This document shows, one piece after another, positions 1 through 64,000 of a stretch of 64,000 nucleotides of DNA. Numbering within the stretch: the first letter of the stretch is position 1; each line of letters begins with the position of its first letter. This stretch comes from an uncultured Bacteroidales bacterium (GTDB taxonomy: Bacteria; Bacteroidota; Bacteroidia; Bacteroidales; Muribaculaceae): the NCBI GenBank assembly GCA_902796035.1, contig CADBNR010000063.1:49086-113085 (forward strand), read 5' to 3'. Below the pieces are notes generated by a model. The model was given only the letters and a program-made list of their open reading frames with translations. It was not told the origin of the DNA and searched no databases. The position numbers and the translations under genes are program-made.

Positions 1-570
1 GGCATGATTACATGGATAGTGGTCGCATCAATGGTATTCTCGTCAATGAAAAGTAAGGGAGGACGCCTCAACACCCTGATGACTCCGGCCTCAAACGCCG
101 ACAAATACTGGGTAGCGTTTTTTAGCGTATTCGTGGGAGGCTTCCTGCTCATTGCCATAGCTTACCCGATGATCGAGATAGGACGCAACATTGGTTCGCT
201 GATCATGTTCCATGAGTTCGCCGGGTTCTACTGGCCGCAAGATGAACTTTTCTCCTCCTCATGGTCCGCTTTCATCAGGAATGCTGTGATTATGTCGTTC
301 ATCCTCTCCACTTACTTCTTCGGAGCCGTCAAATGGCCGAGACTGTCGTTCCTAAAGACTTCCGGCATCTGGGTGGCATTGATATTCGTATTCGCCATGT
401 TGTTGGGAGGCACGGTAAGTTACATGATCACTCACGGATACGAGGTAGAATGGCTCGTGTCGTACACCGTCCGCTTCTGGATCATAATAGGCGCTGTATT
501 CGCCGGCACGGTGTTTTTCTGCTGGCTGACGTATTACACATTTAAGAAACAGTATGTGATAGGCCGATGA
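1..570 (+). CDS. Integral membrane protein, left end cut by the window (possible ABC-2-type permease)
   Basis: This frame is open from the first base, so the true start probably lies outside the window; the first visible ATG is at position 4. About 188 residues are seen, with four to five hydrophobic segments (near residues 35-60, 90-110, 120-140 and 155-178) and a basic tail, so it sits in the inner membrane. I do not recognise a family motif. It overlaps the next gene, a GntR/YtrA-type regulator, by four bases. That arrangement is typical of small ABC transporter operons, so an ABC-2-type membrane subunit is a reasonable inference but is not proven. Confidence 0.6.
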   Translation, partial: GMITWIVVASMVFSSMKSKGGRLNTLMTPASNADKYWVAFFSVFVGGFLLIAIAYPMIEIGRNIGSLIMFHEFAGFYWPQDELFSSSWSAFIRNAVIMSFILSTYFFGAVKWPRLSFLKTSGIWVALIFVFAMLLGGTVSYMITHGYEVEWLVSYTVRFWIIIGAVFAGTVFFCWLTYYTFKKQYVIGR

Positions 571-938
571 ATTTCAACGACAACAAACCGATATATCTGC
601 AGATAGCGGATTCTCTGATGGATTCCATAGTCCGCGGGGAGCTGCCGGACGAGAGCCGCCTCCCCTCCGTGCGCGACTACGCCATCGAAGCGGGCGTGAA
701 CCCCAACACCGTTATGCGTACCTTCGTCTGGCTGCAACAACAGGAACTCATCTATATGAAAAGGGGCATCGGATACTTTGTCGCGCCTAATGCATGCGCA
801 AGGATACTGCAGATGCGCAAGGAGTACTTCTTCGACCACGAGGCTAACTACTTCTTCGACCGACTCTCATCCTTCGGCATCTCGCCCGAACAGCTAATGA
901 ACGCTTATACCGATTTTCTCGCAAACTCCACTAAATAA
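567..938 (+). CDS. GntR family transcriptional regulator, YtrA-like
   Basis: This is a short (123 aa) one-domain regulator. Residues 5-75 match the GntR winged helix: an N-terminal PIYLQIADSLMDSIVRGEL helix, the LPSVRDYA recognition region, VNPNTVMR, and the GxGYFV wing. The C-terminal part is only a short helical tail with no large effector domain, which is the YtrA pattern. Such regulators usually repress an adjacent ABC transporter operon. The gene overlaps the upstream membrane protein (ATGA) and is 10 bases before the outer-membrane protein gene, so the three are probably co-transcribed. The ligand is unknown. Confidence 0.9.
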   Translation: MNFNDNKPIYLQIADSLMDSIVRGELPDESRLPSVRDYAIEAGVNPNTVMRTFVWLQQQELIYMKRGIGYFVAPNACARILQMRKEYFFDHEANYFFDRLSSFGISPEQLMNAYTDFLANSTK

Positions 939-948
939 CTGAACTGAA

Positions 949-3180
949 ATGAAATGCATATATTTGTTACCGGCATTGCTGATGTCGGCAGGCACCCTCA
1001 CTACCCTGGCCCAGGAGCCTGCGGACACAGTTCCAGAACCGGAAGTATCCGTCAATCTCGATGATTTCGTGGTCACTGCCCGGAAAGAGGTGATAAAGTC
1101 CGACGGCGCCAAGCTGACCTACGATGTAAGCGAAGATGAGTCGACCAAAGGCCAGACTCTGCTCGACGCCCTGAAGAAGGTGCCTATGGTTACTGTCGAT
1201 GCCCAGGACAACATACAGATCAACGGCAATTCCGGCTTCAAGATCTACGTCAACGGCAAGGAAGACGTGATGATGGAAGCCAACTACCAGAAGATATTCA
1301 AGGCCATGCCGGCCGAGTCGGTCAAGAAGATAGAGGTGCTGACCGAACCCGGCGCCAAATACGATGCCGAGGGTTTCGGAGGAATCCTGAACCTGATTAC
1401 GGAGACCCAGCAGCGACGCGACGGCTATTCGGGCACTCTGGCAGCCGGATACGGCACGAAACAGGGTTATTTGAGCGCATACGGCACCGTCAAGGCCGAC
1501 AAGGTAATGGTGAGCCTCAACCTCACTGGAGCCATGGACGGATTTATGCCAAACAAGAACATTAATGAGTCTGAAACGGAATATCTGCACTCTGAAACCG
1601 ACCGGCGTCTCGTAACCAACGGACGGCAGAAATTCAACTTCGGATACGAGAGCGTGGGACTTAACATGAGTTGGGAGCCCTCCTCGCGACATCTATTCAC
1701 AATGGGAGGCAGTTTCAACAACGTAAACGCCAAGGTGAAGGAATTCACCAACTCCAACATCATGTTTGACGCTGCCGGCAACCGGCGCTGGAGCTACGAC
1801 CTGAACGTTGACAAGGGCAAGATCTGGAACCAGGGAGCTTCGGCCAACGCATCCTACCGCATCGGATTCAACGACATGAGCACACACCGAATCATATTCG
1901 CCTATATGTTCGATTACGGTAAGAATTTCATGGACATCACCACCAACACCACCAACGGCGATAACTATCCCATCCTGACACCCTGGCAGGATATCACCAA
2001 CCATGAGTATACGCGCCAACATACGGTTCAGGCCGACTATTCCAATCCATTCGGTGACGGCAACCATACACTCGATGCCGGATTCAAGGGGATATTCCGC
2101 CGCAACACGGCCATCTCGGGTCTTTTGGTCGGTGACTCGAAGGAGAATATGCTTCCACAGGACAACGACAACGACAACATCAATCAGAACATGGACATCT
2201 ACGCCGGCTATCTGGCCTACAACGGATCGTTCGCAGGCAAATTCGGACTGACAGCCGGCATACGATATGAGCATACTGCCATGAACCTGGTATATCATGA
2301 CAAGACAAAAGCAGGCTTCAGCTCGCATCTCAACGACTGGGTGCCTAACACCGCGCTGACCTACATCTTCGGACCGGCAACCAATCTGCGCCTGGCCTAT
2401 CAGATGCGTATCTCGCGCCCCTCACTGTCGCAAGTGAACCCATACGAACTGAAGTTCAGCGACCAGGACATCAACAAGGGTAACCCCGATCTGACCAGTG
2501 AACGCAACAATGTGGTGTCGCTGACCTATACCAATTTCGGTCGGCTTCTGGGCGGAAATATCAAGCTCAGCTACGAGCAGACCGACAACTCGATTATAAG
2601 CTACACCCGATACGAGGGCATCGCCGCCATACACACATACGGCAACTATGGACTCCGACGCATGGTGGGCCTGAGTGGATTCCTGAATTGGAATATAACA
2701 AACTCCATGTCGCTGTCGGTGAACGGATCGGTCAGATATACCGACATCAACGCCCGTAAGATCAACCAGCGCTCGCACGGCTGGAGCGGCAACTACGGCA
2801 TCAACTGGAACTACAGTGCCCCGAAGGGATTCAAGTTCAATGTCGGCGGCGGCCAGAACATACACGAGATCACCGCGCAGGGTTACAACACAGGTTACTA
2901 TTACTACGGACTCGGTGTGAACAAGACGTTCCTGAAGGACAACTCGCTGAACGTGGGTCTGAGTGCCTGGAACTTCATGCGTGCATATCAGGGAGGCTCA
3001 TGGCATACCAATACACCCGACACTCGCAGTGTGGCACGCTGGTCGCAATGGAGCCCGAGCATATCGCTCACCATCAGCTGGAATTTCGGGCATCTCAAGG
3101 AGAAAGTGAAGGATTCCGGGCTCGACATCAATCCCGATGACACCTCCACAACCAAGGGCAAATCCTCGATATCGATGTAA
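949..3180 (+). CDS. TonB-dependent receptor-like outer-membrane beta-barrel protein (OMP_b-brl_3 type)
   Basis: The 743-residue product begins with a Sec signal peptide ending near TLAQ. A plug-like domain follows at about residues 40-150 (VVTARKEVIKSDG, LLDALKKVPMVTVD, INGNSGFKIYVNGKE, VKKIEVLTEPGAKYDAEG). The rest has the alternating aromatic pattern of a large outer-membrane barrel. It lacks the N-terminal carboxypeptidase-like domain that many relatives carry. Members of this family are receptors or channels of unknown substrate, often found with GntR-ABC operons as here. It lies 10 bases after the GntR gene. The substrate cannot be told from sequence. Confidence 0.88.
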   Translation: MKCIYLLPALLMSAGTLTTLAQEPADTVPEPEVSVNLDDFVVTARKEVIKSDGAKLTYDVSEDESTKGQTLLDALKKVPMVTVDAQDNIQINGNSGFKIYVNGKEDVMMEANYQKIFKAMPAESVKKIEVLTEPGAKYDAEGFGGILNLITETQQRRDGYSGTLAAGYGTKQGYLSAYGTVKADKVMVSLNLTGAMDGFMPNKNINESETEYLHSETDRRLVTNGRQKFNFGYESVGLNMSWEPSSRHLFTMGGSFNNVNAKVKEFTNSNIMFDAAGNRRWSYDLNVDKGKIWNQGASANASYRIGFNDMSTHRIIFAYMFDYGKNFMDITTNTTNGDNYPILTPWQDITNHEYTRQHTVQADYSNPFGDGNHTLDAGFKGIFRRNTAISGLLVGDSKENMLPQDNDNDNINQNMDIYAGYLAYNGSFAGKFGLTAGIRYEHTAMNLVYHDKTKAGFSSHLNDWVPNTALTYIFGPATNLRLAYQMRISRPSLSQVNPYELKFSDQDINKGNPDLTSERNNVVSLTYTNFGRLLGGNIKLSYEQTDNSIISYTRYEGIAAIHTYGNYGLRRMVGLSGFLNWNITNSMSLSVNGSVRYTDINARKINQRSHGWSGNYGINWNYSAPKGFKFNVGGGQNIHEITAQGYNTGYYYYGLGVNKTFLKDNSLNVGLSAWNFMRAYQGGSWHTNTPDTRSVARWSQWSPSISLTISWNFGHLKEKVKDSGLDINPDDTSTTKGKSSISM

Positions 3181-3189
3181 TCCCAAAAT

Positions 3190-3220
3190 TTTGATATGTT
3201 GTCTCTTTTAATTAATTTTG
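3190..3220 (+). promoter_or_regulatory. Promoter upstream of ftsY
   Basis: TTTG at 3190-3193 is followed after 19 bases by TAATTTTG at 3213-3220. This fits the Bacteroidetes primary sigma factor consensus (TTTG, N19-20, TAnnTTTG). The predicted start near 3224 leaves a leader of almost 90 bases before ftsY. Confidence 0.7.
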
Positions 3221-3237
3221 TAGGTTAAAAGCCCTGT

Positions 3238-3283
3238 AATAATCGGCCCGGACCGAAGCGGACTTTCGGCCCGGCCGGTTATT
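3238..3283 (+). promoter_or_regulatory. Strong hairpin in the ftsY leader
   Basis: AATAATCGGCC at 3238-3248 pairs with GGCCGGTTATT at 3273-3283, with one G-U pair and further GC pairing inside (CGG with CCG). It could be the terminator of the preceding barrel gene, but there is no T-run after it and it lies downstream of the ftsY promoter. A structured 5' leader is therefore the simpler reading. Confidence 0.4.
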
Positions 3284-3311
3284 CGGCAGCATATACCCTT
3301 ATTTAGAAATT

Positions 3312-4304
3312 ATGGGATTTAAAGATTTTTTTTCGCGTAAGAAGAAAGACCAGGAGCAGATCCGCCAGGAGCAGGAAACCCTGGACAGCGGTCTGACCAA
3401 GACCAAAGAAAGCGTATGGAGCAAGATCTCGCACGCCATCGCCGGCAAGAGCTCGGTGGACGACGAAGTCCTTGACAATCTTGAGGAGGCGTTCGTGACC
3501 AGCGACGTCGGCACCGACACAACTCTGGAGATAATAGACCGTCTGCAGAAGCGTGTGGCCCAGGACAAGTATGTGGGCAGCGAGGAGCTTCGCACGCTGT
3601 TGGCGGACGAAATAACCCAGATGCTCGAGAAGCCGGAGAATTCCGGTCGCCTCGAGGACTTCGAAATTCCGGACACCAACGGCGAGCCTTACGTAATAAT
3701 GGTGGTCGGCGTCAACGGAGTGGGCAAGACCACGACCATCGGCAAGTTAGCTTATCAGTACAAGCAGGCAGGCTATAAGGTGGTGCTGGGCGCAGCCGAT
3801 ACGTTCCGCGCTGCAGCCATCGAACAGCTTGACATCTGGGGTGAGCGCGTGGGAGTGCCCGTAGTGAAACAGAAGATGGGCAGCGACCCGGCCGCCGTGG
3901 CTTTCGACACCGTCAGCTCGGCCAAGGCTCAGGGCGCAGACGTAGTGATAATAGACACGGCAGGCCGTCTGCACAACAAGGTAGGTTTGATGAACGAGCT
4001 TACGAAAATCAAGAACGTAATGAAGCGCGTGGTGCCCGACGCTCCGCAGGAGATCCTGCTGGTGCTTGACGGTTCTACAGGACAGAACGCATTCGAACAG
4101 GCCCGTCAGTTCGTGGCAGCCACCGAGGTAAACAACCTGGCCATAACCAAGCTGGATGGCACCTCCAAGGGTGGCGTTGTGATAGGCATAAGCCATCAGT
4201 TCAAGATTCCGGTGAAGTACATCGGTCTCGGCGAGAAAATTCAGGACCTGCAGATATTCCACCCCGACGAGTTCGTTCGTTCCCTTTTCGGCAACGCTAT
4301 CTGA
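3312..4304 (+). CDS. ftsY: Signal recognition particle receptor FtsY
   Basis: FtsY is the membrane-associated GTPase that receives ribosomes bound to the signal recognition particle and hands them to the Sec translocon. The 330-residue protein has a short charged N-terminus (the acidic A domain is almost absent), a helical N domain to about residue 115, and a full G domain. Visible motifs are the P-loop GVNGVGKTT at 133-141, DTFRAAA at about 163-169, DTAGRL at 215-220 and TKLDGT near 280. It starts the ftsY-rimO-menF run, nine bases before rimO. In many Bacteroides the ribosomal protein genes rpmB and rpmG lie just upstream of ftsY; they are not there here. Confidence 0.97.
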   Translation: MGFKDFFSRKKKDQEQIRQEQETLDSGLTKTKESVWSKISHAIAGKSSVDDEVLDNLEEAFVTSDVGTDTTLEIIDRLQKRVAQDKYVGSEELRTLLADEITQMLEKPENSGRLEDFEIPDTNGEPYVIMVVGVNGVGKTTTIGKLAYQYKQAGYKVVLGAADTFRAAAIEQLDIWGERVGVPVVKQKMGSDPAAVAFDTVSSAKAQGADVVIIDTAGRLHNKVGLMNELTKIKNVMKRVVPDAPQEILLVLDGSTGQNAFEQARQFVAATEVNNLAITKLDGTSKGGVVIGISHQFKIPVKYIGLGEKIQDLQIFHPDEFVRSLFGNAI

Positions 4305-4313
4305 TACTGACAG

Positions 4314-5621
4314 ATGTACAGAAAAAACAAGATAGACATTGTGACCATGGGATGCTCCAAGAATCTGATAGATTCGGAGCGTCTGTTGCGCCGCCTGGCC
4401 GCTAAGGGTTACGAGACCGAGCACGATCCCGACACCCCCAACGGCGAGTATGTGGTTGTGAACACCTGCGGCTTTATCGGCGACGCCAAGGAGGAGTCGG
4501 TGATGATGCTGCTGGAGTTGGCCGAGCTTAAGAAGAAACACAAGATAGGTCACATCGTGGTGATGGGATGCCTCTCCGAGCGATACCGCGACTCTCTCCC
4601 GGCCGAGATGCCTGAAGTTGATACATGGTACGGAAAGTTTGACTGGACGGGATTCATCGACTCGCTCCCCGACCTTTCCGGGCAGCAGACCCCCAATGCA
4701 TGGGAGCGCGACCTCACCACTCCCCCTCACAGTGCCTATCTCAAGATATCCGAAGGATGCAACCGTTTCTGCGCCTTCTGCGCCATTCCCCTGATAACGG
4801 GACGACACAAGTCACGTCCCGCCGATGAGATTATAGACGAAGTGCGCGACCTGGTGTCAAAGGGTGTGAAGGAATTCAACGTCATAGCCCAGGACCTGTC
4901 GTCGTACGGCATGGACATCGACGGCAAGCATCATCTTGCGGAACTGATCGACCGCATGGCCGAAGTGCCGGGCGTAGAATGGATTCGTCTGCACTATGCC
5001 TATCCGGCAGACTTCCCCATGGACATCCTTGACGTGATGGCACGCCGTGACAACGTATGCAAATACCTTGACATCGCGTTGCAGCATATCTCGGACAATG
5101 TGCTGACGGCCATGCGTCGCCACATTGATAAGGAGAAGACCTTAGAGCTCCTGAAGCAGATTCGCGAGCGTGTGCCCGGCATCAAGATCCGCACCACGCT
5201 GATGGTCGGATTTCCCGGCGAGACTGAGGCAGACTTCGACGAGCTGATGGAATTCGTGCGCACGCAGAAATTCGACCGCATGGGTGCATTTGCCTATTCG
5301 GAGGAGGAAGACACCTACGCCCAGCTGCATTATGAAGACAGCATTCCGGAAGACACCAAGCAGCAGCGTCTGGACCGCCTCATGGAACTGCAGGAAAATA
5401 TCAGCGACGAACTCACTTCCGAAATGGTCGGTCAAAAGGTACGCCTGCTTGTAGACGAACGTGAAGGCGACAAACTGATATGCCGTTCGCAATGGGACAG
5501 CCCGGAAGTGGACATGACATATACCGTCTATGGATCGGACGCTCAGCCCGGCGACTTCATCGAGGCTGAAATCACCGAGGCATATCCATTCGACTTCGTG
5601 GCTAAAGAAATTAAAAAGTAA
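4314..5621 (+). CDS. rimO: Ribosomal protein S12 methylthiotransferase RimO
   Basis: RimO is a radical-SAM enzyme that adds a methylthio group to the conserved aspartate of ribosomal protein S12. The 435-residue protein has the N-terminal UPF0004 domain with cluster cysteines C14, C52 and C86. The radical-SAM CxxxCxxC motif follows (EGCNRFCAFC; C149, C153, C156), and a C-terminal TRAM domain covers about the last 65 residues. The VTMGCSKNLIDSE start favours RimO over MiaB. Its stop overlaps the ATG of menF (TAATG). Confidence 0.97.
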   Translation: MYRKNKIDIVTMGCSKNLIDSERLLRRLAAKGYETEHDPDTPNGEYVVVNTCGFIGDAKEESVMMLLELAELKKKHKIGHIVVMGCLSERYRDSLPAEMPEVDTWYGKFDWTGFIDSLPDLSGQQTPNAWERDLTTPPHSAYLKISEGCNRFCAFCAIPLITGRHKSRPADEIIDEVRDLVSKGVKEFNVIAQDLSSYGMDIDGKHHLAELIDRMAEVPGVEWIRLHYAYPADFPMDILDVMARRDNVCKYLDIALQHISDNVLTAMRRHIDKEKTLELLKQIRERVPGIKIRTTLMVGFPGETEADFDELMEFVRTQKFDRMGAFAYSEEEDTYAQLHYEDSIPEDTKQQRLDRLMELQENISDELTSEMVGQKVRLLVDEREGDKLICRSQWDSPEVDMTYTVYGSDAQPGDFIEAEITEAYPFDFVAKEIKK

Positions 5622-6679
5622 TGACAAAACACGTTTACGCGTTCAAGTACAGACTCCCCGGTGCAACTGAATTTTGTAACGGTATGTCTGACCATTGCCT
5701 GGAACAGCCCGAAGGTCGCGGCTTTGTCATTGCACCCTTCCTGCCCCACTCTCCAATGATATTCATACCGGCCGACCGCGAATGCGAGTCCGACACCTTC
5801 AGTGAGGCACTACGCCTTAACGGACATGGCCTCTGCGCACCGTTCCCCGAGGCATCCACCACACCCGATCAATTGGCCGATGAGGTGGAGATCATCAAGG
5901 CTCTGGAGCGCGTAGGCAAACTCACGAAAGCTGTGGCGGCGAGGTGTCTGCTTCACGACGCACTCACCGACATCAACACTCTGTTCGACTCCCTGTGCCG
6001 GAATTATCCCGATGCGTTCGTGTATCTTTTCTCTACGCCCGAGTCTGGCACTTGGATTGGTGCCACTCCAGAAGCGCTGCTGGAGAATGACGGCAAGGAA
6101 TTGCATACCATGGCTCTGGCCGGCACGCACCGCGACAACGACACCGACGACTGGGACGCCAAGAACCGACGCGAACATGACGTGGTGACGAAATACATCA
6201 TGGACTGCTTCACGGATTTCGGACTCACGCCCTTTGCAGACAAGCCTGTCACCAAGATGGCGGGTCCCGTGGAGCATCTGATGACGCGCATCAGCGTCCC
6301 GGCCTCTGACACTCTCGATGTGCTTCAGCTGATAGACATATTGGCGCCCACGCCAGCCCTGTGCGGTATGCCGCGCGAACTCGCCGCCGAGACGATAGCG
6401 CAACAGGAGCATTTCGAACGCTCTTTCTTTGGCGGCTACTGTGGCCCGTGGAATGGCTATGACAGCTTCAGCCTGTTCGTAACCCTCCGCTGCGCCCATA
6501 TCGCGCCTGACCGCGCCGTGCTGTACGCCGGCGCCGGCATCATGCCCGAGTCCGACCCCGCCTCCGAATGGGCTGAGATAGACCGCAAGCTCTCCACCCT
6601 CACCTCTCTCTTTCCTCCCCATATTGTGGCTGAATCCATTCCGGACCCTCCCCATATTGTCGCGAAGCCGTTTCCGTAA
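5621..6679 (+). CDS. menF: Isochorismate synthase (chorismate-binding enzyme family)
   Basis: The enzyme converts chorismate to isochorismate, the first committed step to menaquinone. At 352 residues it is short for the family; the N-terminal part is reduced. The chorismate-binding core is clear: AGTHRDND followed by EHDVVTKYI, HLMTRISVP, LAPTPALCGMPRELA, and FFGGYCGPW. Isochorismate synthase is preferred over anthranilate or aminodeoxychorismate synthase because no glutamine-amidotransferase partner is nearby, but this is inference, and no other men genes are in the window. The last 20 residues contain PPHIVA twice, from a small DNA duplication, and look like a non-functional tail. Confidence 0.85.
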   Translation: MTKHVYAFKYRLPGATEFCNGMSDHCLEQPEGRGFVIAPFLPHSPMIFIPADRECESDTFSEALRLNGHGLCAPFPEASTTPDQLADEVEIIKALERVGKLTKAVAARCLLHDALTDINTLFDSLCRNYPDAFVYLFSTPESGTWIGATPEALLENDGKELHTMALAGTHRDNDTDDWDAKNRREHDVVTKYIMDCFTDFGLTPFADKPVTKMAGPVEHLMTRISVPASDTLDVLQLIDILAPTPALCGMPRELAAETIAQQEHFERSFFGGYCGPWNGYDSFSLFVTLRCAHIAPDRAVLYAGAGIMPESDPASEWAEIDRKLSTLTSLFPPHIVAESIPDPPHIVAKPFP

Positions 6680-6754
6680 GGAGCTCCGCTCCCGGCGCCT
6701 CCGGCACTCCCTCCCTCTCCCCCATTAGCAAACACAACACCAAACAACATAACT

Positions 6755-8794
6755 ATGAGAACCAAAGCATTATTGGCACTTGCTCTTGCAGCCGCTGCCG
6801 TTCCCGGCATTGCTCAGGAGCATCTGAAGAGTCTCGACGGCAAAGGCCTCGACCCCAACATCTCGCCTAAGGAGGATTTCTACGGCCACGTGAATTCCAA
6901 GTGGATGAAGGATCACCCCCTCAGCCCCGAGTACAGCCGCTACGGCCAGTTCAACATCCTGAACGATTCGAGCAACAACCGCGTACAGCGTCTGGTTATG
7001 GGCCTGGCCGCCACCAATCCCGCAAAAGGCACCAACGCCTATAAGATCGCCAACATCTATGAGCTGGCTATGGACTCGGTGCGCCGCAACCGCGAGGGCG
7101 CCGCTCCCATCAAGGCCGACCTGGCCAAGATCGAGAACACCAAGCCCGAGGATATGGAGAACCTGCTGATCTGGATTCACCGCAACTACGGCTCGCCTTT
7201 CTTTAACGCCGCTCCGCAGGAGGACCTCGGAAACAGTAACATCTACGCCATGTATGTCGGCTCCACCGGTCTCGGTCTGGGCGACCGCGACTATTACCTG
7301 CTGAAAGACAAGAAGCACAAGGACATCCTGAACGCTTACGACAAACTGATCCAGACCGACATGAAGCTGGCCGGCTACAGTGCCAAGGACGCCAAGCGCA
7401 TCGCCAAGAACGTGATCAAGATAGAGACCTTGCTGGCCGACTCCACATGGACCCGCGAGCAGAGCCGTAACATCCCGGCCATGTACAATGTCCGCACTAT
7501 GGCTAAACTCAAGGAAATGTACCCCAACATTCCCTGGAACCGCTGGTTCAAGGAGACCATGAACATCGACGCGCCGGAGACGGTGATTGTCACCGAGATC
7601 AACACCGTAAAGCAGGCCGACAAGCTGATAAAGACACTGAGCGACCGCGAGAAGAAGGACTACTACCTGTGGGAGTATGTCAGCGGTGCCGCACCCTACC
7701 TGAGCGATGACTTTGCCAACGCAAGCTTCGAGTTCAATAAGGTGATGTCGGGTGTGCAGCAGCAGCGTCCCCGTTGGAAAAAAGCCCTGAGCGCCGTCGA
7801 AGGCGTTATGGGCGAGGGCATCGGTCAGCTCTATGTAGAGAAGTATTTCCCCGAGAGTTCCAAGGAGTACATGCTGCAATTGGTGGAGAACTTGCGCAAC
7901 GCGCTGGGCAAGCACATCATCAACCTTTCGTGGATGAGCGACGACACCAAGGTGCAGGCCATGAAGAAGCTGAACGCATTCACTGTCAAGATCGGTTATC
8001 CCGACAAATGGAAGGACTACTCCCTGCTTGAGATAGATCCGGCCCTCTCATACTATGAGAACATGCACAATGCGGCTATGTGGGCACAGGACCGTTACCT
8101 GGAGAAATGGGGCAAACCCGTCGACAAGTCCGAATGGGGCATGACTCCGCAGACCATCAACGCATACTACAGTCCGCTGGCCAACGAGATCGTATTCCCC
8201 GCCGGTATCCTGCAGGCTCCCTTCTTCGATCCCGAGGCAAGCGATGCTGAGAATTACGGTGGTATCGGCGTGGTGATAGGCCACGAGATGACACACGGAT
8301 TCGACGACCAGGGCTGCAACTTCGACGCAAAGGGCAACATGGTGAACTGGTGGACTCCCGAGGACGCCGAGAAGTTCCAGAAGCTGACACAGGGTCTGGC
8401 CGACCAGTTCAACGAAATCGAGATCTTCCCCGACCTGAAGGCTAACGGTGCTTACACCCTGGGCGAGAACATCGCCGACCACGGAGGTCTGCGCGTGGCT
8501 TACACCGCATGGCTCGACTCCCAGAAGAAGAAAGGCGTGGACATCACCTCCGAGGAGGCCAGGATCGACGGTCTGGATCCCACTCAGGTGTTCTATATGA
8601 ACTACGCCAACCTCTGGGCCAACAACATCCGCGACGAGGAGAAGCGCCGTCTCACCATGGCTGACCCCCACTCGCTCGGAGTGAACCGCGTCAACGTATC
8701 GCTGCGCAACATCGACCCCTTCTTCAAGGCTTTCGGAATCAAGGCCGGCGACAAGATGTTCCGCCCCGAATCCGAACGCATCACCATCTGGTAA
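6755..8794 (+). CDS. Secreted M13 family zinc metallopeptidase (neprilysin/PepO-like)
   Basis: The 679-residue protein starts with a signal peptide (LLALALAAAAVPGIAQ), so it is exported. The N-terminal M13 domain opens with DPNISPKEDFYGHVNSKWM. The catalytic domain has NAYYSP, the zinc motif HEMTH at about residues 510-514 followed by GFDDQG, and the third-ligand motif GENIAD near 570. The C-terminus ends in the family pattern RPESERITIW. M13 enzymes cut short peptides. A second, signal-less member lies at 54118-56064. A strong terminator follows this gene. Confidence 0.95.
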   Translation: MRTKALLALALAAAAVPGIAQEHLKSLDGKGLDPNISPKEDFYGHVNSKWMKDHPLSPEYSRYGQFNILNDSSNNRVQRLVMGLAATNPAKGTNAYKIANIYELAMDSVRRNREGAAPIKADLAKIENTKPEDMENLLIWIHRNYGSPFFNAAPQEDLGNSNIYAMYVGSTGLGLGDRDYYLLKDKKHKDILNAYDKLIQTDMKLAGYSAKDAKRIAKNVIKIETLLADSTWTREQSRNIPAMYNVRTMAKLKEMYPNIPWNRWFKETMNIDAPETVIVTEINTVKQADKLIKTLSDREKKDYYLWEYVSGAAPYLSDDFANASFEFNKVMSGVQQQRPRWKKALSAVEGVMGEGIGQLYVEKYFPESSKEYMLQLVENLRNALGKHIINLSWMSDDTKVQAMKKLNAFTVKIGYPDKWKDYSLLEIDPALSYYENMHNAAMWAQDRYLEKWGKPVDKSEWGMTPQTINAYYSPLANEIVFPAGILQAPFFDPEASDAENYGGIGVVIGHEMTHGFDDQGCNFDAKGNMVNWWTPEDAEKFQKLTQGLADQFNEIEIFPDLKANGAYTLGENIADHGGLRVAYTAWLDSQKKKGVDITSEEARIDGLDPTQVFYMNYANLWANNIRDEEKRRLTMADPHSLGVNRVNVSLRNIDPFFKAFGIKAGDKMFRPESERITIW

Positions 8795-8819
8795 ATCCTA
8801 CATTACATACCTACCTATG

Positions 8820-8848
8820 GAGGCACCGCATCCCGGTGCCTCTTTTTT
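8820..8848 (+). terminator. Intrinsic terminator after the M13 peptidase gene
   Basis: GAGGCACCG (8820-8828) pairs perfectly with CGGTGCCTC (8834-8842) across a five-base loop and is followed at once by six T's. Confidence 0.9.
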
Positions 8849-8888
8849 ATGCTATATACATCTATTTTTGCTGTCGGTTGCTTTTAAT

Positions 8889-8919
8889 TTTGAGGAATGA
8901 AGAATTTGGATTATATTTG
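8889..8919 (+). promoter_or_regulatory. Promoter of serC-serA
   Basis: TTTG at 8889-8892, a 19-base spacer and TATATTTG at 8912-8919 match the Bacteroidetes promoter. The predicted start is near 8923. Confidence 0.75.
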
Positions 8920-8922
8920 CAA

Positions 8923-9040
8923 TAAGAATCGAAGCGACACGAAATTATAAATAAGGGAGCTTCGGTTCGAATCAATGCTTTAATGTCAAACCCATGAAAA
9001 ACTCAGTGGGGAAATCTTAATTAACCCAAAACAGGAAAGC
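8923..9040 (+). promoter_or_regulatory. Long serC leader with an inverted repeat and a mini-ORF
   Basis: The leader is about 118 bases. GAATCGAAGC (8926-8935) can pair with GCTTCGGTTC (8959-8968) with one mismatch. An eight-codon frame follows at 8994-9020, reading MKNSVGKS, with two serine codons. This could be an attenuator or a riboswitch-like element for serine biosynthesis. I do not recognise a known riboswitch class. Confidence 0.35.
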
Positions 9041-10108
9041 ATGAAAAAGCACAATTTTTATGCAGGGCCGAGCATACTGACGCCCTATACCATCCAGAAG
9101 ACAGCGGATGCAGTGATTAATTTTGCAGACACGGGTCTGTCGGTGCTGGAAGTGTCGCATCGCAGCAAGGAATTCCAGGCCGTGGTAGACGAGGCCGTGG
9201 CTCTGACCAAGGAGCTTCTTCAGCTTCCGGAAGGTTACCACGTGTTGTTCTTAGGTGGTGGCGCAAGTATGCAGTTCTGCATGGTGCCCTTCAACCTGCT
9301 GGAGAAGAAGGCCGCATATCTGAACACCGGCACATGGGCATCCAACGCCATCAAGGAGGCAAAACTGTTCGGCGAGATCGACGTAGTGGCCAGCAGCGAG
9401 GACACCAAGTTCAACTATATACCCAAAAACTTCGTAATACCCACAGACGCCGACTATTTCCACTACACCAGCAACAACACCATCTACGGTACGGAACTCC
9501 GCAAGGATCCCGACAGCCCGGTGCCAATGGTGTGCGACATGTCGTCCGACATCTTCTCGCGCGTGTTCGATCCCACCAAGTATGAGGTGATCTACGCTGG
9601 CGCACAGAAGAATCTGGCCCCCGCCGGTGTCACCATCGTCATCGTCAAGGAATCGGCCTTAGGCCACGTGAGCCGCCCCATTCCCACGATGCTCGACTAC
9701 CGCACACATGTGAAGAAAGGCTCGATGTTCAACACTCCCCCGGTGCTTCCCATCTACTCGGCGCTGATGACACTGCGTTACTACAAGGAGCAGGGCGGCG
9801 TAGCAGAAATGGAACGTCGCGATGTGGAGAAGGCAGCAATCCTCTATGACGAGATCGACCGCAACAAACTGTTCATGGGCACAGTGGCCGAAGAAGACCG
9901 CTCCATCATGAACGTATGCTTCGTGATGAAACCCGACTACGCCGAGCTGGAGAAGGAATTCCTCGACTTCGCCACAAGCAAGGGAATGGTAGGAATCAAG
10001 GGTCACCGTTCGGTAGGCGGATTCCGTGCATCGCTTTATAACGCACTCCCCAAGGAGAGCGTAGAGGCATTGGTGGCCGTCATGAAGGAATTCGAAGCCA
10101 AACATTAA
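9041..10108 (+). CDS. serC: Phosphoserine aminotransferase SerC
   Basis: SerC is the PLP enzyme that transaminates 3-phosphohydroxypyruvate to phosphoserine (and can also serve pyridoxal phosphate synthesis). The 355 residues match the family from the start ([15 protein letters not shown]). Visible features are [11 protein letters not shown] for phosphate and cofactor binding, the PLP lysine at about K190 ([13 protein letters not shown]), and the C-terminal [16 protein letters not shown]. It stands 12 bases before serA and both share the promoter at 8889, so two consecutive steps of serine synthesis are made together. Confidence 0.97.
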
Positions 10109-10120
10109 TACAACGATGCT

Positions 10121-11038
10121 ATGAAAATACTTGTATTTACCGAAAAGCCGTTTGCCCCGGCCGCTGTCAAAGCCATAGAGAACAGCATCAACGCCTCAGG
10201 CAACGAGCTGGAAGTGGTTGAGGGAGGCACACGCTCCGACCTGCTGGAAGCCATCAGTAACGCCGACGGACTGATTGTCCGCAGCGACAAGATAGACAAC
10301 GACATCATGGATGCAGCTCCGCAGCTGAAGGTGATAGTACGCGCCGGCGCCGGCTACGACAACATCGATCTCGAAGCAGCCACAAAGCATGGCATCTGCG
10401 TGATGAACACTCCCGGCCAGAACTCCAACGCCGTGGCCGAGCTGGTGTTCGGTATGATCATCATGATGTGCCGCAACCAGTATAACGGCAAGTCGGGAAC
10501 GGAGTTGAAGGACAAGACACTGGGCCTCTACGCCTTCGGACAGGTAGGTCGAAACGTGGCTCGCATAGCCAAGGGATTCGGTATGCATGTGTCCGCGCTC
10601 GACAAGTTCGTGCCCGACGTGATGATGGAAGGCGAAGGCGTGAAGCCCCTGCATTCGGCCGACGAGCTATTCGCGGAGAATCAGTTCGTGTCGCTGCACA
10701 TCCCGGCTACAGCCGAGACGCGCAAGAGTATCGGCTACGACCTGGTGATGAAGATGCCGCAGAACGGTGTGCTGATCAACACCGCCCGCAAGGAAGTGAT
10801 AGACGAGGAAGGTCTGATGAAAGCCTTGGAGGAGCGTCCCGACCTGCGCTATGTCAGCGACATCAAGCCCGACACAGCCGAGGAGTTCGAAAAGAAATTC
10901 GCCGCACGCGTGTTCTTCACCCCCAAGAAGATGGGCGCGCAGACCGCCGAGGCCAACTTCAACGCCGGCGTGGCCGCAGCCGAGCAGGCCGTGGCCTACC
11001 TCACCGACGGCTGGGACAAATACAGAGTGAATAAATAA
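10121..11038 (+). CDS. serA: D-3-phosphoglycerate dehydrogenase, short form without ACT domain
   Basis: The 305-residue enzyme oxidises 3-phosphoglycerate, the first step of serine synthesis, just upstream of SerC in the pathway. It has the 2-hydroxyacid dehydrogenase fold: VIVRAGAGYDNID, a nucleotide-binding AFGQVGRN, and the INTARKEVID segment with the substrate arginine. It ends after the catalytic domain, so there is no C-terminal ACT domain for serine feedback. The usual catalytic TPHxGAST motif reads TPKKMGAQTAEAN, with lysine in place of histidine. As I recall, this variant is known from Bacteroides and Entamoeba enzymes, so it should be active. Confidence 0.93.
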   Translation: MKILVFTEKPFAPAAVKAIENSINASGNELEVVEGGTRSDLLEAISNADGLIVRSDKIDNDIMDAAPQLKVIVRAGAGYDNIDLEAATKHGICVMNTPGQNSNAVAELVFGMIIMMCRNQYNGKSGTELKDKTLGLYAFGQVGRNVARIAKGFGMHVSALDKFVPDVMMEGEGVKPLHSADELFAENQFVSLHIPATAETRKSIGYDLVMKMPQNGVLINTARKEVIDEEGLMKALEERPDLRYVSDIKPDTAEEFEKKFAARVFFTPKKMGAQTAEANFNAGVAAAEQAVAYLTDGWDKYRVNK

Positions 11039-11039
11039 T

Positions 11040-11070
11040 CCCGATTTATCCCGATTTATCCTGATTTAAC
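11040..11070. repeat. Short tandem repeat after serA
   Basis: The unit CCCGATTTAT occurs twice in a row, followed by a third diverged copy (CCTGATTTAA), between the serA stop codon and the terminator. Its function is unknown, and it may be simple slippage. Confidence 0.6.
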
Positions 11071-11080
11071 CCAATAACAA

Positions 11081-11110
11081 AGGCCCCGGGTCGCAATGAC
11101 CCGGGGCCTT
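11081..11110. terminator. Bidirectional terminator between serA and the M16 peptidase gene
   Basis: AGGCCCCGGGTC pairs perfectly with GACCCGGGGCCT across a five-base loop (GCAAT). The short T and A runs on either side let it serve both of these convergent genes. Confidence 0.85.
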
Positions 11111-11133
11111 ATATTGTGTCTGTGTGTTTCCGA

Positions 11134-13938
11134 TTACTTCTCGGCTACACCTGTCATTACGAAGTCAAGACGGTTCTTGGAGGGGTCAAGCTGCTTCATG
11201 AACTTGTTGAGACCCTCTACGGTCATGCCGTCTATTGCGGCCTTATGGCCGGAGATGTTGTCGAAGCCCAGCAACCAGTCTGTCAGATTGTTTTTCCAAT
11301 AGTTGTTGGTACGGACATTAATCTCATACTGCTTTGCCATAGCCTCGCGTACCTTGTTGAAGTGCTCGGCTTTAGCACCGTTCTTAAGCAGGTTTGCAAG
11401 CTCGGTGTTGGCACGGTCCATCAGTTTCTGCTGAACGTCGGCATTTGTCTGGAACCAGTAGCCAAGCTGCCAGTGGTTGGTATACTGGTTGAAGCCGCCG
11501 AATCCCTGAGGGCTGTATGTACCTCCTTCTTCCTCACGCAACGTCTCCGTATAAATGATGTCCATGATATCGCCCACTGCCGAAATCATGCATCTGTTGG
11601 CTATGGAATAAGGAATCTCTGTACCATTGCTTACCACGAATACCTGTGTAGAAGGCGTAGCCATCGGGATGTCGAAGTGATCCTTCACATCACCCTTGAC
11701 GTATGGACGGGGCGAGATAGCCTTTACCTGGGTAGCCTTACCCTTGGAGGGAAGCGAGGCGATATATTTCTCAAGCAACGGCTTCAGAGTAGCAGCGTCG
11801 ATATTGCCGACGAACAGGAAGGTAAAGTCGGCGGCGTTAGCCATGCTCTGCTTGGCCATCTTAAGCATTTCGGAATAGTCAGCCTTCTCCAGCATGCTGA
11901 CAGAAGGAACGTTATAATAAAGATCGTCGTGGCAGTTCTGAGCCTGATCGAGACGGCTGCTGAAAACGAACTGCGGACTCTTCTCCTGCTCGCGGAGGAA
12001 ACCTATGGTCTGTTCTATGTTGGCACGATATGCCGCAGTGTCAGGCTGAAGGTCGGTCATGGTCTCGTACAGAACCTCCATGAACACGGGAAGATCCTTG
12101 ACAGTGGACTGTCCTTTGAGCGACGTCACGGCGTTGTCTACGCTATAGCTCAGTTCCACTTTCTTGCCTGCCAGATATTTCGATACGGTCGATGCCTTGT
12201 ATTCCCCGAATTTGGAAGCGTCCACAGCATCCGACATGCACATCACATTTGCAGCCTGGCTCTTGCTGTAGATGTCGCGTCCGCCCTTACGGAAAGCAGT
12301 GAACAGAATCTCGTCGGCCTTGAAGTCGGTGGGCTTTATCACAACCTTCGCGCCGTTGCTAAGCGTAAACTCGGTTGTTCCGAACTGTCCTGCCTTCTCG
12401 CTCTTGATCTTGCCGGCCTTCGGAGCCTTGGCTACTAATGTGGACGGAAGTTCCTCGTCTACGTATGCCGTGTACTCGGCGTTGATAATCTTGTTGAGGT
12501 CGGCTGTCATCACCTCCTCGGACACCATTTCCATACCTTCGCGCTCAGGCTGCGAGACGACGATGACCTGATTGTTGGGCGTAAGGATCTGGGAAGCCAT
12601 CATGTTAAGTTCCTGAACGGGTATCACCGGAAGAACCTGCTTCATCAGTGTGAACTCCTGCTCGGCGCCGGGATTGGCGGTATTGTCGATGAACGTGCGG
12701 ATCAGACGACGTGCCAGAGCGGATGTCTTGGTGGAATTACGCTCGTTGTAGGCCTTCTCGTAGGTAGATAGGAGTTCATCGCGTGCACGGACAAGTTCTG
12801 ACTCCATGAATCCGGTCTTGCAGGCACGGGCCACGATAGCCAGGGCATCGTCGTAAGCGTCCTTGATGCCGTCTTTGGCTATGATGGTGATGTCAAACGC
12901 ATCCTTGGTAGTCGATACATAGAAGTCGCCGAAGCTCACGCCTGCATACGAGTACTTGCAGTTGGGATCCTTCGAATGCTCCTGCAGACGGTTGTTGATC
13001 ATCATCTCGATCAGAGCCTGTACCACACTCTCCTGCATATATGCCATGACGGTGTTACGCTCCTCGAAAGGAATCTTGTCGCTCTTGAACGACACGCTGA
13101 TCATCTTGTAAGGCATTTCCTTGTCGGTGAAATATGCAAAGATGGGCTTCTCGTTGTCGCTGACCGTGGGATATACGCGTGGAGCGGCATTCTCGGGCAT
13201 CGGGATCTTGCTGAACAGGTCCTTCACCTTCTGTTCCATCTCGTTTACATCGAAGTCACCGACAATCACGATACCCTGCTGGTCCGGACGATACCATTTG
13301 TGATAGTAGTCGCGGATGGCCTGCGGCGGGAAGTTGCGCACAATCTCCATCTTGCCGATAGGCATCTGCTGATACTGGTACTCCTTGTACAGTACGGGGA
13401 GGATAGCCTCAAACATACGGTTCTGGGCATCGCGACGGCTGCGCCATTCCTCCTCGATCACGCCGCGCTCGGCATTGATCTCGTCCTCCTCCAGCAGGAT
13501 GCTGCCGCTCCAATCGCTCAATACGAGGAGTACGGAATCCATCAGGGCCTTGTCAGTAGTAGGCACGTTGTCGATGTTGTATACTGTCTCGTCAAAGCCG
13601 GTGTAGGCGTTGATGTCCGCGCCGAAGCGGATACCCTTCGACTGCAGATAGTTCAGCATGTTCTTGCCGGGATAGTGCTTGGTACCGTTGAAAGCCATGT
13701 GCTCCAGGAAGTGGGCCAGACCAAGCTGATTCTCGTTCTCAAGCGTGGAGCCGACCTTCTGGGCGATGTAGAAGTTGGCACGCTCCTTCGGCTCCTCGTT
13801 GTGCAGGAGGTAGTACGTCAGGCCGTTGTCCAGCTTGCCATGTCTTACTTCCGGATTCAACGGAATAGCCAGATTCTGTCCGTAAGCCATGACACAGGTC
13901 ATTCCCAGCATGGCCAGACTTGCAATCTTTCTGATCAT
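11134..13938 (-). CDS. Secreted M16 family zinc peptidase (insulinase/pitrilysin type), duplicated-domain form
   Basis: The 934-residue product begins with a signal peptide (SLAMLGMTCVMAYGQ). It carries the inverted zinc motif HFLEH at residues 76-80, with MAFNGTKHYP after it and the downstream glutamate region NAERGVIEEEW near residues 150-160. The C-terminal half is a second, inactive M16 domain (LPSKGKATQ and EEEGGTYSPQGFGG). Such two-domain proteases degrade peptides in the periplasm or at the surface of Bacteroidetes. The gene is alone on the minus strand, converging on serA, and ends at a shared terminator. Confidence 0.95.
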   Translation of the reverse strand: MIRKIASLAMLGMTCVMAYGQNLAIPLNPEVRHGKLDNGLTYYLLHNEEPKERANFYIAQKVGSTLENENQLGLAHFLEHMAFNGTKHYPGKNMLNYLQSKGIRFGADINAYTGFDETVYNIDNVPTTDKALMDSVLLVLSDWSGSILLEEDEINAERGVIEEEWRSRRDAQNRMFEAILPVLYKEYQYQQMPIGKMEIVRNFPPQAIRDYYHKWYRPDQQGIVIVGDFDVNEMEQKVKDLFSKIPMPENAAPRVYPTVSDNEKPIFAYFTDKEMPYKMISVSFKSDKIPFEERNTVMAYMQESVVQALIEMMINNRLQEHSKDPNCKYSYAGVSFGDFYVSTTKDAFDITIIAKDGIKDAYDDALAIVARACKTGFMESELVRARDELLSTYEKAYNERNSTKTSALARRLIRTFIDNTANPGAEQEFTLMKQVLPVIPVQELNMMASQILTPNNQVIVVSQPEREGMEMVSEEVMTADLNKIINAEYTAYVDEELPSTLVAKAPKAGKIKSEKAGQFGTTEFTLSNGAKVVIKPTDFKADEILFTAFRKGGRDIYSKSQAANVMCMSDAVDASKFGEYKASTVSKYLAGKKVELSYSVDNAVTSLKGQSTVKDLPVFMEVLYETMTDLQPDTAAYRANIEQTIGFLREQEKSPQFVFSSRLDQAQNCHDDLYYNVPSVSMLEKADYSEMLKMAKQSMANAADFTFLFVGNIDAATLKPLLEKYIASLPSKGKATQVKAISPRPYVKGDVKDHFDIPMATPSTQVFVVSNGTEIPYSIANRCMISAVGDIMDIIYTETLREEEGGTYSPQGFGGFNQYTNHWQLGYWFQTNADVQQKLMDRANTELANLLKNGAKAEHFNKVREAMAKQYEINVRTNNYWKNNLTDWLLGFDNISGHKAAIDGMTVEGLNKFMKQLDPSKNRLDFVMTGVAEK

Positions 13939-14049
13939 ATTTATATTGTTATTGGTGTGTTAATTGTGATTATCGGCAGAAATGCAAGAGACGATATCGT
14001 AGCGTTTAGTGTTGATACTGTTAATAGGAATTAAAAATAACAGCAAGGT

Positions 14050-14619
14050 TTAATACCTACGGTGCTTTTTGGACTTGTGGAAACGCATCGTGGTGTGCTG
14101 CGTTATGACATAGTCCATGGGCACGTCGTGTCCCTCGCACGGTATCTCGTCCATCAGCTGGAAGTCATAGCCCACTCCCACCGTCGTGGCTTTGGTGCCG
14201 GCCAGCAAGCGGTCGTAGAATCCCTTGCCACGTCCCAGACGGTTGCCCCGACGGTCAAAGGCTACGCCTGGCACCACTATCATCTCCAGCTGGCACGCAT
14301 CCACCGTGTCGTTGCCCGTCGGCTCCTCGATATGGAACGAGCCAAGTTCCAGACGGGATTCGTCGTATGGAAGGATCTCCAGGTTCACGCCGTTGACACG
14401 CGGCAGATAGAAATGCTTGCGACCATGCCATTTCTTCAGAAACGCACGTGTTGACAGCTCGTCGCTCAGTGAGTGGTACATGAGGATGCGGTCAGCCATC
14501 ATGAACGCGGCCGTATCTTCCAGACGCGCGAACACCTCCAGTGCCGATGCCTCTTTTTCGGTTTCCAACAGCATCTTGCGCATCGCGCTCACCTTTCTCC
14601 TTATGTCTCGCTTATCCAT
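14050..14619 (-). CDS. 5-formyltetrahydrofolate cyclo-ligase
   Basis: This cytoplasmic enzyme uses ATP to convert 5-formyl-THF to 5,10-methenyl-THF. The 189 residues fit the family: the basic start DKRDIRRKVSAMRKML, the central LPRVNGVNLEILPYD, and the nucleotide-binding VVPGVAFDRRGNRLGRGKGFYDRLL. It lies two bases after the S41 protease stop in the direction of transcription and so belongs to the minus-strand run that starts with malic enzyme or a nearer promoter. The C-terminus is unusually basic (KSKKHRRY). Confidence 0.95.
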   Translation of the reverse strand: MDKRDIRRKVSAMRKMLLETEKEASALEVFARLEDTAAFMMADRILMYHSLSDELSTRAFLKKWHGRKHFYLPRVNGVNLEILPYDESRLELGSFHIEEPTGNDTVDACQLEMIVVPGVAFDRRGNRLGRGKGFYDRLLAGTKATTVGVGYDFQLMDEIPCEGHDVPMDYVITQHTTMRFHKSKKHRRY

Positions 14620-14621
14620 AG

Positions 14622-16250
14622 CTATTTCTTTTTACTTGGTTTAATGTTTACGGGCGATTGTCCCCTTTCCAGCAGACGCAAAGCCTCCGCTACCGTCTTG
14701 TCTTCCTGATTCAGTATCTTGATCAGGCCTTCGTAGCCTACCAGGTCACGTGCAATCACTCCCTTTATCTGATTTAACAACAAACCGCGCGATTGGTTGA
14801 TGTAATACCACCTTGCGGGCAGCCCTTTGCGGGCGGCGTAACTCACGAAATTCTGCAGCAGCGTATTGTCTCGCGGCAGGATGCGCATCATGCTCTCGAC
14901 GCTCTTGTCCTTCATCATCGGGCGGTAGGAATCGGCCATATATTGCGCGAAGGTATTGATCAGACCCTTGTTCACAGCCTCAAGATAATAGGAAGTGTAT
15001 CCGGTGGTGTCTTCGGGCACGAACACATCGGGCATTATGCCGCCCCCTCCATACACCTCGCGCCCGTTCACGGTGCGGAACAGTTTGCTCTTGTCCAGCT
15101 TGATGCTGTCGCGCGAATAGAACTCGCCGTGCGTGTAGCGGTCGGCGATGTCCATCTCATATTTGCCGTTCTTGCCGCGCTTGTATTCCTTCTGGATGCA
15201 TCGTCCCGAAGGAGTGTAGTAGCGGGCCACGGTAAGACGTACGGCCGAGCTGTCAGGCAGCGAGAGTTGGTTCTGCACCAGGCCCTTGCCGAACGTACGA
15301 CGCCCGATGACAAGACCGCGGTCGTTGTCCTGGATGGCTCCGGCGAAGATTTCCGACGCGGAGGCCGAGAACTCGTTTGTTATCACAGTCAGCGGAACGT
15401 TCTGGAATTGTCCCGTGCCGTCGCTGGTGGCTATGGTCTGATTCTCGGCGTTGCGTCCCTTGGTGAATACTATGCCGCGGCCGGCAGGCAGGAATTCGTT
15501 GGCCATGTATATGGCCTGGTCCATAAAGCCTCCCGAATTGCCGCGAAGGTCCACTATGTACTTCTTGGCTCCTTCTTTCTGCAGACGTGTCAGAGCGGTG
15601 TAGAACTCGCTGTAGGTGGTACGGGCGAACTTGCTTACCTTAACGTAACCGTTGTCGCCGGTCATCATATATGCGGCGTCAACGCTGTTGGAAGGTATCT
15701 GGCCGCGCACTATGTTGAATGTGAGCGGAGTCTTGGAACTGCGCCGTTTCACCAGTGTCTTGACCTGTGTGCCCTCTTTGCCTCGCAGGGTCTTGAACAC
15801 TTCCTCGCTGCTGATCTTCTCGCCGGTCAGTTTCTTGCCGTTAGCCTCCAGAATGAGGTCGCCGGGGAGTATGCCCACTTTCTCGGCCGGACCGCCGGTT
15901 ATCACCTCCACCACGGTCACGGTGTCGTTCAGTACCTGGAATGCCACGCCGATACCGCCGAACGACCCTTCGAGGTCATCGTTGGCAATAGTCAGCGACT
16001 CGGCCGGAATGTAGGCCGAATGAGGATCGAGCGATGCCAGCAGGTCAGGTATAGACTCGTTTATAAGACTGTCGATGTCGATTGGATCCACATATTGCTC
16101 CTGTATCATGCCCAGAACGGTGCGAAGCTTTTCCTCGCCGGGACTAAGCAGATGCTGGGTCGAGCGCTTTCCGATGAACAAGCCCCCGATTATGCCCAGA
16201 CTCAGGAACAGAGGCAACAGTATGTATCCGTAATTTTTCTTTTTCATCAA
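14622..16250 (-). CDS. S41 family C-terminal processing peptidase (CtpA/Prc-like)
   Basis: This is a periplasmic serine protease with an N-terminal membrane anchor (residues about 8-27). A PDZ domain at about 85-170 includes GSFGGIGVAF and GDLILEANGK. The protease domain holds a Ser-Lys dyad, S297 in NEFSASASE and K322 in RRTFGKG. The total of 542 residues includes a C-terminal extension of about 150 residues, as is usual in Bacteroidetes members. It probably trims the C-termini of envelope proteins. It overlaps the dCMP deaminase gene by four bases, so the two are translated together. Confidence 0.95.
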   Translation of the reverse strand: MMKKKNYGYILLPLFLSLGIIGGLFIGKRSTQHLLSPGEEKLRTVLGMIQEQYVDPIDIDSLINESIPDLLASLDPHSAYIPAESLTIANDDLEGSFGGIGVAFQVLNDTVTVVEVITGGPAEKVGILPGDLILEANGKKLTGEKISSEEVFKTLRGKEGTQVKTLVKRRSSKTPLTFNIVRGQIPSNSVDAAYMMTGDNGYVKVSKFARTTYSEFYTALTRLQKEGAKKYIVDLRGNSGGFMDQAIYMANEFLPAGRGIVFTKGRNAENQTIATSDGTGQFQNVPLTVITNEFSASASEIFAGAIQDNDRGLVIGRRTFGKGLVQNQLSLPDSSAVRLTVARYYTPSGRCIQKEYKRGKNGKYEMDIADRYTHGEFYSRDSIKLDKSKLFRTVNGREVYGGGGIMPDVFVPEDTTGYTSYYLEAVNKGLINTFAQYMADSYRPMMKDKSVESMMRILPRDNTLLQNFVSYAARKGLPARWYYINQSRGLLLNQIKGVIARDLVGYEGLIKILNQEDKTVAEALRLLERGQSPVNIKPSKKK

Positions 16251-16726
16251 TGTATGGATTGATCCTTACAATCATCACATCCGCATCCTCCGGCATCCTT
16301 GCCATCATTGTCCAAGGGGATGTGAACGGTCTCGATACCTGCCCGCTTCAGCAGATCGAGACCGTCGGTGATACGGTACAGGTCGGAGAAAACCACACGT
16401 TTTATACCAGCCTGTATTATCAGTTTCGAACACTCCATGCATGGACTTGCGGTGATATACAGCGTACTCCCCTCGCTGCTGTTGTTGCTACGCGCCACCT
16501 TGGTAATGGCGTTGGCTTCGGCATGAAGCACATACGGGAATGTGGTGCCCTCTTCAGTCTCGCATACGTTCGGGAATCCGGAAGGTGTACCATTGTAGCC
16601 GTCGGAGATTATCATCTTGTCCTTTACCAGGAGCGCGCCGACCTTACGACGTTCGCAATATGAATTTTCCGCCCATATCGACGCCATGCGCAGATAGCGG
16701 CGATCCAGCATATCCTGTTTGTCCAT
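16247..16726 (-). CDS. Deoxycytidylate (dCMP) deaminase
   Basis: The enzyme deaminates dCMP to dUMP and so feeds thymidylate synthesis. At 159 residues it shows the zinc-binding pattern of the cytidine deaminase superfamily: HAEANAI (H68, catalytic E70) and SPCMECS (C96, C99). The segment GYNGTPSGFPNVCE is typical of dCMP deaminase and ComEB. The C-terminus has a cysteine-rich tail (GGCGCDDCKDQ) that may bind a metal. It is translationally coupled to the S41 protease gene. Confidence 0.95.
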   Translation of the reverse strand: MDKQDMLDRRYLRMASIWAENSYCERRKVGALLVKDKMIISDGYNGTPSGFPNVCETEEGTTFPYVLHAEANAITKVARSNNSSEGSTLYITASPCMECSKLIIQAGIKRVVFSDLYRITDGLDLLKRAGIETVHIPLDNDGKDAGGCGCDDCKDQSIH

Positions 16727-16765
16727 GATTGGCAGTGTGTTATATTATTATAATTCAAGCAATGC

Positions 16766-17710
16766 TTAAAGGTCGTTGTGGTCCACAAGGAAACGCTCCG
16801 CGTCCATGGCGGCGCGGCATCCGGTACCGGCGGCACACACGGCCTGACGATATATTGGATCGGCGCAGTCACCGGCCGCGAACACACCCTCAACGCTTGT
16901 GCTTGTGGTGGGTGACTGCACCCGGATATATCCCTCATTGTCCAGGTCAAGCTGTCCCCGGAATATCTGTGTGGCGGGTATATGGCCGATGGCCAGAAAG
17001 AATCCATCAAGCGGAAGGTCGAAACGTTCCTCCTTCTCCTCGCCTAAGTGACGCACTATGTGAGCGCCCTCGACGCCGTCCTCGCCATACAGGCCCGTGG
17101 CGTTGCACTTGAACAGTATCTCGATGTTCTCCTTCTTGAACACACGCTGCTGCAGTGTGTGCGACGCGCGCAGATGATCCTTGCGTACAATCATGTACAC
17201 CTTGCTTGCCAATGTTGAGAGGTACAGGGCCTCCTCGCAGGCTGTGTCGCCGCCGCCCACGACGGCCACTGTACGCTTGCGGTAAAAGAACCCGTCGCAC
17301 GTGGCACAGGCGCTCACGCCCAGGCCGCGATACTTCTCCTCGTCCGAAAGTCCAAGATAACGGGCCTTGGCTCCGGTGCATATTATCACTGTCTCGGCCA
17401 CTATCACGTCTCCCCTGTCGTCATGACACACAAAGGGGCGCTTGCTGAAATCCACCTTGTCAATGGTGCGCGACACTATCTCCGTGCCGTAACGTTCGCT
17501 CTGCTTGCGCAGGTCGTCCATCATCTCCTGACCGAGAATCCCTTCCGGATATCCCGGGAAGTTTTCGATCTCGGTGGTTTGTGTCAGCTGGCCGCCGGGC
17601 TGATCGCCCTCGTAAAGCATCGGCGACAGATTGGCGCGCGATGCGTATATGCCCGCCGTATATCCTGCGGGCCCCGACCCTATTATCAGTACTTTGGTAT
17701 GCTTTTCCAT
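16766..17710 (-). CDS. trxB: Thioredoxin-disulfide reductase
   Basis: TrxB is the flavoprotein that uses NADPH to reduce thioredoxin in the cytoplasm. The 314 residues contain the FAD motif GSGPAGYTAGIYA (residues 11-23), the redox pair CATC (C135, C138), the NADPH motif GGGDTACEEALYL, and the C-terminal FAD motif GVFAAGDCAD. The length is normal. It lies two bases after the LolA-like gene and 39 bases before dCMP deaminase on the same strand. Confidence 0.97.
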   Translation of the reverse strand: MEKHTKVLIIGSGPAGYTAGIYASRANLSPMLYEGDQPGGQLTQTTEIENFPGYPEGILGQEMMDDLRKQSERYGTEIVSRTIDKVDFSKRPFVCHDDRGDVIVAETVIICTGAKARYLGLSDEEKYRGLGVSACATCDGFFYRKRTVAVVGGGDTACEEALYLSTLASKVYMIVRKDHLRASHTLQQRVFKKENIEILFKCNATGLYGEDGVEGAHIVRHLGEEKEERFDLPLDGFFLAIGHIPATQIFRGQLDLDNEGYIRVQSPTTSTSVEGVFAAGDCADPIYRQAVCAAGTGCRAAMDAERFLVDHNDL

Positions 17711-17712
17711 AA

Positions 17713-18330
17713 TTATCGTATGTCTACTATTTCGTAATCCTTATACTTTGCCGCCGGGAACGTGAACGTGCTTTGCGGCAGCTTACCGTTAAGGTTAAGA
17801 TTCGTGATGTAAACGGTGCTCCGTATGTCTTCGTTTGTCCGGACTATGAACCGTTCCGGCAACAGGGTCTTTGTGTCGATGGCCACCTCTATGGCCTTGA
17901 TGTCCGCGTTCTTGTTTTTCGGGTTCAGCAACACCAGATACTTGCCGGCCTCCTTGCGCTTGCTGAAAAACAGCCGATAGGTGCTATTGTAGCCGTTCAG
18001 GTAAATCAGCGGGTTGGCGTCGGCCACATCGGCCGGTTCGGGAGTGGATACCGTCACCTCTTTCGTATTAGGATTCAGCGTCCATAGAGTTTTGCCGTCA
18101 AACCATTGCTTGCCGAACTGGCCGGATTCTATGTATGTCCGCGTACCGTCGAACTTGAACGAACCGGCGGCCGACCCTTGGTCACCGCTGACACGGAAGT
18201 TGCCGGTTATCCCTTTGGCGCCTTTGATTTTGCCTACCATCTGCTGCATCACCTCCTGCGGTGTTATCGCGTATGATGTGAACGATACCGCCGCGAGAGC
18301 CGTCAGCATCGATACGATTACTTTTCGCAT
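17713..18330 (-). CDS. LolA-like outer-membrane lipoprotein carrier
   Basis: The 205-residue periplasmic protein has a signal peptide ([15 protein letters not shown]). The LolA/LolB fold is suggested by [31 protein letters not shown] and [17 protein letters not shown]. LolA carries lipoproteins across the periplasm to the outer membrane. The start overlaps the malic enzyme gene by 13 bases, so expression is coupled. Bacteroidetes have several LolA-like paralogues, so this one is not certain to be the main carrier. Confidence 0.85.
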
Positions 18331-19607
18331 TTCTCGTTTTGTTTGGGAAGTACACTCTCCAGGAACTGCTGATATTTGTTCCAGTCCTTGATGGGGTTGC
18401 GGGCCACTCCCGATTCGTCGGCGGCTTTGGCTACTGCCGGCGATACGGTGAACAGCAGACGCTTATCCACGGGCTTGGGCAGTATGTAGTCGGGCCCGAA
18501 GCTCAGCTCCTTCACGCCGTAAGCGTCCAATACCTGCTGCGGCACAGGCTCGTGCGCCAGCTTGGCTATGGCGTAAGTGGCGGCCACCTTCATGTCCTCG
18601 TTGATGGTGGAAGCACGAGAGTCGAGAGCGCCCCGGAATATGTATGGGAAACCCAACACATTGTTTACCTGATTCGGGTAATCGCTGCGGCCCGTGGCTA
18701 CGATTATGTCGGGACGGGCGGCTTTGGCCAGCTCGTAATCTATTTCCGGCTTCGGGTTGGCCAAAGCGAACACAATCGCCTTGGGTGCCATCTTCATCAG
18801 CATAGCCGGTGTCAGCACATTGCCCACACTCACGCCGAGAAATACATCGGCGTCTACGATTGCATCGTCAAGAGTGCGCAGGTCGCGGTCGGTGGCGAAC
18901 TCGCGCTTCTGCTCCGTGAGCTTGTCACGGTCCTTGCGTATCACCCCCTTTGAATCGCACATCACGATGTTCTCAGCCTTCACTCCCAGACGCTTGTAGA
19001 TGCGGCCGCAGCTGATGGCTGCACCGCCGGCTCCGTTTATCACCAGCTTGATCTCGTCCAGTTTCTTGCCCTGTATCTCGCAGGCGTTCAGCAATGCGGC
19101 GCCGGAGATTATCGACGTGCCGTGCTGGTCGTCGTGCATGATGGGTATATCGCACTGATTGCGAAGCTTGGTCTCGATGTAGAAACTCTCCGGAGCCTTT
19201 ATATCCTCCAGATTGATGCCGCCGAACGTGGGCGTCAGCGAGCGTATTATCTCAACCATCTTCTGCGGGTCGCTCTCGTTGATCTCGATGTCGAACGAGT
19301 CCAGGCCGGCGTATATCTTGAACAGAAGTGCTTTGCCCTCCATCACCGGCTTGCCGGCAAGAGCGCCGATGTTGCCGAGACCAAGCACTGCCGTGCCGTT
19401 CGATATCACGGCCACAAGGTTGCCTCGGTTGGTATATTTATATGCATCGTCCGGATTCTTCTCTATCTCAAGGCAAGGATAGGCCACGCCGGGCGAATAG
19501 GCCAGCGACAGGTCGCGGGCCGTACGATACGGCTTGGTGGGCATCACCTCGATCTTGCCGGGGCGCCCATCTTCATGGTATTCCAGAGCCTCTTGCTTCA
19601 TGTCCAT
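18318..19607 (-). CDS. maeB: NAD(P)-dependent malic enzyme, short form without PTA domain
   Basis: The enzyme oxidatively decarboxylates malate to pyruvate. The 429 residues cover the malic enzyme core: [17 protein letters not shown] at the start, [42 protein letters not shown], and the nucleotide-binding [12 protein letters not shown]. The phosphotransacetylase-like domain of the 750-residue MaeB form is absent. It heads the minus-strand run toward LolA and trxB. A promoter lies at 19687-19718. Confidence 0.93.
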
Positions 19608-19686
19608 ATTTCGAGTCTGTTTTTTACGGTTATTCTATTTGTTTCCTTTGTATCTAATAACAAATGAAATCCCTACTCTTAACTTA

Positions 19687-19718
19687 CAAAATTAACAAAA
19701 AAAGTTGGGATTGGCAAT
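19687..19718 (-). promoter_or_regulatory. Promoter of the malic enzyme run
   Basis: On the minus strand TAATTTTG occupies 19694-19687. ATTG, a three-of-four match to the -33 element, occupies 19718-19715, 20 bases upstream. The predicted start near 19683 gives a leader of about 75 bases. Confidence 0.6.
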
Positions 19719-19757
19719 TTATTCATTCCTATTAAATGCTATTAACGATAAAATTGT

Positions 19758-19765
19758 TAATTTTG
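19758..19765 (+). promoter_or_regulatory. -7 promoter element of the ABC-F gene
   Basis: TAATTTTG lies 33 bases before the start codon. No clear TTTG is found 19-20 bases upstream, so the -33 element is weak. Confidence 0.5.
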
Positions 19766-19798
19766 CGGCAAATTTGAATTGACAGAAGCATTTTATCC

Positions 19799-21763
19799 AT
19801 GATAAGTATCAACAATCTCGAGGTAGAGTTCTCGGCGCGTCCCTTGTTTCACGATGTGAGTTTTGTGATCAATCCCAACGACCGCATAGCCCTCACGGGC
19901 AAGAACGGCGCTGGTAAATCCACATTGCTGAAGATACTGGCGGGTCTGGAGGAGCCGACGCACGGCACGGTGTCCATGCCCAACGGCATCACCGTGGGCT
20001 ATCTCCCTCAGCAGATGGTCCTGGCCGACGACACATCGGTGGTGGACGAGGTAAAGAAAGCATTCTCGGAATTGCAGAATCTGAAAGATGAGCTTGCCGC
20101 AGTACAACAGCAGATGACCGAACGCACCGATTATGAGTCGGAATCGTATCACGACCTGCTCGAGAAGTTCGACTATCTGAACCATCGACTTTCCATCGAA
20201 GGGGCCGATAATGTGGATGCCGAAATTGAATCCACGCTCACGGGCTTAGGTTTCCTACCGACGGATATGCACCGCCCCACCTCGGAATTCTCCGGAGGCT
20301 GGCGTATGCGTATAGAGCTGGCCAAGATACTGTTGCGCCGGCCGGATATCCTGCTGCTCGACGAGCCCACCAACCATCTGGACATCGAATCCATTCAATG
20401 GCTGGAGCGTTTTCTGATGAACAAGGGCAATGCGGTGCTGCTTGTAAGTCATGACCGCGCTTTCCTTGACAATGTAACTACGCGCACGCTGGAAATATCA
20501 TGCGGAAAAATATATGACTATAAGGTCAATTACTCCAAATTCCTGGAATTGCGCAAGGAGCGTGTGGAGCAGCAGATGCGCGCCTACGAGAATCAGCAGA
20601 AGATGATAGCCGACACCAGGGAATTCATCGAACGTTTCCGTTACAAGCCCACCAAGGCGGTACAGGTGCAGAGCCGCATCAAGCAACTTGAAAAGATTGT
20701 GCCCATCGAAGTAGACGAGGTGGACAATTCGCGTTTGCGTCTGAAATTTCCGAAGGCTGACAGATCGGGCGACTTTCCTCTTATAATCGAAGGTCTCGGC
20801 AAGCGTTACGGCGACCATCAGGTGTTTTCCGACGTGGAGTTCACTATCCGTCGCGGAGAGAAGGTGGCTTTCGTGGGACGCAACGGCGAGGGTAAGTCCA
20901 CGCTGGTGAAGTGCATCATGGAGCAGATACCCTACGACGGCACTCTCAAGATAGGTCATAACGTCAAGATAGGCTATTTCGCCCAGAACCAGGCGCAGTT
21001 GCTCGACGGCGAACTGACGGTGTTCGAGACCATCGACAATGTGGCTACCGGCGACATGCGCACCAAAGTGCGCGACATCTTAGGTGCCTTCATGTTCGGC
21101 GGCGAAGCCATCGACAAGAAGGTGAAGGTGCTGTCCGGAGGTGAAAAGACACGTCTGGCCATGATACGTCTGTTACTTGAACCGGTAAATTTCCTGATTC
21201 TCGACGAGCCTACGAACCACCTGGACATCCCGTCGAAGGATGTGCTGAAAGAGGCCATCGCCGATTTCAACGGCACGGTGATATTGGTGAGCCATGACCG
21301 CTACTTCCTGGACGGCCTCGTTGACAAGGTATATGAGTTCGGCGGCGGCAAGGTGCGCGAGCATCTTGGCGGCATCTACGACTTCCTGCGTGCAAAGGAC
21401 ATGACCAACCTGCACGATCTGGAGAAAAAGGACGCTCCTGCCCCTTCGGCGAGGTCCGCTGAACCTAAACCCAAAGAAGCAGCTCCCACTCAGGCAGCTA
21501 CGCAGACCGAACCACCGCGCAAATTGAGCTATGCCGAGCAGAAGGAACGCGCCAAGATGGTGTCGAAGGCCGAGAAGAAGGTAAAGCAGGCCGAGGAAAC
21601 CATAGCCACATTGGAATTGGAGGTTAAGGCCCTGGAGGATAAGATAGGCGGCGGCGACGCCAGCCCCGCAACCCTCGAGGCGTATCAGGCTACCACCAAA
21701 AAACTGGAAAACGAGATGTCCGTCTGGGAGATAGCCCAGCAGGAACTGGACGCCCTCTCCTAA
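19799..21763 (+). CDS. ABC-F family ATPase (Uup/EttA/Vga-like, ribosome-associated)
   Basis: The 654-residue protein has two ABC domains and no membrane segment. The first has Walker A GKNGAGKST (34-42), signature SGGWRMRIELAK and LLLDEPTNHLD. A helical linker follows at about residues 230-300. The second has GRNGEGKST near 360, signature SGGEKTRLAM and LILDEPTNHLD. The C-terminus is a proline/alanine-rich stretch and a coiled coil (about 555-650), as in Uup. ABC-F proteins act on the ribosome or on replication-linked DNA; the exact role here is not settled. There is no sign that it is a resistance-type member. Confidence 0.93.
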   Translation: MISINNLEVEFSARPLFHDVSFVINPNDRIALTGKNGAGKSTLLKILAGLEEPTHGTVSMPNGITVGYLPQQMVLADDTSVVDEVKKAFSELQNLKDELAAVQQQMTERTDYESESYHDLLEKFDYLNHRLSIEGADNVDAEIESTLTGLGFLPTDMHRPTSEFSGGWRMRIELAKILLRRPDILLLDEPTNHLDIESIQWLERFLMNKGNAVLLVSHDRAFLDNVTTRTLEISCGKIYDYKVNYSKFLELRKERVEQQMRAYENQQKMIADTREFIERFRYKPTKAVQVQSRIKQLEKIVPIEVDEVDNSRLRLKFPKADRSGDFPLIIEGLGKRYGDHQVFSDVEFTIRRGEKVAFVGRNGEGKSTLVKCIMEQIPYDGTLKIGHNVKIGYFAQNQAQLLDGELTVFETIDNVATGDMRTKVRDILGAFMFGGEAIDKKVKVLSGGEKTRLAMIRLLLEPVNFLILDEPTNHLDIPSKDVLKEAIADFNGTVILVSHDRYFLDGLVDKVYEFGGGKVREHLGGIYDFLRAKDMTNLHDLEKKDAPAPSARSAEPKPKEAAPTQAATQTEPPRKLSYAEQKERAKMVSKAEKKVKQAEETIATLELEVKALEDKIGGGDASPATLEAYQATTKKLENEMSVWEIAQQELDALS

Positions 21764-21771
21764 TTTAGCCG

Positions 21772-21858
21772 CACTGTGGCAACAGCCCGCGGCTTCTACT
21801 CTACCCACCTCCGGCTCCCATCCACACTGTGGTAAAAGCCCGCGGCTTTTACTCTACC
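21772..21858. terminator. Duplicated terminator-like unit between convergent genes
   Basis: Two 34-base direct copies (21772-21805 and 21825-21858, five mismatches) each begin CACTGTGG and end TACTCTACC. The second copy forms a perfect stem, GTAAAAGCC with GGCTTTTAC around CGC. The A-rich and T-rich stem arms suit a bidirectional terminator for the ABC-F and EamA genes. Confidence 0.65.
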
Positions 21859-21868
21859 TTACCCCCCC

Positions 21869-22783
21869 TCATCGGCTCCCCAGCACCAGCAGCACCAGCG
21901 ACAGGAACAGTATCGACAGATCGATGGCCTTGGCCTTTACGTTCTTCTCCTTCAGCACCAGCACGCCGTACAGGAACGGAATGATCACACTGCCACGGCG
22001 CGTCATGGACACAATCGAAATCATGGCGCCCGGAATGGTGAGACAGTAGAAATATGCCAGGTCGGCCACGGTCAGGAATATGGAGATGCCCAATATCGAC
22101 CATCTCCATTTGAATTTGCCGCCGGAATGCGCTGGTGCGAATCTACGCAGTAGCAGCACCACCACGCCCATCATCAGCATCTGATAGAACGAATACCATG
22201 CCTGCACCTGCAGCGGCCGGAACATGCCCATCAGGAATTTGTCGTAAAGCGCGCTTACGGCTCCGAGCATTGTGGCTCCAATCGACATCCACAGCCATAT
22301 AGAGGCTTTGAACGAGAAACCCTCCTTGGCTCCGATGCGAGATATGAAGAACAACGATGCGAAACCTAACAGCATTCCGCACCATTGCAGCACGTTTAGT
22401 CGCTCGCCGAATATCAGCAACGCGCCCAACAGCACAAGCACCGGCCGCGAGGCGTTGATGGGACCCTGGATTGTGAGCGGCAGATGCTTGATGGCGAAAT
22501 ATCCCAATATCCACGATGACAGCACTATCACTGCCTTAAGTGCCACCAACAGATTCTGTGTCAATGTCTCACCCGGCCCGTAATGTCCCTGCGCTACGCT
22601 TTCCACAAGCACCGGACTTAGCAGCAATGTGCCGAACAATGTATTGAGCAACAGCACTACAGGCACATTATTGCCTTTCAGCGACATCTTCTTGAAGACA
22701 TCGTAGAATCCGAGGCATAATGCCGACATTAGTCCTAAGAATATCCACATACTTATATTCAATATCCACAGAGTAGTTGACAT
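21869..22783 (-). CDS. EamA/DMT superfamily transporter
   Basis: The 304-residue protein has about ten hydrophobic segments in two five-helix halves, the drug/metabolite transporter layout. INASRPVLVLLGALLIFGERL is the typical end of the first EamA repeat. The second repeat ends with PFLYGVLVLKEKN and a final helix. It sits in the inner membrane; the substrate cannot be told. A -7 element (TAATTTTG on the minus strand, 22806-22799) lies just upstream of the start codon. Confidence 0.88.
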   Translation of the reverse strand: MSTTLWILNISMWIFLGLMSALCLGFYDVFKKMSLKGNNVPVVLLLNTLFGTLLLSPVLVESVAQGHYGPGETLTQNLLVALKAVIVLSSWILGYFAIKHLPLTIQGPINASRPVLVLLGALLIFGERLNVLQWCGMLLGFASLFFISRIGAKEGFSFKASIWLWMSIGATMLGAVSALYDKFLMGMFRPLQVQAWYSFYQMLMMGVVVLLLRRFAPAHSGGKFKWRWSILGISIFLTVADLAYFYCLTIPGAMISIVSMTRRGSVIIPFLYGVLVLKEKNVKAKAIDLSILFLSLVLLVLGSR

Positions 22784-22798
22784 TTACATTTCATTCGG

Positions 22799-22806
22799 CA
22801 AAATTA
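22799..22806 (-). promoter_or_regulatory. -7 promoter element of the EamA transporter gene
   Basis: CAAAATTA on the plus strand reads TAATTTTG on the minus strand, 16 bases before the ATG. No clear -33 element is seen. Confidence 0.45.
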
Positions 22807-22824
22807 CATAATTTTTCTGAAATA

Positions 22825-22856
22825 TTTGGAATTTTGCACTTAGGTGATTAATTTTG
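22825..22856 (+). promoter_or_regulatory. Intact promoter in front of the decayed polysaccharide locus
   Basis: TTTG at 22825-22828, a 20-base spacer and TAATTTTG at 22849-22856 match the consensus exactly. The predicted start near 22860 leaves a leader of about 130 bases before the lipoprotein start codon. The promoter has outlived the genes it served. Confidence 0.7.
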
Positions 22857-22988
22857 CATTGTTGATAAACCATATTCAACACTGCTTACGATTGTCGCGT
22901 CCTTGTGATGCGATTCCCCGCATTGGTTGCGGGATTATTTGACAAGGCTATAGTATTCAATCCTTTAATTACTTGTAATCTAACCATC

Positions 22989-23408
22989 ATGAGAAAACAT
23001 GGAGAAAAGTGGTTCGGATTGTTCCTCGTGCCATTGGCCATACTGGGTCTGGCATCGTGTTCCGACGACAGTTAGGACACCGTGGACGGAGCTGATCCGG
23101 ACTTTGCCGTGAAAGCCGAGCATATTAAGACAGTGGCCGGCGCATCCATCAAGCTGGCAGGAACCGTAAAGGATGCCGACGGCATCAAGGACATCCGCCT
23201 CGAGTGTAAGGAAATCGGTCTTAACAAGATCATTGACATCATCTCAATCTACGGCGAGCCGCTGAAGGAGTATGAACTGGACTTCTCGTACAAGATCCAG
23301 CAGGACGTGCAGGGCGACAGCTTCAATGTCGCATCTACATCGATGACGTTGCCGGCAAGACCACCAAAAAGACCGTGTTGGTGACTCTGGACGCCGACTT
23401 CACGGCAC
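22989..23408 (+). pseudogene. Broken surface lipoprotein gene of a polysaccharide-utilisation locus
   Basis: The frame opens with a lipoprotein signal ending in the lipobox LASC followed by SDDS, then a TAG stop at 23073. The same frame continues after the stop with a plausible protein (DTVDGADPDFAVKAEHIK, then AGASIKLAGTVKDADGIKDI), so the stop is a nonsense change. Around 23325-23335 the sense shifts to another frame that reads IYIDDVAGKTTKKTVLVTL. Surface glycan-binding lipoproteins with immunoglobulin-like domains look like this. The gene then runs without a stop into SusC-like sequence near 23405. No full-length protein can be made. The right boundary is approximate. Confidence 0.8.
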
Positions 23409-25321
23409 CGGTAGACGGCACTGACTGGTGGAACGAGGTGATCAATGACGTGGCTCTGGTGCAGAACTATTCGTTGGGTGTCCGCGGCGGCAACGACAAG
23501 TTCATCTACTCTTTCTCGCTCGGATATTTCCGCAACAACTCGCAGTATGACGTAGGCTACTGGGACAAGCTGAACCTTCGACTCAACACGGAGTATAACT
23601 TCACCGACTGGCTGAAGGTAGGTCTCGACCTGGCTCCCAATATGGAGAACTGGGACGACACCCCCAACCTGTTCGGCGCGGCACAGTCCATGGACCCCAC
23701 CACTCCCGTGTTCCGTCCCGAGGACCAGTGGGATCTTGAAAATCCGATGAACAACTATCAGCGCTCCTACAACAACCAGGAATGGAACCCTGCCGGTAAT
23801 CTGGCACGTATGGACAGCAAGACACGCAAGTTCCAGCTGCTGGCCAACCCGTTCATCGAGATCCGTCCCATCAAGCAACTGATACTACGCACACAGTTCG
23901 GCCTCAACTTCTGGATGCAGCGCAACGACTGGTACAACTGCGCGTTCCATATCGCCGACCTCGAGAAACGCGACAAGGATGAAGTTGGCCGTAAATACAG
24001 CGACGGTCTGAACTGGACCTGGAACAACACCATCACATACACCGACACATACGCCGACAAGCACAACCTGACCGTAATGGCCGGCTGCCGTAACGGCGTA
24101 GGCGACGGTTGGTCGTGGGGACAGCCCACTTCCGACCTGGAGAACGCCTACATCGCCGCCGGCGACACCGAGCGTCTGCGCTGGACCATCATCAAGACCG
24201 GTTGCACCGAAATAGCCGGTGAGGATCAGTTCAACAAGTTCATCGAAAACAACCTGACAAAGGATTCCTATCAAGGAGGTGTTGACAATTCAGAATTCCA
24301 GGATTGCAAGAAACTGTTCGGATGGACCGATGATTATATCACCACGCGCTATCTCATCAAGCCGTCGCAGCATAAGTCGGCGCGTATAATCCGCAAATAT
24401 TTCGTGCCGTTGGCACAGCGTCCCGAAGTATACAACATCTGCAAGATTCCGTTGAACCACCGCATCCTGCGTTTCGCCGACGTGCTGCTGATGTATGCCG
24501 AGGCTGCCGCCTGGAACTATCTGTATGAGTACGACAACAACAACCGTGGCCGCACCAACCAGATTCAGGAGTTGTTCGACCCCGCGTCGGAAAACTATAT
24601 AGGCGACCTCGGCAGCGTCGACAAGGTTGTGGCAGGCCATTCCTACTGGTCGTTCGACAACTGGAAATCCATGCGCGACGTGCGCAAGCGTGTGTCAGAC
24701 GCAGCCAGCGCAAAGAATCTGCGCGTATGGCAGACGGAATGGTCCATGCTCGACAAGGAGCCATCGGAATTAGGCGGTACTTACGACAACGTTTCCGAGT
24801 TCGACATAGCCCAGTATATGAGCCGCGTCATCCACAACGACATCGTCATGGCCGGATGCACGTCATGGTGCTACTGGACGGCAATGTCTGTGGAGCGTTA
24901 CAGCCAGAAGAATCGATTCGAGCTGTTCAAGACCACTCCCGCCGGAGGCAACTATTCCAACGACTTCACCGGTGGCGGCAACGTCGACGCCACGCACAAT
25001 CTCTGGGTATTGAGCAACTACAGCCGCTTCATCCGACCGGGATACATCCGCATCGGACTGAAGGCCAATGAGGACAAGGACTTCTTCGGAACGGCTTACG
25101 TGTCGCCCGACGGCAAGACCGTAGTGGCCGTATATACCAACTATGACAAGGAGAAGGGCGTGACGCTTACCAATAGCTTCGACAACGGCAAGACGCCGAA
25201 GACCGTGACACGCTACACCACCACGGCTACGCGCCATCTGGAGGAAGACCGTTTCAACGTGGCCGACAATGTCTTCCTGGAGCCCGCTTCAGTCACTACC
25301 GTCGTCTATACCTTCGAGTAA
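23375..25321 (+). pseudogene. In-frame fusion of SusC, SusD and GH30 fragments (polysaccharide-locus remnant)
   Basis: A 648-codon open frame contains pieces of three proteins. Residues about 12-240 are the central barrel of a SusC TonB-dependent transporter (TDWWNEVINDVALVQNYSLG, GYFRNNSQYD, WDDTPNLFGAAQSMDPTTP, HNLTVMAG). Residues about 245-385 are the C-terminal part of a SusD glycan-binding lipoprotein (WGQPTSDLENAY, IIRKYFVPLAQRPEVY, NHRILRFADVLLMYAEA). Residues about 390-648 are the C-terminal half of a GH30 glycosidase, with its nucleophile region VWQTEWSML and the C-terminal beta domain. Plug, signal peptides, the SusD N-terminus and the GH30 acid/base half are gone. The frame is open, but a working protein is very unlikely. 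Confidence 0.85.
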
Positions 25322-25335
25322 ATCCCAGCTAACCC

Positions 25336-25962
25336 TTATATCAAGTCGCGGAGCCGTTCTGTTAGTCGCTCCGCGACTTCTTTTATCTCCACCTCGCGTC
25401 CCAATTCCCTCTGCATCGACGTGACCGCCTTGTCGGTGATGCCGCAGGGATTGATGAGTCCGAAGGCGCTGAGGTCCGTATTCACGTTCAGGGCCAGACC
25501 GTGCATCGTGGCGCCATGGCTTATCTTCACGCCGATGGCGCATATCTTACGCGCCGTGGACTTACCCCAGTCGAGCCACACTCCTATCTGGTCGTCATTG
25601 CTTGTCGTGGCTATACCATACGCCTCCAAAGTCTCGCGTACGGCCTGCTCCAGTATCCCCACATATTGCTTCACGCCCAAATGATGACGCCGCAGGTCTA
25701 TCAGCGGATACATCACCAGCTGGCCGGGACCATGATATGTGATGTCGCCGCCTCGCTCTATGCGTATCACCTCTACCCCCGCGCACGGCTTGACCAACAG
25801 ATTGTCGGCGTTTCCGTGGAAGCCCAACGTGTAGACGGCCGGATGCTCGCACACCGCTATGGTCTCCGCTTCTGCATCACCATCTATCAGCCGCCGAAAC
25901 AACTCTTTCTGCCTCTCCCACGCCTCGCGGTATGGTATCTGTCCCCAGTATTCGGTCTTCAT
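25336..25962 (-). CDS. lipB: Octanoyl-[acyl-carrier-protein] transferase LipB
   Basis: LipB moves octanoate from acyl carrier protein to lipoyl domains, the step before LipA. The 208 residues show the LipB pattern: CEHPAVYTLGFHGN, RGGDITYHGPGQLVMYPLIDL, the lysine motif RKICAIGVKISHG, and the catalytic cysteine in INPCGITDKAVTSM. It overlaps lipA by four bases and is last in the minus-strand run tsaB-lipA-lipB. Confidence 0.96.
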   Translation of the reverse strand: MKTEYWGQIPYREAWERQKELFRRLIDGDAEAETIAVCEHPAVYTLGFHGNADNLLVKPCAGVEVIRIERGGDITYHGPGQLVMYPLIDLRRHHLGVKQYVGILEQAVRETLEAYGIATTSNDDQIGVWLDWGKSTARKICAIGVKISHGATMHGLALNVNTDLSAFGLINPCGITDKAVTSMQRELGREVEIKEVAERLTERLRDLI

Positions 25963-26822
25963 CTCACATGCTTCTCTGCGTGGTAGCTGCTGCGGACCAT
26001 CGGAGCCGACTCGATATGGGCGAATCCTTTCTCAATTCCCCTGATTCGGTATTCCTCGAACTTGTCGGGATGGATGTAGTCCTGCACGGGATAATGCAGC
26101 TTGGACGGCTGAAGATATTGGCCGATGGTCATTATCCTGCACCCCACGCCCCGCAGGTCGTCCATGGCCTGCAGCACTTCATCCTCCGTCTCGCCCAGGC
26201 CCAGCATGATGCCGCTCTTGGTGTTGGCGCCTTTGTCGGCCAGATATCTCAGCACCTGCAGCGAGCGGTCGTATGTGGCTACACGTCTCACCTCGGGAGT
26301 GAGGCGGCGGACGGTTTCCAGGTTATGCGAAATCACGTCAGGGTGCTCGGCCAATATTATATCCAGCAGATCCGTGCGACCTTGCATGTCGGGAATAAGG
26401 ACCTCCATCGTCACTCCGGGACATTCTTCATGCAGACTGCGTATCATGGCGGCCCAGTGATGTGCGCCGCCGTCGGGCAGATCGTCACGCGTCACGGATG
26501 TGATCACCACATGCTTCAGCTTAAGCTCCTTGACGCTGCGCACTATGTCCTCTATCTCCTGCGGGTCGAGAGGGCCGGGCTTGCCGCCGGTCACATTGCA
26601 GAAACGGCAGTTGCGCGTGCACACGGCTCCGCACAGCATGAATGTGGCGGTGCCGTTGCCCCAGCATTCGGCCCGATTCGGGCACATGCCGCTGGAACAG
26701 ATGGTGTGGATGTGACGCTCGTTGAGCATCTCCACCACCTGACTGGCCTTGAAGCCGCGCGGCAGTTTTATCTTGAGCCATTCCGGTTTGCGCCGGAAAC
26801 TTACTTCCTCTTTCTTTTCCAT
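25959..26822 (-). CDS. lipA: Lipoyl synthase
   Basis: LipA is a radical-SAM enzyme that inserts two sulfurs into protein-bound octanoate. The 287-residue protein has both iron-sulfur motifs: the auxiliary cluster cysteines C42, C47 and C53 (CSSGMCPNRAEC) and the radical-SAM cysteines C68, C72 and C75 (CTRNCRFC). The C-terminal serine motif RSSYHAE that ligates the auxiliary cluster is present. It is coupled to lipB by a four-base overlap and lies 12 bases after tsaB. Confidence 0.97.
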   Translation of the reverse strand: MEKKEEVSFRRKPEWLKIKLPRGFKASQVVEMLNERHIHTICSSGMCPNRAECWGNGTATFMLCGAVCTRNCRFCNVTGGKPGPLDPQEIEDIVRSVKELKLKHVVITSVTRDDLPDGGAHHWAAMIRSLHEECPGVTMEVLIPDMQGRTDLLDIILAEHPDVISHNLETVRRLTPEVRRVATYDRSLQVLRYLADKGANTKSGIMLGLGETEDEVLQAMDDLRGVGCRIMTIGQYLQPSKLHYPVQDYIHPDKFEEYRIRGIEKGFAHIESAPMVRSSYHAEKHVR

Positions 26823-26834
26823 GGTACGATTAGG

Positions 26835-27545
26835 TTAGCACCCCAATAGCTGTTTCAACGGATTCTCGCCGTGTACGGCCTCATAGTCCTTGATATAGAA
26901 AGGCACGGAATATGCCAGATCGAGAAAATCCTTTTCACGGAAACTTTTCTCGGCCAGCGCCACCATGTCTGCGGCCATCGGCAGCACGTCGTCCATCCAG
27001 TGGGCGTTTGGCAGCTTTATCACATCCTTGGTTTTAGCCGAGCCGTCGCCCATGAACCATATCTGGCGGTCCTGCGGCAAGTCCTTGAATGAATCCTCTG
27101 TCACAATCATGGCCTGCGGCGGAATCAGTGCGTCGAGCTTGAAATCGTAGGCGGCGGTGTACACCTCCATCCGGCGGGCGTCGACCATCGGCACCAATAT
27201 TTCCTCTCCTGTAAAGTTAAGGTTGCGGAACATGGCCTTGACTGCTATCAGCTTCAGTGTCTCCACGCCTATCAGGGGCACGTCGAGACCGAAAGCCAGA
27301 CCCTTGGCCAACGACATGCCGATGCGCAGGCCTGTGTACGAGCCGGGACCGGTGCTGACCGCCACGGCGTCTATCTTAAGTTCCTTGCGCGTCACTTCTT
27401 CCATAGCCTGTGCCACGAATGGCGCCAGGTCCGTGGCCTGGTGCATGGCTTCGCGCTCCACAGCGCTCCATTCCACATTGCCATCCACACTAAGCGCAAC
27501 GCTGCTGGCACTCTGCGATGATTCTATATTGAGTATTACTGCCAT
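26835..27545 (-). CDS. tsaB: tRNA threonylcarbamoyladenosine synthesis protein TsaB
   Basis: TsaB is the inactive kinase-fold partner that holds TsaD and TsaE during formation of t6A in tRNAs. The 236 residues show the family pattern: a beta-hairpin start (ILNIESSQSASSVAL), APFVAQAMEE, VSTGPGSYTGLRIGMSLAKGLAFGLDVPL, and VPMVDARRMEVYTA. It starts the tsaB-lipA-lipB run. A 21-base inverted repeat lies just upstream, between it and the flavoprotein gene. Confidence 0.95.
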   Translation of the reverse strand: MAVILNIESSQSASSVALSVDGNVEWSAVEREAMHQATDLAPFVAQAMEEVTRKELKIDAVAVSTGPGSYTGLRIGMSLAKGLAFGLDVPLIGVETLKLIAVKAMFRNLNFTGEEILVPMVDARRMEVYTAAYDFKLDALIPPQAMIVTEDSFKDLPQDRQIWFMGDGSAKTKDVIKLPNAHWMDDVLPMAADMVALAEKSFREKDFLDLAYSVPFYIKDYEAVHGENPLKQLLGC

Positions 27546-27570
27546 ATCATTATTAGTTGAAAAAGTTGAT

Positions 27571-27641
27571 AAAGTTTAAAAAGTTAAGATATTAGCATAG
27601 ACATCGGTTGGTCTTGGTATTATCTTAACTTTTTAAACTTT
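27571..27641. repeat. 21-base perfect inverted repeat at the end of the flavoprotein gene
   Basis: The arm at 27571-27591 (AAAGTTTAAAAAGTTAAGAT...) pairs perfectly with 27621-27641 across a 29-base loop. The stem is nearly all A and T. The right arm includes the last codons and stop of the flavoprotein gene, whose C-terminus is the simple repeat SLQSLESLKS. It may be a weak terminator or a small repeat element. Confidence 0.7.
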
Positions 27642-29214
27642 CTAAACTCTGTAAACTCGGCGCAGCCGCATACGCCGCCACACACCTCATTCCATCCATG
27701 GCTGCGGACACGATGCCGCCGGCATATCCGGCTCCTTCGCCGGCGGGATACACGTTGTCGAGTCCCACGCTGTTCAGGCGCTCGGGGTCGCGCGTCATCC
27801 GTATCGGTGAACTGGTGCGCGATTCCAGACCAATCATCACACCCTCCGGCGTCATGAAACCCTTGGCTTTGCGGCCGAAATCGCGGAAACCGTCGGCCAG
27901 GCGCCGGGATATGAAGGGTGGAAGAATCTTGTTGAAATCCTTGCTCTGAATGCCGGGGGCGTACGACGTGGCCGGCAATGTAGCCGACACTTTGCCGTCC
28001 ACAAAGTCCGTCATGCGTTGGGCCGGAGCCACGATGCTGTTGCCTGCGGCTGCAAACATTTCATGCTCCAAGCGCTCCTGAAGCTCCAGCATCTGCAACG
28101 CGCCGGCTTCCTCAAATTCCGGGAAGTCTCCGGGGCGTATTTCCACCACCATTCCGGAATTGGCCAGGCGTCCGCTGCGCGCCGAGGCCGACATACCGTT
28201 CACCACCAACTCCCCGTCGGCCGTGCCTGCCGGAACTATGACGCCACCGGGACACATGCAGAAAGAATACACGCCGCGACCATCGCTTTGCGTCACAAAC
28301 GAATACTCGGCAGGAGGCAGCCACTTGCCCCTCCCCTTAGGATTATGATATTGTATGCGGTCTATCAGTTCCTGCGGGTGCTCCAGGCGCACGCCGACGG
28401 CAATCCCTTTCGGCTCCATCGCCAAGCCCTGCTCATGCAGCACACGGAATGTGTCATGGGCCGAATGACCCGTAGCCACCACCACGGCGTCGCAGACTAT
28501 CTTCCCGCCGTCGGCAAGTTCCACTGCCACGGCGCGTCCATCCTTAATGTCAAGGCCTGTAGCCTGAGTGCGGAAACGAACTTCGCCGCCGTTGCTGATA
28601 ATCGTGTTACGGATCTCCTTGATGACGTGGGGCAGTTTGTCGCTGCCGATGTGGGCGTGGACGTCAATCAGAATATTTTCCGACGCGCCGTGCTGCACCA
28701 ACAGCTCCAGCACCTGCTGCACGTTGCCGCGCTTCTTGCTTCGCGTGAAAAGCTTGCCGTCGCTGTATGCGCCGGCCCCTCCCTCGCCGAAGCAATAGTT
28801 GGACTGCGGGTTTATCTTTTTCTGTCGGCTTATCTCTGCCAGAGCCACTCGGCGCGAGTCTACATCCTCGCCGCGCTCTAATACTACGGGACGTATGCCG
28901 TGACGCAATGCCTCAAGCGCCGCAAACAGCCCTGCAGGTCCCGCGCCGATTATCACCATCGTTTTGGCATCTGGCGCGACCGGCTCGAACGTCACGGGTG
29001 TGTACGAGGACTTTACTTCCTTATCATCGCCCGTGGCCACGCGAACAGTCAGGTTCATTACGACATGACGTTTGCGCGCGTCGATGCTGCGACGCACTAT
29101 CCGGTAATCGTTCACGCTCCCCTTATTACGCACGTTATCCTGAATCGCTTTCCGAAGCAATTCAGGATTACCTGCCGTCTCGGGTGTGACCCGCAATTGT
29201 ATATCTTCTATCAT
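27625..29214 (-). CDS. NAD(P)/FAD-dependent oxidoreductase of unknown substrate
   Basis: The 529-residue cytoplasmic flavoprotein begins with a small domain of about 90 residues (IQLRVTPETAG and further). The FAD-binding motif GAGPAGLFAALEALRHG and LERGEDVDSRRVA follow. The central part has CFGEGGAGAYSDGKLFTRSKKRG and the C-terminus has GEGAGYAGGIVSAAMDG. This is the COG2509-type group of uncharacterised dehydrogenases, common in anaerobes, with no established reaction. The final ten residues are a low-complexity SLQSLESLKS tail encoded by the AT-rich inverted repeat, so the real end may have been changed. Confidence 0.88.
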   Translation of the reverse strand: MIEDIQLRVTPETAGNPELLRKAIQDNVRNKGSVNDYRIVRRSIDARKRHVVMNLTVRVATGDDKEVKSSYTPVTFEPVAPDAKTMVIIGAGPAGLFAALEALRHGIRPVVLERGEDVDSRRVALAEISRQKKINPQSNYCFGEGGAGAYSDGKLFTRSKKRGNVQQVLELLVQHGASENILIDVHAHIGSDKLPHVIKEIRNTIISNGGEVRFRTQATGLDIKDGRAVAVELADGGKIVCDAVVVATGHSAHDTFRVLHEQGLAMEPKGIAVGVRLEHPQELIDRIQYHNPKGRGKWLPPAEYSFVTQSDGRGVYSFCMCPGGVIVPAGTADGELVVNGMSASARSGRLANSGMVVEIRPGDFPEFEEAGALQMLELQERLEHEMFAAAGNSIVAPAQRMTDFVDGKVSATLPATSYAPGIQSKDFNKILPPFISRRLADGFRDFGRKAKGFMTPEGVMIGLESRTSSPIRMTRDPERLNSVGLDNVYPAGEGAGYAGGIVSAAMDGMRCVAAYAAAPSLQSLESLKS

Positions 29215-29235
29215 AGCTCCATACCGTCACTCGTT

Positions 29236-29757
29236 TCATTCCCGACGCCATTCCACTACCTTGCCTGACTCCAGGCTGCGCGCCACGTCTATGATGCGCT
29301 GGTTGGAACTGCCCCGGAACAACAGATCCCTCTCCTTGAGGTCCCGGATGAACGGTCCATCTACTATAACGTCAATTTCTTTCAAAACCTGTGCCAAGAC
29401 CGGATTTTTTTGCAGTTCCTCCCAGGTAAATCCGGTATAGAGCCATACTGTATGGCCCATATCGTGCACTTTACGCGCGATTATGCGCACTTCCTCGGGA
29501 TGATACATGGGGTCGCCGCCACTGAAAGTGACGTCGAAGTCCTCCTCTCGCGCCACGTCCATGATCTGCGCCACAGTCATCTCCTCGCCGCCGTCGAAGC
29601 TCCACGACTCCGGATTGTGGCAGCCGGGACAGGCGTGCCGGCATCCGGCCAGATAGATACTTGTCCTGAAACCGGGACCGTCGACCGTCGTGCCCCGGAC
29701 TATGTCCAGGACACGCAGCCTACGTTCGTTGTCATTGTCAGTCAGTTCGTTTGTCAT
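29236..29757 (-). CDS. nrdG: Anaerobic ribonucleotide reductase activating protein
   Basis: NrdG is the radical-SAM activase that makes the glycyl radical on NrdD. The 173 residues include the CxxxCxxC motif CRHACPGC (C39, C43, C46), FSGGDPMYHPE, and WLYTGFTWEEL. It lies 34 bases after nrdD on the same strand, as expected for a two-gene operon. Confidence 0.96.
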   Translation of the reverse strand: MTNELTDNDNERRLRVLDIVRGTTVDGPGFRTSIYLAGCRHACPGCHNPESWSFDGGEEMTVAQIMDVAREEDFDVTFSGGDPMYHPEEVRIIARKVHDMGHTVWLYTGFTWEELQKNPVLAQVLKEIDVIVDGPFIRDLKERDLLFRGSSNQRIIDVARSLESGKVVEWRRE

Positions 29758-29791
29758 TTGTGCACCATACGGTCTTTATCAGTGCGATCCT

Positions 29792-31996
29792 TTATTTGTG
29801 AACCACGCGGTCTTTCAATTCGGCGAGTTTGCCGCTGTTCCAGCGATCGGTAGTACCCACAAGATAGCCGGTGATGCGCTGGATGGTCTCGAAACGCGCT
29901 CCGCACTTCGGACAGCATGTCTCGTCTTTCTCGGCATTCTCGTAGCCACAGTTGGGACAGTGGTTGCGGTTATGGTTCACCGACCCATAGCCGATGTTGT
30001 ACTGGTCCATCATGTCCACGATCTGCATTATCGATTCCTCGTTGTGGGTGGCGTCGCCGTCTATCTCAACGTAGAAAATGTGTCCGCCAAGCGTCAGCTC
30101 GTGATACGGGCCCTCAATCTTGGCCTTGTGGCGCGGCGAGCAGTGATAATATACGGGCACGTGGTTGGAGTTGGTGTAGTAATCCTTGTCCGTCACGCCG
30201 GGAATCACGCCGAACGTCTTGCGGTCCTTCTTGGTGAAGCGGCCCGAGAGTCCCTCGGCGGGCGTGGCCAGTACGGAATAGTTGTGGCGGTAGTTTTCCG
30301 AATAGGTGTTCACTTTCTCACGCATGTGGCTTACGATGCGCAGACCGAGTTGCTGAGCCTCGTCGCTTTCGCCGTGATGCTTGCCTGTCAAGGCTATCAG
30401 ACACTCGGCCAGTCCGATGAATCCGATGCCGAGCGTACCCTGATTGATGACGCTCTCGATACTGTCGTTGGGTTTCAGGCCCTCGGTATGATTCCACAAT
30501 ACACGCATCAGCAGCGGGAATTGCTTGGCGAAAGCAGTCTTCTGGAACTGGAAGCGCTCGTCAAGCTGCCGAGCCGTCAGATCCATCACCTCGTCAAGAC
30601 GCTCGAAGAATTTGGCAATACGCTCCTCCTTGTCCTCGATACCCATCTGCTCGATGGCGATGCGCACTATGTTGATGGTTGTGAACGACAGGTTGCCGCG
30701 GCCTATGGATGTCTTTTCGCCGAAACGGTTCTCGAACACACGCGTGCGGCATCCCATAGTGGCCACCTCGTGCTCGAAACGGCGCGGATCGCTGGCATCC
30801 CAGGCCTCGTCGCGGTTGAACGTGGCGTCAAGGTTCAGGAAGTTGGGGAAGAAGCGGCGAGCCGACACCTTGCATGCCAATTTATACAGGTCGTAGTTGG
30901 GATCTTCGGGCAGGTAGCTCACTCCCCTCTTTTTCTTCCATATCTGGATGGGGAAGATTGCGGTGGAACCATGGCCGACGCCCTCGTATGTGGATTTAAG
31001 CAGCTCGCGGATTACACAGCGGCCCTCGGCCGAAGTATCTGTGCCGTAGTTGATGCTGGAGAACACTACCTGGTTGCCGCCGCGTGAATGGATGGTATTC
31101 ATGTTGTGTATGAACGCCTCCATCGACTGATGCACACGGTCCACGGTCTTGTTGATGGCGTGCTGGCGCAGGCGCTCGTCACCCTCCATACCGTCGAGTT
31201 CAACTTTCAGATAATCCTTTATTTCGGAATTCTGCAGATGCGACAGGTCGCGGCCAGTCAGTTTCTCCAGATTCTTGATCTCCTCAATATATGAATTGCG
31301 CACGAACGGAGCCAGGTAGAAATCGAATGCCGGGATGGCCTGTCCGCCGTGCATCTCGTTCTGGGCGGTCTCCAGGCTGATGCAGGCTAATACGGATGCG
31401 GTTTCTATACGCTTGGCGGGACGGGACTCGCCGTGACCCACCACGAAACCGCGCTGCAATATGCGGTCCAGAGGATGCTGCACGCAGGTAAGCGACTTGG
31501 TTGGATAGTAATCCTTGTCGTGGATATGAATAAGATTGTCGCGCACCGCGTTGCGCACGTCGGGCGACAGCAGGTAGTCGTCGACGAAGGGTTTGGTGCT
31601 TTCGGAAGCGAACTTCATCATCATGCCGGCGGGAGAATCGGTGTTCATGTTGGCGTTCTCGCGCGTGATGTCGTTGTTCTTGGCCTCGATTATTTCCAGG
31701 AACATGTCGCGGGTGCGGGCCTTGCGGGCTATCGAGCGCTGGTCGCGGTACTGGATATACTTTTTGGCTACATCCTTGCGGGCCGACTTCATCAGCTCGA
31801 CCTCGACGCAGTCCTGGATCTCCTCCACGGTCATGCGCTGCTTGCCGGCGATGCCGATGCGGTCAGCTATTTTCTGAATCAGGGCCTCGTCCTCGCCACG
31901 CTCGGTGGTGAGCATCGCCTTGCGGATTGCCGCCTTGATCTTCTCCTCGTTATATCCCACTACGCGCCCGTCGCGCTTCTCGACTATCTGTATCAT
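29792..31996 (-). CDS. nrdD: Anaerobic ribonucleoside-triphosphate reductase (class III)
   Basis: NrdD makes deoxynucleotides without oxygen, using formate and a glycyl radical. The 734-residue protein starts with an ATP-cone regulatory domain (IVEKRDGRVVGYNEEKIKAAI and so on, to about residue 95). It ends with a zinc site (CPNCGY and CCPKCG) followed by the glycyl radical loop RITGYL, radical glycine at about G710. It is the first gene of nrdD-nrdG. The upstream region holds promoter elements and an inverted repeat (32049-32120). Confidence 0.97.
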   Translation of the reverse strand: MIQIVEKRDGRVVGYNEEKIKAAIRKAMLTTERGEDEALIQKIADRIGIAGKQRMTVEEIQDCVEVELMKSARKDVAKKYIQYRDQRSIARKARTRDMFLEIIEAKNNDITRENANMNTDSPAGMMMKFASESTKPFVDDYLLSPDVRNAVRDNLIHIHDKDYYPTKSLTCVQHPLDRILQRGFVVGHGESRPAKRIETASVLACISLETAQNEMHGGQAIPAFDFYLAPFVRNSYIEEIKNLEKLTGRDLSHLQNSEIKDYLKVELDGMEGDERLRQHAINKTVDRVHQSMEAFIHNMNTIHSRGGNQVVFSSINYGTDTSAEGRCVIRELLKSTYEGVGHGSTAIFPIQIWKKKRGVSYLPEDPNYDLYKLACKVSARRFFPNFLNLDATFNRDEAWDASDPRRFEHEVATMGCRTRVFENRFGEKTSIGRGNLSFTTINIVRIAIEQMGIEDKEERIAKFFERLDEVMDLTARQLDERFQFQKTAFAKQFPLLMRVLWNHTEGLKPNDSIESVINQGTLGIGFIGLAECLIALTGKHHGESDEAQQLGLRIVSHMREKVNTYSENYRHNYSVLATPAEGLSGRFTKKDRKTFGVIPGVTDKDYYTNSNHVPVYYHCSPRHKAKIEGPYHELTLGGHIFYVEIDGDATHNEESIMQIVDMMDQYNIGYGSVNHNRNHCPNCGYENAEKDETCCPKCGARFETIQRITGYLVGTTDRWNSGKLAELKDRVVHK

Positions 31997-32048
31997 GCTC
32001 TTGGGTCTGTTTCTATTTGGTTAACTGTGTGTTTTGACTGTCCTTAAC

Positions 32049-32106
32049 TGTATCGGAATGTTTTCGAAATGGTATCGAAAATTGAGCACATCCCAATTCC
32101 GATACA
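32049..32106. promoter_or_regulatory. 11-base inverted repeat in the nrdD leader
   Basis: TGTATCGGAAT at 32049-32059 is the exact reverse complement of 32096-32106. The right arm touches the -7 promoter region of nrdD. It could be an operator pair or an RNA hairpin at the 5' end of the message. It does not resemble an NrdR box that I can recall. Confidence 0.55.
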
Positions 32107-32120
32107 AAGTTACAAAATTA
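32105..32120 (-). promoter_or_regulatory. Two tandem -7 elements of nrdD
   Basis: On the minus strand TAATTTTG (32120-32113) and TAACTTTG (32112-32105) lie side by side. Neither has a perfect TTTG at -33. Initiation would be near 32109 or 32101, giving a leader of about 105-110 bases. Confidence 0.55.
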
Positions 32121-32553
32121 ATTCTTTACGACAACTATAAACACCCAAAAATTTCAAAAAATTTTCGTTTTGGAAAACTTTTTAACCCCTCAAAATTTAC
32201 ACGCATCTAATTTTCAATCACTTACAAAATATTTTGGACAACTTTACCCCAATCCGACCATTTAGCCGCTTATCTTTTGCACATACGACCAACATCTGCA
32301 CTATCTATTATTTCCCACCATCACCGGCTCGTTTTTGCCATATTTTTTGCTATGCCATCTGTTTTTTGTTTCCTTAACAGCAGCCTGTTTTTTGCTGTGC
32401 CATCTGTTTTTGTTCCAGTCTGGAGCTTTAGCGACGTCATCTGTCTCCCGTTCCCAGCACTCCTTATCAGTCGAACCCCGCCCTCGTTATTTTACTGCGT
32501 TGAACCTATGTCATATTGAGACATTACATCATATTTATATCAGCACCCAACAT
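32121..32553. other. AT-rich gene-free stretch between nrdD and the CRISPR locus
   Basis: No open frame here looks like a protein. The stretch is AT-rich with long T-runs and contains one diverged tandem repeat (32343-32415). It separates the conserved nrdDG operon from the tracrRNA terminator and probably marks the edge of the acquired CRISPR island. Confidence 0.5.
32343..32415. repeat. Diverged direct repeat with T-runs
   Basis: TTTTTTGCTATGCCATCTG at 32343 recurs at 32388 as TTTTTTGCTGTGCCATCTG, each followed by another T-run. The period is 45 bases. Function is unknown. Confidence 0.6.
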
Positions 32554-32554
32554 T

Positions 32555-32588
32555 AAAAGACAGGAGAGAAATCTTTCGATTTCCCTCC
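32555..32588 (-). terminator. tracrRNA terminator hairpin
   Basis: An 11-pair stem with one G-U pair and a GAAA loop is followed on the minus strand by TGTCTTTT. It ends the tracrRNA before it can run toward nrdD. Confidence 0.85.
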
Positions 32589-32646
32589 TCAGATGTTTTC
32601 ACAACGGAATAATCCTTATTGTGATTTGCTTTAGTTTATTTTTGCG
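32555..32646 (-). ncRNA. tracrRNA of the type II-C CRISPR-Cas system
   Basis: Read on the minus strand, the anti-repeat (about 32646-32618) pairs with the first 17 bases of the CRISPR repeat (16 identical positions plus one G-U pair) and imperfectly beyond. A nexus follows: GGATTATTCC at 32615-32606 forms a three-pair stem. After AAAACATC comes the terminator, GGAGGGAAATC with GATTTCTCTCC around a GAAA tetraloop (32588-32563), then TCTTTT. The ACAATAAGG transition after the anti-repeat is the same as in Neisseria II-C tracrRNA. Length is about 90 bases. The 5' end is predicted from the promoter at 32650-32681. Confidence 0.85.
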
Positions 32647-32649
32647 TCA

Positions 32650-32681
32650 CAAATTTATATCAAAAAAATGAAATCCTCAAA
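32650..32681 (-). promoter_or_regulatory. tracrRNA promoter
   Basis: On the minus strand TTTG at 32681-32678, a 20-base spacer and TAAATTTG at 32657-32650 match the consensus exactly. The -7 element lies inside the degenerate repeat copy that forms the anti-repeat, so RNA would begin near 32646. Confidence 0.7.
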
Positions 32682-32696
32682 TAATAATGCAAAAAA

Positions 32697-32727
32697 TTGT
32701 TTTCATGAACTTATTTTATTAGCTTTG
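32697..32727 (+). promoter_or_regulatory. cas9 promoter
   Basis: TTGT at 32697-32700, a 19-base spacer and TAGCTTTG at 32720-32727 fit the Bacteroidetes consensus. Initiation near 32731 gives a 40-base leader to the cas9 ATG. It diverges from the tracrRNA promoter. Confidence 0.65.
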
Positions 32728-32770
32728 TAGTCAAATTTACAATTTATAGATTATTAATTCGATAGACATC

Positions 32771-35700
32771 ATGAAAATACTCGGACTTGACCTCGGAACC
32801 GCATCAATAGGTTGGAGTGTAATTGATATATCTGACAAAGATTCCAATATCATTCAACTGTTGGGATTAGGCAGCCGCATTATTCAATATGAAAACAATG
32901 AGGCCTCAGATTTCTCTGCGGGAAAAGGTGAGACTCCTTGTTCAAAACGCACTGCAAGACGAACCGCGCGTAAAATGCTTGACCGATTTCAGCAACGCCG
33001 GGAGTCTCTCAGATCATTCCTAATAGAACTCGGAATGATTAATAAATCAGAGTTATTTCCGCCTCTGAATCCACTTGAAACCTGGAAACTCCGAAGCGAT
33101 GCGTCTACTCCTCACACAAAGCTGTCGAAATCGGAAATCGCTCGTGTTTTACTGCACCTCAATAAGCGCAGAGGGTATCGCCATGCAAAGTCCGACATGG
33201 GCGATGCCAAACAGACGGAGTATGTGGCACGCGTAAATAAAAGATTTGCAGAAATCAAAGCCCTAAATAAGACTATCGGTCAATTTTTCTACAACAAGTT
33301 GAAAGAATCCGAGGCAGAAAGTAGTCGGGGTAAGAAACAATACTCATATAGAATTAAGGAAGAAGTATTTCCCCGAGAAGCGTATGCTCAGGAATTTGAT
33401 GCCATTATAAATGCTCAGAAAGAATTCTATCCCGAAATCCTTACTGATGAGAATGTGGGAAAGTTGAAGAATCTGATATTCTATCAGCGTCCCCTCAAAT
33501 CGTGCAAGCATCTTGTGTCATTCTGCGATTTTGAAAAGAGAATCTTTAAAAATGCAGAAGGAAAGGAAGTTGACAGCGGACCAAAGGTAACTCCTAAGTC
33601 GTCGCCATTGGCACAGATGTGTAAATTGTATGAATCAATCAATAATATCCGTCTGGTAAATCCGCGTCTTAAAGGTCGGAAAGTCATGCAACCATCACTA
33701 TACGACGGTTTGGATACGATGCCAACAGATGTTAGGAAGTTACAGCATGAATTCAAAATTAATGCTGAAGAAAGAATGCGGATATTCGATTATCTAAATA
33801 CCAACGAAAGACTATCGGAAAGCAAACTCCTCGGCCTATTAGGTCTGAAGCAGGCCGATGGGTTTAAATCAGACCAGTCCCTTGCTAAAGGAATACAAGG
33901 AAATAAGACGTACTGCGCTATTGCAAAGGCCTTAGCCAACCATCCAGGGAAAGAGGAGCTACTGAAGTTCGATGTCAAGATAACCGATAAGCTCGACAAA
34001 AACACAGGAGCTGTAGAACCTGTAATCGATCTGTCGTATCTTGACGAGCCGCTTTATGAGCTATGGCATACACTATATTCCATCAAAGACAAGAAAGAAC
34101 TGTTTGATTGTCTTACCCGAAAATTCAATATCTCAGATGATGAGACTCTTGAGAAACTGTATGCCATAGACTTCGTAAAAGATGGGTACGCCAATAAATC
34201 CGCAAAGTTTATTCGACGTATCCTTCCTCATCTCATTGAGGGTAATGGCTATAGTAAAGCATGCGAACTTTGTGGGGTGAATCATTCCCACTATGTGACC
34301 GTTGAGGAGAACAATGCTCGCACACTTAAGCATCGTCTTGACTGGCTTAACAAAGGAGAGTTCCGTCAGCCTATTGTAGAGAAAATCATCAATCAGACCA
34401 TTAATCTGGCTAATGCTGTATCAGATCGTTTTGGCGATATCAATGAAGTGCGCATAGAACTTGCCCGAGAACTTAAACAGAATAAAGAAGATAGAGCTGA
34501 AACTACTACAAGAATCAACAAGCAGGAGAAAGAGAACCAGAAATTCGCCGACATGATAGCGGAACTCAACATCTCTCCTACCCGTCGCCGGATACAGAAG
34601 ATGCGAATGCTTCAGGAGACCGGGAATAAATGCATATACTGCGGTGCTGTGGTCACCCCATCCCAATTTATCGAAGGTCATGGATACGAAATAGAACATA
34701 TCATACCTCGCTCCCGCTTATTCGATGACAGTTTTTCCAACAAGGTTTGCTCATGTCGTAATTGTAACAAGGCTAAGGGCGCGCTAACCGGTTATGATTT
34801 CATGAAAACCAAGAGTGATTCCGAATTCAATGCATATCTCGACCGTGTTGAGGAACTTTTCAAGAATGGGAAGATCTCTAAGACTAAGCGCAACAAGCTT
34901 AAGATGTCATCCTCGGAAATTCCTTCCGATTTTATAGAGAGGGATCTTAGGGAAAGCCAGTATATAGCAAAGAAAGCTCATGAGATTCTTTCTCAGATGT
35001 TCAGAAATGTCTACGCTTCATCCGGAGCTGTTACAAGTTACTTCCGTCATGTGTGGGGGTATGACAACGTGCTGCATGACCTAAATCTGCCCAAATACCG
35101 CGATGCAGATCTTGTTGAAGAAGTTGAATACACTACCCACGACCAGACACATACGACAGAACGAATCAAGGACTGGACAAAACGAATGGATCATCGCCAT
35201 CATGCCATAGACGCTCTTGTAATAGCACTCACGCGACAGGGATACATTCAGCGACTGAATACCCTGAATGCAGATTCGGAAAAGTCAGCTTCCGATAAGG
35301 TTAATCTGGATAAATGGGCGTCGGCACAACCTCACATATCTGTCAAGGACGTGCAGGTTGCTGTCAATAACATCTCGGTTTCCTTCAAACCAGGGAAAAG
35401 ACTTGCCACTCCCGGCAAGAGATATGTAAAGCGTAACGGGAAGCGCAAATGTGTACAAAAAGGCATTCTTGTTCCTCGTGGCGCTCTTACTAAAGATTCC
35501 GTTTACGGAAAAATCAAAGTTTCGGTCGGCAAGAAAAATCTGAAATATATATTCACCAGTCCGGATGCCATAGTGGATAACGATGTCAGAACTGCGGTTT
35601 TGAATCTACTGAAAGAAAACGACGGAAATATCAGTAAGATCTTGAAACAACTTAAGAAGTCTCCTTTGGTTGTCAATGGACATACAATAGAACAGGCTGA

Positions 35701-36499
35701 TTGTTACGGAGATGAGTTTGTTATTAGGTATCCGATTGAAAGCATAAAAAGGCAAGCGGATATTAACAGTATTGTTGACTTATCCATCCGCCGTAAGTTT
35801 CAGGAACGTTTTGACGAAGTTGGAGAGAAGGATTTCGTTAAAAGTCTGATTGAAAATCCTATTTGCTCGGATGAGGATGGAAAGTGTGCGATACGTAATG
35901 TCAGATGCTTTACAGGACTTAAAGCAGATACATTGGCGTGCGTCAAGAAAACTCCAACCGGAAAAGAAATCGGGTTCTCTCAAACCAGAAACAATCACCA
36001 TCTTGCATTCTATCGGGAACCGGATGGAAAGATTACTGAGTCTGTTGTATCCTTCTGGGATGGCATCAAGAGGAAACGTTATGGCATTCCTGTAATCATA
36101 ACCGATCCCGCTTCGGTATGGGATATGATTGCGAATATGGAAGACAATTCCGACATTCAGGAGATCATAGCCAAATTGCCGCCACATGACTCTCAGTTTG
36201 TCATGAGTCTGCAGAGAAATGAGATGATGGTGCTTGGAATGAGTGAAGATGAATGGAACGACGCTATCGCATCACGCGATCATGTGGCTTTCAACAGACA
36301 TCTGTATCGTGTATGGAAATTGGCACCTCGTAATTATAATTTCAAATTCCACACAGATACGACAGCCAAAATCAATGACGGAGATAAGGAGATGAAAATG
36401 TTTTATAATATCCAGTCCATAGACTCTTTCTTAGCCCTTAATCCTCATAAGATCAACATTTCACAACTCGGAGAGATAGACTTCGACAATATGTCGTAA
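32771..36499 (+). CDS. cas9: CRISPR-associated endonuclease Cas9, type II-C
   Basis: Cas9 cuts DNA matched by the crRNA-tracrRNA guide. The 1242-residue protein has RuvC-I at the start (ILGLDLGTASIGWS, D7), the arginine-rich bridge helix (about residues 58-80, SKRTARRTARKMLDRFQQRR), and RuvC-II (VRIELARE, E563). The HNH domain has H643 in YEIEHIIPRS and zinc-ribbon cysteines C621/C624 and C662/C665. RuvC-III has HHAIDA at 810-815. All catalytic residues are present, so it should be active. Type II-C is assigned because the operon has only cas9-cas1-cas2, with no csn2 or cas4. Codon use is more AT-rich than in neighbouring genes, suggesting transfer. Confidence 0.97.
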   Translation: MKILGLDLGTASIGWSVIDISDKDSNIIQLLGLGSRIIQYENNEASDFSAGKGETPCSKRTARRTARKMLDRFQQRRESLRSFLIELGMINKSELFPPLNPLETWKLRSDASTPHTKLSKSEIARVLLHLNKRRGYRHAKSDMGDAKQTEYVARVNKRFAEIKALNKTIGQFFYNKLKESEAESSRGKKQYSYRIKEEVFPREAYAQEFDAIINAQKEFYPEILTDENVGKLKNLIFYQRPLKSCKHLVSFCDFEKRIFKNAEGKEVDSGPKVTPKSSPLAQMCKLYESINNIRLVNPRLKGRKVMQPSLYDGLDTMPTDVRKLQHEFKINAEERMRIFDYLNTNERLSESKLLGLLGLKQADGFKSDQSLAKGIQGNKTYCAIAKALANHPGKEELLKFDVKITDKLDKNTGAVEPVIDLSYLDEPLYELWHTLYSIKDKKELFDCLTRKFNISDDETLEKLYAIDFVKDGYANKSAKFIRRILPHLIEGNGYSKACELCGVNHSHYVTVEENNARTLKHRLDWLNKGEFRQPIVEKIINQTINLANAVSDRFGDINEVRIELARELKQNKEDRAETTTRINKQEKENQKFADMIAELNISPTRRRIQKMRMLQETGNKCIYCGAVVTPSQFIEGHGYEIEHIIPRSRLFDDSFSNKVCSCRNCNKAKGALTGYDFMKTKSDSEFNAYLDRVEELFKNGKISKTKRNKLKMSSSEIPSDFIERDLRESQYIAKKAHEILSQMFRNVYASSGAVTSYFRHVWGYDNVLHDLNLPKYRDADLVEEVEYTTHDQTHTTERIKDWTKRMDHRHHAIDALVIALTRQGYIQRLNTLNADSEKSASDKVNLDKWASAQPHISVKDVQVAVNNISVSFKPGKRLATPGKRYVKRNGKRKCVQKGILVPRGALTKDSVYGKIKVSVGKKNLKYIFTSPDAIVDNDVRTAVLNLLKENDGNISKILKQLKKSPLVVNGHTIEQADCYGDEFVIRYPIESIKRQADINSIVDLSIRRKFQERFDEVGEKDFVKSLIENPICSDEDGKCAIRNVRCFTGLKADTLACVKKTPTGKEIGFSQTRNNHHLAFYREPDGKITESVVSFWDGIKRKRYGIPVIITDPASVWDMIANMEDNSDIQEIIAKLPPHDSQFVMSLQRNEMMVLGMSEDEWNDAIASRDHVAFNRHLYRVWKLAPRNYNFKFHTDTTAKINDGDKEMKMFYNIQSIDSFLALNPHKINISQLGEIDFDNMS

Positions 36500-36500
36500 T

Positions 36501-37418
36501 ATGATAAAGAAGACATTAGTATTCTCAAATAAGGTTTATCTTTCTTTAAAATTAAAACAGCTGGTAATAAGGAGGGAGAATGAGCTTACAGGTGAGGAAG
36601 AAGTCATAACTCGTCCGATTGAAGATATCGGAATTATGATGATAGAGAGTGGTCAGGTCACTCTCACGTCATCTCTTGTCTCGGAACTGATTCATAATAA
36701 TATAGGAGTCATTTTCTGCGACTCTAAACACATGCCGGCAAATATGATTCTTCCTCTTGAAGCCCATACACTTCAATCAGAGAAATCAATCGCTCAGATT
36801 CAGGCATCCCTTCCATTGAAGAAGCAATTATGGCAGCAGACTGTATCAGCCAAAATTCTGAATCAAGGAGCAGTTTTACGCCAGGTAACCGGATTGAATG
36901 TAGGGAATATGATTAAATGGGGATCAAGTGTAAGAAGTGGGGATCCGGAAAATATTGAAGGAAGGGCTGCCGCATACTATTGGCGGAATATGTTCATGGA
37001 ATCAGGAAGATTCAGGAGAGATAAGGATGGAGAAGATGACATCAACATTTTTCTAAATTATGGATATGCCATATTACGAGCAATCATTGCACGTAGTATC
37101 GTGGGGAGTGGACTGACACCCTTAATTGGAATCCATCATTCCAATAAATATAATGCCAACTGCCTCGCTGATGATATTATGGAACCATATAGACCGTATG
37201 TCGATTTGCTCGTCGCGGATATGGTGTTGAAACAAAATCTGAATAATGGCTTGGACAAAGAAGCGAAGAAAACGTTACTGACCATTCCTAATTTGGATGT
37301 GAGTTTCGGGAAAATCCGACGTCCTCTGCTCGTGGCGGCATCCATAACAACATCATCACTTGCAAAATGTTTCTCAAAAGAAAGCAGGAAAGTGGTTTAT
37401 CCGAGAATCCCGATTTAA
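36501..37418 (+). CDS. cas1: CRISPR integrase Cas1, type II
   Basis: Cas1 joins new spacers into the array together with Cas2. The 305-residue protein begins KKTLVFSNKVYLSLKLKQLVIRREN, with EDIGIMMIESGQVTLTS following, as in type II Cas1. The metal-binding residues are in the glutamate of NIEGRAAAYYW, GIHHSNKYNANCLADDIMEPYRPYVD, and nearby acids. It starts two bases after the cas9 stop codon and 18 bases before cas2, so the three are one operon. Confidence 0.96.
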   Translation: MIKKTLVFSNKVYLSLKLKQLVIRRENELTGEEEVITRPIEDIGIMMIESGQVTLTSSLVSELIHNNIGVIFCDSKHMPANMILPLEAHTLQSEKSIAQIQASLPLKKQLWQQTVSAKILNQGAVLRQVTGLNVGNMIKWGSSVRSGDPENIEGRAAAYYWRNMFMESGRFRRDKDGEDDINIFLNYGYAILRAIIARSIVGSGLTPLIGIHHSNKYNANCLADDIMEPYRPYVDLLVADMVLKQNLNNGLDKEAKKTLLTIPNLDVSFGKIRRPLLVAASITTSSLAKCFSKESRKVVYPRIPI

Positions 37419-37436
37419 TAGTTAATTCATCCCGAT

Positions 37437-37787
37437 ATGGCGCATTACGTTTCCTACGACCGAATTAGTTCTTATCAACTCATGTGGATATTAATCATGT
37501 TTGACCTACCTACGGAAACAAAGATACAACGAAAGGATGCCTCGGATTTCCGTAAATATTTAATAACCGATGGCTTCACGATGTTTCAATATTCCATATA
37601 TGTCAGGAACTGCGCCTCCAAAGAAAATACTGATGTTCATGTAAACAGAATAAAAAAACAGATACCCAACGAGGGTAAAGTATGTATCATTACAATAACC
37701 GAACGCCAGTTCAGAGAAATTTTGCTATTTGAAGGTACGAAGAAAAGCACGCCAATTCCGGATGCCATCCAACTTGAGCTATTTTGA
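37437..37787 (+). CDS. cas2: CRISPR-associated protein Cas2
   Basis: Cas2 is the structural partner of Cas1 in spacer capture. The 116 residues show the ferredoxin-like core: MWILIMFDLPTETKIQRKDASDFRKYL with the conserved aspartate, GFTMFQYSIYVRNCASKEN, and KVCIITITERQFREI. It is the last gene of the cas operon and is followed after 75 bases by a terminator. Confidence 0.96.
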   Translation: MAHYVSYDRISSYQLMWILIMFDLPTETKIQRKDASDFRKYLITDGFTMFQYSIYVRNCASKENTDVHVNRIKKQIPNEGKVCIITITERQFREILLFEGTKKSTPIPDAIQLELF

Positions 37788-37862
37788 TATAGCAGGGTTT
37801 GGTTTCTAAAGGATAGAAGATATCGCTGATAATGTAGAGAGGACTATTCTTCTACAGAAAAT

Positions 37863-37892
37863 AAAAACGCTCCAATTTCAAGGAGCGTTTTT
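37863..37892. terminator. Bidirectional terminator between the cas operon and the CRISPR array
   Basis: AAAAACGCTCC (37863-37873) pairs perfectly with GGAGCGTTTTT (37882-37892) across an eight-base loop. The stem's own A and T ends supply a T-run in both directions, so it can stop cas transcripts (plus) and array transcripts (minus). Confidence 0.85.
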
Positions 37893-37906
37893 TAATCCTA
37901 CTAACC

Positions 37907-37934
37907 ATTGTATTGCAATGAATATCAATACAAT
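37907..37934. repeat. 9-base inverted repeat next to the array
   Basis: ATTGTATTG at 37907-37915 pairs with CAATACAAT at 37926-37934 over a 10-base loop. It sits between the shared terminator and the leader-distal repeat. Its role is unknown. Confidence 0.5.
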
Positions 37935-37945
37935 ACACACATTGT

Positions 37946-39685
37946 GATGTGATTCGTAGTGCAAAAATAATAAATCTAAAGCAAATCACAACTCGGTCAG
38001 ACAGGCGGCACACTTCGTTCCGGATGTGATTCGTAGTGCAAAAATAATAAATCTAAAGCAAATCACAACCCAGTCGTTAAGGCTCCAGAAGTCGCGGATG
38101 ATGTGATTCGTAGTGCAAAAATAATAAATCTAAAGCAAATCACAACCCGGTGCCATGCCTTCGGCGACTTTTGTGGATGTGATTCGTAGTGCAAAAATAA
38201 TAAATCTAAAGCAAATCACAACTAAGAGCACGGTCGATGCGTTCAAGTCCGTTGGATGTGATTCGTAGTGCAAAAATAATAAATCTAAAGCAAATCACAA
38301 CGGGGTCATACGCCTTGACTACATTCCTGCGGATGTGATTCGTAGTGCAAAAATAATAAATCTAAAGCAAATCACAACGGTCTTGCCACACTTCCCAGAG
38401 AGGACTATGATGTGATTCGTAGTGCAAAAATAATAAATCTAAAGCAAATCACAACCGGAAGCTCATATCCATATTTCTCCAAAATGATGTGATTCGTAGT
38501 GCAAAAATAATAAATCTAAAGCAAATCACAACGCCATCACACGCAGGCTCCCGGACTACGAGATGTGATTCGTAGTGCAAAAATAATAAATCTAAAGCAA
38601 ATCACAACCGCCAGCCATTCGCCAAACTCAACGTTTTCGATGTGATTCGTAGTGCAAAAATAATAAATCTAAAGCAAATCACAACGAAGTCGATTACGTG
38701 CAGAGTCTGCTGGCCGATGTGATTCGTAGTGCAAAAATAATAAATCTAAAGCAAATCACAACACTTTTTTTTGTACAAAAAATTATGGTAACGGATGTGA
38801 TTCGTAGTGCAAAAATAATAAATCTAAAGCAAATCACAACACACCAAGAAAGCCGAGGAGGCGAGGAGGGATGTGATTCGTAGTGCAAAAATAATAAATC
38901 TAAAGCAAATCACAACGAGTGGATATAGCATGAGAAATGACATGGAGATGTGATTCGTAGTGCAAAAATAATAAATCTAAAGCAAATCACAACATACTCG
39001 CGATTATCGTTATTTTCTTTGTCGATGTGATTCGTAGTGCAAAAATAATAAATCTAAAGCAAATCACAACATGCTGCTCGCATTGCCTATGTTTGCAGTT
39101 GATGTGATTCGTAGTGCAAAAATAATAAATCTAAAGCAAATCACAACAGCAATCAATTTAACGACACATTCGCATAAGATGTGATTCGTAGTGCAAAAAT
39201 AATAAATCTAAAGCAAATCACAACTGCCTTGATCGTGAATCGGGTCTTGCCCTTGATGTGATTCGTAGTGCAAAAATAATAAATCTAAAGCAAATCACAA
39301 CTCATTGCACACAATTACACACAATTGCACAGATGTGATTCGTAGTGCAAAAATAATAAATCTAAAGCAAATCACAACGGACGGGGTTCGGTGGCGCTGT
39401 GGCTACTGATGTGATTCGTAGTGCAAAAATAATAAATCTAAAGCAAATCACAACGCAGGCAGCCTTAAGCTCGGTGAGAGGGCCGATGTGATTCGTAGTG
39501 CAAAAATAATAAATCTAAAGCAAATCACAACAGCACCATCATGTCGGCGCAGACAAGGACGGATGTGATTCGTAGTGCAAAAATAATAAATCTAAAGCAA
39601 ATCACAACGTGCCGAGTGACACCACTTTAAAAATAAACGATGTGATTCGTAGTGCAAAAATAATAAATCTAAAGCAAATCACAAC
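37946..39685 (-). CRISPR. CRISPR array, 23 identical 47-base repeats and 22 spacers of 29-31 bases
   Basis: On the minus strand the repeat starts GTTGTGATTTGCTTTAGATT and ends GAATCACATC; it is also bounded by a 7-base inverted repeat (TGTGATT and AATCACA). All 23 copies are identical, including both ends. Most periods are 77 bases; spacers begin at 37993, and one is 31 and two are 29 bases long. Transcription must be on the minus strand because only that strand pairs with the tracrRNA. The leader end is therefore at 39685, next to the P1 nuclease promoter. No ordinary leader promoter is visible there. Each repeat holds a promoter-like pair: GTTG at repeat bases 1-4, 19 bases, TATTTTTG at 24-31. 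Confidence 0.97.
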
Positions 39686-39735
39686 TACAACACGATGACC
39701 CTGTCTCGTTACTCGTCACTACGACTTAGGACTTA

Positions 39736-39767
39736 TTTGGTGGATTGGCATGAATTTTGTAAATTTG
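39736..39767 (+). promoter_or_regulatory. Promoter of the P1 nuclease run
   Basis: TTTG at 39736-39739, a 20-base spacer and TAAATTTG at 39760-39767 match the consensus exactly. Initiation near 39771 gives a leader of about 57 bases. It lies only about 50 bases beyond the leader end of the CRISPR array and points away from it. Confidence 0.75.
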
Positions 39768-39827
39768 TAGCAACAAGAGTCGGATGGCCCCGGTATGGGG
39801 CGACAGGCTCTGTAAGACGTCTTATCA

Positions 39828-40655
39828 ATGAAATTTACAAGATTCGCAAAAATCACAAACATTGCGGGTGTGATGGCGCTGTGCGCGCTCCCGTCGTTCG
39901 GCTGGAGCCAGAAAGGACATGACACCGTGGCATTCATAGCCGAAACCCACCTGACACCGGCCACCAAGGCTGCGGTCGACTCGTTGCTTGATGGTAAATC
40001 GATAGTTTACTGGTCCAACTGGCTGGACAATGCGTCGCATACGCCCGAGTATGCCTACAGCAAGACCTGGCATTACAAGAACATCGACGCCGACCAGTCG
40101 TTCCGCAGCGCTCCTCTCCTGCCGAGCGGTGACATAGTGCGCGCCATCAACGAGCAGGTGGCCGTCTTGGCCGATACCAACATTGATGACAGCCGGCGCG
40201 CCCTGGCACTTAAGATTGTAACCCACCTCCTTGGTGACATCCATCAGCCCATGCATTTAGGCCACGCGTCAGACCGTGGCGGCAACTCCTGGACAGTGAA
40301 ATACTTCAAACAGCCTACAAACCTGCATTCGCTGTGGGATTCGCGCCTGGTGGAGTCCGGTCACAAGTGGAGCTATACCGAGTGGCAGCAGCAGATTGAC
40401 CGCGCCACGCCCGCAGAGGTCGAGGTGATACTCACCGATGCTTATCCCGAACATTGGGCCGAGGAAACTTACGAAATATGCAAGCAGGTGTATGCCGCAA
40501 CGCCGCAGGACACCAACGTAAGCTATGACTACATAGCTCAGTGGACTCCGACAGTAGAGCAGCAGTTCCTGCGTGGAGGCCTGCGTCTGGCCGACATACT
40601 CAACACCGTGTTCGACCCCGACTACAAAGGCCACTGGTCTCCGCTAAAGAAGTAA
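39828..40655 (+). CDS. Secreted S1/P1-type nuclease
   Basis: This zinc nuclease cuts single-stranded nucleic acids and removes 3' phosphates. The 275-residue precursor has a signal peptide (IAGVMALCALPSFG) followed directly by WSQKGH. In this family the mature N-terminal tryptophan and the nearby histidine bind zinc, so cleavage before W is expected. Further ligand motifs are DNASHTPEYAYSKTWHY, THLLGDIHQPMHLGH and DRGGN. It works in the periplasm or outside the cell, probably to scavenge nucleotides. It is the first gene of the plus-strand run that follows. Confidence 0.94.
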   Translation: MKFTRFAKITNIAGVMALCALPSFGWSQKGHDTVAFIAETHLTPATKAAVDSLLDGKSIVYWSNWLDNASHTPEYAYSKTWHYKNIDADQSFRSAPLLPSGDIVRAINEQVAVLADTNIDDSRRALALKIVTHLLGDIHQPMHLGHASDRGGNSWTVKYFKQPTNLHSLWDSRLVESGHKWSYTEWQQQIDRATPAEVEVILTDAYPEHWAEETYEICKQVYAATPQDTNVSYDYIAQWTPTVEQQFLRGGLRLADILNTVFDPDYKGHWSPLKK

Positions 40656-40672
40656 AGTCCCGGATACAGATA

Positions 40673-41167
40673 ATGGCAGATACTCATAAGGACTTTCCGA
40701 CGTTAAATCTTCCCCCGGTCAAGCTTAAGCTGCAGACCGGGGCCGACGGCGTGGAGCGCGTATGGGATCCGTTGCGCAAGAAGTATGTGGCGCTCACTCC
40801 CGAGGAATGGGTGCGTCAGCACTTCGTGAACTGGCTCATGACCGACCGCAAGTTCCCCGCCTCACTGCTCGGCAACGAGGTGGGTATTCACCTCAACGGC
40901 ATGTCACGACGCTGCGACACCATCGCATTCGGCCGTGACACAAAGCCATTAGTGATAGTGGAATACAAGGCGCCTGACGTGAAGATTACCCAGGACGTGT
41001 TCGACCAGATAGTGCGCTACAACATGGTGCTTCACGCCCAATACTTAGTGGTGAGCAACGGCCTGAACCATTACTGCTGTCGCATCGATTATGCCGGCAA
41101 CACATATCATTTCATACCGCGAATCCCGCAATACGCGGAAATCGCATTACCCTTCAGCGAACAATGA
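40673..41167 (+). CDS. Small PD-(D/E)xK-like protein with type I restriction HsdR N-terminal domain
   Basis: The chosen start at 40673 gives 164 residues and follows the P1 nuclease stop by 17 bases; an upstream ATG at 40541 lies inside that gene. The protein matches the stand-alone HSDR_N_2 group: FPASLLGNEVGIHLNGMSRRCDTIAFGRD and VIVEYKAPDVKITQDVFDQI contain the D...ExK nuclease core, and VVSNGLNHYCCRIDY ends it. These short proteins are common in Bacteroidetes and their role is not established. It overlaps the UvrD helicase gene by four bases, which suggests joint function in DNA processing. Confidence 0.85.
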   Translation: MADTHKDFPTLNLPPVKLKLQTGADGVERVWDPLRKKYVALTPEEWVRQHFVNWLMTDRKFPASLLGNEVGIHLNGMSRRCDTIAFGRDTKPLVIVEYKAPDVKITQDVFDQIVRYNMVLHAQYLVVSNGLNHYCCRIDYAGNTYHFIPRIPQYAEIALPFSEQ

Positions 41168-43515
41168 CCCAACCGACTCCGGATTACAGATATCTCGATA
41201 AACTGAACGACCAGCAGCGCACCGCCGTGGAATACCTCGACGGCCCGTCGCTGGTGATAGCAGGCGCCGGATCGGGCAAGACCCGCGTGCTGACCTACAA
41301 GGTTGTGCACCTGCTGAACTGCGGCTATCAGCCTCACCGCATCCTGGCGCTGACCTTCACCAACAAGGCGGCGAGGGAAATGAAGGACCGTATCTCCGCA
41401 CTGGTGGGCCCGCAGGCCGCCCACCGCATCCCGATGGGCACGTTCCACTCCATCTTCCTGCGACTGCTGCGAAATCATGCCGAGCTGTTGGGTTTCAAGC
41501 CCTCGTTCAGCATATACGACACCACCGACTCGCGTAACCTGGTTAAGATGATAATCAAGGACCTGGGGCTCTCGGACAAGGACTACAAGCCGGCCACCAT
41601 ATTCTCGTGCATATCCAACGCCAAGAACGCCATGCTCACTCCCGACGAGTACGCGCGTCAGTATGGCGGCCACGACATGAAGGCGCGCAGGCCCATGACG
41701 GCCAGGATATTCCAGATGTACGTGGATCGCTGCAGGATGGCCAACGCCATGGACTTCGACGACATCATCTTCTTCATGAACAAGTTGTTGTCGGAGCATC
41801 CCGATGTGCGTCAGCGATACTCCGAGCAGTTCCGCTACATACTCGTCGACGAGTATCAGGACACCAACTACGCCCAGCACTTAGTCATATCACAGCTCGC
41901 CGCTCCCGACAACAAGCTGTGTGTCGTCGGCGACGACGCACAGAGCATCTACTCGTTCCGTGGCGCCAACATCAACAACATCATCGACCTGGAGCGATTC
42001 TATCCCGGTCTGAAGACATTCAAACTGGAGCGCAACTACCGCTCTACGCAGAACATAGTGAACGCCTCCGGCTCGCTGATAGAGAAGAACACCCGTCAGT
42101 TGGCCAAGAACGTTTACAGCGAGAATGCCGAGGGGGCGCCCGTGGATATAGTACAGACATACAGCGACCTGGAGGAAGCGTCACTCGTAGCGGCGCGCAT
42201 AGCGCAGAGCGTGCTCACGGAGCACGACACCTACGAGGACTATGCCGTGCTGTACCGCACCAACGCGCAGAGCCGCGTATTGGAGGAGGCGTTGCGCAAA
42301 CGCTCCATGCCCTACCGCATATACGGCAGCACCGCCTTCTACCAGCGCAAGGAGGTAAAGGACGCCTTGGCTTATTTCCGTCTCATCGTCAATCCCGACG
42401 ATGACGAGTCGTTGCGGCGCATCATCAACTACCCCGCCCGAGGCATCGGCGAAACCACATTGAAGAAAGTGCGTGATACGGCACTTTCAGGCAAGGTAAG
42501 TATGTGGCAGGTATTGGCCAATCCCGACCTCTATCCCCTGCCGGTCAACAGCGGCACACGCGGAAAACTTGACAGGTTCGTGGAATTGATGCGTCAGTTC
42601 ATGACCGACAGCGCCACGCATAACGCATACGAGGTAGGTCAGTTGGTGTACAACCGCACCGGGATGCTGTCCATGCTGGCACACGAGAACACGCCCGAAA
42701 GCATCAGCCGCCAGGAAAACCTGACCGAGTTGCTGCGCAGCATGAAGGAGTTCGTGGAATTCCGCATTGAAAGCGGCGAGGGCGATGTATCTATGACCTC
42801 GTTCCTCAGCGAAGTGATGCTGGCCACCGACCAAGACCAGAAAGACGAGCAGGCCGGTCCGAAGGTTACCCTGATGACGGCACACGCCGCCAAGGGACTG
42901 GAATTCAAGCACGTCTATATCGTAGGCGTGGAGGAAGAACTGTTCCCCTCGGCAATGGCGCTTGAATCCATGTCAGAGGTGGAGGAGGAACGCCGCCTGT
43001 TGTATGTGGCCATGACCCGCGCCAAAGACACGTGTATGCTCAGCTACGCGAAGTCGCGCTTCCGCAACGGCCAGACCGTGATGACATCGCCCAGCCGGTT
43101 CCTGAGCGACATCGATCCGAAGTTCGTCAAGATGGAGACGTCGGGCATGGAGGATGACTTCACCAATCCGGTGATGAACTACCGCAGCAGTTTCGGCGGC
43201 TACGGTACTTCCTCGCGTACCCGAAGCTACGGATCGTCGCAATCTTCCGAATCGCTGAATTTCGGCGGTTTCGTCTCGGCTGCAAAGCTCAAGTCGCGCA
43301 AGAATACGGATGCCAAATCCCTCGACGAAATGCCCACTCACACAATGCAGGAGCTTAAGAAGGGCATGAAAATCGAACATAAGAAGTTCGGAATAGGTTC
43401 TATTAATGACTTCACAAGCGTTTCCGGACTCGAAGGCATTGTCGTGGAATTCGAGAATGTGGGTGTGAAACGACTGTTGTTGCAATTTGCCAAGTTCAAT
43501 ATAATCGATGATTGA
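41164..43515 (+). CDS. UvrD/PcrA/Rep-type superfamily 1 DNA helicase
   Basis: This ATP-driven 3'-5' helicase works in repair and replication restart. The 783 residues carry the SF1A motifs: Q motif LNDQQRTAV, Walker A AGAGSGKT (33-40), TFTNKAAREMKDR, LVDEYQDTN, GDDAQSIYSFRGA, ERNYRSTQNI, VTLMTAHAAKGLEFKHVYIVG, and EEERRLLYVAMTRAKD. The C-terminus ends with the PcrA-like domain (HKKFGIGSINDF). It is translationally coupled to the HsdR_N-like gene and overlaps nspC by eight bases. PcrA is the closer label, but UvrD cannot be excluded. Confidence 0.95.
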   Translation: MTQPTPDYRYLDKLNDQQRTAVEYLDGPSLVIAGAGSGKTRVLTYKVVHLLNCGYQPHRILALTFTNKAAREMKDRISALVGPQAAHRIPMGTFHSIFLRLLRNHAELLGFKPSFSIYDTTDSRNLVKMIIKDLGLSDKDYKPATIFSCISNAKNAMLTPDEYARQYGGHDMKARRPMTARIFQMYVDRCRMANAMDFDDIIFFMNKLLSEHPDVRQRYSEQFRYILVDEYQDTNYAQHLVISQLAAPDNKLCVVGDDAQSIYSFRGANINNIIDLERFYPGLKTFKLERNYRSTQNIVNASGSLIEKNTRQLAKNVYSENAEGAPVDIVQTYSDLEEASLVAARIAQSVLTEHDTYEDYAVLYRTNAQSRVLEEALRKRSMPYRIYGSTAFYQRKEVKDALAYFRLIVNPDDDESLRRIINYPARGIGETTLKKVRDTALSGKVSMWQVLANPDLYPLPVNSGTRGKLDRFVELMRQFMTDSATHNAYEVGQLVYNRTGMLSMLAHENTPESISRQENLTELLRSMKEFVEFRIESGEGDVSMTSFLSEVMLATDQDQKDEQAGPKVTLMTAHAAKGLEFKHVYIVGVEEELFPSAMALESMSEVEEERRLLYVAMTRAKDTCMLSYAKSRFRNGQTVMTSPSRFLSDIDPKFVKMETSGMEDDFTNPVMNYRSSFGGYGTSSRTRSYGSSQSSESLNFGGFVSAAKLKSRKNTDAKSLDEMPTHTMQELKKGMKIEHKKFGIGSINDFTSVSGLEGIVVEFENVGVKRLLLQFAKFNIIDD

Positions 43516-44644
43516 TACACCATATTACATAGTATATGAGGATCGGCTCCGGGCCAATCTGGAGAAACTGAAACGGGTGGCCGAAGCCGCGGACGTCAAG
43601 ATCATAATGGCGTTCAAGGCCAACGCACTGTGGAAGACATTCCCGGTGATAAAAGAATATTTCCACAGCTCCACGGCCAGCTCGCTGAACGAAATGAAAC
43701 TGTCGCTGGGCTACTTGGGCAATGACGTGCACGCCTATTGCCCGGTATACACCGAGCGGACATTCCCCGAGTTCCTGAAAGGGTGCAGCCACATCACGTT
43801 CAATTCGCTGGCCCAGTACGAGAAATTCCGTCCTCAGATTGAGGCGGCCGACCGAAAGGTCAGCGTCGGACTCCGTGTCAATCCGCACTGCAGCGTAATC
43901 GAGACAGACATATACAATCCGTGCGTGCCCGGCTCGCGCTTCGGCGAGAATCCCGACAAACTCGCGAACGGACTCCACGCGGGCATCGAAGGACTGCACT
44001 TCCACGCCCTGTGCGAGAGCGACAGCCACGATCTGGAGAAAGTGCTGGATGCGTTCATAGAGCAATACGGACACCTGCTGCCCGGGCTTAAATGGCTGAA
44101 CATGGGCGGCGGTCACCTCATAACGCGCAAGGACTATGACACCGAGCATCTGATTAAGCTGATGAAGCGTATGCACGAGCGGTACCCCAACCTGGAGATA
44201 ATACTTGAACCGGGGAGCGCATTTACATGGCAGACCGGTGACCTTGTTACCGAGGTTCTCGACGTGGTGGAGGACGCCGGCATCAAGACCGCCATAATCG
44301 ACGCCTCGTTTGCCTGCCACATGCCGGATTGCCTGGAGATGCCCTATCAGCCCCGCGTTGAGGAGGCCATCGGTACCGTGGCCGACGGTGCCGACTCGCC
44401 ACACAGATACCGCCTCGGCGGCAATTCGTGCCTTTCGGGCGACTATGTAGGCGACTGGTGCTTCGACCATCCGCTAAAGCCGGGCGACCGTCTGACACTC
44501 TGCGACATGAACCATTACACCACGGTAAAGACCAACATGTTCAACGGCATTCAGCATCCCTCCATCTGGTTCCAGCCACGCGAAGGTGAAGCCGTGCTGC
44601 TTCGCGAATTCACCTACGACGACTACCGCGACCGCATGGACTGA
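43508..44644 (+). CDS. nspC: Carboxynorspermidine decarboxylase
   Basis: NspC is a PLP enzyme of the alanine racemase fold. It decarboxylates carboxyspermidine or carboxynorspermidine in the alternative polyamine pathway used by gut Bacteroidetes. The 378 residues have the PLP lysine K37 in [55 protein letters not shown], and the active-site cysteine region [17 protein letters not shown]. It overlaps the helicase gene by eight bases. Its partner carboxyspermidine dehydrogenase is not in the window. Confidence 0.95.
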
Positions 44645-44691
44645 CTCCCACTCCTCCCAATCTTCCCAACTCTCCCAAACCCCGATTTACA

Positions 44692-46830
44692 ATGGAATTC
44701 AAACTGACATCAGAATACATGCCCACGGGCGACCAGCCCGAAGCCATAGCCGAGCTGGCCGAGGGTGTCCGCAACGGACTCCCCCACCAGACTCTGCTCG
44801 GCGTCACCGGCTCCGGCAAGACCTTCACCATGGCCAACGTGATACAGCAGGTGAAGCGTCCCACGCTGATACTGTCGCACAACAAGACGCTGGCCGCGCA
44901 GCTATACTCCGAGATGAAGTCTTTCTTCCCGGAGAATTCCGTGCAGTACTTCGTCTCATACTATGACTACTACCAGCCCGAAGCCTACATACCCGGCAGC
45001 GACAAATACATAGAGAAGGACCTGATGATCAACGAGCAGATCGACAAGTTGCGTCTCTCCACGGCTGCGGCCCTGATGTCTGGACGCCGCGATGTCATAG
45101 TGGTGTCGTCGGTGAGCTGCATCTACGGCATGGGCAATCCCGAGGACTTCCGCCAGACGGTCGTATCGGTCAAGGTTGGCCAGCGCGTGAGCCGCAACCA
45201 GTTCCTGCGCGACCTGGTCAGCTCGCTGTACAGCCGCACGGAGACCGACCTGCAGAGCGGTCAGTTCCGTGTGCGAGGCGACACGGTGGACATCATGCTG
45301 TCGTTCGAGGAGATCAGGTTGCGCGTGGTGTTCTGGGGCGACGAGATCGAGAAAGTGCAGACCGTGGACCCCGTATCGGGTGCGGTGCTTACCGACCTTG
45401 AGGGATTCAACATATATCCGGCCAACATCTTCGTGACAAGCAAGGAGCGCACCGCCAAGGCCGTGGACCAGATAGCCGTGGATCTGGGCAAGCAAGTTGA
45501 CTTCTTCATGCACGAGGGAAAGATTCTGGAAGCAGAACGGCTCCGTGAGCGCGTGACGTACGACCTGGAGATGATCAAGGAATTGGGCCACTGCAGCGGC
45601 ATCGAGAACTATTCGCGATACTTCGACGGGCGCGAACCGGGCATGCGTCCCTTCTGCCTCCTGGACTATTTCCCTAAGGACTTCCTGACCATCATTGACG
45701 AGAGTCACGTGACGCTGCCGCAGATACGGGGCATGAACGGCGGCGACCTGTCGCGCAAGATGAACCTGGTGGAATACGGTTTCCGTCTGCCCGCGGCCAT
45801 CGACAACCGCCCTCTGAAATTCGAGGAGTTCGAGCGTCTCACGCCGCAGACCATCTATGTGAGCGCCACGCCTGGCGACTATGAGCTGCAGCAGACCGAG
45901 GGCGTGTTTGTGGAACAGGTGATACGTCCCACGGGACTTCTCGACCCCGAAATCGAGATACGTCCGACCCTGAACCAGATAGACGACCTGATGGAGCAGA
46001 TACGCCAGCGCATAGACGCCGACGAGCGCGTATTGGTCACCACCCTCACCAAACGCATGGCCGAGGAACTGAACAAGCACCTTATAAAATGGGGCATCAA
46101 CTCGGCCTATATCCACAGCGACGTAGACACATTGGAGCGCATCAAGATCTTGGAGGATCTTCGCGAGGGCGTCTACGACGTGCTGATAGGTGTGAACCTG
46201 CTGCGCGAGGGTCTGGACCTGCCGCAGGTAAGCCTCGTGGCCATCCTGGACGCCGACAAGGAGGGATTTCTGCGCAACCACCGCAGCCTGACGCAGACCG
46301 CAGGACGCGCCGCGCGTAACGTGAACGGCCGTGTCATAATGTATGCCGACAAGATAACCGACTCCATGCGCCAGACCATAGAGGAGACCAACCGCCGCCG
46401 CGCCAAGCAGATGCTTTACAATGAGGCGCACGGCATCACTCCCACCCCCATCGCCAAGAAAAGCCACAACGAGCTGGTGGAAATCTACGGCGAGGCGGCA
46501 GAGGCCAAGGCGCAGAACCCGACCAAAGGGAAGACAAGGATACCGAGTCCCCAGAAACCTCAGAATCCGACCGCGTCGCGCAAACCGCGTCCTTATATCG
46601 AAGAAGAACACCAGGCTGTATTCGCCGCCGAACCGGTGCTGGAATATATGACGCCGCCCGAGCTGGAGAAACAGATAGAGATAGTGAAACGCGACATGAT
46701 AGACGCGGCACGCCGCACCGACTTCATCGAGGCTGCTCGCCTGCGCGACCAGTTGGTGGGACTGCAGGATATGCTCGAATCGCGTACCGAAGCCACAGAA
46801 ACAGCTACAGATGCAGCAAAACAAAATTGA
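44692..46830 (+). CDS. uvrB: Excinuclease ABC subunit B
   Basis: UvrB verifies damage in nucleotide excision repair and recruits UvrC. The 712-residue protein has Walker A GVTGSGKT (37-44), the beta-hairpin [26 protein letters not shown], the helicase motif [19 protein letters not shown], and a C-terminal UVR domain (about 658-700, [14 protein letters not shown]) that binds UvrC. It ends 20 bases inside the YgiQ-like gene. It lies in a plus-strand run with another repair helicase. Confidence 0.98.
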
Positions 46831-48763
46831 GACATACACTTATCCGCGACGCGAGGACTTCCTGCCCACGAGCCGCGACGAGATGAAGGCGCTGGGCTGG
46901 GACCAGGCCGACATCATCCTGTTTTCGGGCGACGCCTACGTGGACCATCCGTCGTTCGGCGCGGCGGTCATAGGCCGAGTGCTGCAGAATGCCGGCTATA
47001 AGGTGGCCATCGTACCGCAGCCCAACTGGCGCGACGACCTGCGCGACTTCAAGAAACTTGGCAAGCCGCGCCTCTATTTCGGAGTCTCGGCAGGGGCGAT
47101 GGATTCGATGGTGAACCATTACACGGCCAACCGCCGCCTGCGTCACGACGACGCCTATACGCCGGGGGGGCGCCACGGAATGCGTCCGGACTATCCCACC
47201 ATAGTCTATTCCAAAATACTGCGCGAGCTTTACCCCGACGTACCGGTCATAGCCGGCGGCATCGAGGCGTCATTGCGCCGCGTGTCGCATTACGATTACT
47301 GGCAGGACCGTCTGCGCCCCCCCTTCCTGCTCGATGCTCCGGTCGACATGATAGTGTACGGCATGGGCGAGCGCACCATGCTTGAACTGACGCGCCGCAT
47401 CGAGGCCGGCGAGAAGATACAGAACATCACCGACGTGCCGCAGACCGTGTTCATGACCGACAAGGAACCGGAGCAGGACGCAATCGTACTGTCAAGCTAT
47501 GAGGAATGCCTGAAGGACAAGCGCAAGCAGTCTCTTAATTTCAGACACGTTGAAGAAGAATCCAACAAATATCATGGCCGCGTTATATATCAGCGGGCAC
47601 TCGGCAAGACCGTGCGCATCAATCCGATGTATCCCCCCATGACCACCAAGGAGGTAGACGCCACGTTCGACCTACCCTACACCCGTATGCCGCATCCGCG
47701 CTATAAGGGAAAGACCATACCGGCATACGAAATGATACGCCATTCGGTGTGTATGCACCGCGGATGTTTCGGAGGCTGCGCCTTCTGTACCATCTCGGCA
47801 CACCAGGGCAAATTCATCGCCTCACGGTCTAAGGAGTCGATAGTGCGCGAGGTTGAGCAGATCACGCACATGCCCGACTTCAAGGGCTATATCTCGGACC
47901 TTGGCGGGCCGTCGGCCAACATGTACGCCATGGGTGGGCGCAACCGTGACATCTGCAGCAAGTGTGTGCGACCGTCATGCCTGCACCCAAAGCCTTGTCC
48001 CAACCTCAACAACGACCATGCACCGCTGCTTGACGTGTACCATGCCGCCGACAGCGTGCCGGGGGTCAAGAAGTCGTTTATCGGCAGCGGCGTGCGCTAC
48101 GACCTGGCCATGGCGGACAATCCCGACGACCGTGTGCGCCAGACCAACCGCCGGTATATCGAGGAGCTGATACGGCTGCATGTGTCGGGTCGGCTGAAGG
48201 TTGCACCCGAGCATACGTCCGAACGGGTGCTGGACTGCATGCGCAAGCCGAGTTTCGAGCTGTTCAGGAAATTCAAACGCATCTTCGACCGCGTCAATGA
48301 AGGAGCGGGAATGAAGCAGCAACTGATACCCTACTTCATCTCGTCGCACCCGGCATGCCACGAGGAGGATATGGCCGAGCTGTCGGCCATTACCAAGGGA
48401 CTGAACTTTCAGCTGGAACAAGTGCAGGATTTCACCCCCACGCCCATGACTGTGGCTACGGAGATATATTACACCGGGATTCACCCCTATACAGGCGAGA
48501 AAGTCTACACTGCCAAGACACAGGAGCAGAAACTGGCGCAGAGGCGGTTCTTCTTCTGGTACAAGCCGGAGGAACGGCAAGGCATCATAACGGAGCTGCG
48601 CAAGATGCGCAGGCCGGACCTGATACAGATTCTGTACCCCGGGAGCAAAGCTCCCTACGGAAACGGCTACGCGACACAGGGAGGCGAGAAAACGTTGGGA
48701 GGCGCAGCTATGCGGAGAGAGGGAAGCAAAAATCGAACTAAACATAAACCTAAACATAAATGA
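46811..48763 (+). CDS. YgiQ family radical-SAM protein
   Basis: The 650-residue protein has an N-terminal UPF0313 region ([36 protein letters not shown]). The radical-SAM cysteines lie in the CFGGCAFC motif around residues 318-325. A later part has [18 protein letters not shown] and [17 protein letters not shown]. The reaction of YgiQ proteins is not established. It overlaps uvrB by 20 bases. The last 30 residues are basic and low in complexity ([17 protein letters not shown]), usual for this family. Confidence 0.94.
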
Positions 48764-48764
48764 C

Positions 48765-50918
48765 ATGAACAAAACAGGATTGACCATGTGTGCCATGTTG
48801 TTGCCACTTGCTCTGACCGGATGCGGAGACAAGGGAACGAGTGAAAAAATCATCGAGAAGCCGGACGTAAAGGTTGTGAACGGCATGATGACTCCGGAAG
48901 TGCTGGAATCGTTCGGCCGCATCGGCGACCCGCAGCCGTCGCCCGACGGATCGAAAATCATCTTCACCCTCACCTACGAGGATATCGAGGAAAACAAGGG
49001 TAACGCCGAGATCTATGTGATGGATGCCGACGGCCAGAACATGAAGCGGCTCACCAAGACTGCCGGTTCCGAAGGTAACATCCGCTGGTATGCCAACGGC
49101 GAGAAAATCGCTTTCCTGGCCAAAGACAAGGAAACCGACGCGGTACAGATATTCCGCATGAATGCTGACGGCGGCGACGTGAAGCGTCTGACCGAAATAA
49201 AGAACGGCATCGAGTGTTTCTCCATCGCTCCCGACGAGAAGCACATCGTGTTCAGCTCCCCCATCGATGCCTTCGACAAGGATTCCACGCTGTTCGAGGG
49301 ACTGCCCAAGACCACCGGCCGCGTTGTCGATGACCTGATGTACAAGCACTGGGATGAGTGGGTGACACAGATACCCCACCCCTTCGTTGCTGACTTCGAC
49401 AACGACGGCATCAAGAACGAGGCCGACATAATGGCCGGCGAACCGTTCGAATGCCCGATGCGTCCCTTCGGCGGCGCCGAGTCGTTCGCCTGGGCGCCCG
49501 ACGGTCAGTCGCTGGTTTATGTAAGCCGCAAGCTGAAGGGCCAGGATTACGCATTCTCGACCAACTCCAACCTGTATCAGTACAATCTCGCCGACAAGTC
49601 GACCAAGATTCTGACTCCGGGCGAACAGGGTTACAACACCGACCCCGCATTCTCGCCCGACGGCACGCAGTTAGCATGGCTGTCGATGGCCACTCCCAAA
49701 TACGAGAGCGACAAGAAGCGCCTGATGGTGATGGACGTCAAGACCGGCGCCAAGAAAGACCTGACCGAGAATTGGGACTACTGGCCCGAGCAGATTGCGT
49801 GGGCCAAGAACGGCAAGTCCATCTGGTTCACCGGTTATTACGAGGGTACGGAGCCGGTGTTCAGCATCGACGTGAACACATGCGCCATCGATACTGTCGC
49901 AGCCGGCCAGTATGACTACGGCTCGGTGATTCCCGTCAGCGACAACGCAGCCATCACGATGCGCCGCTCCATGCGCGAGCCCGCCGACATCTGCCTTGTA
50001 ACAAAGGGACAGGCCGAGACCAAGATGCTGACTCAGATCAACAAGGATCTGCTTGACCAGCTCAAGCTCGGCGAGGTGCGCAAGGTAATGGTGCCCACCA
50101 CCGACGGCAAGATGATGACCTGCTGGGAGATTCTTCCCCCGGACTTCGATCCCAACAAGAAATATCCCGCCATCCTGTACTGTCAGGGCGGCCCGCAGCA
50201 GGCCGTAAGCCAGTTCTGGAGCTACCGCTGGAATTTCATGATCATGGCGGCCCACGGATATGTCGTAATCGCCCCGAACCGTCGCGGTCTACCGGGCTTC
50301 GGCACGGAATGGAACCGTCAGATTTCGGGTGACTACGGCGGCCAGAACATGCAGGATTATTTCGCGGCCACAGACTACATCAAGGCTCAGTCCTACGTAG
50401 ACGCCGACCATGTCGGAGCCATCGGCGCAAGCTACGGCGGCTTCTCGGTTTACTGGCTGGCAGGTCACAACAACGGCCGCTTCGCAGCCCTGATTGCTCA
50501 TGCAGGAATATTCAATATGGAGTCGCAGTATCTGGAGACCGAGGAGATGTGGTTTGCCGACTTCGATATGGGCGGTGCATACTGGGAAAAAGAGAATGCC
50601 ACGGCTCAGCGTACATTCGCAAACTCGCCCCACCGCTTCGTAAACGAATGGCAGGCGCCTATGCTCATCACCGTGGGCGAACTCGATTACCGCATCCTCG
50701 CCTCACAGGGCATGATGGCGTTCAATGCCGCCAAGATGCACGGTCTTGAGGCCGAGATGGTGGTATTCCCCGACGAGAACCACTGGATTCTGAAACCTCA
50801 GAACGCAATCCTGTGGCAGCGCTGCTTCTTCCGCTTCCTTGACAAGTATCTGAAGAATCCTGTACTGGAAAAGCAACGAGCCGAAGAGAGAGCAAATCGC
50901 CCGTACGATCACAGATAA
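48765..50918 (+). CDS. S9 family prolyl-oligopeptidase-type serine peptidase, lipoprotein
   Basis: The 717-residue protein starts with a lipoprotein signal (LLPLALTGC), so it is anchored in a membrane, probably facing the periplasm. A beta-propeller of WD40-like/TolB repeats (SPDGSKIIFTL, IYVMDADGQNM, FSPDGTQLAW) spans about residues 45-390. The alpha/beta-hydrolase domain holds the nucleophile in GASYGGF (about S556), the acid in GELDYRI (about 638) and the histidine in DENHW (about 672). It resembles acylaminoacyl peptidase and DPP5 enzymes that remove dipeptides. It starts one base after the YgiQ stop codon. Confidence 0.94.
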   Translation: MNKTGLTMCAMLLPLALTGCGDKGTSEKIIEKPDVKVVNGMMTPEVLESFGRIGDPQPSPDGSKIIFTLTYEDIEENKGNAEIYVMDADGQNMKRLTKTAGSEGNIRWYANGEKIAFLAKDKETDAVQIFRMNADGGDVKRLTEIKNGIECFSIAPDEKHIVFSSPIDAFDKDSTLFEGLPKTTGRVVDDLMYKHWDEWVTQIPHPFVADFDNDGIKNEADIMAGEPFECPMRPFGGAESFAWAPDGQSLVYVSRKLKGQDYAFSTNSNLYQYNLADKSTKILTPGEQGYNTDPAFSPDGTQLAWLSMATPKYESDKKRLMVMDVKTGAKKDLTENWDYWPEQIAWAKNGKSIWFTGYYEGTEPVFSIDVNTCAIDTVAAGQYDYGSVIPVSDNAAITMRRSMREPADICLVTKGQAETKMLTQINKDLLDQLKLGEVRKVMVPTTDGKMMTCWEILPPDFDPNKKYPAILYCQGGPQQAVSQFWSYRWNFMIMAAHGYVVIAPNRRGLPGFGTEWNRQISGDYGGQNMQDYFAATDYIKAQSYVDADHVGAIGASYGGFSVYWLAGHNNGRFAALIAHAGIFNMESQYLETEEMWFADFDMGGAYWEKENATAQRTFANSPHRFVNEWQAPMLITVGELDYRILASQGMMAFNAAKMHGLEAEMVVFPDENHWILKPQNAILWQRCFFRFLDKYLKNPVLEKQRAEERANRPYDHR

Positions 50919-50942
50919 TAAACCTCACAACTTTCAACACAG

Positions 50943-50973
50943 AGGGTGCGCCGGACAGTCCGACGCACCCTTT
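50943..50973. terminator. Bidirectional terminator between the S9 peptidase and GH127 genes
   Basis: GAGGGTGCGCCGGAC pairs with CCGACGCACCC with one mismatch and a short loop, followed by TTTCGTTTATT. The two flanking genes converge on it. Confidence 0.75.
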
Positions 50974-50994
50974 CGTTTATTGTTATGTGATTCG

Positions 50995-53007
50995 TTATTC
51001 GTTGTTGATAGAAGAAAGCTCGATGGGAATCCATACGCGCATCCGGCCTTCACCACGGTTTGCCCAGGAATAGTAGGGAATCATGCGGAGTGTTACATCC
51101 TTGATGCCTAATTTGCCGTCGGTGTTTCGGCTGATGGACTGCGCGGGAAGGCTAAGCTCGTGCAGGCCCTTCAGCTTGCTGTCCTGCGAGATTCCGTCGC
51201 TGATCTTCGCATCCTTCTGTATCACCACGCCAGCTAAGTCGAAGTCGTTGTCTGGCCATTCGGCACAGTAGACGATCGGTCCACGCTCAATCGCAACCTT
51301 TCCCCGGTCGTTCTTCACATTCTCGTTGGCCACTACCATTCGTGGGGTATTGTCAAACTTGATCTCCACCTTATCGCCTTTCTTCCACTTGCGATTGATG
51401 CCTAAATAACCTTTCTGAAGATTTTCGACCGGTACATCTACCCCATTCACCTTGACCAAGATATTTCCGGCCTTGGAATCGGTGTAGGAATAAAGGTCGC
51501 CGGGAACCGGGCGGCCTAATTGCCAGCCGGGGATACGCAGCTTGAGCGTGAATGCGTCGGCCTTATTTTCATTGATGGTCACGGCCACGTTTCCGTCGTC
51601 GACATAGTTGCCGGACTGCGACAGACGCACTCGTTTGCCGTTAACCTTCAGGTCGCCGTCATTGGCAAGATAGAGGTTTACATAAACGTCACCATCCTTC
51701 ACAGCATACACGTATCCGGGAATAGAGGGAATGAAACGGCTGAGATTCGATGGACAGCATGCACAGCCGAACCAGGGCATACGGCTGTAACCGCCGTCAC
51801 TGGCCAACGGATTGGGATAGAAGAACGCATCGCCGTTCAGCGACTGCCCCGACAGCACGCCGTTGTAAAGGGTGCGTTCCAGCACATCGTAATATTTGGA
51901 ATCGCCATGAAGCAGGAACAAACGGTGGTTTACATACACATTGCCGATTGCCGCGCAGGTCTCGCAGTAGGCCGTGGAGTTTGGCAACTCGTAATTGTCG
52001 CCGAACGCTTCGCCCTGATGACGGGCGCCTATGCCGCCGGTGATGTAGTATTTCTTAGTCACCATATTGTTCCAGATGGTGTCGATGGCCCTGATATAGG
52101 CGGAGTCGCCTGTAAGGGCCGCCACATCGGCCATACCTGAATACATGTACATGGCACGTACGGCGTGGCCCACAGCCTCCTTCTGATCCACCACAGGCTT
52201 ATGCGACTGGCTGTAAAGGCCATGGCGCGACGTCTTGCCTCGACGGTCCAGGAAGTACTTGGCCTGGTCGAGATACTTCTTGTCGCCTGTAACCAAATAG
52301 AGTTTTGCAAGTGCCATCTCGGCTATCTGATGACCCGGCACGCGGTCCAGCTGACCCTCGCCGAGACCGATGTTACGGCATATATTGTCGGCATACTTTA
52401 TGGCGATGTCGAGGAAATTGCGCTTGCCTGTGGCACGGTAATGCGCCACGGCACCCTCCACCATGTGACCGAGATTATAGAATTCATGGCTCAGGTTCTC
52501 CACGGCCTCATACTTTATCGGACTCATCCATGGATGGGGATGTTTCGGATTCATTGTGTAGAGCGTGTTCAGATACCCGTCCGGTTCTTGTGCGGCTGCA
52601 ACCAATACCAGCACACTGTCTATGTACGCCTCCAGTTTCTTGTCCGGATAGGTCTGCAACAGATAGCTTGCACCTTCTATCGTCTTGTACACATCGGTAT
52701 CGTCGAACGGGAGACCCTCAACCTTGATGGTGTCATTGGGATGTACGGCCTTGACGAAATTGGCGTAACGTCCCGATTCCTCGCACTTGCTGAATGCCAA
52801 CGGCACCGTAACCTTACGGCTGGCGTCCAGGCGCTTCCCCCAGAACGCATCGTGTACCTTGACGGACGTAAAGGGTACCGGCTCGTAGGGATAACCGGTA
52901 AAATCTTTCCCCGGCCCGGCAGTCGACGTACCGGATGCATTCGCGAATATGCAGCCGGCGAGTACGGCCATAGATACGACCGCGATCATTTTTTCTGATT
53001 TCCTCAT
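50995..53007 (-). CDS. Glycoside hydrolase family 127 (beta-L-arabinofuranosidase type), secreted
   Basis: The 670-residue protein has a signal peptide (AVVSMAVLAGCIFANASG) that could also act as a lipoprotein signal. The alpha/alpha-barrel covers about residues 40-430: HDAFWGKRLDASRKVT, EPDGYLNTLY, GHMVEGAVAHY, TGGIGARHQGEAFGDNYELPN. The zinc/cysteine site of GH127 is present as YCETCAAIGN and CACCPSNLSRF, the latter giving the cysteine nucleophile. GH127 enzymes remove beta-L-arabinofuranose from plant glycoproteins and related glycans. It stands alone, outside any polysaccharide locus. Confidence 0.93.
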   Translation of the reverse strand: MRKSEKMIAVVSMAVLAGCIFANASGTSTAGPGKDFTGYPYEPVPFTSVKVHDAFWGKRLDASRKVTVPLAFSKCEESGRYANFVKAVHPNDTIKVEGLPFDDTDVYKTIEGASYLLQTYPDKKLEAYIDSVLVLVAAAQEPDGYLNTLYTMNPKHPHPWMSPIKYEAVENLSHEFYNLGHMVEGAVAHYRATGKRNFLDIAIKYADNICRNIGLGEGQLDRVPGHQIAEMALAKLYLVTGDKKYLDQAKYFLDRRGKTSRHGLYSQSHKPVVDQKEAVGHAVRAMYMYSGMADVAALTGDSAYIRAIDTIWNNMVTKKYYITGGIGARHQGEAFGDNYELPNSTAYCETCAAIGNVYVNHRLFLLHGDSKYYDVLERTLYNGVLSGQSLNGDAFFYPNPLASDGGYSRMPWFGCACCPSNLSRFIPSIPGYVYAVKDGDVYVNLYLANDGDLKVNGKRVRLSQSGNYVDDGNVAVTINENKADAFTLKLRIPGWQLGRPVPGDLYSYTDSKAGNILVKVNGVDVPVENLQKGYLGINRKWKKGDKVEIKFDNTPRMVVANENVKNDRGKVAIERGPIVYCAEWPDNDFDLAGVVIQKDAKISDGISQDSKLKGLHELSLPAQSISRNTDGKLGIKDVTLRMIPYYSWANRGEGRMRVWIPIELSSINNE

Positions 53008-53071
53008 GATATTTGTCAGTTCAAATTAATATTCATGCTTCGAAGTAGGAGCCCACTCCACAAAATACGCA

Positions 53072-53110
53072 CAAAGATAATGAAAAATCGGGATTTTTTC
53101 TTTAAATTTG
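53072..53110. promoter_or_regulatory. Divergent -7 elements of the GH127 and SPFH genes
   Basis: TATCTTTG on the minus strand (53079-53072) faces GH127. TAAATTTG on the plus strand (53103-53110) faces the SPFH gene. Neither has a clear -33 match. Confidence 0.5.
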
Positions 53111-53180
53111 CATTTATATATGAACATTGCCACGGAGACATGTTCGACTTATCTGGTAAAAACTCAAAAGCACACTGATT

Positions 53181-54116
53181 ATGGCAAGAATTGACCAACC
53201 CAACCATGAGTACGAGTATCAGGGCGCCCTTATCAACGGGTTCTTGATGCTGTTCATAAATTTCATAGTAATTCCATTGCTGGTATTGGCCACATTCACA
53301 TTCCTGCAGGGTGTGCCGGCACTGATGATACCCATCTTCGCCATCCTGGCGATAGCGTTTGTGATAGGTTGCGTGGGATTCTTCACGCAGGAGCCCAACG
53401 AGGCCCGTGTAATGATATTCTTCGGCAAATATGTGGGCACATGCAAGAAGGTGGGCTATTACTGGGCCAACCCCTTCGTGTCGCGCAAGAAGCTGTCGCT
53501 ACGCATCCGCAACATGGACATCGACCCCATCAAGGTGAACGACAAGATGGGCAACCCGGTGCTGATCGGCATGGTGCTTGTATGGAAAATCAGCGACACA
53601 TACAAGGTGGCGTTCGACCTGGATGCTCAGAGCATGTCGGCAGGAACATCACAACTTGACAAGCACGCTCTGGACAACTTCGTCAAGATACAGGGCGACG
53701 CCGCCCTGCGCGAGGTGACGGGTCATTTCGCATACGACAATATGGACGGCAACAACATGGAGGAGCTCACCCTGCGCGGCAGCAGTAAGGAAATAAACGA
53801 GATGCTGGAGCACACCATCAACGAGCGCTTAGCCATGGCCGGCATCGAGGTGGTGGAGGCTCGTCTCAATTATCTGGCATACGCGCCTGAGATTGCAGCC
53901 GTGATGCTGCGCCGTCAGCAGGCTTCGGCTATCATCACTGCCCGCGAAAAAATTGTGGAAGGCGCCGTGTCGATGGTGGAAATGGCTCTTACCACACTCG
54001 AATCGAAAAACATCGTAAAACTCAGCAACGAACAGAAAGCCTCCATGGTAGGCAACCTGCTCGCGGTGCTCTGCGCCGACGAGCCCCTGACTCCTACCCT
54101 CAACGCCAACGTATAA
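53181..54116 (+). CDS. SPFH/Band 7 domain membrane protein
   Basis: The 311-residue protein has two N-terminal hydrophobic segments (about 18-43 and 47-70). The SPFH domain follows at about 75-260: EPNEARVMIFFGKYVGTCKKVGYYWANPF, RIRNMDIDPIKVNDKMGNPV, INERLAMAGIEVVEARLNYLAYAPEIAAVMLRRQQA. SPFH proteins form large membrane rings that act as scaffolds or influence proteolysis. It is one base before the next start codon (a cytoplasmic M13 peptidase), so the two are probably one transcript. Its role is not known. Confidence 0.9.
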   Translation: MARIDQPNHEYEYQGALINGFLMLFINFIVIPLLVLATFTFLQGVPALMIPIFAILAIAFVIGCVGFFTQEPNEARVMIFFGKYVGTCKKVGYYWANPFVSRKKLSLRIRNMDIDPIKVNDKMGNPVLIGMVLVWKISDTYKVAFDLDAQSMSAGTSQLDKHALDNFVKIQGDAALREVTGHFAYDNMDGNNMEELTLRGSSKEINEMLEHTINERLAMAGIEVVEARLNYLAYAPEIAAVMLRRQQASAIITAREKIVEGAVSMVEMALTTLESKNIVKLSNEQKASMVGNLLAVLCADEPLTPTLNANV

Positions 54117-54117
54117 T

Positions 54118-56064
54118 ATGATTAAAGAAAACATTGACCGGAATATAGATCCTCGCGACGATTTCTACGGTTACGCATGCGGAGGCTGGCAGAAAAGTCA
54201 TCCTCTGAAACCGGAATACTCACGCTATGGCGTATTCGACGACATCGCAGAGAAATCGCGCAAACAGGTCAAGGAACTGATAGAAGGCCTGGGCGAGCAT
54301 CCCGAAGCCAAGCAACGCGGCTCGATAGCCCAGAAGATTCATGACATATACGAGCAGGGACTCGACACGGAACGTCGCGAACGCGAAGGAGCCGCGCCCA
54401 TCATGCCCGTAGTGGAACGGATTCAACAGATGGATGCCGACTCGTTCACCGAGACGATGGCGTGGCTGAACCGAGGTGCCGGCGGCGGTTTCTTCGGCTA
54501 CGGCGTGGGACCGAATCCGGCGGATTCGTCGGTCAATGTGCTCCATGTGTCGGAATGCGGACTGTCTTTAGGCGACCGCGACTATTATCTGGAGAAGAAC
54601 GAACGTAACGACACCATTCTTCAGGCATTCCACAAATACGTGCTGACTATTATGGGGCTGGTGGGCTACGCGCCCGAAGACGCCGAGCGCGTATGGCAAG
54701 CCGTGATAGAAATAGAGACGGAGATTGCCCATCACAAGAAAACGCGCGAGGAACGCCGCAATCCGTTGCTCAGCTATAACTGGATGACGACCGAGGAATT
54801 TCTGTCGCGCTTTCCCGGCATAGACTGGAGCGGCATCTTCGAGGGGTCAGGCCTGAAGATGCCCGAGGAACTGAACGTTTCTTCCATCAAGTTCATAGAA
54901 TGGATGAGCACATATCTCCCCTCGCTGCCGATACAGAAAGTGCGTGACTACCTGGTGCTGATAGCCATAAGCGAAGGTACCGGTACGCTCAGCGAGGCTT
55001 TCTACGAGGCGGACTTCGAGCTGTACGACCGCGTGATGTCGGGCACCGAGGAAAAGAAACCTCTGTGGAAACGGGCAATGGCCATTCCAAACTCAATGTT
55101 CGGGGAGGCCGTGGGCCAGCTTTATGTGGAGAAATATTTCCCTGAGGCGAACAAGAAATACATGAAGCGGCTGGTGGAGAACCTGCGCACGGCTCTGGGC
55201 AAACACATCGAGGAACTGCCCTGGATGTCGGACGCCACCAGGCAGAAGGCATTGGAGAAGCTGAGCGTGCTGAAGGTAAAGATAGGCTATCCCGACAAAT
55301 GGAAGGATTATTCCGAGATAGACATTGACCCGGAGCGCAGCTACAACCACAACATATTGGCAGCCACCGAATGGTTCGTGCAGGACAACTACAATAAGCT
55401 CGGAAAACCTGTGGACCGCGACGAATGGTACATGACGCCCCAGACCGTCAACGCATACTACAGTCCGCAGATGAACGAGATATGTTTTCCGGCCGGTATA
55501 CTCCAGGCGCCATATTTCGACATCAACGCCGCCGACGCAATGAATTACGGTGCCATCGGCGTCGTGATAGGCCATGAAATGACTCATGGATTCGACGACC
55601 AGGGACGCCGCTTCGACAAGGAGGGCAACCTGAACGAATGGTGGGAGCCGGAGGATGCCGAGCGGTTCAAGGAACTTACCGACCGTCTCGTGGAGCAGTT
55701 CAACCAAGTGGAAGTGGCACCGGGAGTAAAGGCCAACGGTCTGTTCACCCTCGGCGAGAACATCGCCGACCAGGGCGGTCTGCGCATTGCGTACACCGCA
55801 TGGAAAGATGCGCACGGTGACGACAATGTAGAAATCGAAGGATTTACGCCCGAGCAGCTGTTTTATCTGGCTTACGCTTCGGTATGGGCCGCCAACATCC
55901 GTCCTGAGGAGATACTTTCGCGCACCAAGTCCGACCCGCATTCATTAGGTCGCAACCGCGTAAACGTAACGTTGCGAAACCTCGACCCATTCCTTAAGGC
56001 GTTCGGCATTACCGAAGGTCATGCCATGTACCGGCCCGAGGATGAGCGGGTAATTATCTGGTAA
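54118..56064 (+). CDS. M13 family zinc metallopeptidase without signal peptide
   Basis: At 648 residues this is a paralogue of the secreted enzyme at 6755-8794 and aligns with it nearly end to end, but it starts directly at IKENIDRNIDPRDDFYGYACGGW. With no signal peptide or anchor it should be cytoplasmic. The zinc motif HEMTH lies at about residues 486-490 with GFDDQG after it; the third-ligand motif GENIAD lies near 546; the C-terminus RPEDERVIIW is conserved. It probably degrades peptides inside the cell, like PepO endopeptidases of other bacteria. It follows the SPFH gene by one base. Confidence 0.93.
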   Translation: MIKENIDRNIDPRDDFYGYACGGWQKSHPLKPEYSRYGVFDDIAEKSRKQVKELIEGLGEHPEAKQRGSIAQKIHDIYEQGLDTERREREGAAPIMPVVERIQQMDADSFTETMAWLNRGAGGGFFGYGVGPNPADSSVNVLHVSECGLSLGDRDYYLEKNERNDTILQAFHKYVLTIMGLVGYAPEDAERVWQAVIEIETEIAHHKKTREERRNPLLSYNWMTTEEFLSRFPGIDWSGIFEGSGLKMPEELNVSSIKFIEWMSTYLPSLPIQKVRDYLVLIAISEGTGTLSEAFYEADFELYDRVMSGTEEKKPLWKRAMAIPNSMFGEAVGQLYVEKYFPEANKKYMKRLVENLRTALGKHIEELPWMSDATRQKALEKLSVLKVKIGYPDKWKDYSEIDIDPERSYNHNILAATEWFVQDNYNKLGKPVDRDEWYMTPQTVNAYYSPQMNEICFPAGILQAPYFDINAADAMNYGAIGVVIGHEMTHGFDDQGRRFDKEGNLNEWWEPEDAERFKELTDRLVEQFNQVEVAPGVKANGLFTLGENIADQGGLRIAYTAWKDAHGDDNVEIEGFTPEQLFYLAYASVWAANIRPEEILSRTKSDPHSLGRNRVNVTLRNLDPFLKAFGITEGHAMYRPEDERVIIW

Positions 56065-56082
56065 AAGTATAATCTGAGAACA

Positions 56083-56856
56083 ATGATTCAGTTGGGAATA
56101 ATAGGATGGCCGTTGCAGCATACCCAGTCGCCGGCATATTTCGATGCCAAGTTCAAAAAACTTGGCATCGAAGGGCAATATCTCACATTTCCGATTGAAG
56201 ACATATCACAGCTGCCGGAAATAATCAGCAGTCATCCCGATTTAATCGGGTTCAACGTGACGCATCCGTACAAGGAGGCTATTATCCCCTATCTTTCTGA
56301 ACTCAGCCCTGAAGCCAAAGCCATCGGAGCGGTCAATACCGTAAAGATAATCCGTTCGGGAAACGCAGTAACTCTGACAGGTTATAATACTGATTACTGT
56401 GGTTTTTCCGAAAGCCTCAAGCCCTGTCTTGGTCAGAGACACCACCATACCGGAGCGCTGATATTGGGGACAGGTGGCGCAGCCAAGGCGGTAGCATACG
56501 CGCTGACTTCACTCGGCATACCGTTCGTGGCAGTAAGCCGTAATATGGATGCCGACAATTACTTTGTACGGAACGGACATACCGTTATAAGCTATGGTGA
56601 GCTTACCGCCGACATTATGAGCGCGCATCGCATCCTGATCAACTGCACGCCATTGGGGATGTATCCGCACGAGGAGGAATGTCCCGACATTCCATGGGCT
56701 CTGATGCCGGAGAATGCCGTATGCTATGACCTGGTCTACAATCCTCCCCTCACGCCCTTCATGACCGAAGCGGCTAAGCATGGCGCGGCCGTAAAGAACG
56801 GACTCGAGATGCTGCATCTGCAGGCGGAAGGTGCCTGGAAGATATGGAACCGGTAA
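56083..56856 (+). CDS. aroE: Shikimate dehydrogenase
   Basis: AroE reduces 3-dehydroshikimate with NADPH in aromatic amino-acid synthesis. The 257 residues show the substrate motif LQHTQSP, the catalytic lysine in NVTHPYKEA, the aspartate in NTDYCGF, the cofactor loop LGTGGAAKAVAYAL, and DLVYNPPLTPF. It lies 18 bases after the M13 gene and overlaps comEC by 13 bases. Confidence 0.96.
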   Translation: MIQLGIIGWPLQHTQSPAYFDAKFKKLGIEGQYLTFPIEDISQLPEIISSHPDLIGFNVTHPYKEAIIPYLSELSPEAKAIGAVNTVKIIRSGNAVTLTGYNTDYCGFSESLKPCLGQRHHHTGALILGTGGAAKAVAYALTSLGIPFVAVSRNMDADNYFVRNGHTVISYGELTADIMSAHRILINCTPLGMYPHEEECPDIPWALMPENAVCYDLVYNPPLTPFMTEAAKHGAAVKNGLEMLHLQAEGAWKIWNR

Positions 56857-58814
56857 AAGTGCGGCTCAATGCCCCGATGCTGATACCGGTAGCGGGAATC
56901 GTGGCCGGCACCCTTATCGCCATGCAAGGTGCCGAATTCCTGATTGGCGCCGTATGCATTATGCTGGCCGTAATCCTGTACGAACTGTTGGGCGGCTATT
57001 CCAACAGTCCCACTAAAGCCTTCCGGCTCAACAAATGGCATTATTCATGGGTAGCCATGCTCTTTGTCGGTGCGGGAATCATCGCCGCCGACATGAGGCG
57101 TCCGGCTGAAATACCCGATGACCGGTTGCAGAATACGGTGATGGCGCACGGACACATCGCCGGCATCCAGCACCGCACATCGGGCGACTGGGTAACACTC
57201 AACCTCACAGCCATCATGGACACCGCAGGACGTGTCTATCCTCTCAAGAATGTGCGCATCTTGGGATATGCCGACGATGTCAACGCCGGCATCGACGACA
57301 ACATCATATTTCCGTGCCGTCTGCAACGAATCGTAAATTCCGCCAACTCTTTCGATACCGGCTATGCCAAGCGTATGGCGCGTCAGGGCGTCCTGTATTC
57401 GGCCGACATGGGCTCAGATTCGCTTCGCGTAACGGGGCATTACGCAACTGTTTCGGGATTCTTCCATAACCTGCGTGAGCGGTTTGTGGCGACCATAGAG
57501 AACACCATGCTTGCCAAGGACACGCAGCGGTTCCTTATAACCGTCTTGGCCGGTGACAAGTCTTTTCTCGATCCGGACAGGCGCGAGCTGTTCGCTGACG
57601 CGGGCATATCGCACATCCTGGCGCTGAGCGGATTGCACGTATCCATTATAGCCGGCATATTGCTATGGCTGTTGTTTCCGTTTAACATAGTCGGTCTATA
57701 TCAATGGCGTTATGCCATAGCGGTACCGGCCATCTGGCTCTACGCTTTCATCACCGGACTATCGCCGTCCACGGTGCGCGCAGCCGGCATGATGACTGTC
57801 ATGATAACGTGCATGCTGATAGAGCGCAAGAACTCGCCCTGGAACTCACTGCTGCTTGCTACATTCCTGATATTGGTGTTCAACCCCTATTATATCTTCG
57901 ACATTGGCCTGCAACTCAGTTTCCTGTGCGTGGCATCACTGATATTCTTCGCACCGTATCTCAACACCGTGGACCATCACAGCCATCCGTTACTGTATAC
58001 GGTCTCGGCATTCCTGTTGGCATCATTATGCGCCACCATGGCATCGTGGGCGCTATCTGCCTATTATTTCGGTATCTTCCCGTTGCTGTTCATACCGGCC
58101 AACATCTTGGCGTTACCCTTATTGCCCATTTATATAGTCCTGGCGCTGATATATCTACTGTCGTGCGTTGTCGGGTATCCGTTTCATTTCCTCGGCACCA
58201 CGCTTGACGGAATGTATCACGACCTGACGCGAAGCCTTGAATGGATGGGAAACGGTTCGGCCACGGCCCTGAACCTGAACGTGTCATGGATAACGGTAGC
58301 GTTATGGATAGGCGCGGTGGCAATGCTGGCGATATGGCTTCATGCCGGCAAAAAGAAATCGGTTCTGGCTGTAGCCTCGGCAATGGCAGTGGCGGCAATC
58401 GTACTGATACCGATCAATGCCGATGCCGACCCGGAACAGGAGTTCATTCTTCAGTCGCGCCCCGACAAGGTGCAGATACTCGTCAAGCAAGGCAACAACG
58501 TCAATACCCTCCGCATGGCCACCAACACCGTGTCTGAAACCATTATAGGCAACGCCCGAATAATTTCGGCAGACTGTCCTATTGCCGGAACAGGTTCTGT
58601 TCCCGGAGCCATATTTGCCAAAGGCTGCGATTATCTTGTGGTGACGCGCAGCTGTACCGACGACGTGTCTTTGCTTGACTCAATCTTCAGGCCCCGCGTC
58701 CTGGTGATCCATCCCTCCGTGCGCCGCGACCGCGAGCAGATAATGCTTCAACACGCCGACTCACTCGGCATCGCCGCCCACTCCCTGCGCCTCGACGGCC
58801 CAATCCGCAAGTAA
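56844..58814 (+). CDS. comEC: ComEC/Rec2 family DNA-uptake channel protein
   Basis: The 656-residue membrane protein has several N-terminal hydrophobic segments and then an OB-fold-like stretch (about 95-190, TVMAHGHIAGIQHRTSGDWVTL). The Competence domain spans about 225-500, with LAGDKSFLDPDRRELFADAGISHILALSGLHVSIIAG and TGLSPSTVRAAGMM. The C-terminal region after about 540 is a short soluble part; the full metallo-beta-lactamase domain is missing, as in many Bacteroidetes members. ComEC carries single-stranded DNA across the inner membrane. It overlaps aroE. Confidence 0.93.
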   Translation: MEPVKVRLNAPMLIPVAGIVAGTLIAMQGAEFLIGAVCIMLAVILYELLGGYSNSPTKAFRLNKWHYSWVAMLFVGAGIIAADMRRPAEIPDDRLQNTVMAHGHIAGIQHRTSGDWVTLNLTAIMDTAGRVYPLKNVRILGYADDVNAGIDDNIIFPCRLQRIVNSANSFDTGYAKRMARQGVLYSADMGSDSLRVTGHYATVSGFFHNLRERFVATIENTMLAKDTQRFLITVLAGDKSFLDPDRRELFADAGISHILALSGLHVSIIAGILLWLLFPFNIVGLYQWRYAIAVPAIWLYAFITGLSPSTVRAAGMMTVMITCMLIERKNSPWNSLLLATFLILVFNPYYIFDIGLQLSFLCVASLIFFAPYLNTVDHHSHPLLYTVSAFLLASLCATMASWALSAYYFGIFPLLFIPANILALPLLPIYIVLALIYLLSCVVGYPFHFLGTTLDGMYHDLTRSLEWMGNGSATALNLNVSWITVALWIGAVAMLAIWLHAGKKKSVLAVASAMAVAAIVLIPINADADPEQEFILQSRPDKVQILVKQGNNVNTLRMATNTVSETIIGNARIISADCPIAGTGSVPGAIFAKGCDYLVVTRSCTDDVSLLDSIFRPRVLVIHPSVRRDREQIMLQHADSLGIAAHSLRLDGPIRK

Positions 58815-58866
58815 TAGGATGTTAGACATCATCACCTTTGCAAAACTGCTACCGACCTACACAAAC

Positions 58867-58893
58867 GAAACCCCGGCTTTACGCCAGGGTCTC
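58867..58893. terminator. Terminator-like hairpin after comEC
   Basis: GAAACCCCGGC pairs with GCCAGGGTCTC around TTTAC, with two mismatches, between comEC (plus) and the former end of the acetyltransferase gene (minus). It probably served both before the insertion sequence arrived. Confidence 0.5.
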
Positions 58894-58973
58894 ATTCTTA
58901 AGGTTATGTTCAGTTTTTTGCAGTATCCTTAATTATTACTGTCCGCTAAACTTTAAAGGGCGATTGAAAAAAT

Positions 58974-59004
58974 AGGACCGATTCCATTTGCAGGAGTCGG
59001 TCCT
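58974..59004. terminator. Hairpin at the left end of the insertion sequence
   Basis: AGGACCGATTCC pairs with GGAGTCGGTCCT with one mismatch across a seven-base loop and is followed by TTTT. It lies between the left terminal repeat and the transposase start, where it can block read-through from outside. Confidence 0.7.
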
Positions 59005-59045
59005 TTTAGTTTAGTCTGTGTTCGCCAAAACATAGAACTAAAACC

Positions 59046-60269
59046 ATGGGCAAAAGTACAAATTTCTTCGGACAGCCGATATACGGACAGTTGATAAAAT
59101 CGCTTGACCGTGAAAAAATAGTTGAAATGAGCCGTAAACACGGCGGAGAGAGGTATGTCAAGAGCTTTGACGGCTACACCCATCTGCAGACAATGCTCTA
59201 TGCGGTAATCCAGCGGTTCGACTCGTTGCGTGAGATAGAGACATCTATGACTGCCGAAGTGCGCAAGCTGCATCATGTCGGCATTGACACTGTGCCGAAG
59301 CGTAGCACACTGTCGGATGCAAACGCCAGACGCTCCGAGAAGTTCTTTGAGGAGGTGTATCGGGACCTGTATGAAGCGAACAAAGACATCCTTTCATCGG
59401 ACAGCCGACGCAATGGCTCTGAAGAATGGATAAAACGGTTGCGCATAATTGATTCGACGACCGTAAGCCTGTTCTCCAATACCATTTTCAAGGGCGTGGG
59501 GCGTCATCCGAAGACAGGCAGGAAGAAAGGCGGCGTCAACGTCCATGCTGTGATCCATGCCAACGAGGGCGTTCCGTGCGACGTGCAGTTCACATCGGCG
59601 GCGACCAACGACTCGTTCATGCTCGCCCCGATCCATTACAAGCGCGACGAGATAGCGGCGATGGACCGCGCCTACATCAACTATGCCAAGTTCGAGGAGC
59701 TGACTGACCGTGGAGTGGTCTATGTCACCAATATGAAGAAAAACCTCAATTACGAGGTGCTTGTGGACTGTATGCACCAGAATCCGCAGGGACTTATGGA
59801 ATATCGGGAACAAGTGGTTGTATTCCGCAAGGGCGATGTAAACCATATTGCCAGGATAATCACGTATGTTGACATCAAAAAGGGCAAGCAGCCAAAGCTC
59901 ATATCATTGCTTACCAATGACTTCGACATGCCGCTGGAGACAATCGTGGCGATATACCGCCGCCGGTGGCAGATAGAGTCTCTTTTCAAGCAGATCAAGC
60001 AGAACTTCCCCCTGAGATACTTCTACGGAGAAAGCGCAAATGCCATCAAAATCCAGATATGGGTCACGCTCATCGCTAATCTGTTACTCTCTGTCTTGCA
60101 AAGCAAGCTGAAAAGGCGATGGAGCTTCTCCGGACTTGCCACAATAGTGCGAATCGTGCTTATGTATTACCTGAATCTCGAAAAGTTTCTAAATCAGCCC
60201 GACGCGGACCTGAATATCATGCTTGCCGAAGCCTCCGAACCTCCGCCTCAAGAACACGAATTTGACTGA
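59046..60269 (+). CDS. IS4-family transposase (with DUF4372 N-terminus)
   Basis: The 407-residue enzyme moves the surrounding element by cut-and-paste. The N-terminal DUF4372 region reads [15 protein letters not shown] and [20 protein letters not shown]. The DDE residues lie in [26 protein letters not shown] and the IS4 signature [15 protein letters not shown] (Y-R-E-K pattern). The frame is intact and all catalytic residues are present, so the element may be active. Confidence 0.95.
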
Positions 60270-60297
60270 TGGGGCTTGTCCTAAACTAAAAGTAAGC

Positions 60298-60323
60298 CCA
60301 ACTTCTGCCTTTCAAGAAGTTGG
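60298..60323 (+). terminator. Transposase terminator hairpin
   Basis: CCAACTTCT pairs perfectly with AGAAGTTGG over an eight-base loop, between the transposase stop codon and the right terminal repeat. No long T-run follows. Confidence 0.6.
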
Positions 60324-60340
60324 ACTCTCTGATTTATGGT

Positions 60341-60907
60341 TTAGCGGACAGTAATAATTGTTTTTATGACTTTACACGGGTTGCCCACGGCTACGCAATT
60401 AGCCGGGATGTCCTTCACGATGACGCTACCGGCCCCGATGACGCAGTTATCTCCGATCGTGACTCCCGGCAGTACGGAAACTCCGGCCCCAATCCATACG
60501 TTGTCGCCGACAGTGATGGGACGGGCATATTCCAGTCCTTTGTTGCGCTCGGCAGCATCTATGGGATGTCCGGCCGTATAGAAACCACAGTTGGGAGAGA
60601 TAAACACATTGTCGCCGAATGTTACCGACGCTTCGTCCAGGATTACAAGATTGAAGTTGGCGTAGAAATTATCGCCTACTCTGATATTGTAACCATAATC
60701 GCAGTAAAAGGGCTGCTCGACGAGCAATCCCTTCCCGGCCCCGCCAAGTATTTTACGCAACAGCACATCGCGTGCCTCTGTCTCGCGAGGGCGCAGGTCG
60801 TTGTAATCGCGGCATAACTCCTTGCATTCCTGCCGTTCTACAACAAGGGCCGGATCGTTGTTGGCATCGTATATCAGGCCCGCAAGCATTTTATCCTTTT
60901 CCGTCAT
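60341..60907 (-). CDS. Sugar O-acetyltransferase (left-handed beta-helix), 3' end replaced by an insertion sequence
   Basis: The 188-residue enzyme resembles maltose/galactoside O-acetyltransferases: an N-terminal Mac domain ([19 protein letters not shown], about 5-60), then hexapeptide repeats with [12 protein letters not shown], the catalytic histidine in YTAGHPID, and [29 protein letters not shown]. The last four residues (ITVR) and the TAA stop are encoded by the right end of the insertion sequence. Joining across the element gives KDTAKN as the original C-terminus. The core is untouched, so activity is probably kept. Confidence 0.93.
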
Positions 60908-60908
60908 A

Positions 60909-60949
60909 TTTGTTTATAACCATTTGGTTGATTAACTTTGCAAAGTTAA
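60909..60949. promoter_or_regulatory. Overlapping divergent promoters in a perfect palindrome
   Basis: The 18-base palindrome TTAACTTTGCAAAGTTAA (60932-60949) contains a -7 element on each strand, back to back. On the plus strand TTTG at 60909-60912 lies 20 bases upstream of TAACTTTG, giving a full promoter for the LuxR gene. The minus-strand element for the acetyltransferase has no clear -33 match. The palindrome may also bind a regulator. Confidence 0.65.
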
Positions 60950-60970
60950 CAAGCTAAACGATAACCGGCA

Positions 60971-61729
60971 ATGGTCAGAAATAACCATTTTACAGAAAAC
61001 AGGAAAACGCTTGACATATTGCTCCGTTCTGACAACAAAGCGGACGGCGGCATTCCTTTGTCGGATATTATGGACTATATGCGTTTCCAGGCGCAAGTAG
61101 AGAATGCCCTGATTGTTGTCAGCGATATGGCCGAAAGCAAAAGCCATATCATTGCCGGCAGCTTCGCCCGCAATCTTGACATCGGCGACTACCGGCAGGA
61201 AAACTCAATCTGGGAAAACAAAATATTGGATCTGATGTCGCCCGAGGAACAGGAAGAAAAATATATAGCGGAGCTGCGTTTCTTCCATTATCTCAGGCAT
61301 CTCCCCAAAAGCCAAAAGACTGATTATTATCTGATGTCGAAACTTCGGTTCCGTTTCACAGACGGCGACATCCACGATGTATTGCACCGGATGTACTATA
61401 TATTTGACAAAGATAAAGAAAATCTTAGGTTCGCAATCTGTATTTACGGCCCGTTGCCCTTTGATTTCAAGGGAAAGAGTTTTGCCGTCAATTCTGTGAC
61501 CGGATTAAAAGAGGAACTGACGGCATCAGGAAACGACTCTATCCTAAGTCGTCGCGAGCGTCAGATTCTTGCCCTGATAGATATCGGCATGAAAAGCGCG
61601 GAAATAGCCGCTCAGCTGAACATCAGCATCCACACCGTCAGCCGCCACCGACAGGAAATAATCGGCAGGCTTCAGGTCAGGAACACCCACGAAGCCTGTC
61701 GCCTGGCCAAGTCAATGGGTTTGCTTTAG
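60971..61729 (+). CDS. LuxR-type helix-turn-helix transcriptional regulator
   Basis: The 252-residue protein has a C-terminal LuxR/GerE DNA-binding domain at about 190-250: LSRRERQILALIDIGMKSAEIAAQLNISIHTVSRHRQEIIGRLQV. The N-terminal 185 residues have no receiver or autoinducer motif that I recognise; a PAS-like sensor fold is possible. It is divergent from the acetyltransferase and shares its palindromic promoter region, so it may regulate that gene. It ends four bases inside the convergent NimA-like gene. Confidence 0.88.
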   Translation: MVRNNHFTENRKTLDILLRSDNKADGGIPLSDIMDYMRFQAQVENALIVVSDMAESKSHIIAGSFARNLDIGDYRQENSIWENKILDLMSPEEQEEKYIAELRFFHYLRHLPKSQKTDYYLMSKLRFRFTDGDIHDVLHRMYYIFDKDKENLRFAICIYGPLPFDFKGKSFAVNSVTGLKEELTASGNDSILSRRERQILALIDIGMKSAEIAAQLNISIHTVSRHRQEIIGRLQVRNTHEACRLAKSMGLL

Positions 61730-62217
61730 GCGTCGCGTCCGGCCCGCGTCAACTCGATGGCTTCCTTGCCGGTGACGCTGTCGATGTCGATTCTGACAAT
61801 GCTCACCGTCTTTATGAACCGGGCTATTTCCGCTTCAGGGTCTATGCCGGGACTGTATTTTCTGGCCAACAGTCGCAGGGCCTCAATCTTTTCATCTGTC
61901 GATTCCACGAAACAGGCTGTCCCGAACGCTATCACGCTACGGAAATACGAGGTGAATTCCTCGGGTATCACATCGTCCTTGTCAACAATGCACAGCGAAC
62001 ATTTGGGATTGCGTCTTAGGGCATCAATCTTATATCCCTGCGCTGCCGAGTGTATGTAAATCGATGTCCCGTCATAAACATAATTTATAGGAACTGCGTA
62101 TGGATAGCCGTCATCTCCCGAAACTGCCATTACGCAATATTTCCCGGTACGCAATATCCTTTCCGTATCTTCCCCAGAAAGTTGCTGCTTGAACCGTCGC
62201 ATAGTCCGTGCCATCAT
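61726..62217 (-). CDS. Pyridoxamine 5'-phosphate oxidase-like flavin protein, NimA-type
   Basis: The 163-residue protein has the split-barrel flavin-binding fold of NimA and related proteins: TGKYCVMAVSGDDGYPYAVPINYVYDGTSIYIHSAAQGYKIDALRRNPKCSLCIV. Nim proteins reduce nitroimidazoles, but many family members have no known substrate, so resistance should not be assumed. It overlaps the SMR transporter gene by four bases and is co-transcribed with it. Confidence 0.9.
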   Translation of the reverse strand: MMARTMRRFKQQLSGEDTERILRTGKYCVMAVSGDDGYPYAVPINYVYDGTSIYIHSAAQGYKIDALRRNPKCSLCIVDKDDVIPEEFTSYFRSVIAFGTACFVESTDEKIEALRLLARKYSPGIDPEAEIARFIKTVSIVRIDIDSVTGKEAIELTRAGRDA

Positions 62218-62537
62218 CCTAATACCTTAAGTCCGATAATTGAAAGAATAAGAGTCGTAATGAAAAAGATTCGCCAGAAAGTAGCGGGTTCGTGGAAGAA
62301 CACGATACCGACAATCACGGCTCCTACTGCCCCGATTCCTGTCCACACAGGATAGACTGTGCCGATGGGCAACCGCTCGGCTGCTTTGGCCATCAGGAAC
62401 ATACTCAGCGACAATGCCGTAATGAATCCTGTCCACCACCATACGAGTTCCTGACCCGTCGCGGTCTTGGTCTTTCCAAGACAAAATGTAAAGCCGACTT
62501 CCATAAGCCCGGCTAAGATAAGAATAATCCAGTTCAT
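62214..62537 (-). CDS. Small multidrug resistance (SMR) family transporter
   Basis: The 107-residue protein has four transmembrane helices. The membrane glutamate of the family lies in the first helix (LILAGLMEVGFTFCLG), and helix 3 has RLPIGTVYPVWTGIGAVGAVIVG. SMR proteins export small cations such as quaternary amines or guanidinium using the proton gradient. It lies upstream of, and is coupled to, the NimA-like gene. Confidence 0.93.
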   Translation of the reverse strand: MNWIILILAGLMEVGFTFCLGKTKTATGQELVWWWTGFITALSLSMFLMAKAAERLPIGTVYPVWTGIGAVGAVIVGIVFFHEPATFWRIFFITTLILSIIGLKVLG

Positions 62538-62633
62538 AACAGACTGTATTTAGTTATCCTGTTTGAGGGCTGCAAGTAATCGGCTCGTCATCTGTACGCG
62601 CAAGATTCTCGGCGTCTCCTTCCTAAGGTTCTG

Positions 62634-62641
62634 CAAAGTTA
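62634..62641 (-). promoter_or_regulatory. -7 promoter element of the SMR gene
   Basis: TAACTTTG is read on the minus strand. It would give a leader of about 90 bases before the start codon. No -33 match and no recognised riboswitch were found; the rest of the 62538-62769 gap holds no gene. Confidence 0.45.
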
Positions 62642-62769
62642 GCGATTAATTTCCATATCCGGAAATTGGGCTGTTTATATCTTCCCGTCTTATTCCATCA
62701 GTTGACATTATCTAACCCTTATGTTTTGTGTCTGTAATAGTTTATTCAGTTGATGGGTATTGTGCGGTA

Positions 62770-63644
62770 TTATTTCGGAGTGCGGCCTGTGCGGCGCTTG
62801 AAGAAGCGGACAAAATGCTGCGGATATTCGAAGCCGAGCATATCCCCTACCTGCGTCACCGACAGGGTGAGGTCGTTAAGCAGCTCGCGCGCGGCATTGA
62901 CCAGTCTGTCGGCAATCATGTCCTTTGCCGTTGTTCCTGTGCTGGTCTTGACAAGCTCGCCGAAGTATCCGGCCGACAGATTCAGCCTGTCGGCGAAAAA
63001 GGCCACGGTAGGCAGACCCCGTTCGCTGATGTCATTGGTCAGGTACTCATCAAGCAGGGCGTTGAATTTCTCGACTACGGTATTGTTGATTACCTCGCGC
63101 GAATAGAACTGGCGCTCGTAAAAACGCAGGCAGTAGTCAAGAAACACCTCAAGATGAGATATTATGATGGAACGCGAATGGCGGTCTATGCTGTGTTTCA
63201 TCTCGCGTTCAATCAGCGAGAGCACCGCGCTCAGCAGATTGACCTCCTCTTTCGAAAGGTGCAGGGCTTCGTTGCTGCTGTATGAGAAATATCCGTACGA
63301 CGACATCTTACGCCCCAACTGCGTGCGCGCCAGAAAATCGGGAGGAAGGCAAGCACCGTCCAGCGAGGCTGTTCCTGCCCCTCCTCCACTACGGCGGTGA
63401 CTTTCTGACCGGGTGCAAAAGCCGTCACGGACATTTCATCAAAATCATATTTCGTGAGTCCGTAATTAAGTTCACATCCCTTGGTCTCCTTAATATAAAT
63501 GGCATATACGCCAAATTCGTACGTAGTCGAGCCGGGCTCCAGCTCTCCATTATAATGTCCCACGGCAATCATCGGATTCAGATGCTCGAATCCGTAATGA
63601 TCGTTGAGATGTCGTATCGTGTCTAATTTTACCTCGTTGGCCAT
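62770..63644 (-). pseudogene. AraC-family transcriptional regulator, frameshifted
   Basis: The N-terminal part (from ATG at 63644) reads NEVKLDTIRHLNDHYGFEHLNP and continues to RWTVLAFLP, a typical cupin-like sensor of Bacteroidetes AraC proteins. Near 63335-63345 the sense moves to another frame, which continues DFLARTQLGRKMSSYGYFSY, then the AraC DNA-binding domain (FADRLNLSAGYFGELVKTST, then VGDMLGFEYPQHFVRFFKRRTG). Adding one base at CTCCCGATTTT restores the frame. A natural mutation and a sequencing error both explain this. Together the halves make about 290 residues, normal for the family. Confidence 0.85.
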
Positions 63645-63672
63645 AATATTGTAAAGCCTTTGTTTTCCGGTG

Positions 63673-63702
63673 CAAAATTATCAATAAACAATGGTATGCA
63701 AA
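63673..63702 (-). promoter_or_regulatory. Promoter of the AraC regulator
   Basis: On the minus strand TTTG at 63702-63699 and TAATTTTG at 63680-63673 are 18 bases apart, one base short of the usual spacing. The leader is about 25 bases. Confidence 0.6.
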
Positions 63703-63766
63703 AATCTGATTCCATGGTAAAATAACCCTTTTTCCCAATCCAGCACCCTGCCGAAAAGAAAAATGC

Positions 63767-63826
63767 GCCAAACTACCGAATGAAAGTCAGCCAAACTACC
63801 GAACAAAAATGAGCCAAACTACCGAA
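63767..63826. repeat. Three iterons with a 23-base period
   Basis: GCCAAACTACCGAA occurs at 63767-63780, 63790-63803 and 63813-63826, perfectly conserved, with unrelated 9-base gaps. The copies end ten bases before a -7 promoter element, so they occupy the -33 and upstream region. This looks like an array of regulator-binding sites for the gene to the right. Confidence 0.8.
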
Positions 63827-63835
63827 TCATCAAAA

Positions 63836-63851
63836 TAATTTTGTAATTTTG
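63836..63851 (+). promoter_or_regulatory. Two tandem -7 elements downstream of the iterons
   Basis: TAATTTTG occurs twice in a row (63836-63843 and 63844-63851). The -33 position is filled by an iteron rather than TTTG, which suggests an activator-dependent promoter. Confidence 0.6.
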
Positions 63852-63872
63852 CAGATAAATAGAATCGACAAT

Positions 63873-63908
63873 ATGACTAAGAGTGTGTTTACTTTTAAAC
63901 CGTTTTAA
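63873..63908 (+). other. Eleven-codon mini-ORF at the right edge
   Basis: ATG at 63873 opens a short frame reading MTKSVFTFKPF, ending with TAA at 63906-63908. It is the first start codon after the iteron promoter. It may be a leader peptide or chance. The remaining 92 bases to the window end show no gene I can identify. Confidence 0.25.
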
Positions 63909-64000
63909 CTAATGAATAGAGTGATTATTTAAACTTCAAATTAATCTTGAGGTCTTTTTTGGCTGATTTTGCCAAGCTTCGTCGGTCACGGTGCCCGCAC

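Follow-up and report, generated by a model that had tools for sequence, protein, structure and literature searches.

Host-type promoter elements within every repeat of a long-repeat type II-C CRISPR array from a Muribaculaceae bacterium

The question raised by the locus described here is from where the guide RNAs of its CRISPR array are transcribed. The array lies in a 64,000-nucleotide stretch of an uncultured Bacteroidales bacterium (contig CADBNR010000063.1), which was analysed as a whole and is called the window below. It occupies positions 37946–39685, with the minus strand as the crRNA strand, and consists of 23 identical 47-nt repeats separated by 22 spacers of 29–32 nt. In each repeat GTTG (bases 1–4) is followed, after 19 nt, by TATTTTTG (bases 24–31), and then by 16 nt that lead to the spacer. 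As described in the accessible part of PMC7366714, Bacteroides sigma-ABfr promoters have TAnnTTTG at −7 and TTTG near −33. The original prediction was that each repeat carries its own promoter of this Bacteroidota type.

The genes that precede the array, all on the plus strand, are cas9 (32771–36499; 1242 amino acids; TIGR01865, E 2e-139, with RuvC_III and HNH_4), cas1 (36501–37418; TIGR03639, E 1.2e-86), and cas2 (37437–37787; TIGR01573, E 8.2e-20). This order, with the array following cas2 and with neither csn2 nor cas4, identifies the system as type II-C. Consistent with that, a tracrRNA with an anti-repeat, a nexus-like hairpin, and a terminator hairpin is predicted on the minus strand (32555–32645). 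The best anti-repeat in the window (32618–32637, minus strand) pairs with repeat bases 1–20 only, and thus the TAnnTTTG box lies outside the pairing region. Directly past the last repeat on the crRNA strand there is an intrinsic terminator (37863–37892, minus strand) with an 11-pair stem and a T run, the strongest of three terminator-like sites in the region (2.5 in shuffles); the fold of the region around it (37850–37945) has a z of −6.3. The anti-repeat pairing, the promoter elements, and the terminator jointly indicate the minus strand at the level of sequence, and the rule given in the available text of PMC6737040 is that II-C arrays are transcribed opposite to the cas genes. Protospacers were sought as an independent proof of the strand, but no phage matched when the whole array was used as the query; exact matches of 4 of the 22 spacers were likewise absent from viral_contigs. 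Rfam at gathering thresholds returned nothing within the window.

By published II-C polarity, the 39685 end, which had earlier been taken as the leader side, would be the old, leader-distal end of the array. By the same polarity, the interval between the last repeat and the terminator (37893–37945, no strand assigned) is a putative acquisition leader. It contains a perfect 9-bp inverted repeat, ATTGTATTG/CAATACAAT, that forms a hairpin in the fold, and a palindrome is reported in the corresponding interval of Riemerella leaders in the part of PMC5006608 that is available. A search of genome_contigs for near relatives that could reveal spacer polarity found two loci with a Cas9 identity of 41%, which were of no use for this purpose.

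The elements of the repeat are rare outside the array. The pattern KTTG-N19-TAnnTTTG occurs at 26 sites in the window as compared to 0.17 expected from shuffles, and 23 of these 26 are the repeats. Likewise, the 27 matches to GTTG-N19-TAnnTTTG in the whole 2.2-Mb host genome comprise the 23 repeats and 4 others (a reversed control pattern gave 1 match). The presence of this arrangement in each of 23 identical repeats, as originally claimed, was borne out. Inside the array, TAnnTTTG is present 23 times on the crRNA strand and once on the opposite strand. How the repeat compares with host promoters was assessed in 20 stretches of the same genome together with the window, with 163 upstream regions. 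Upstream of the open reading frames, TTG-N18-20-TAnnTTTG was found 30 times (12 times on the opposite strand of these regions), against 0.3 expected under a Markov model. The gap between TTG and the box had its peaks at 20 nt, with 19 sites, and at 19 nt, with 10 sites, the gap in the repeat being 19, and the base 3' of the host box was C in 59% and A in 3% of cases, the repeat having C. GTTG, which was proposed as the −33 element on the basis of a three-of-four match to TTTG, is a rare variant in this host: it was present in 1 of the 30 upstream sites, as compared to 21 with TTTG.

A weight matrix trained on 32 host sites gave the 23 repeats scores of 14.0–18.1 (median 16.1). These are comparable to the scores of the promoter-like site of the predicted tracrRNA, TTTG-N20-TAAATTTG (32650–32681, minus strand; 15.9), and of that of the cas operon, TTG-N20-TAGCTTTG (32697–32727, plus strand; 18.0), the latter being upstream of an open reading frame used in training. 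Sites that reach the lowest repeat score, 14.0, numbered 4 in 2 × 298,695 coding positions and were present in 39 of 169 upstream regions. Host-type promoter elements, with a minority variant of −33, are present in 23 of 23 repeats. One GTTG-N19-TAACTTTG site lies elsewhere in the window (32105–32135), 109 nt before the gene for anaerobic ribonucleotide reductase (29792–31996, minus strand), and suggests that GTTG may act as a −33 element elsewhere in this host.

We looked for a promoter that could serve the array from outside, among Bacteroidota-type and sigma-70 promoters. In the 300 nt before the array, the best matrix score was 1.7, as compared to 14.0–18.1 in the repeats, and the 400 nt that precede the first repeat lack TAnnTTTG on the crRNA strand, in agreement with the earlier claim that no ordinary leader promoter is seen beyond 39685. 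The sigma-70 promoters were rejected as drivers of the array, as the array region had 6 of them versus 7.3 in shuffles. Nevertheless, one could imagine that transcription begins before 39685, at a promoter that is weak or escaped recognition, and yields a single long pre-crRNA that RNase III cuts with the help of tracrRNA, the boxes in the repeats being of minor importance. A near-miss, TTG-N18-TAAATTTC, near 39832–39858 could be such a promoter, and in Riemerella promoters outside the repeats have been proposed, although on the cas2 side, according to the accessible part of PMC5006608. However, the near-miss is the very site with the flank score of 1.7. Moreover, none of the four genes identified upstream (39828–46830), for S1/P1 nuclease, UvrD, a decarboxylase, and UvrB, is co-directional with the array; they all run away from it, which makes read-through into the array unlikely. 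Promoter enrichment in the 200-nt 5' flanks of 60 long-repeat arrays was only slight (TTG-N18-21-TAnnTTTG at 3 sites versus 0.7 expected, with 3 also on the opposite strand). Finally, the part of the first repeat that tends to be lost in such arrays, as described below, is the half that pairs with tracrRNA. Taken together, these results make a single external start very unlikely. In the 200-nt 3' flanks of 61 long-repeat arrays, we also observed fewer TAnnTTTG boxes than expected in the direction that leads from the leader to the array (1 versus 8.9 expected; other strand, 6 versus 11.2).

The original prediction called for a survey of other Bacteroidales II-C repeats. With Cas9 or Cas1 as queries, we searched two overlapping sets of genomes of the order (295 and 393) and 395 genomes of the phylum, and obtained 160 regions. 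In the first search of the order, the hits in 118 of the 295 genomes were above the cut-off, and 80 regions were retrieved; in the second this was so for 141 of 393, with 20 regions obtained out of 40 requested, and in the phylum for 65 of 395, with 60 regions retrieved. Before the last 20 regions of the order were added, arrays had been detected in 117 of 143 sources. Among the distinct long II-C repeats of the order, which differ in sequence but are related and thus not independent, TAnnTTTG was present in 54 of 65, in 48 of them at 18–20 nt after base 4, that is, within one base of the spacing in the window, and 45 of the 65 had exactly TATCTTTG. Shuffles of the same 65 repeats gave a mean of 0.25 and a maximum of 3 in 500. 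Outside the order, in other orders and classes, the exact box at a gap of 18–20 was found in 1 of 25 long repeats (one of these 25, L120, is a wrong-strand duplicate), while TAnnTT thereabouts was present in 13 of 25, even though the pooled hosts outside the order also show the promoter motif. Among the short repeats, the box was present in none of 15 in the order, including a doubtful 33-nt tandem (L082), and in 4 of 23 outside it, at gaps of 16 and 21, with one artefact (L160) among the 23. The in-repeat box is thus a feature of the long-repeat systems of this order and not of II-C systems across the phylum. In several 36-nt II-C repeats, inspection revealed TTTG at bases 8–11 and a partial TAnnTT at the end, at about bases 31–36; such repeats could represent another way of placing a promoter in the repeat, in which transcription starts within the spacer.

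The survey and the genome counts also bear on the simplest objection, namely that an AT-rich repeat, the GTTG of which is dictated by the end of the repeat, resembles a promoter by chance. The repeat is indeed AT-rich. Yet the pattern is rare genome-wide, and 48 of 65 repeats, related as they are, stand against a shuffle mean of 0.25. Chance resemblance is rejected on the basis of the shuffles and the genome counts, and we find it hardly credible.

Another role that could be assigned to the conserved block is in spacer acquisition. The TATCTTTG-like block might be a protein-binding or ruler motif of Cas1–Cas2 that spaces the two cuts of repeat duplication, as if its promoter look were incidental and the array were transcribed from elsewhere. 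In support of that, the stretch between box and repeat end is about as constant in length (16 nt in 25 of 41) as that between base 4 and the box (18 or 19 nt in 33 of 41), and several repeats from outside the order retain the block as TTCTTTG, without TA. On the other hand, the block coincides with the host −7 consensus, its gap lies at the peak of host promoters, and, in an exploratory comparison given below, the C that follows it tracks host preference. In addition, the oldest II-C repeat, which by published polarity is not a target of acquisition, usually retains the block. We therefore regard a ruler motif as unlikely, and continue with promoters within the repeats as the preferred reading.

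The oldest repeat was inspected across the surveyed arrays. According to the available text of Feussner 2025 (PMC12080349), 60% of II-C systems carry mutations in the first and oldest repeat, most of them within the initial 15 nt, with the proposed role of blocking extraneous crRNA while promoter function must be kept; the main text of that paper contains no match for Bacteroid, Flavobacteri, or TAnnTTTG. Our counts omit a 34-nt artefact (L160), wrong-strand calls (L203), arrays at most 120 nt from a sequence end, and arrays with N nearby. Outer bases were lost from the oldest repeat in 43 of 72 readable long-repeat arrays, so that the oldest repeat is mutated here as it is in the published systems; the −7 box as the boundary of the loss comes from the present analysis. 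Among the arrays with an exact consensus box and at least 4 outer bases lost, the loss stopped short of the box's TTTG in 22 of 23 (p = 0.0023 under a uniform null). When L043 and L044, two arrays of one genus, are left out, this holds for 20 of 21 (p = 0.005). The exact box was retained in 16 of the 23 eroded terminal repeats, or in 14 of 21 without these two. In L204 the loss cuts the box, and in L089 the box is interrupted by foreign sequence.

When the oldest repeats were compared base by base over 46 arrays whose consensus box is exact, 72 of 184 cells were mismatched at bases 1–4, 176 of 552 at bases 5–16, and 11 of 276 in the box. As bases 1–4 are mismatched as often as bases 5–16, the −33 element is not retained in the oldest repeats; a search for TTG at a gap of 18–21 gave only 6 matches among 28 eroded terminal repeats. 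Moreover, the bases 3' of the box (16 of 722 mismatched) are no less well preserved than the box, so that retention does not single it out. The loss is not always pure erosion: in 5 of 38 arrays with at least 4 bases lost (L044, L050, L051, L089, and L156), a copy of the outer half was found upstream, indicating an insertion. By inspection, the oldest repeats of L050, L051, L089, and L156 contain short inserts, some of them palindromic and GC-rich, between the half that pairs with tracrRNA and the half with the box; these inserts might also serve as terminators or guide traps.

In one genome (G292), a promoter-like unit that belongs to a dispersed family interrupts the oldest repeat at TATCTTT, exactly at TATCTTTG. 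With at most 3 mismatches, the core of this family matches 52 times in G292, 56 times in G109, and 28 times in G021; a reversed control gave no match. Neighbouring copies are often 75–90 nt apart, many of them 83–84 nt, and the 13 other units listed end in TATCTTTG or a one-base variant of it. After the insertion in G292, the first spacer stands behind TTTG-N20-TATCTTTG, the −7 box of which is the repeat's own. This fusion is a single case and as such only suggestive. In the same three genomes (loci L221–L232), the dispersed unit ends in CTCGCCTTTCACTATCTTTG, contains a palindrome, is often arranged in tandem, and sometimes lies right before a gene. The unit may insert at −7 boxes or duplicate them.

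If the repeats are promoters, their bases could follow the preferences of their hosts. We compared the base 3' of the box in 53 genomes with an exact box in the repeat, counting A, C, and T but not G, with one array that lacks an exact box (L116) dropped. In this exploratory comparison, in which the test was picked after the base preference in the window's own genome had been seen, p-values are uncorrected and family is the sole control for kinship, C followed the box of host TTTG-N19/20-TAnnTTTG sites with a median of 0.69 in hosts of C-repeats (n = 9) versus 0.47 in hosts of A-repeats (n = 34; p = 0.006; by families p = 0.023; GC-adjusted p = 0.003). Without the window's genome, these exploratory values were p = 0.013 and, by family, 0.057. 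For the use of A at this position, there was no covariation between repeat and host (p = 0.25).

The host promoter statistics, the conservation of the box across the order, the absence of a promoter in the 5' flank, and the box retained in most degraded terminal repeats together favour in-repeat promoters as the best reading: each repeat is probably a moderate promoter for the primary sigma factor of Bacteroidota, as judged from sequence. In such a promoter, TTG at repeat bases 2–4 would be the −33 element and TATTTTTG at bases 24–31 the −7 element, and transcription would start near base 35–37. In the first repeat on the crRNA strand, in which the elements occupy 39655–39685 (minus strand) in the arrangement repeated in the 22 others, the predicted start is near 39649–39651. 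RNA polymerase could enter at every repeat and produce 11–13 nt of the repeat, the spacer, and the next repeat, and could then go on toward cas2 up to the terminator at 37863–37892. The tracrRNA, made from its own TTTG-N20-TAAATTTG site, would pair with repeat bases 1–20 and allow guide maturation by RNase III and Cas9. As all these transcripts would run in the same direction, the spacers proximal to cas2 would be covered by the largest number of promoters. Initiation, the position of the start, read-through, processing, and the gradient of expression are what we infer from these elements.

In Neisseria meningitidis and Campylobacter (Zhang 2013, Dugar 2013), II-C arrays reportedly have promoters embedded in the repeats, with the start at or in the spacer, and the element is said to be sigma-70-like and to lie at the end of a 36-nt repeat. 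Both PMC13187072 and PMC12080349 refer to these arrays. The system described here is like these in being type II-C, in having a probable promoter per repeat, an array that is probably transcribed opposite to the cas genes, and a predicted tracrRNA near cas9, but it differs in that the TAnnTTTG box is inside a 47-nt repeat and the predicted start is 11–13 nt before the spacer. Thus, of the idea that the layout is the same as in Neisseria and Campylobacter, the promoter in each repeat is favoured by the evidence, whereas full equivalence is not. The primary RNA would not be free of 5' processing by design, and the repeat RNA at its 5' end would have to be trimmed or tolerated. By inspection, the repeat ends in CGAATCACA, which can pair with TGTGATTTG at the beginning of the following repeat. 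A primary crRNA that bears repeat sequence as a 5' tag could thus fold back on itself, in competition with tracrRNA.

That each repeat encodes a promoter in II-C systems is stated in the available part of PMC13187072, and proposals of this kind have been made within the Bacteroidota. For Flavobacterium columnare, which has 36-bp repeats, a repeat-encoded promoter was proposed, with TTG 33 bp before the spacer and with transcript support of eight reads; in F. psychrophilum TAnnTTTG was assigned to cas9 and TTG to the repeat, the distance of TTG to the spacer in the two II-C systems being 33 or 35 bp (accessible parts of PMC8092290 and PMC10309648). These are Bacteroidota with a proposed repeat promoter, as here, but, as far as these texts go, TTG alone is assigned in the repeat. 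CRISPR1 of Riemerella anatipestifer resembles the present locus in its 47-nt repeats, its spacers, which are of 30 nt there, its cas9-cas1-cas2 order, and an anti-repeat before cas9. In the available parts of PMC5006608 and PMC6008519, promoters are proposed in the leader between cas2 and the array, and the former reports none in the repeats. The sigma-ABfr promoters are described for ordinary genes in the excerpts of PMC7366714, and no CRISPR array was found in B. thetaiotaomicron. A TAnnTTTG box within a CRISPR repeat was not found in the literature searched, mostly without subscription papers and preprints. In-repeat promoters and degraded first repeats (published 2025) were thus already known for II-C; what differs here is that the box is that of the sigma factor of Bacteroidota, that it lies within a long repeat, and that the predicted RNA start precedes the spacer.

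As the −33 and −7 elements, the start, and the first transcribed bases would all be contained in the long repeat, initiation would be independent of the spacer, unlike in the 36-nt design. It seems to us an evenly balanced proposition that the long (45–49 nt) repeats of the order are in general self-contained promoters, in which about 11 extra nucleotides are a transcribed 5' tag, the 3' end of which is able to pair with the next repeat, and in which the promoter preferences of the host shape the repeat. If the reading of the repeats as promoters is true, guide expression would not depend on spacer sequence, and with a start signal in each repeat, each stored memory of a virus could be switched on separately. 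It could also account for the extra length of these repeats, which exceed other II-C repeats by about 11 nt, it would give reason to re-examine the reported lack of promoters in 47-nt repeats, and it would provide a compact natural tandem promoter. The evolution of CRISPR repeats under the sigma-factor preference of the host would become testable, and a large group of long-repeat II-C systems would have a readable rule of guide expression, by which the newest, cas2-adjacent spacers get the largest number of promoters.
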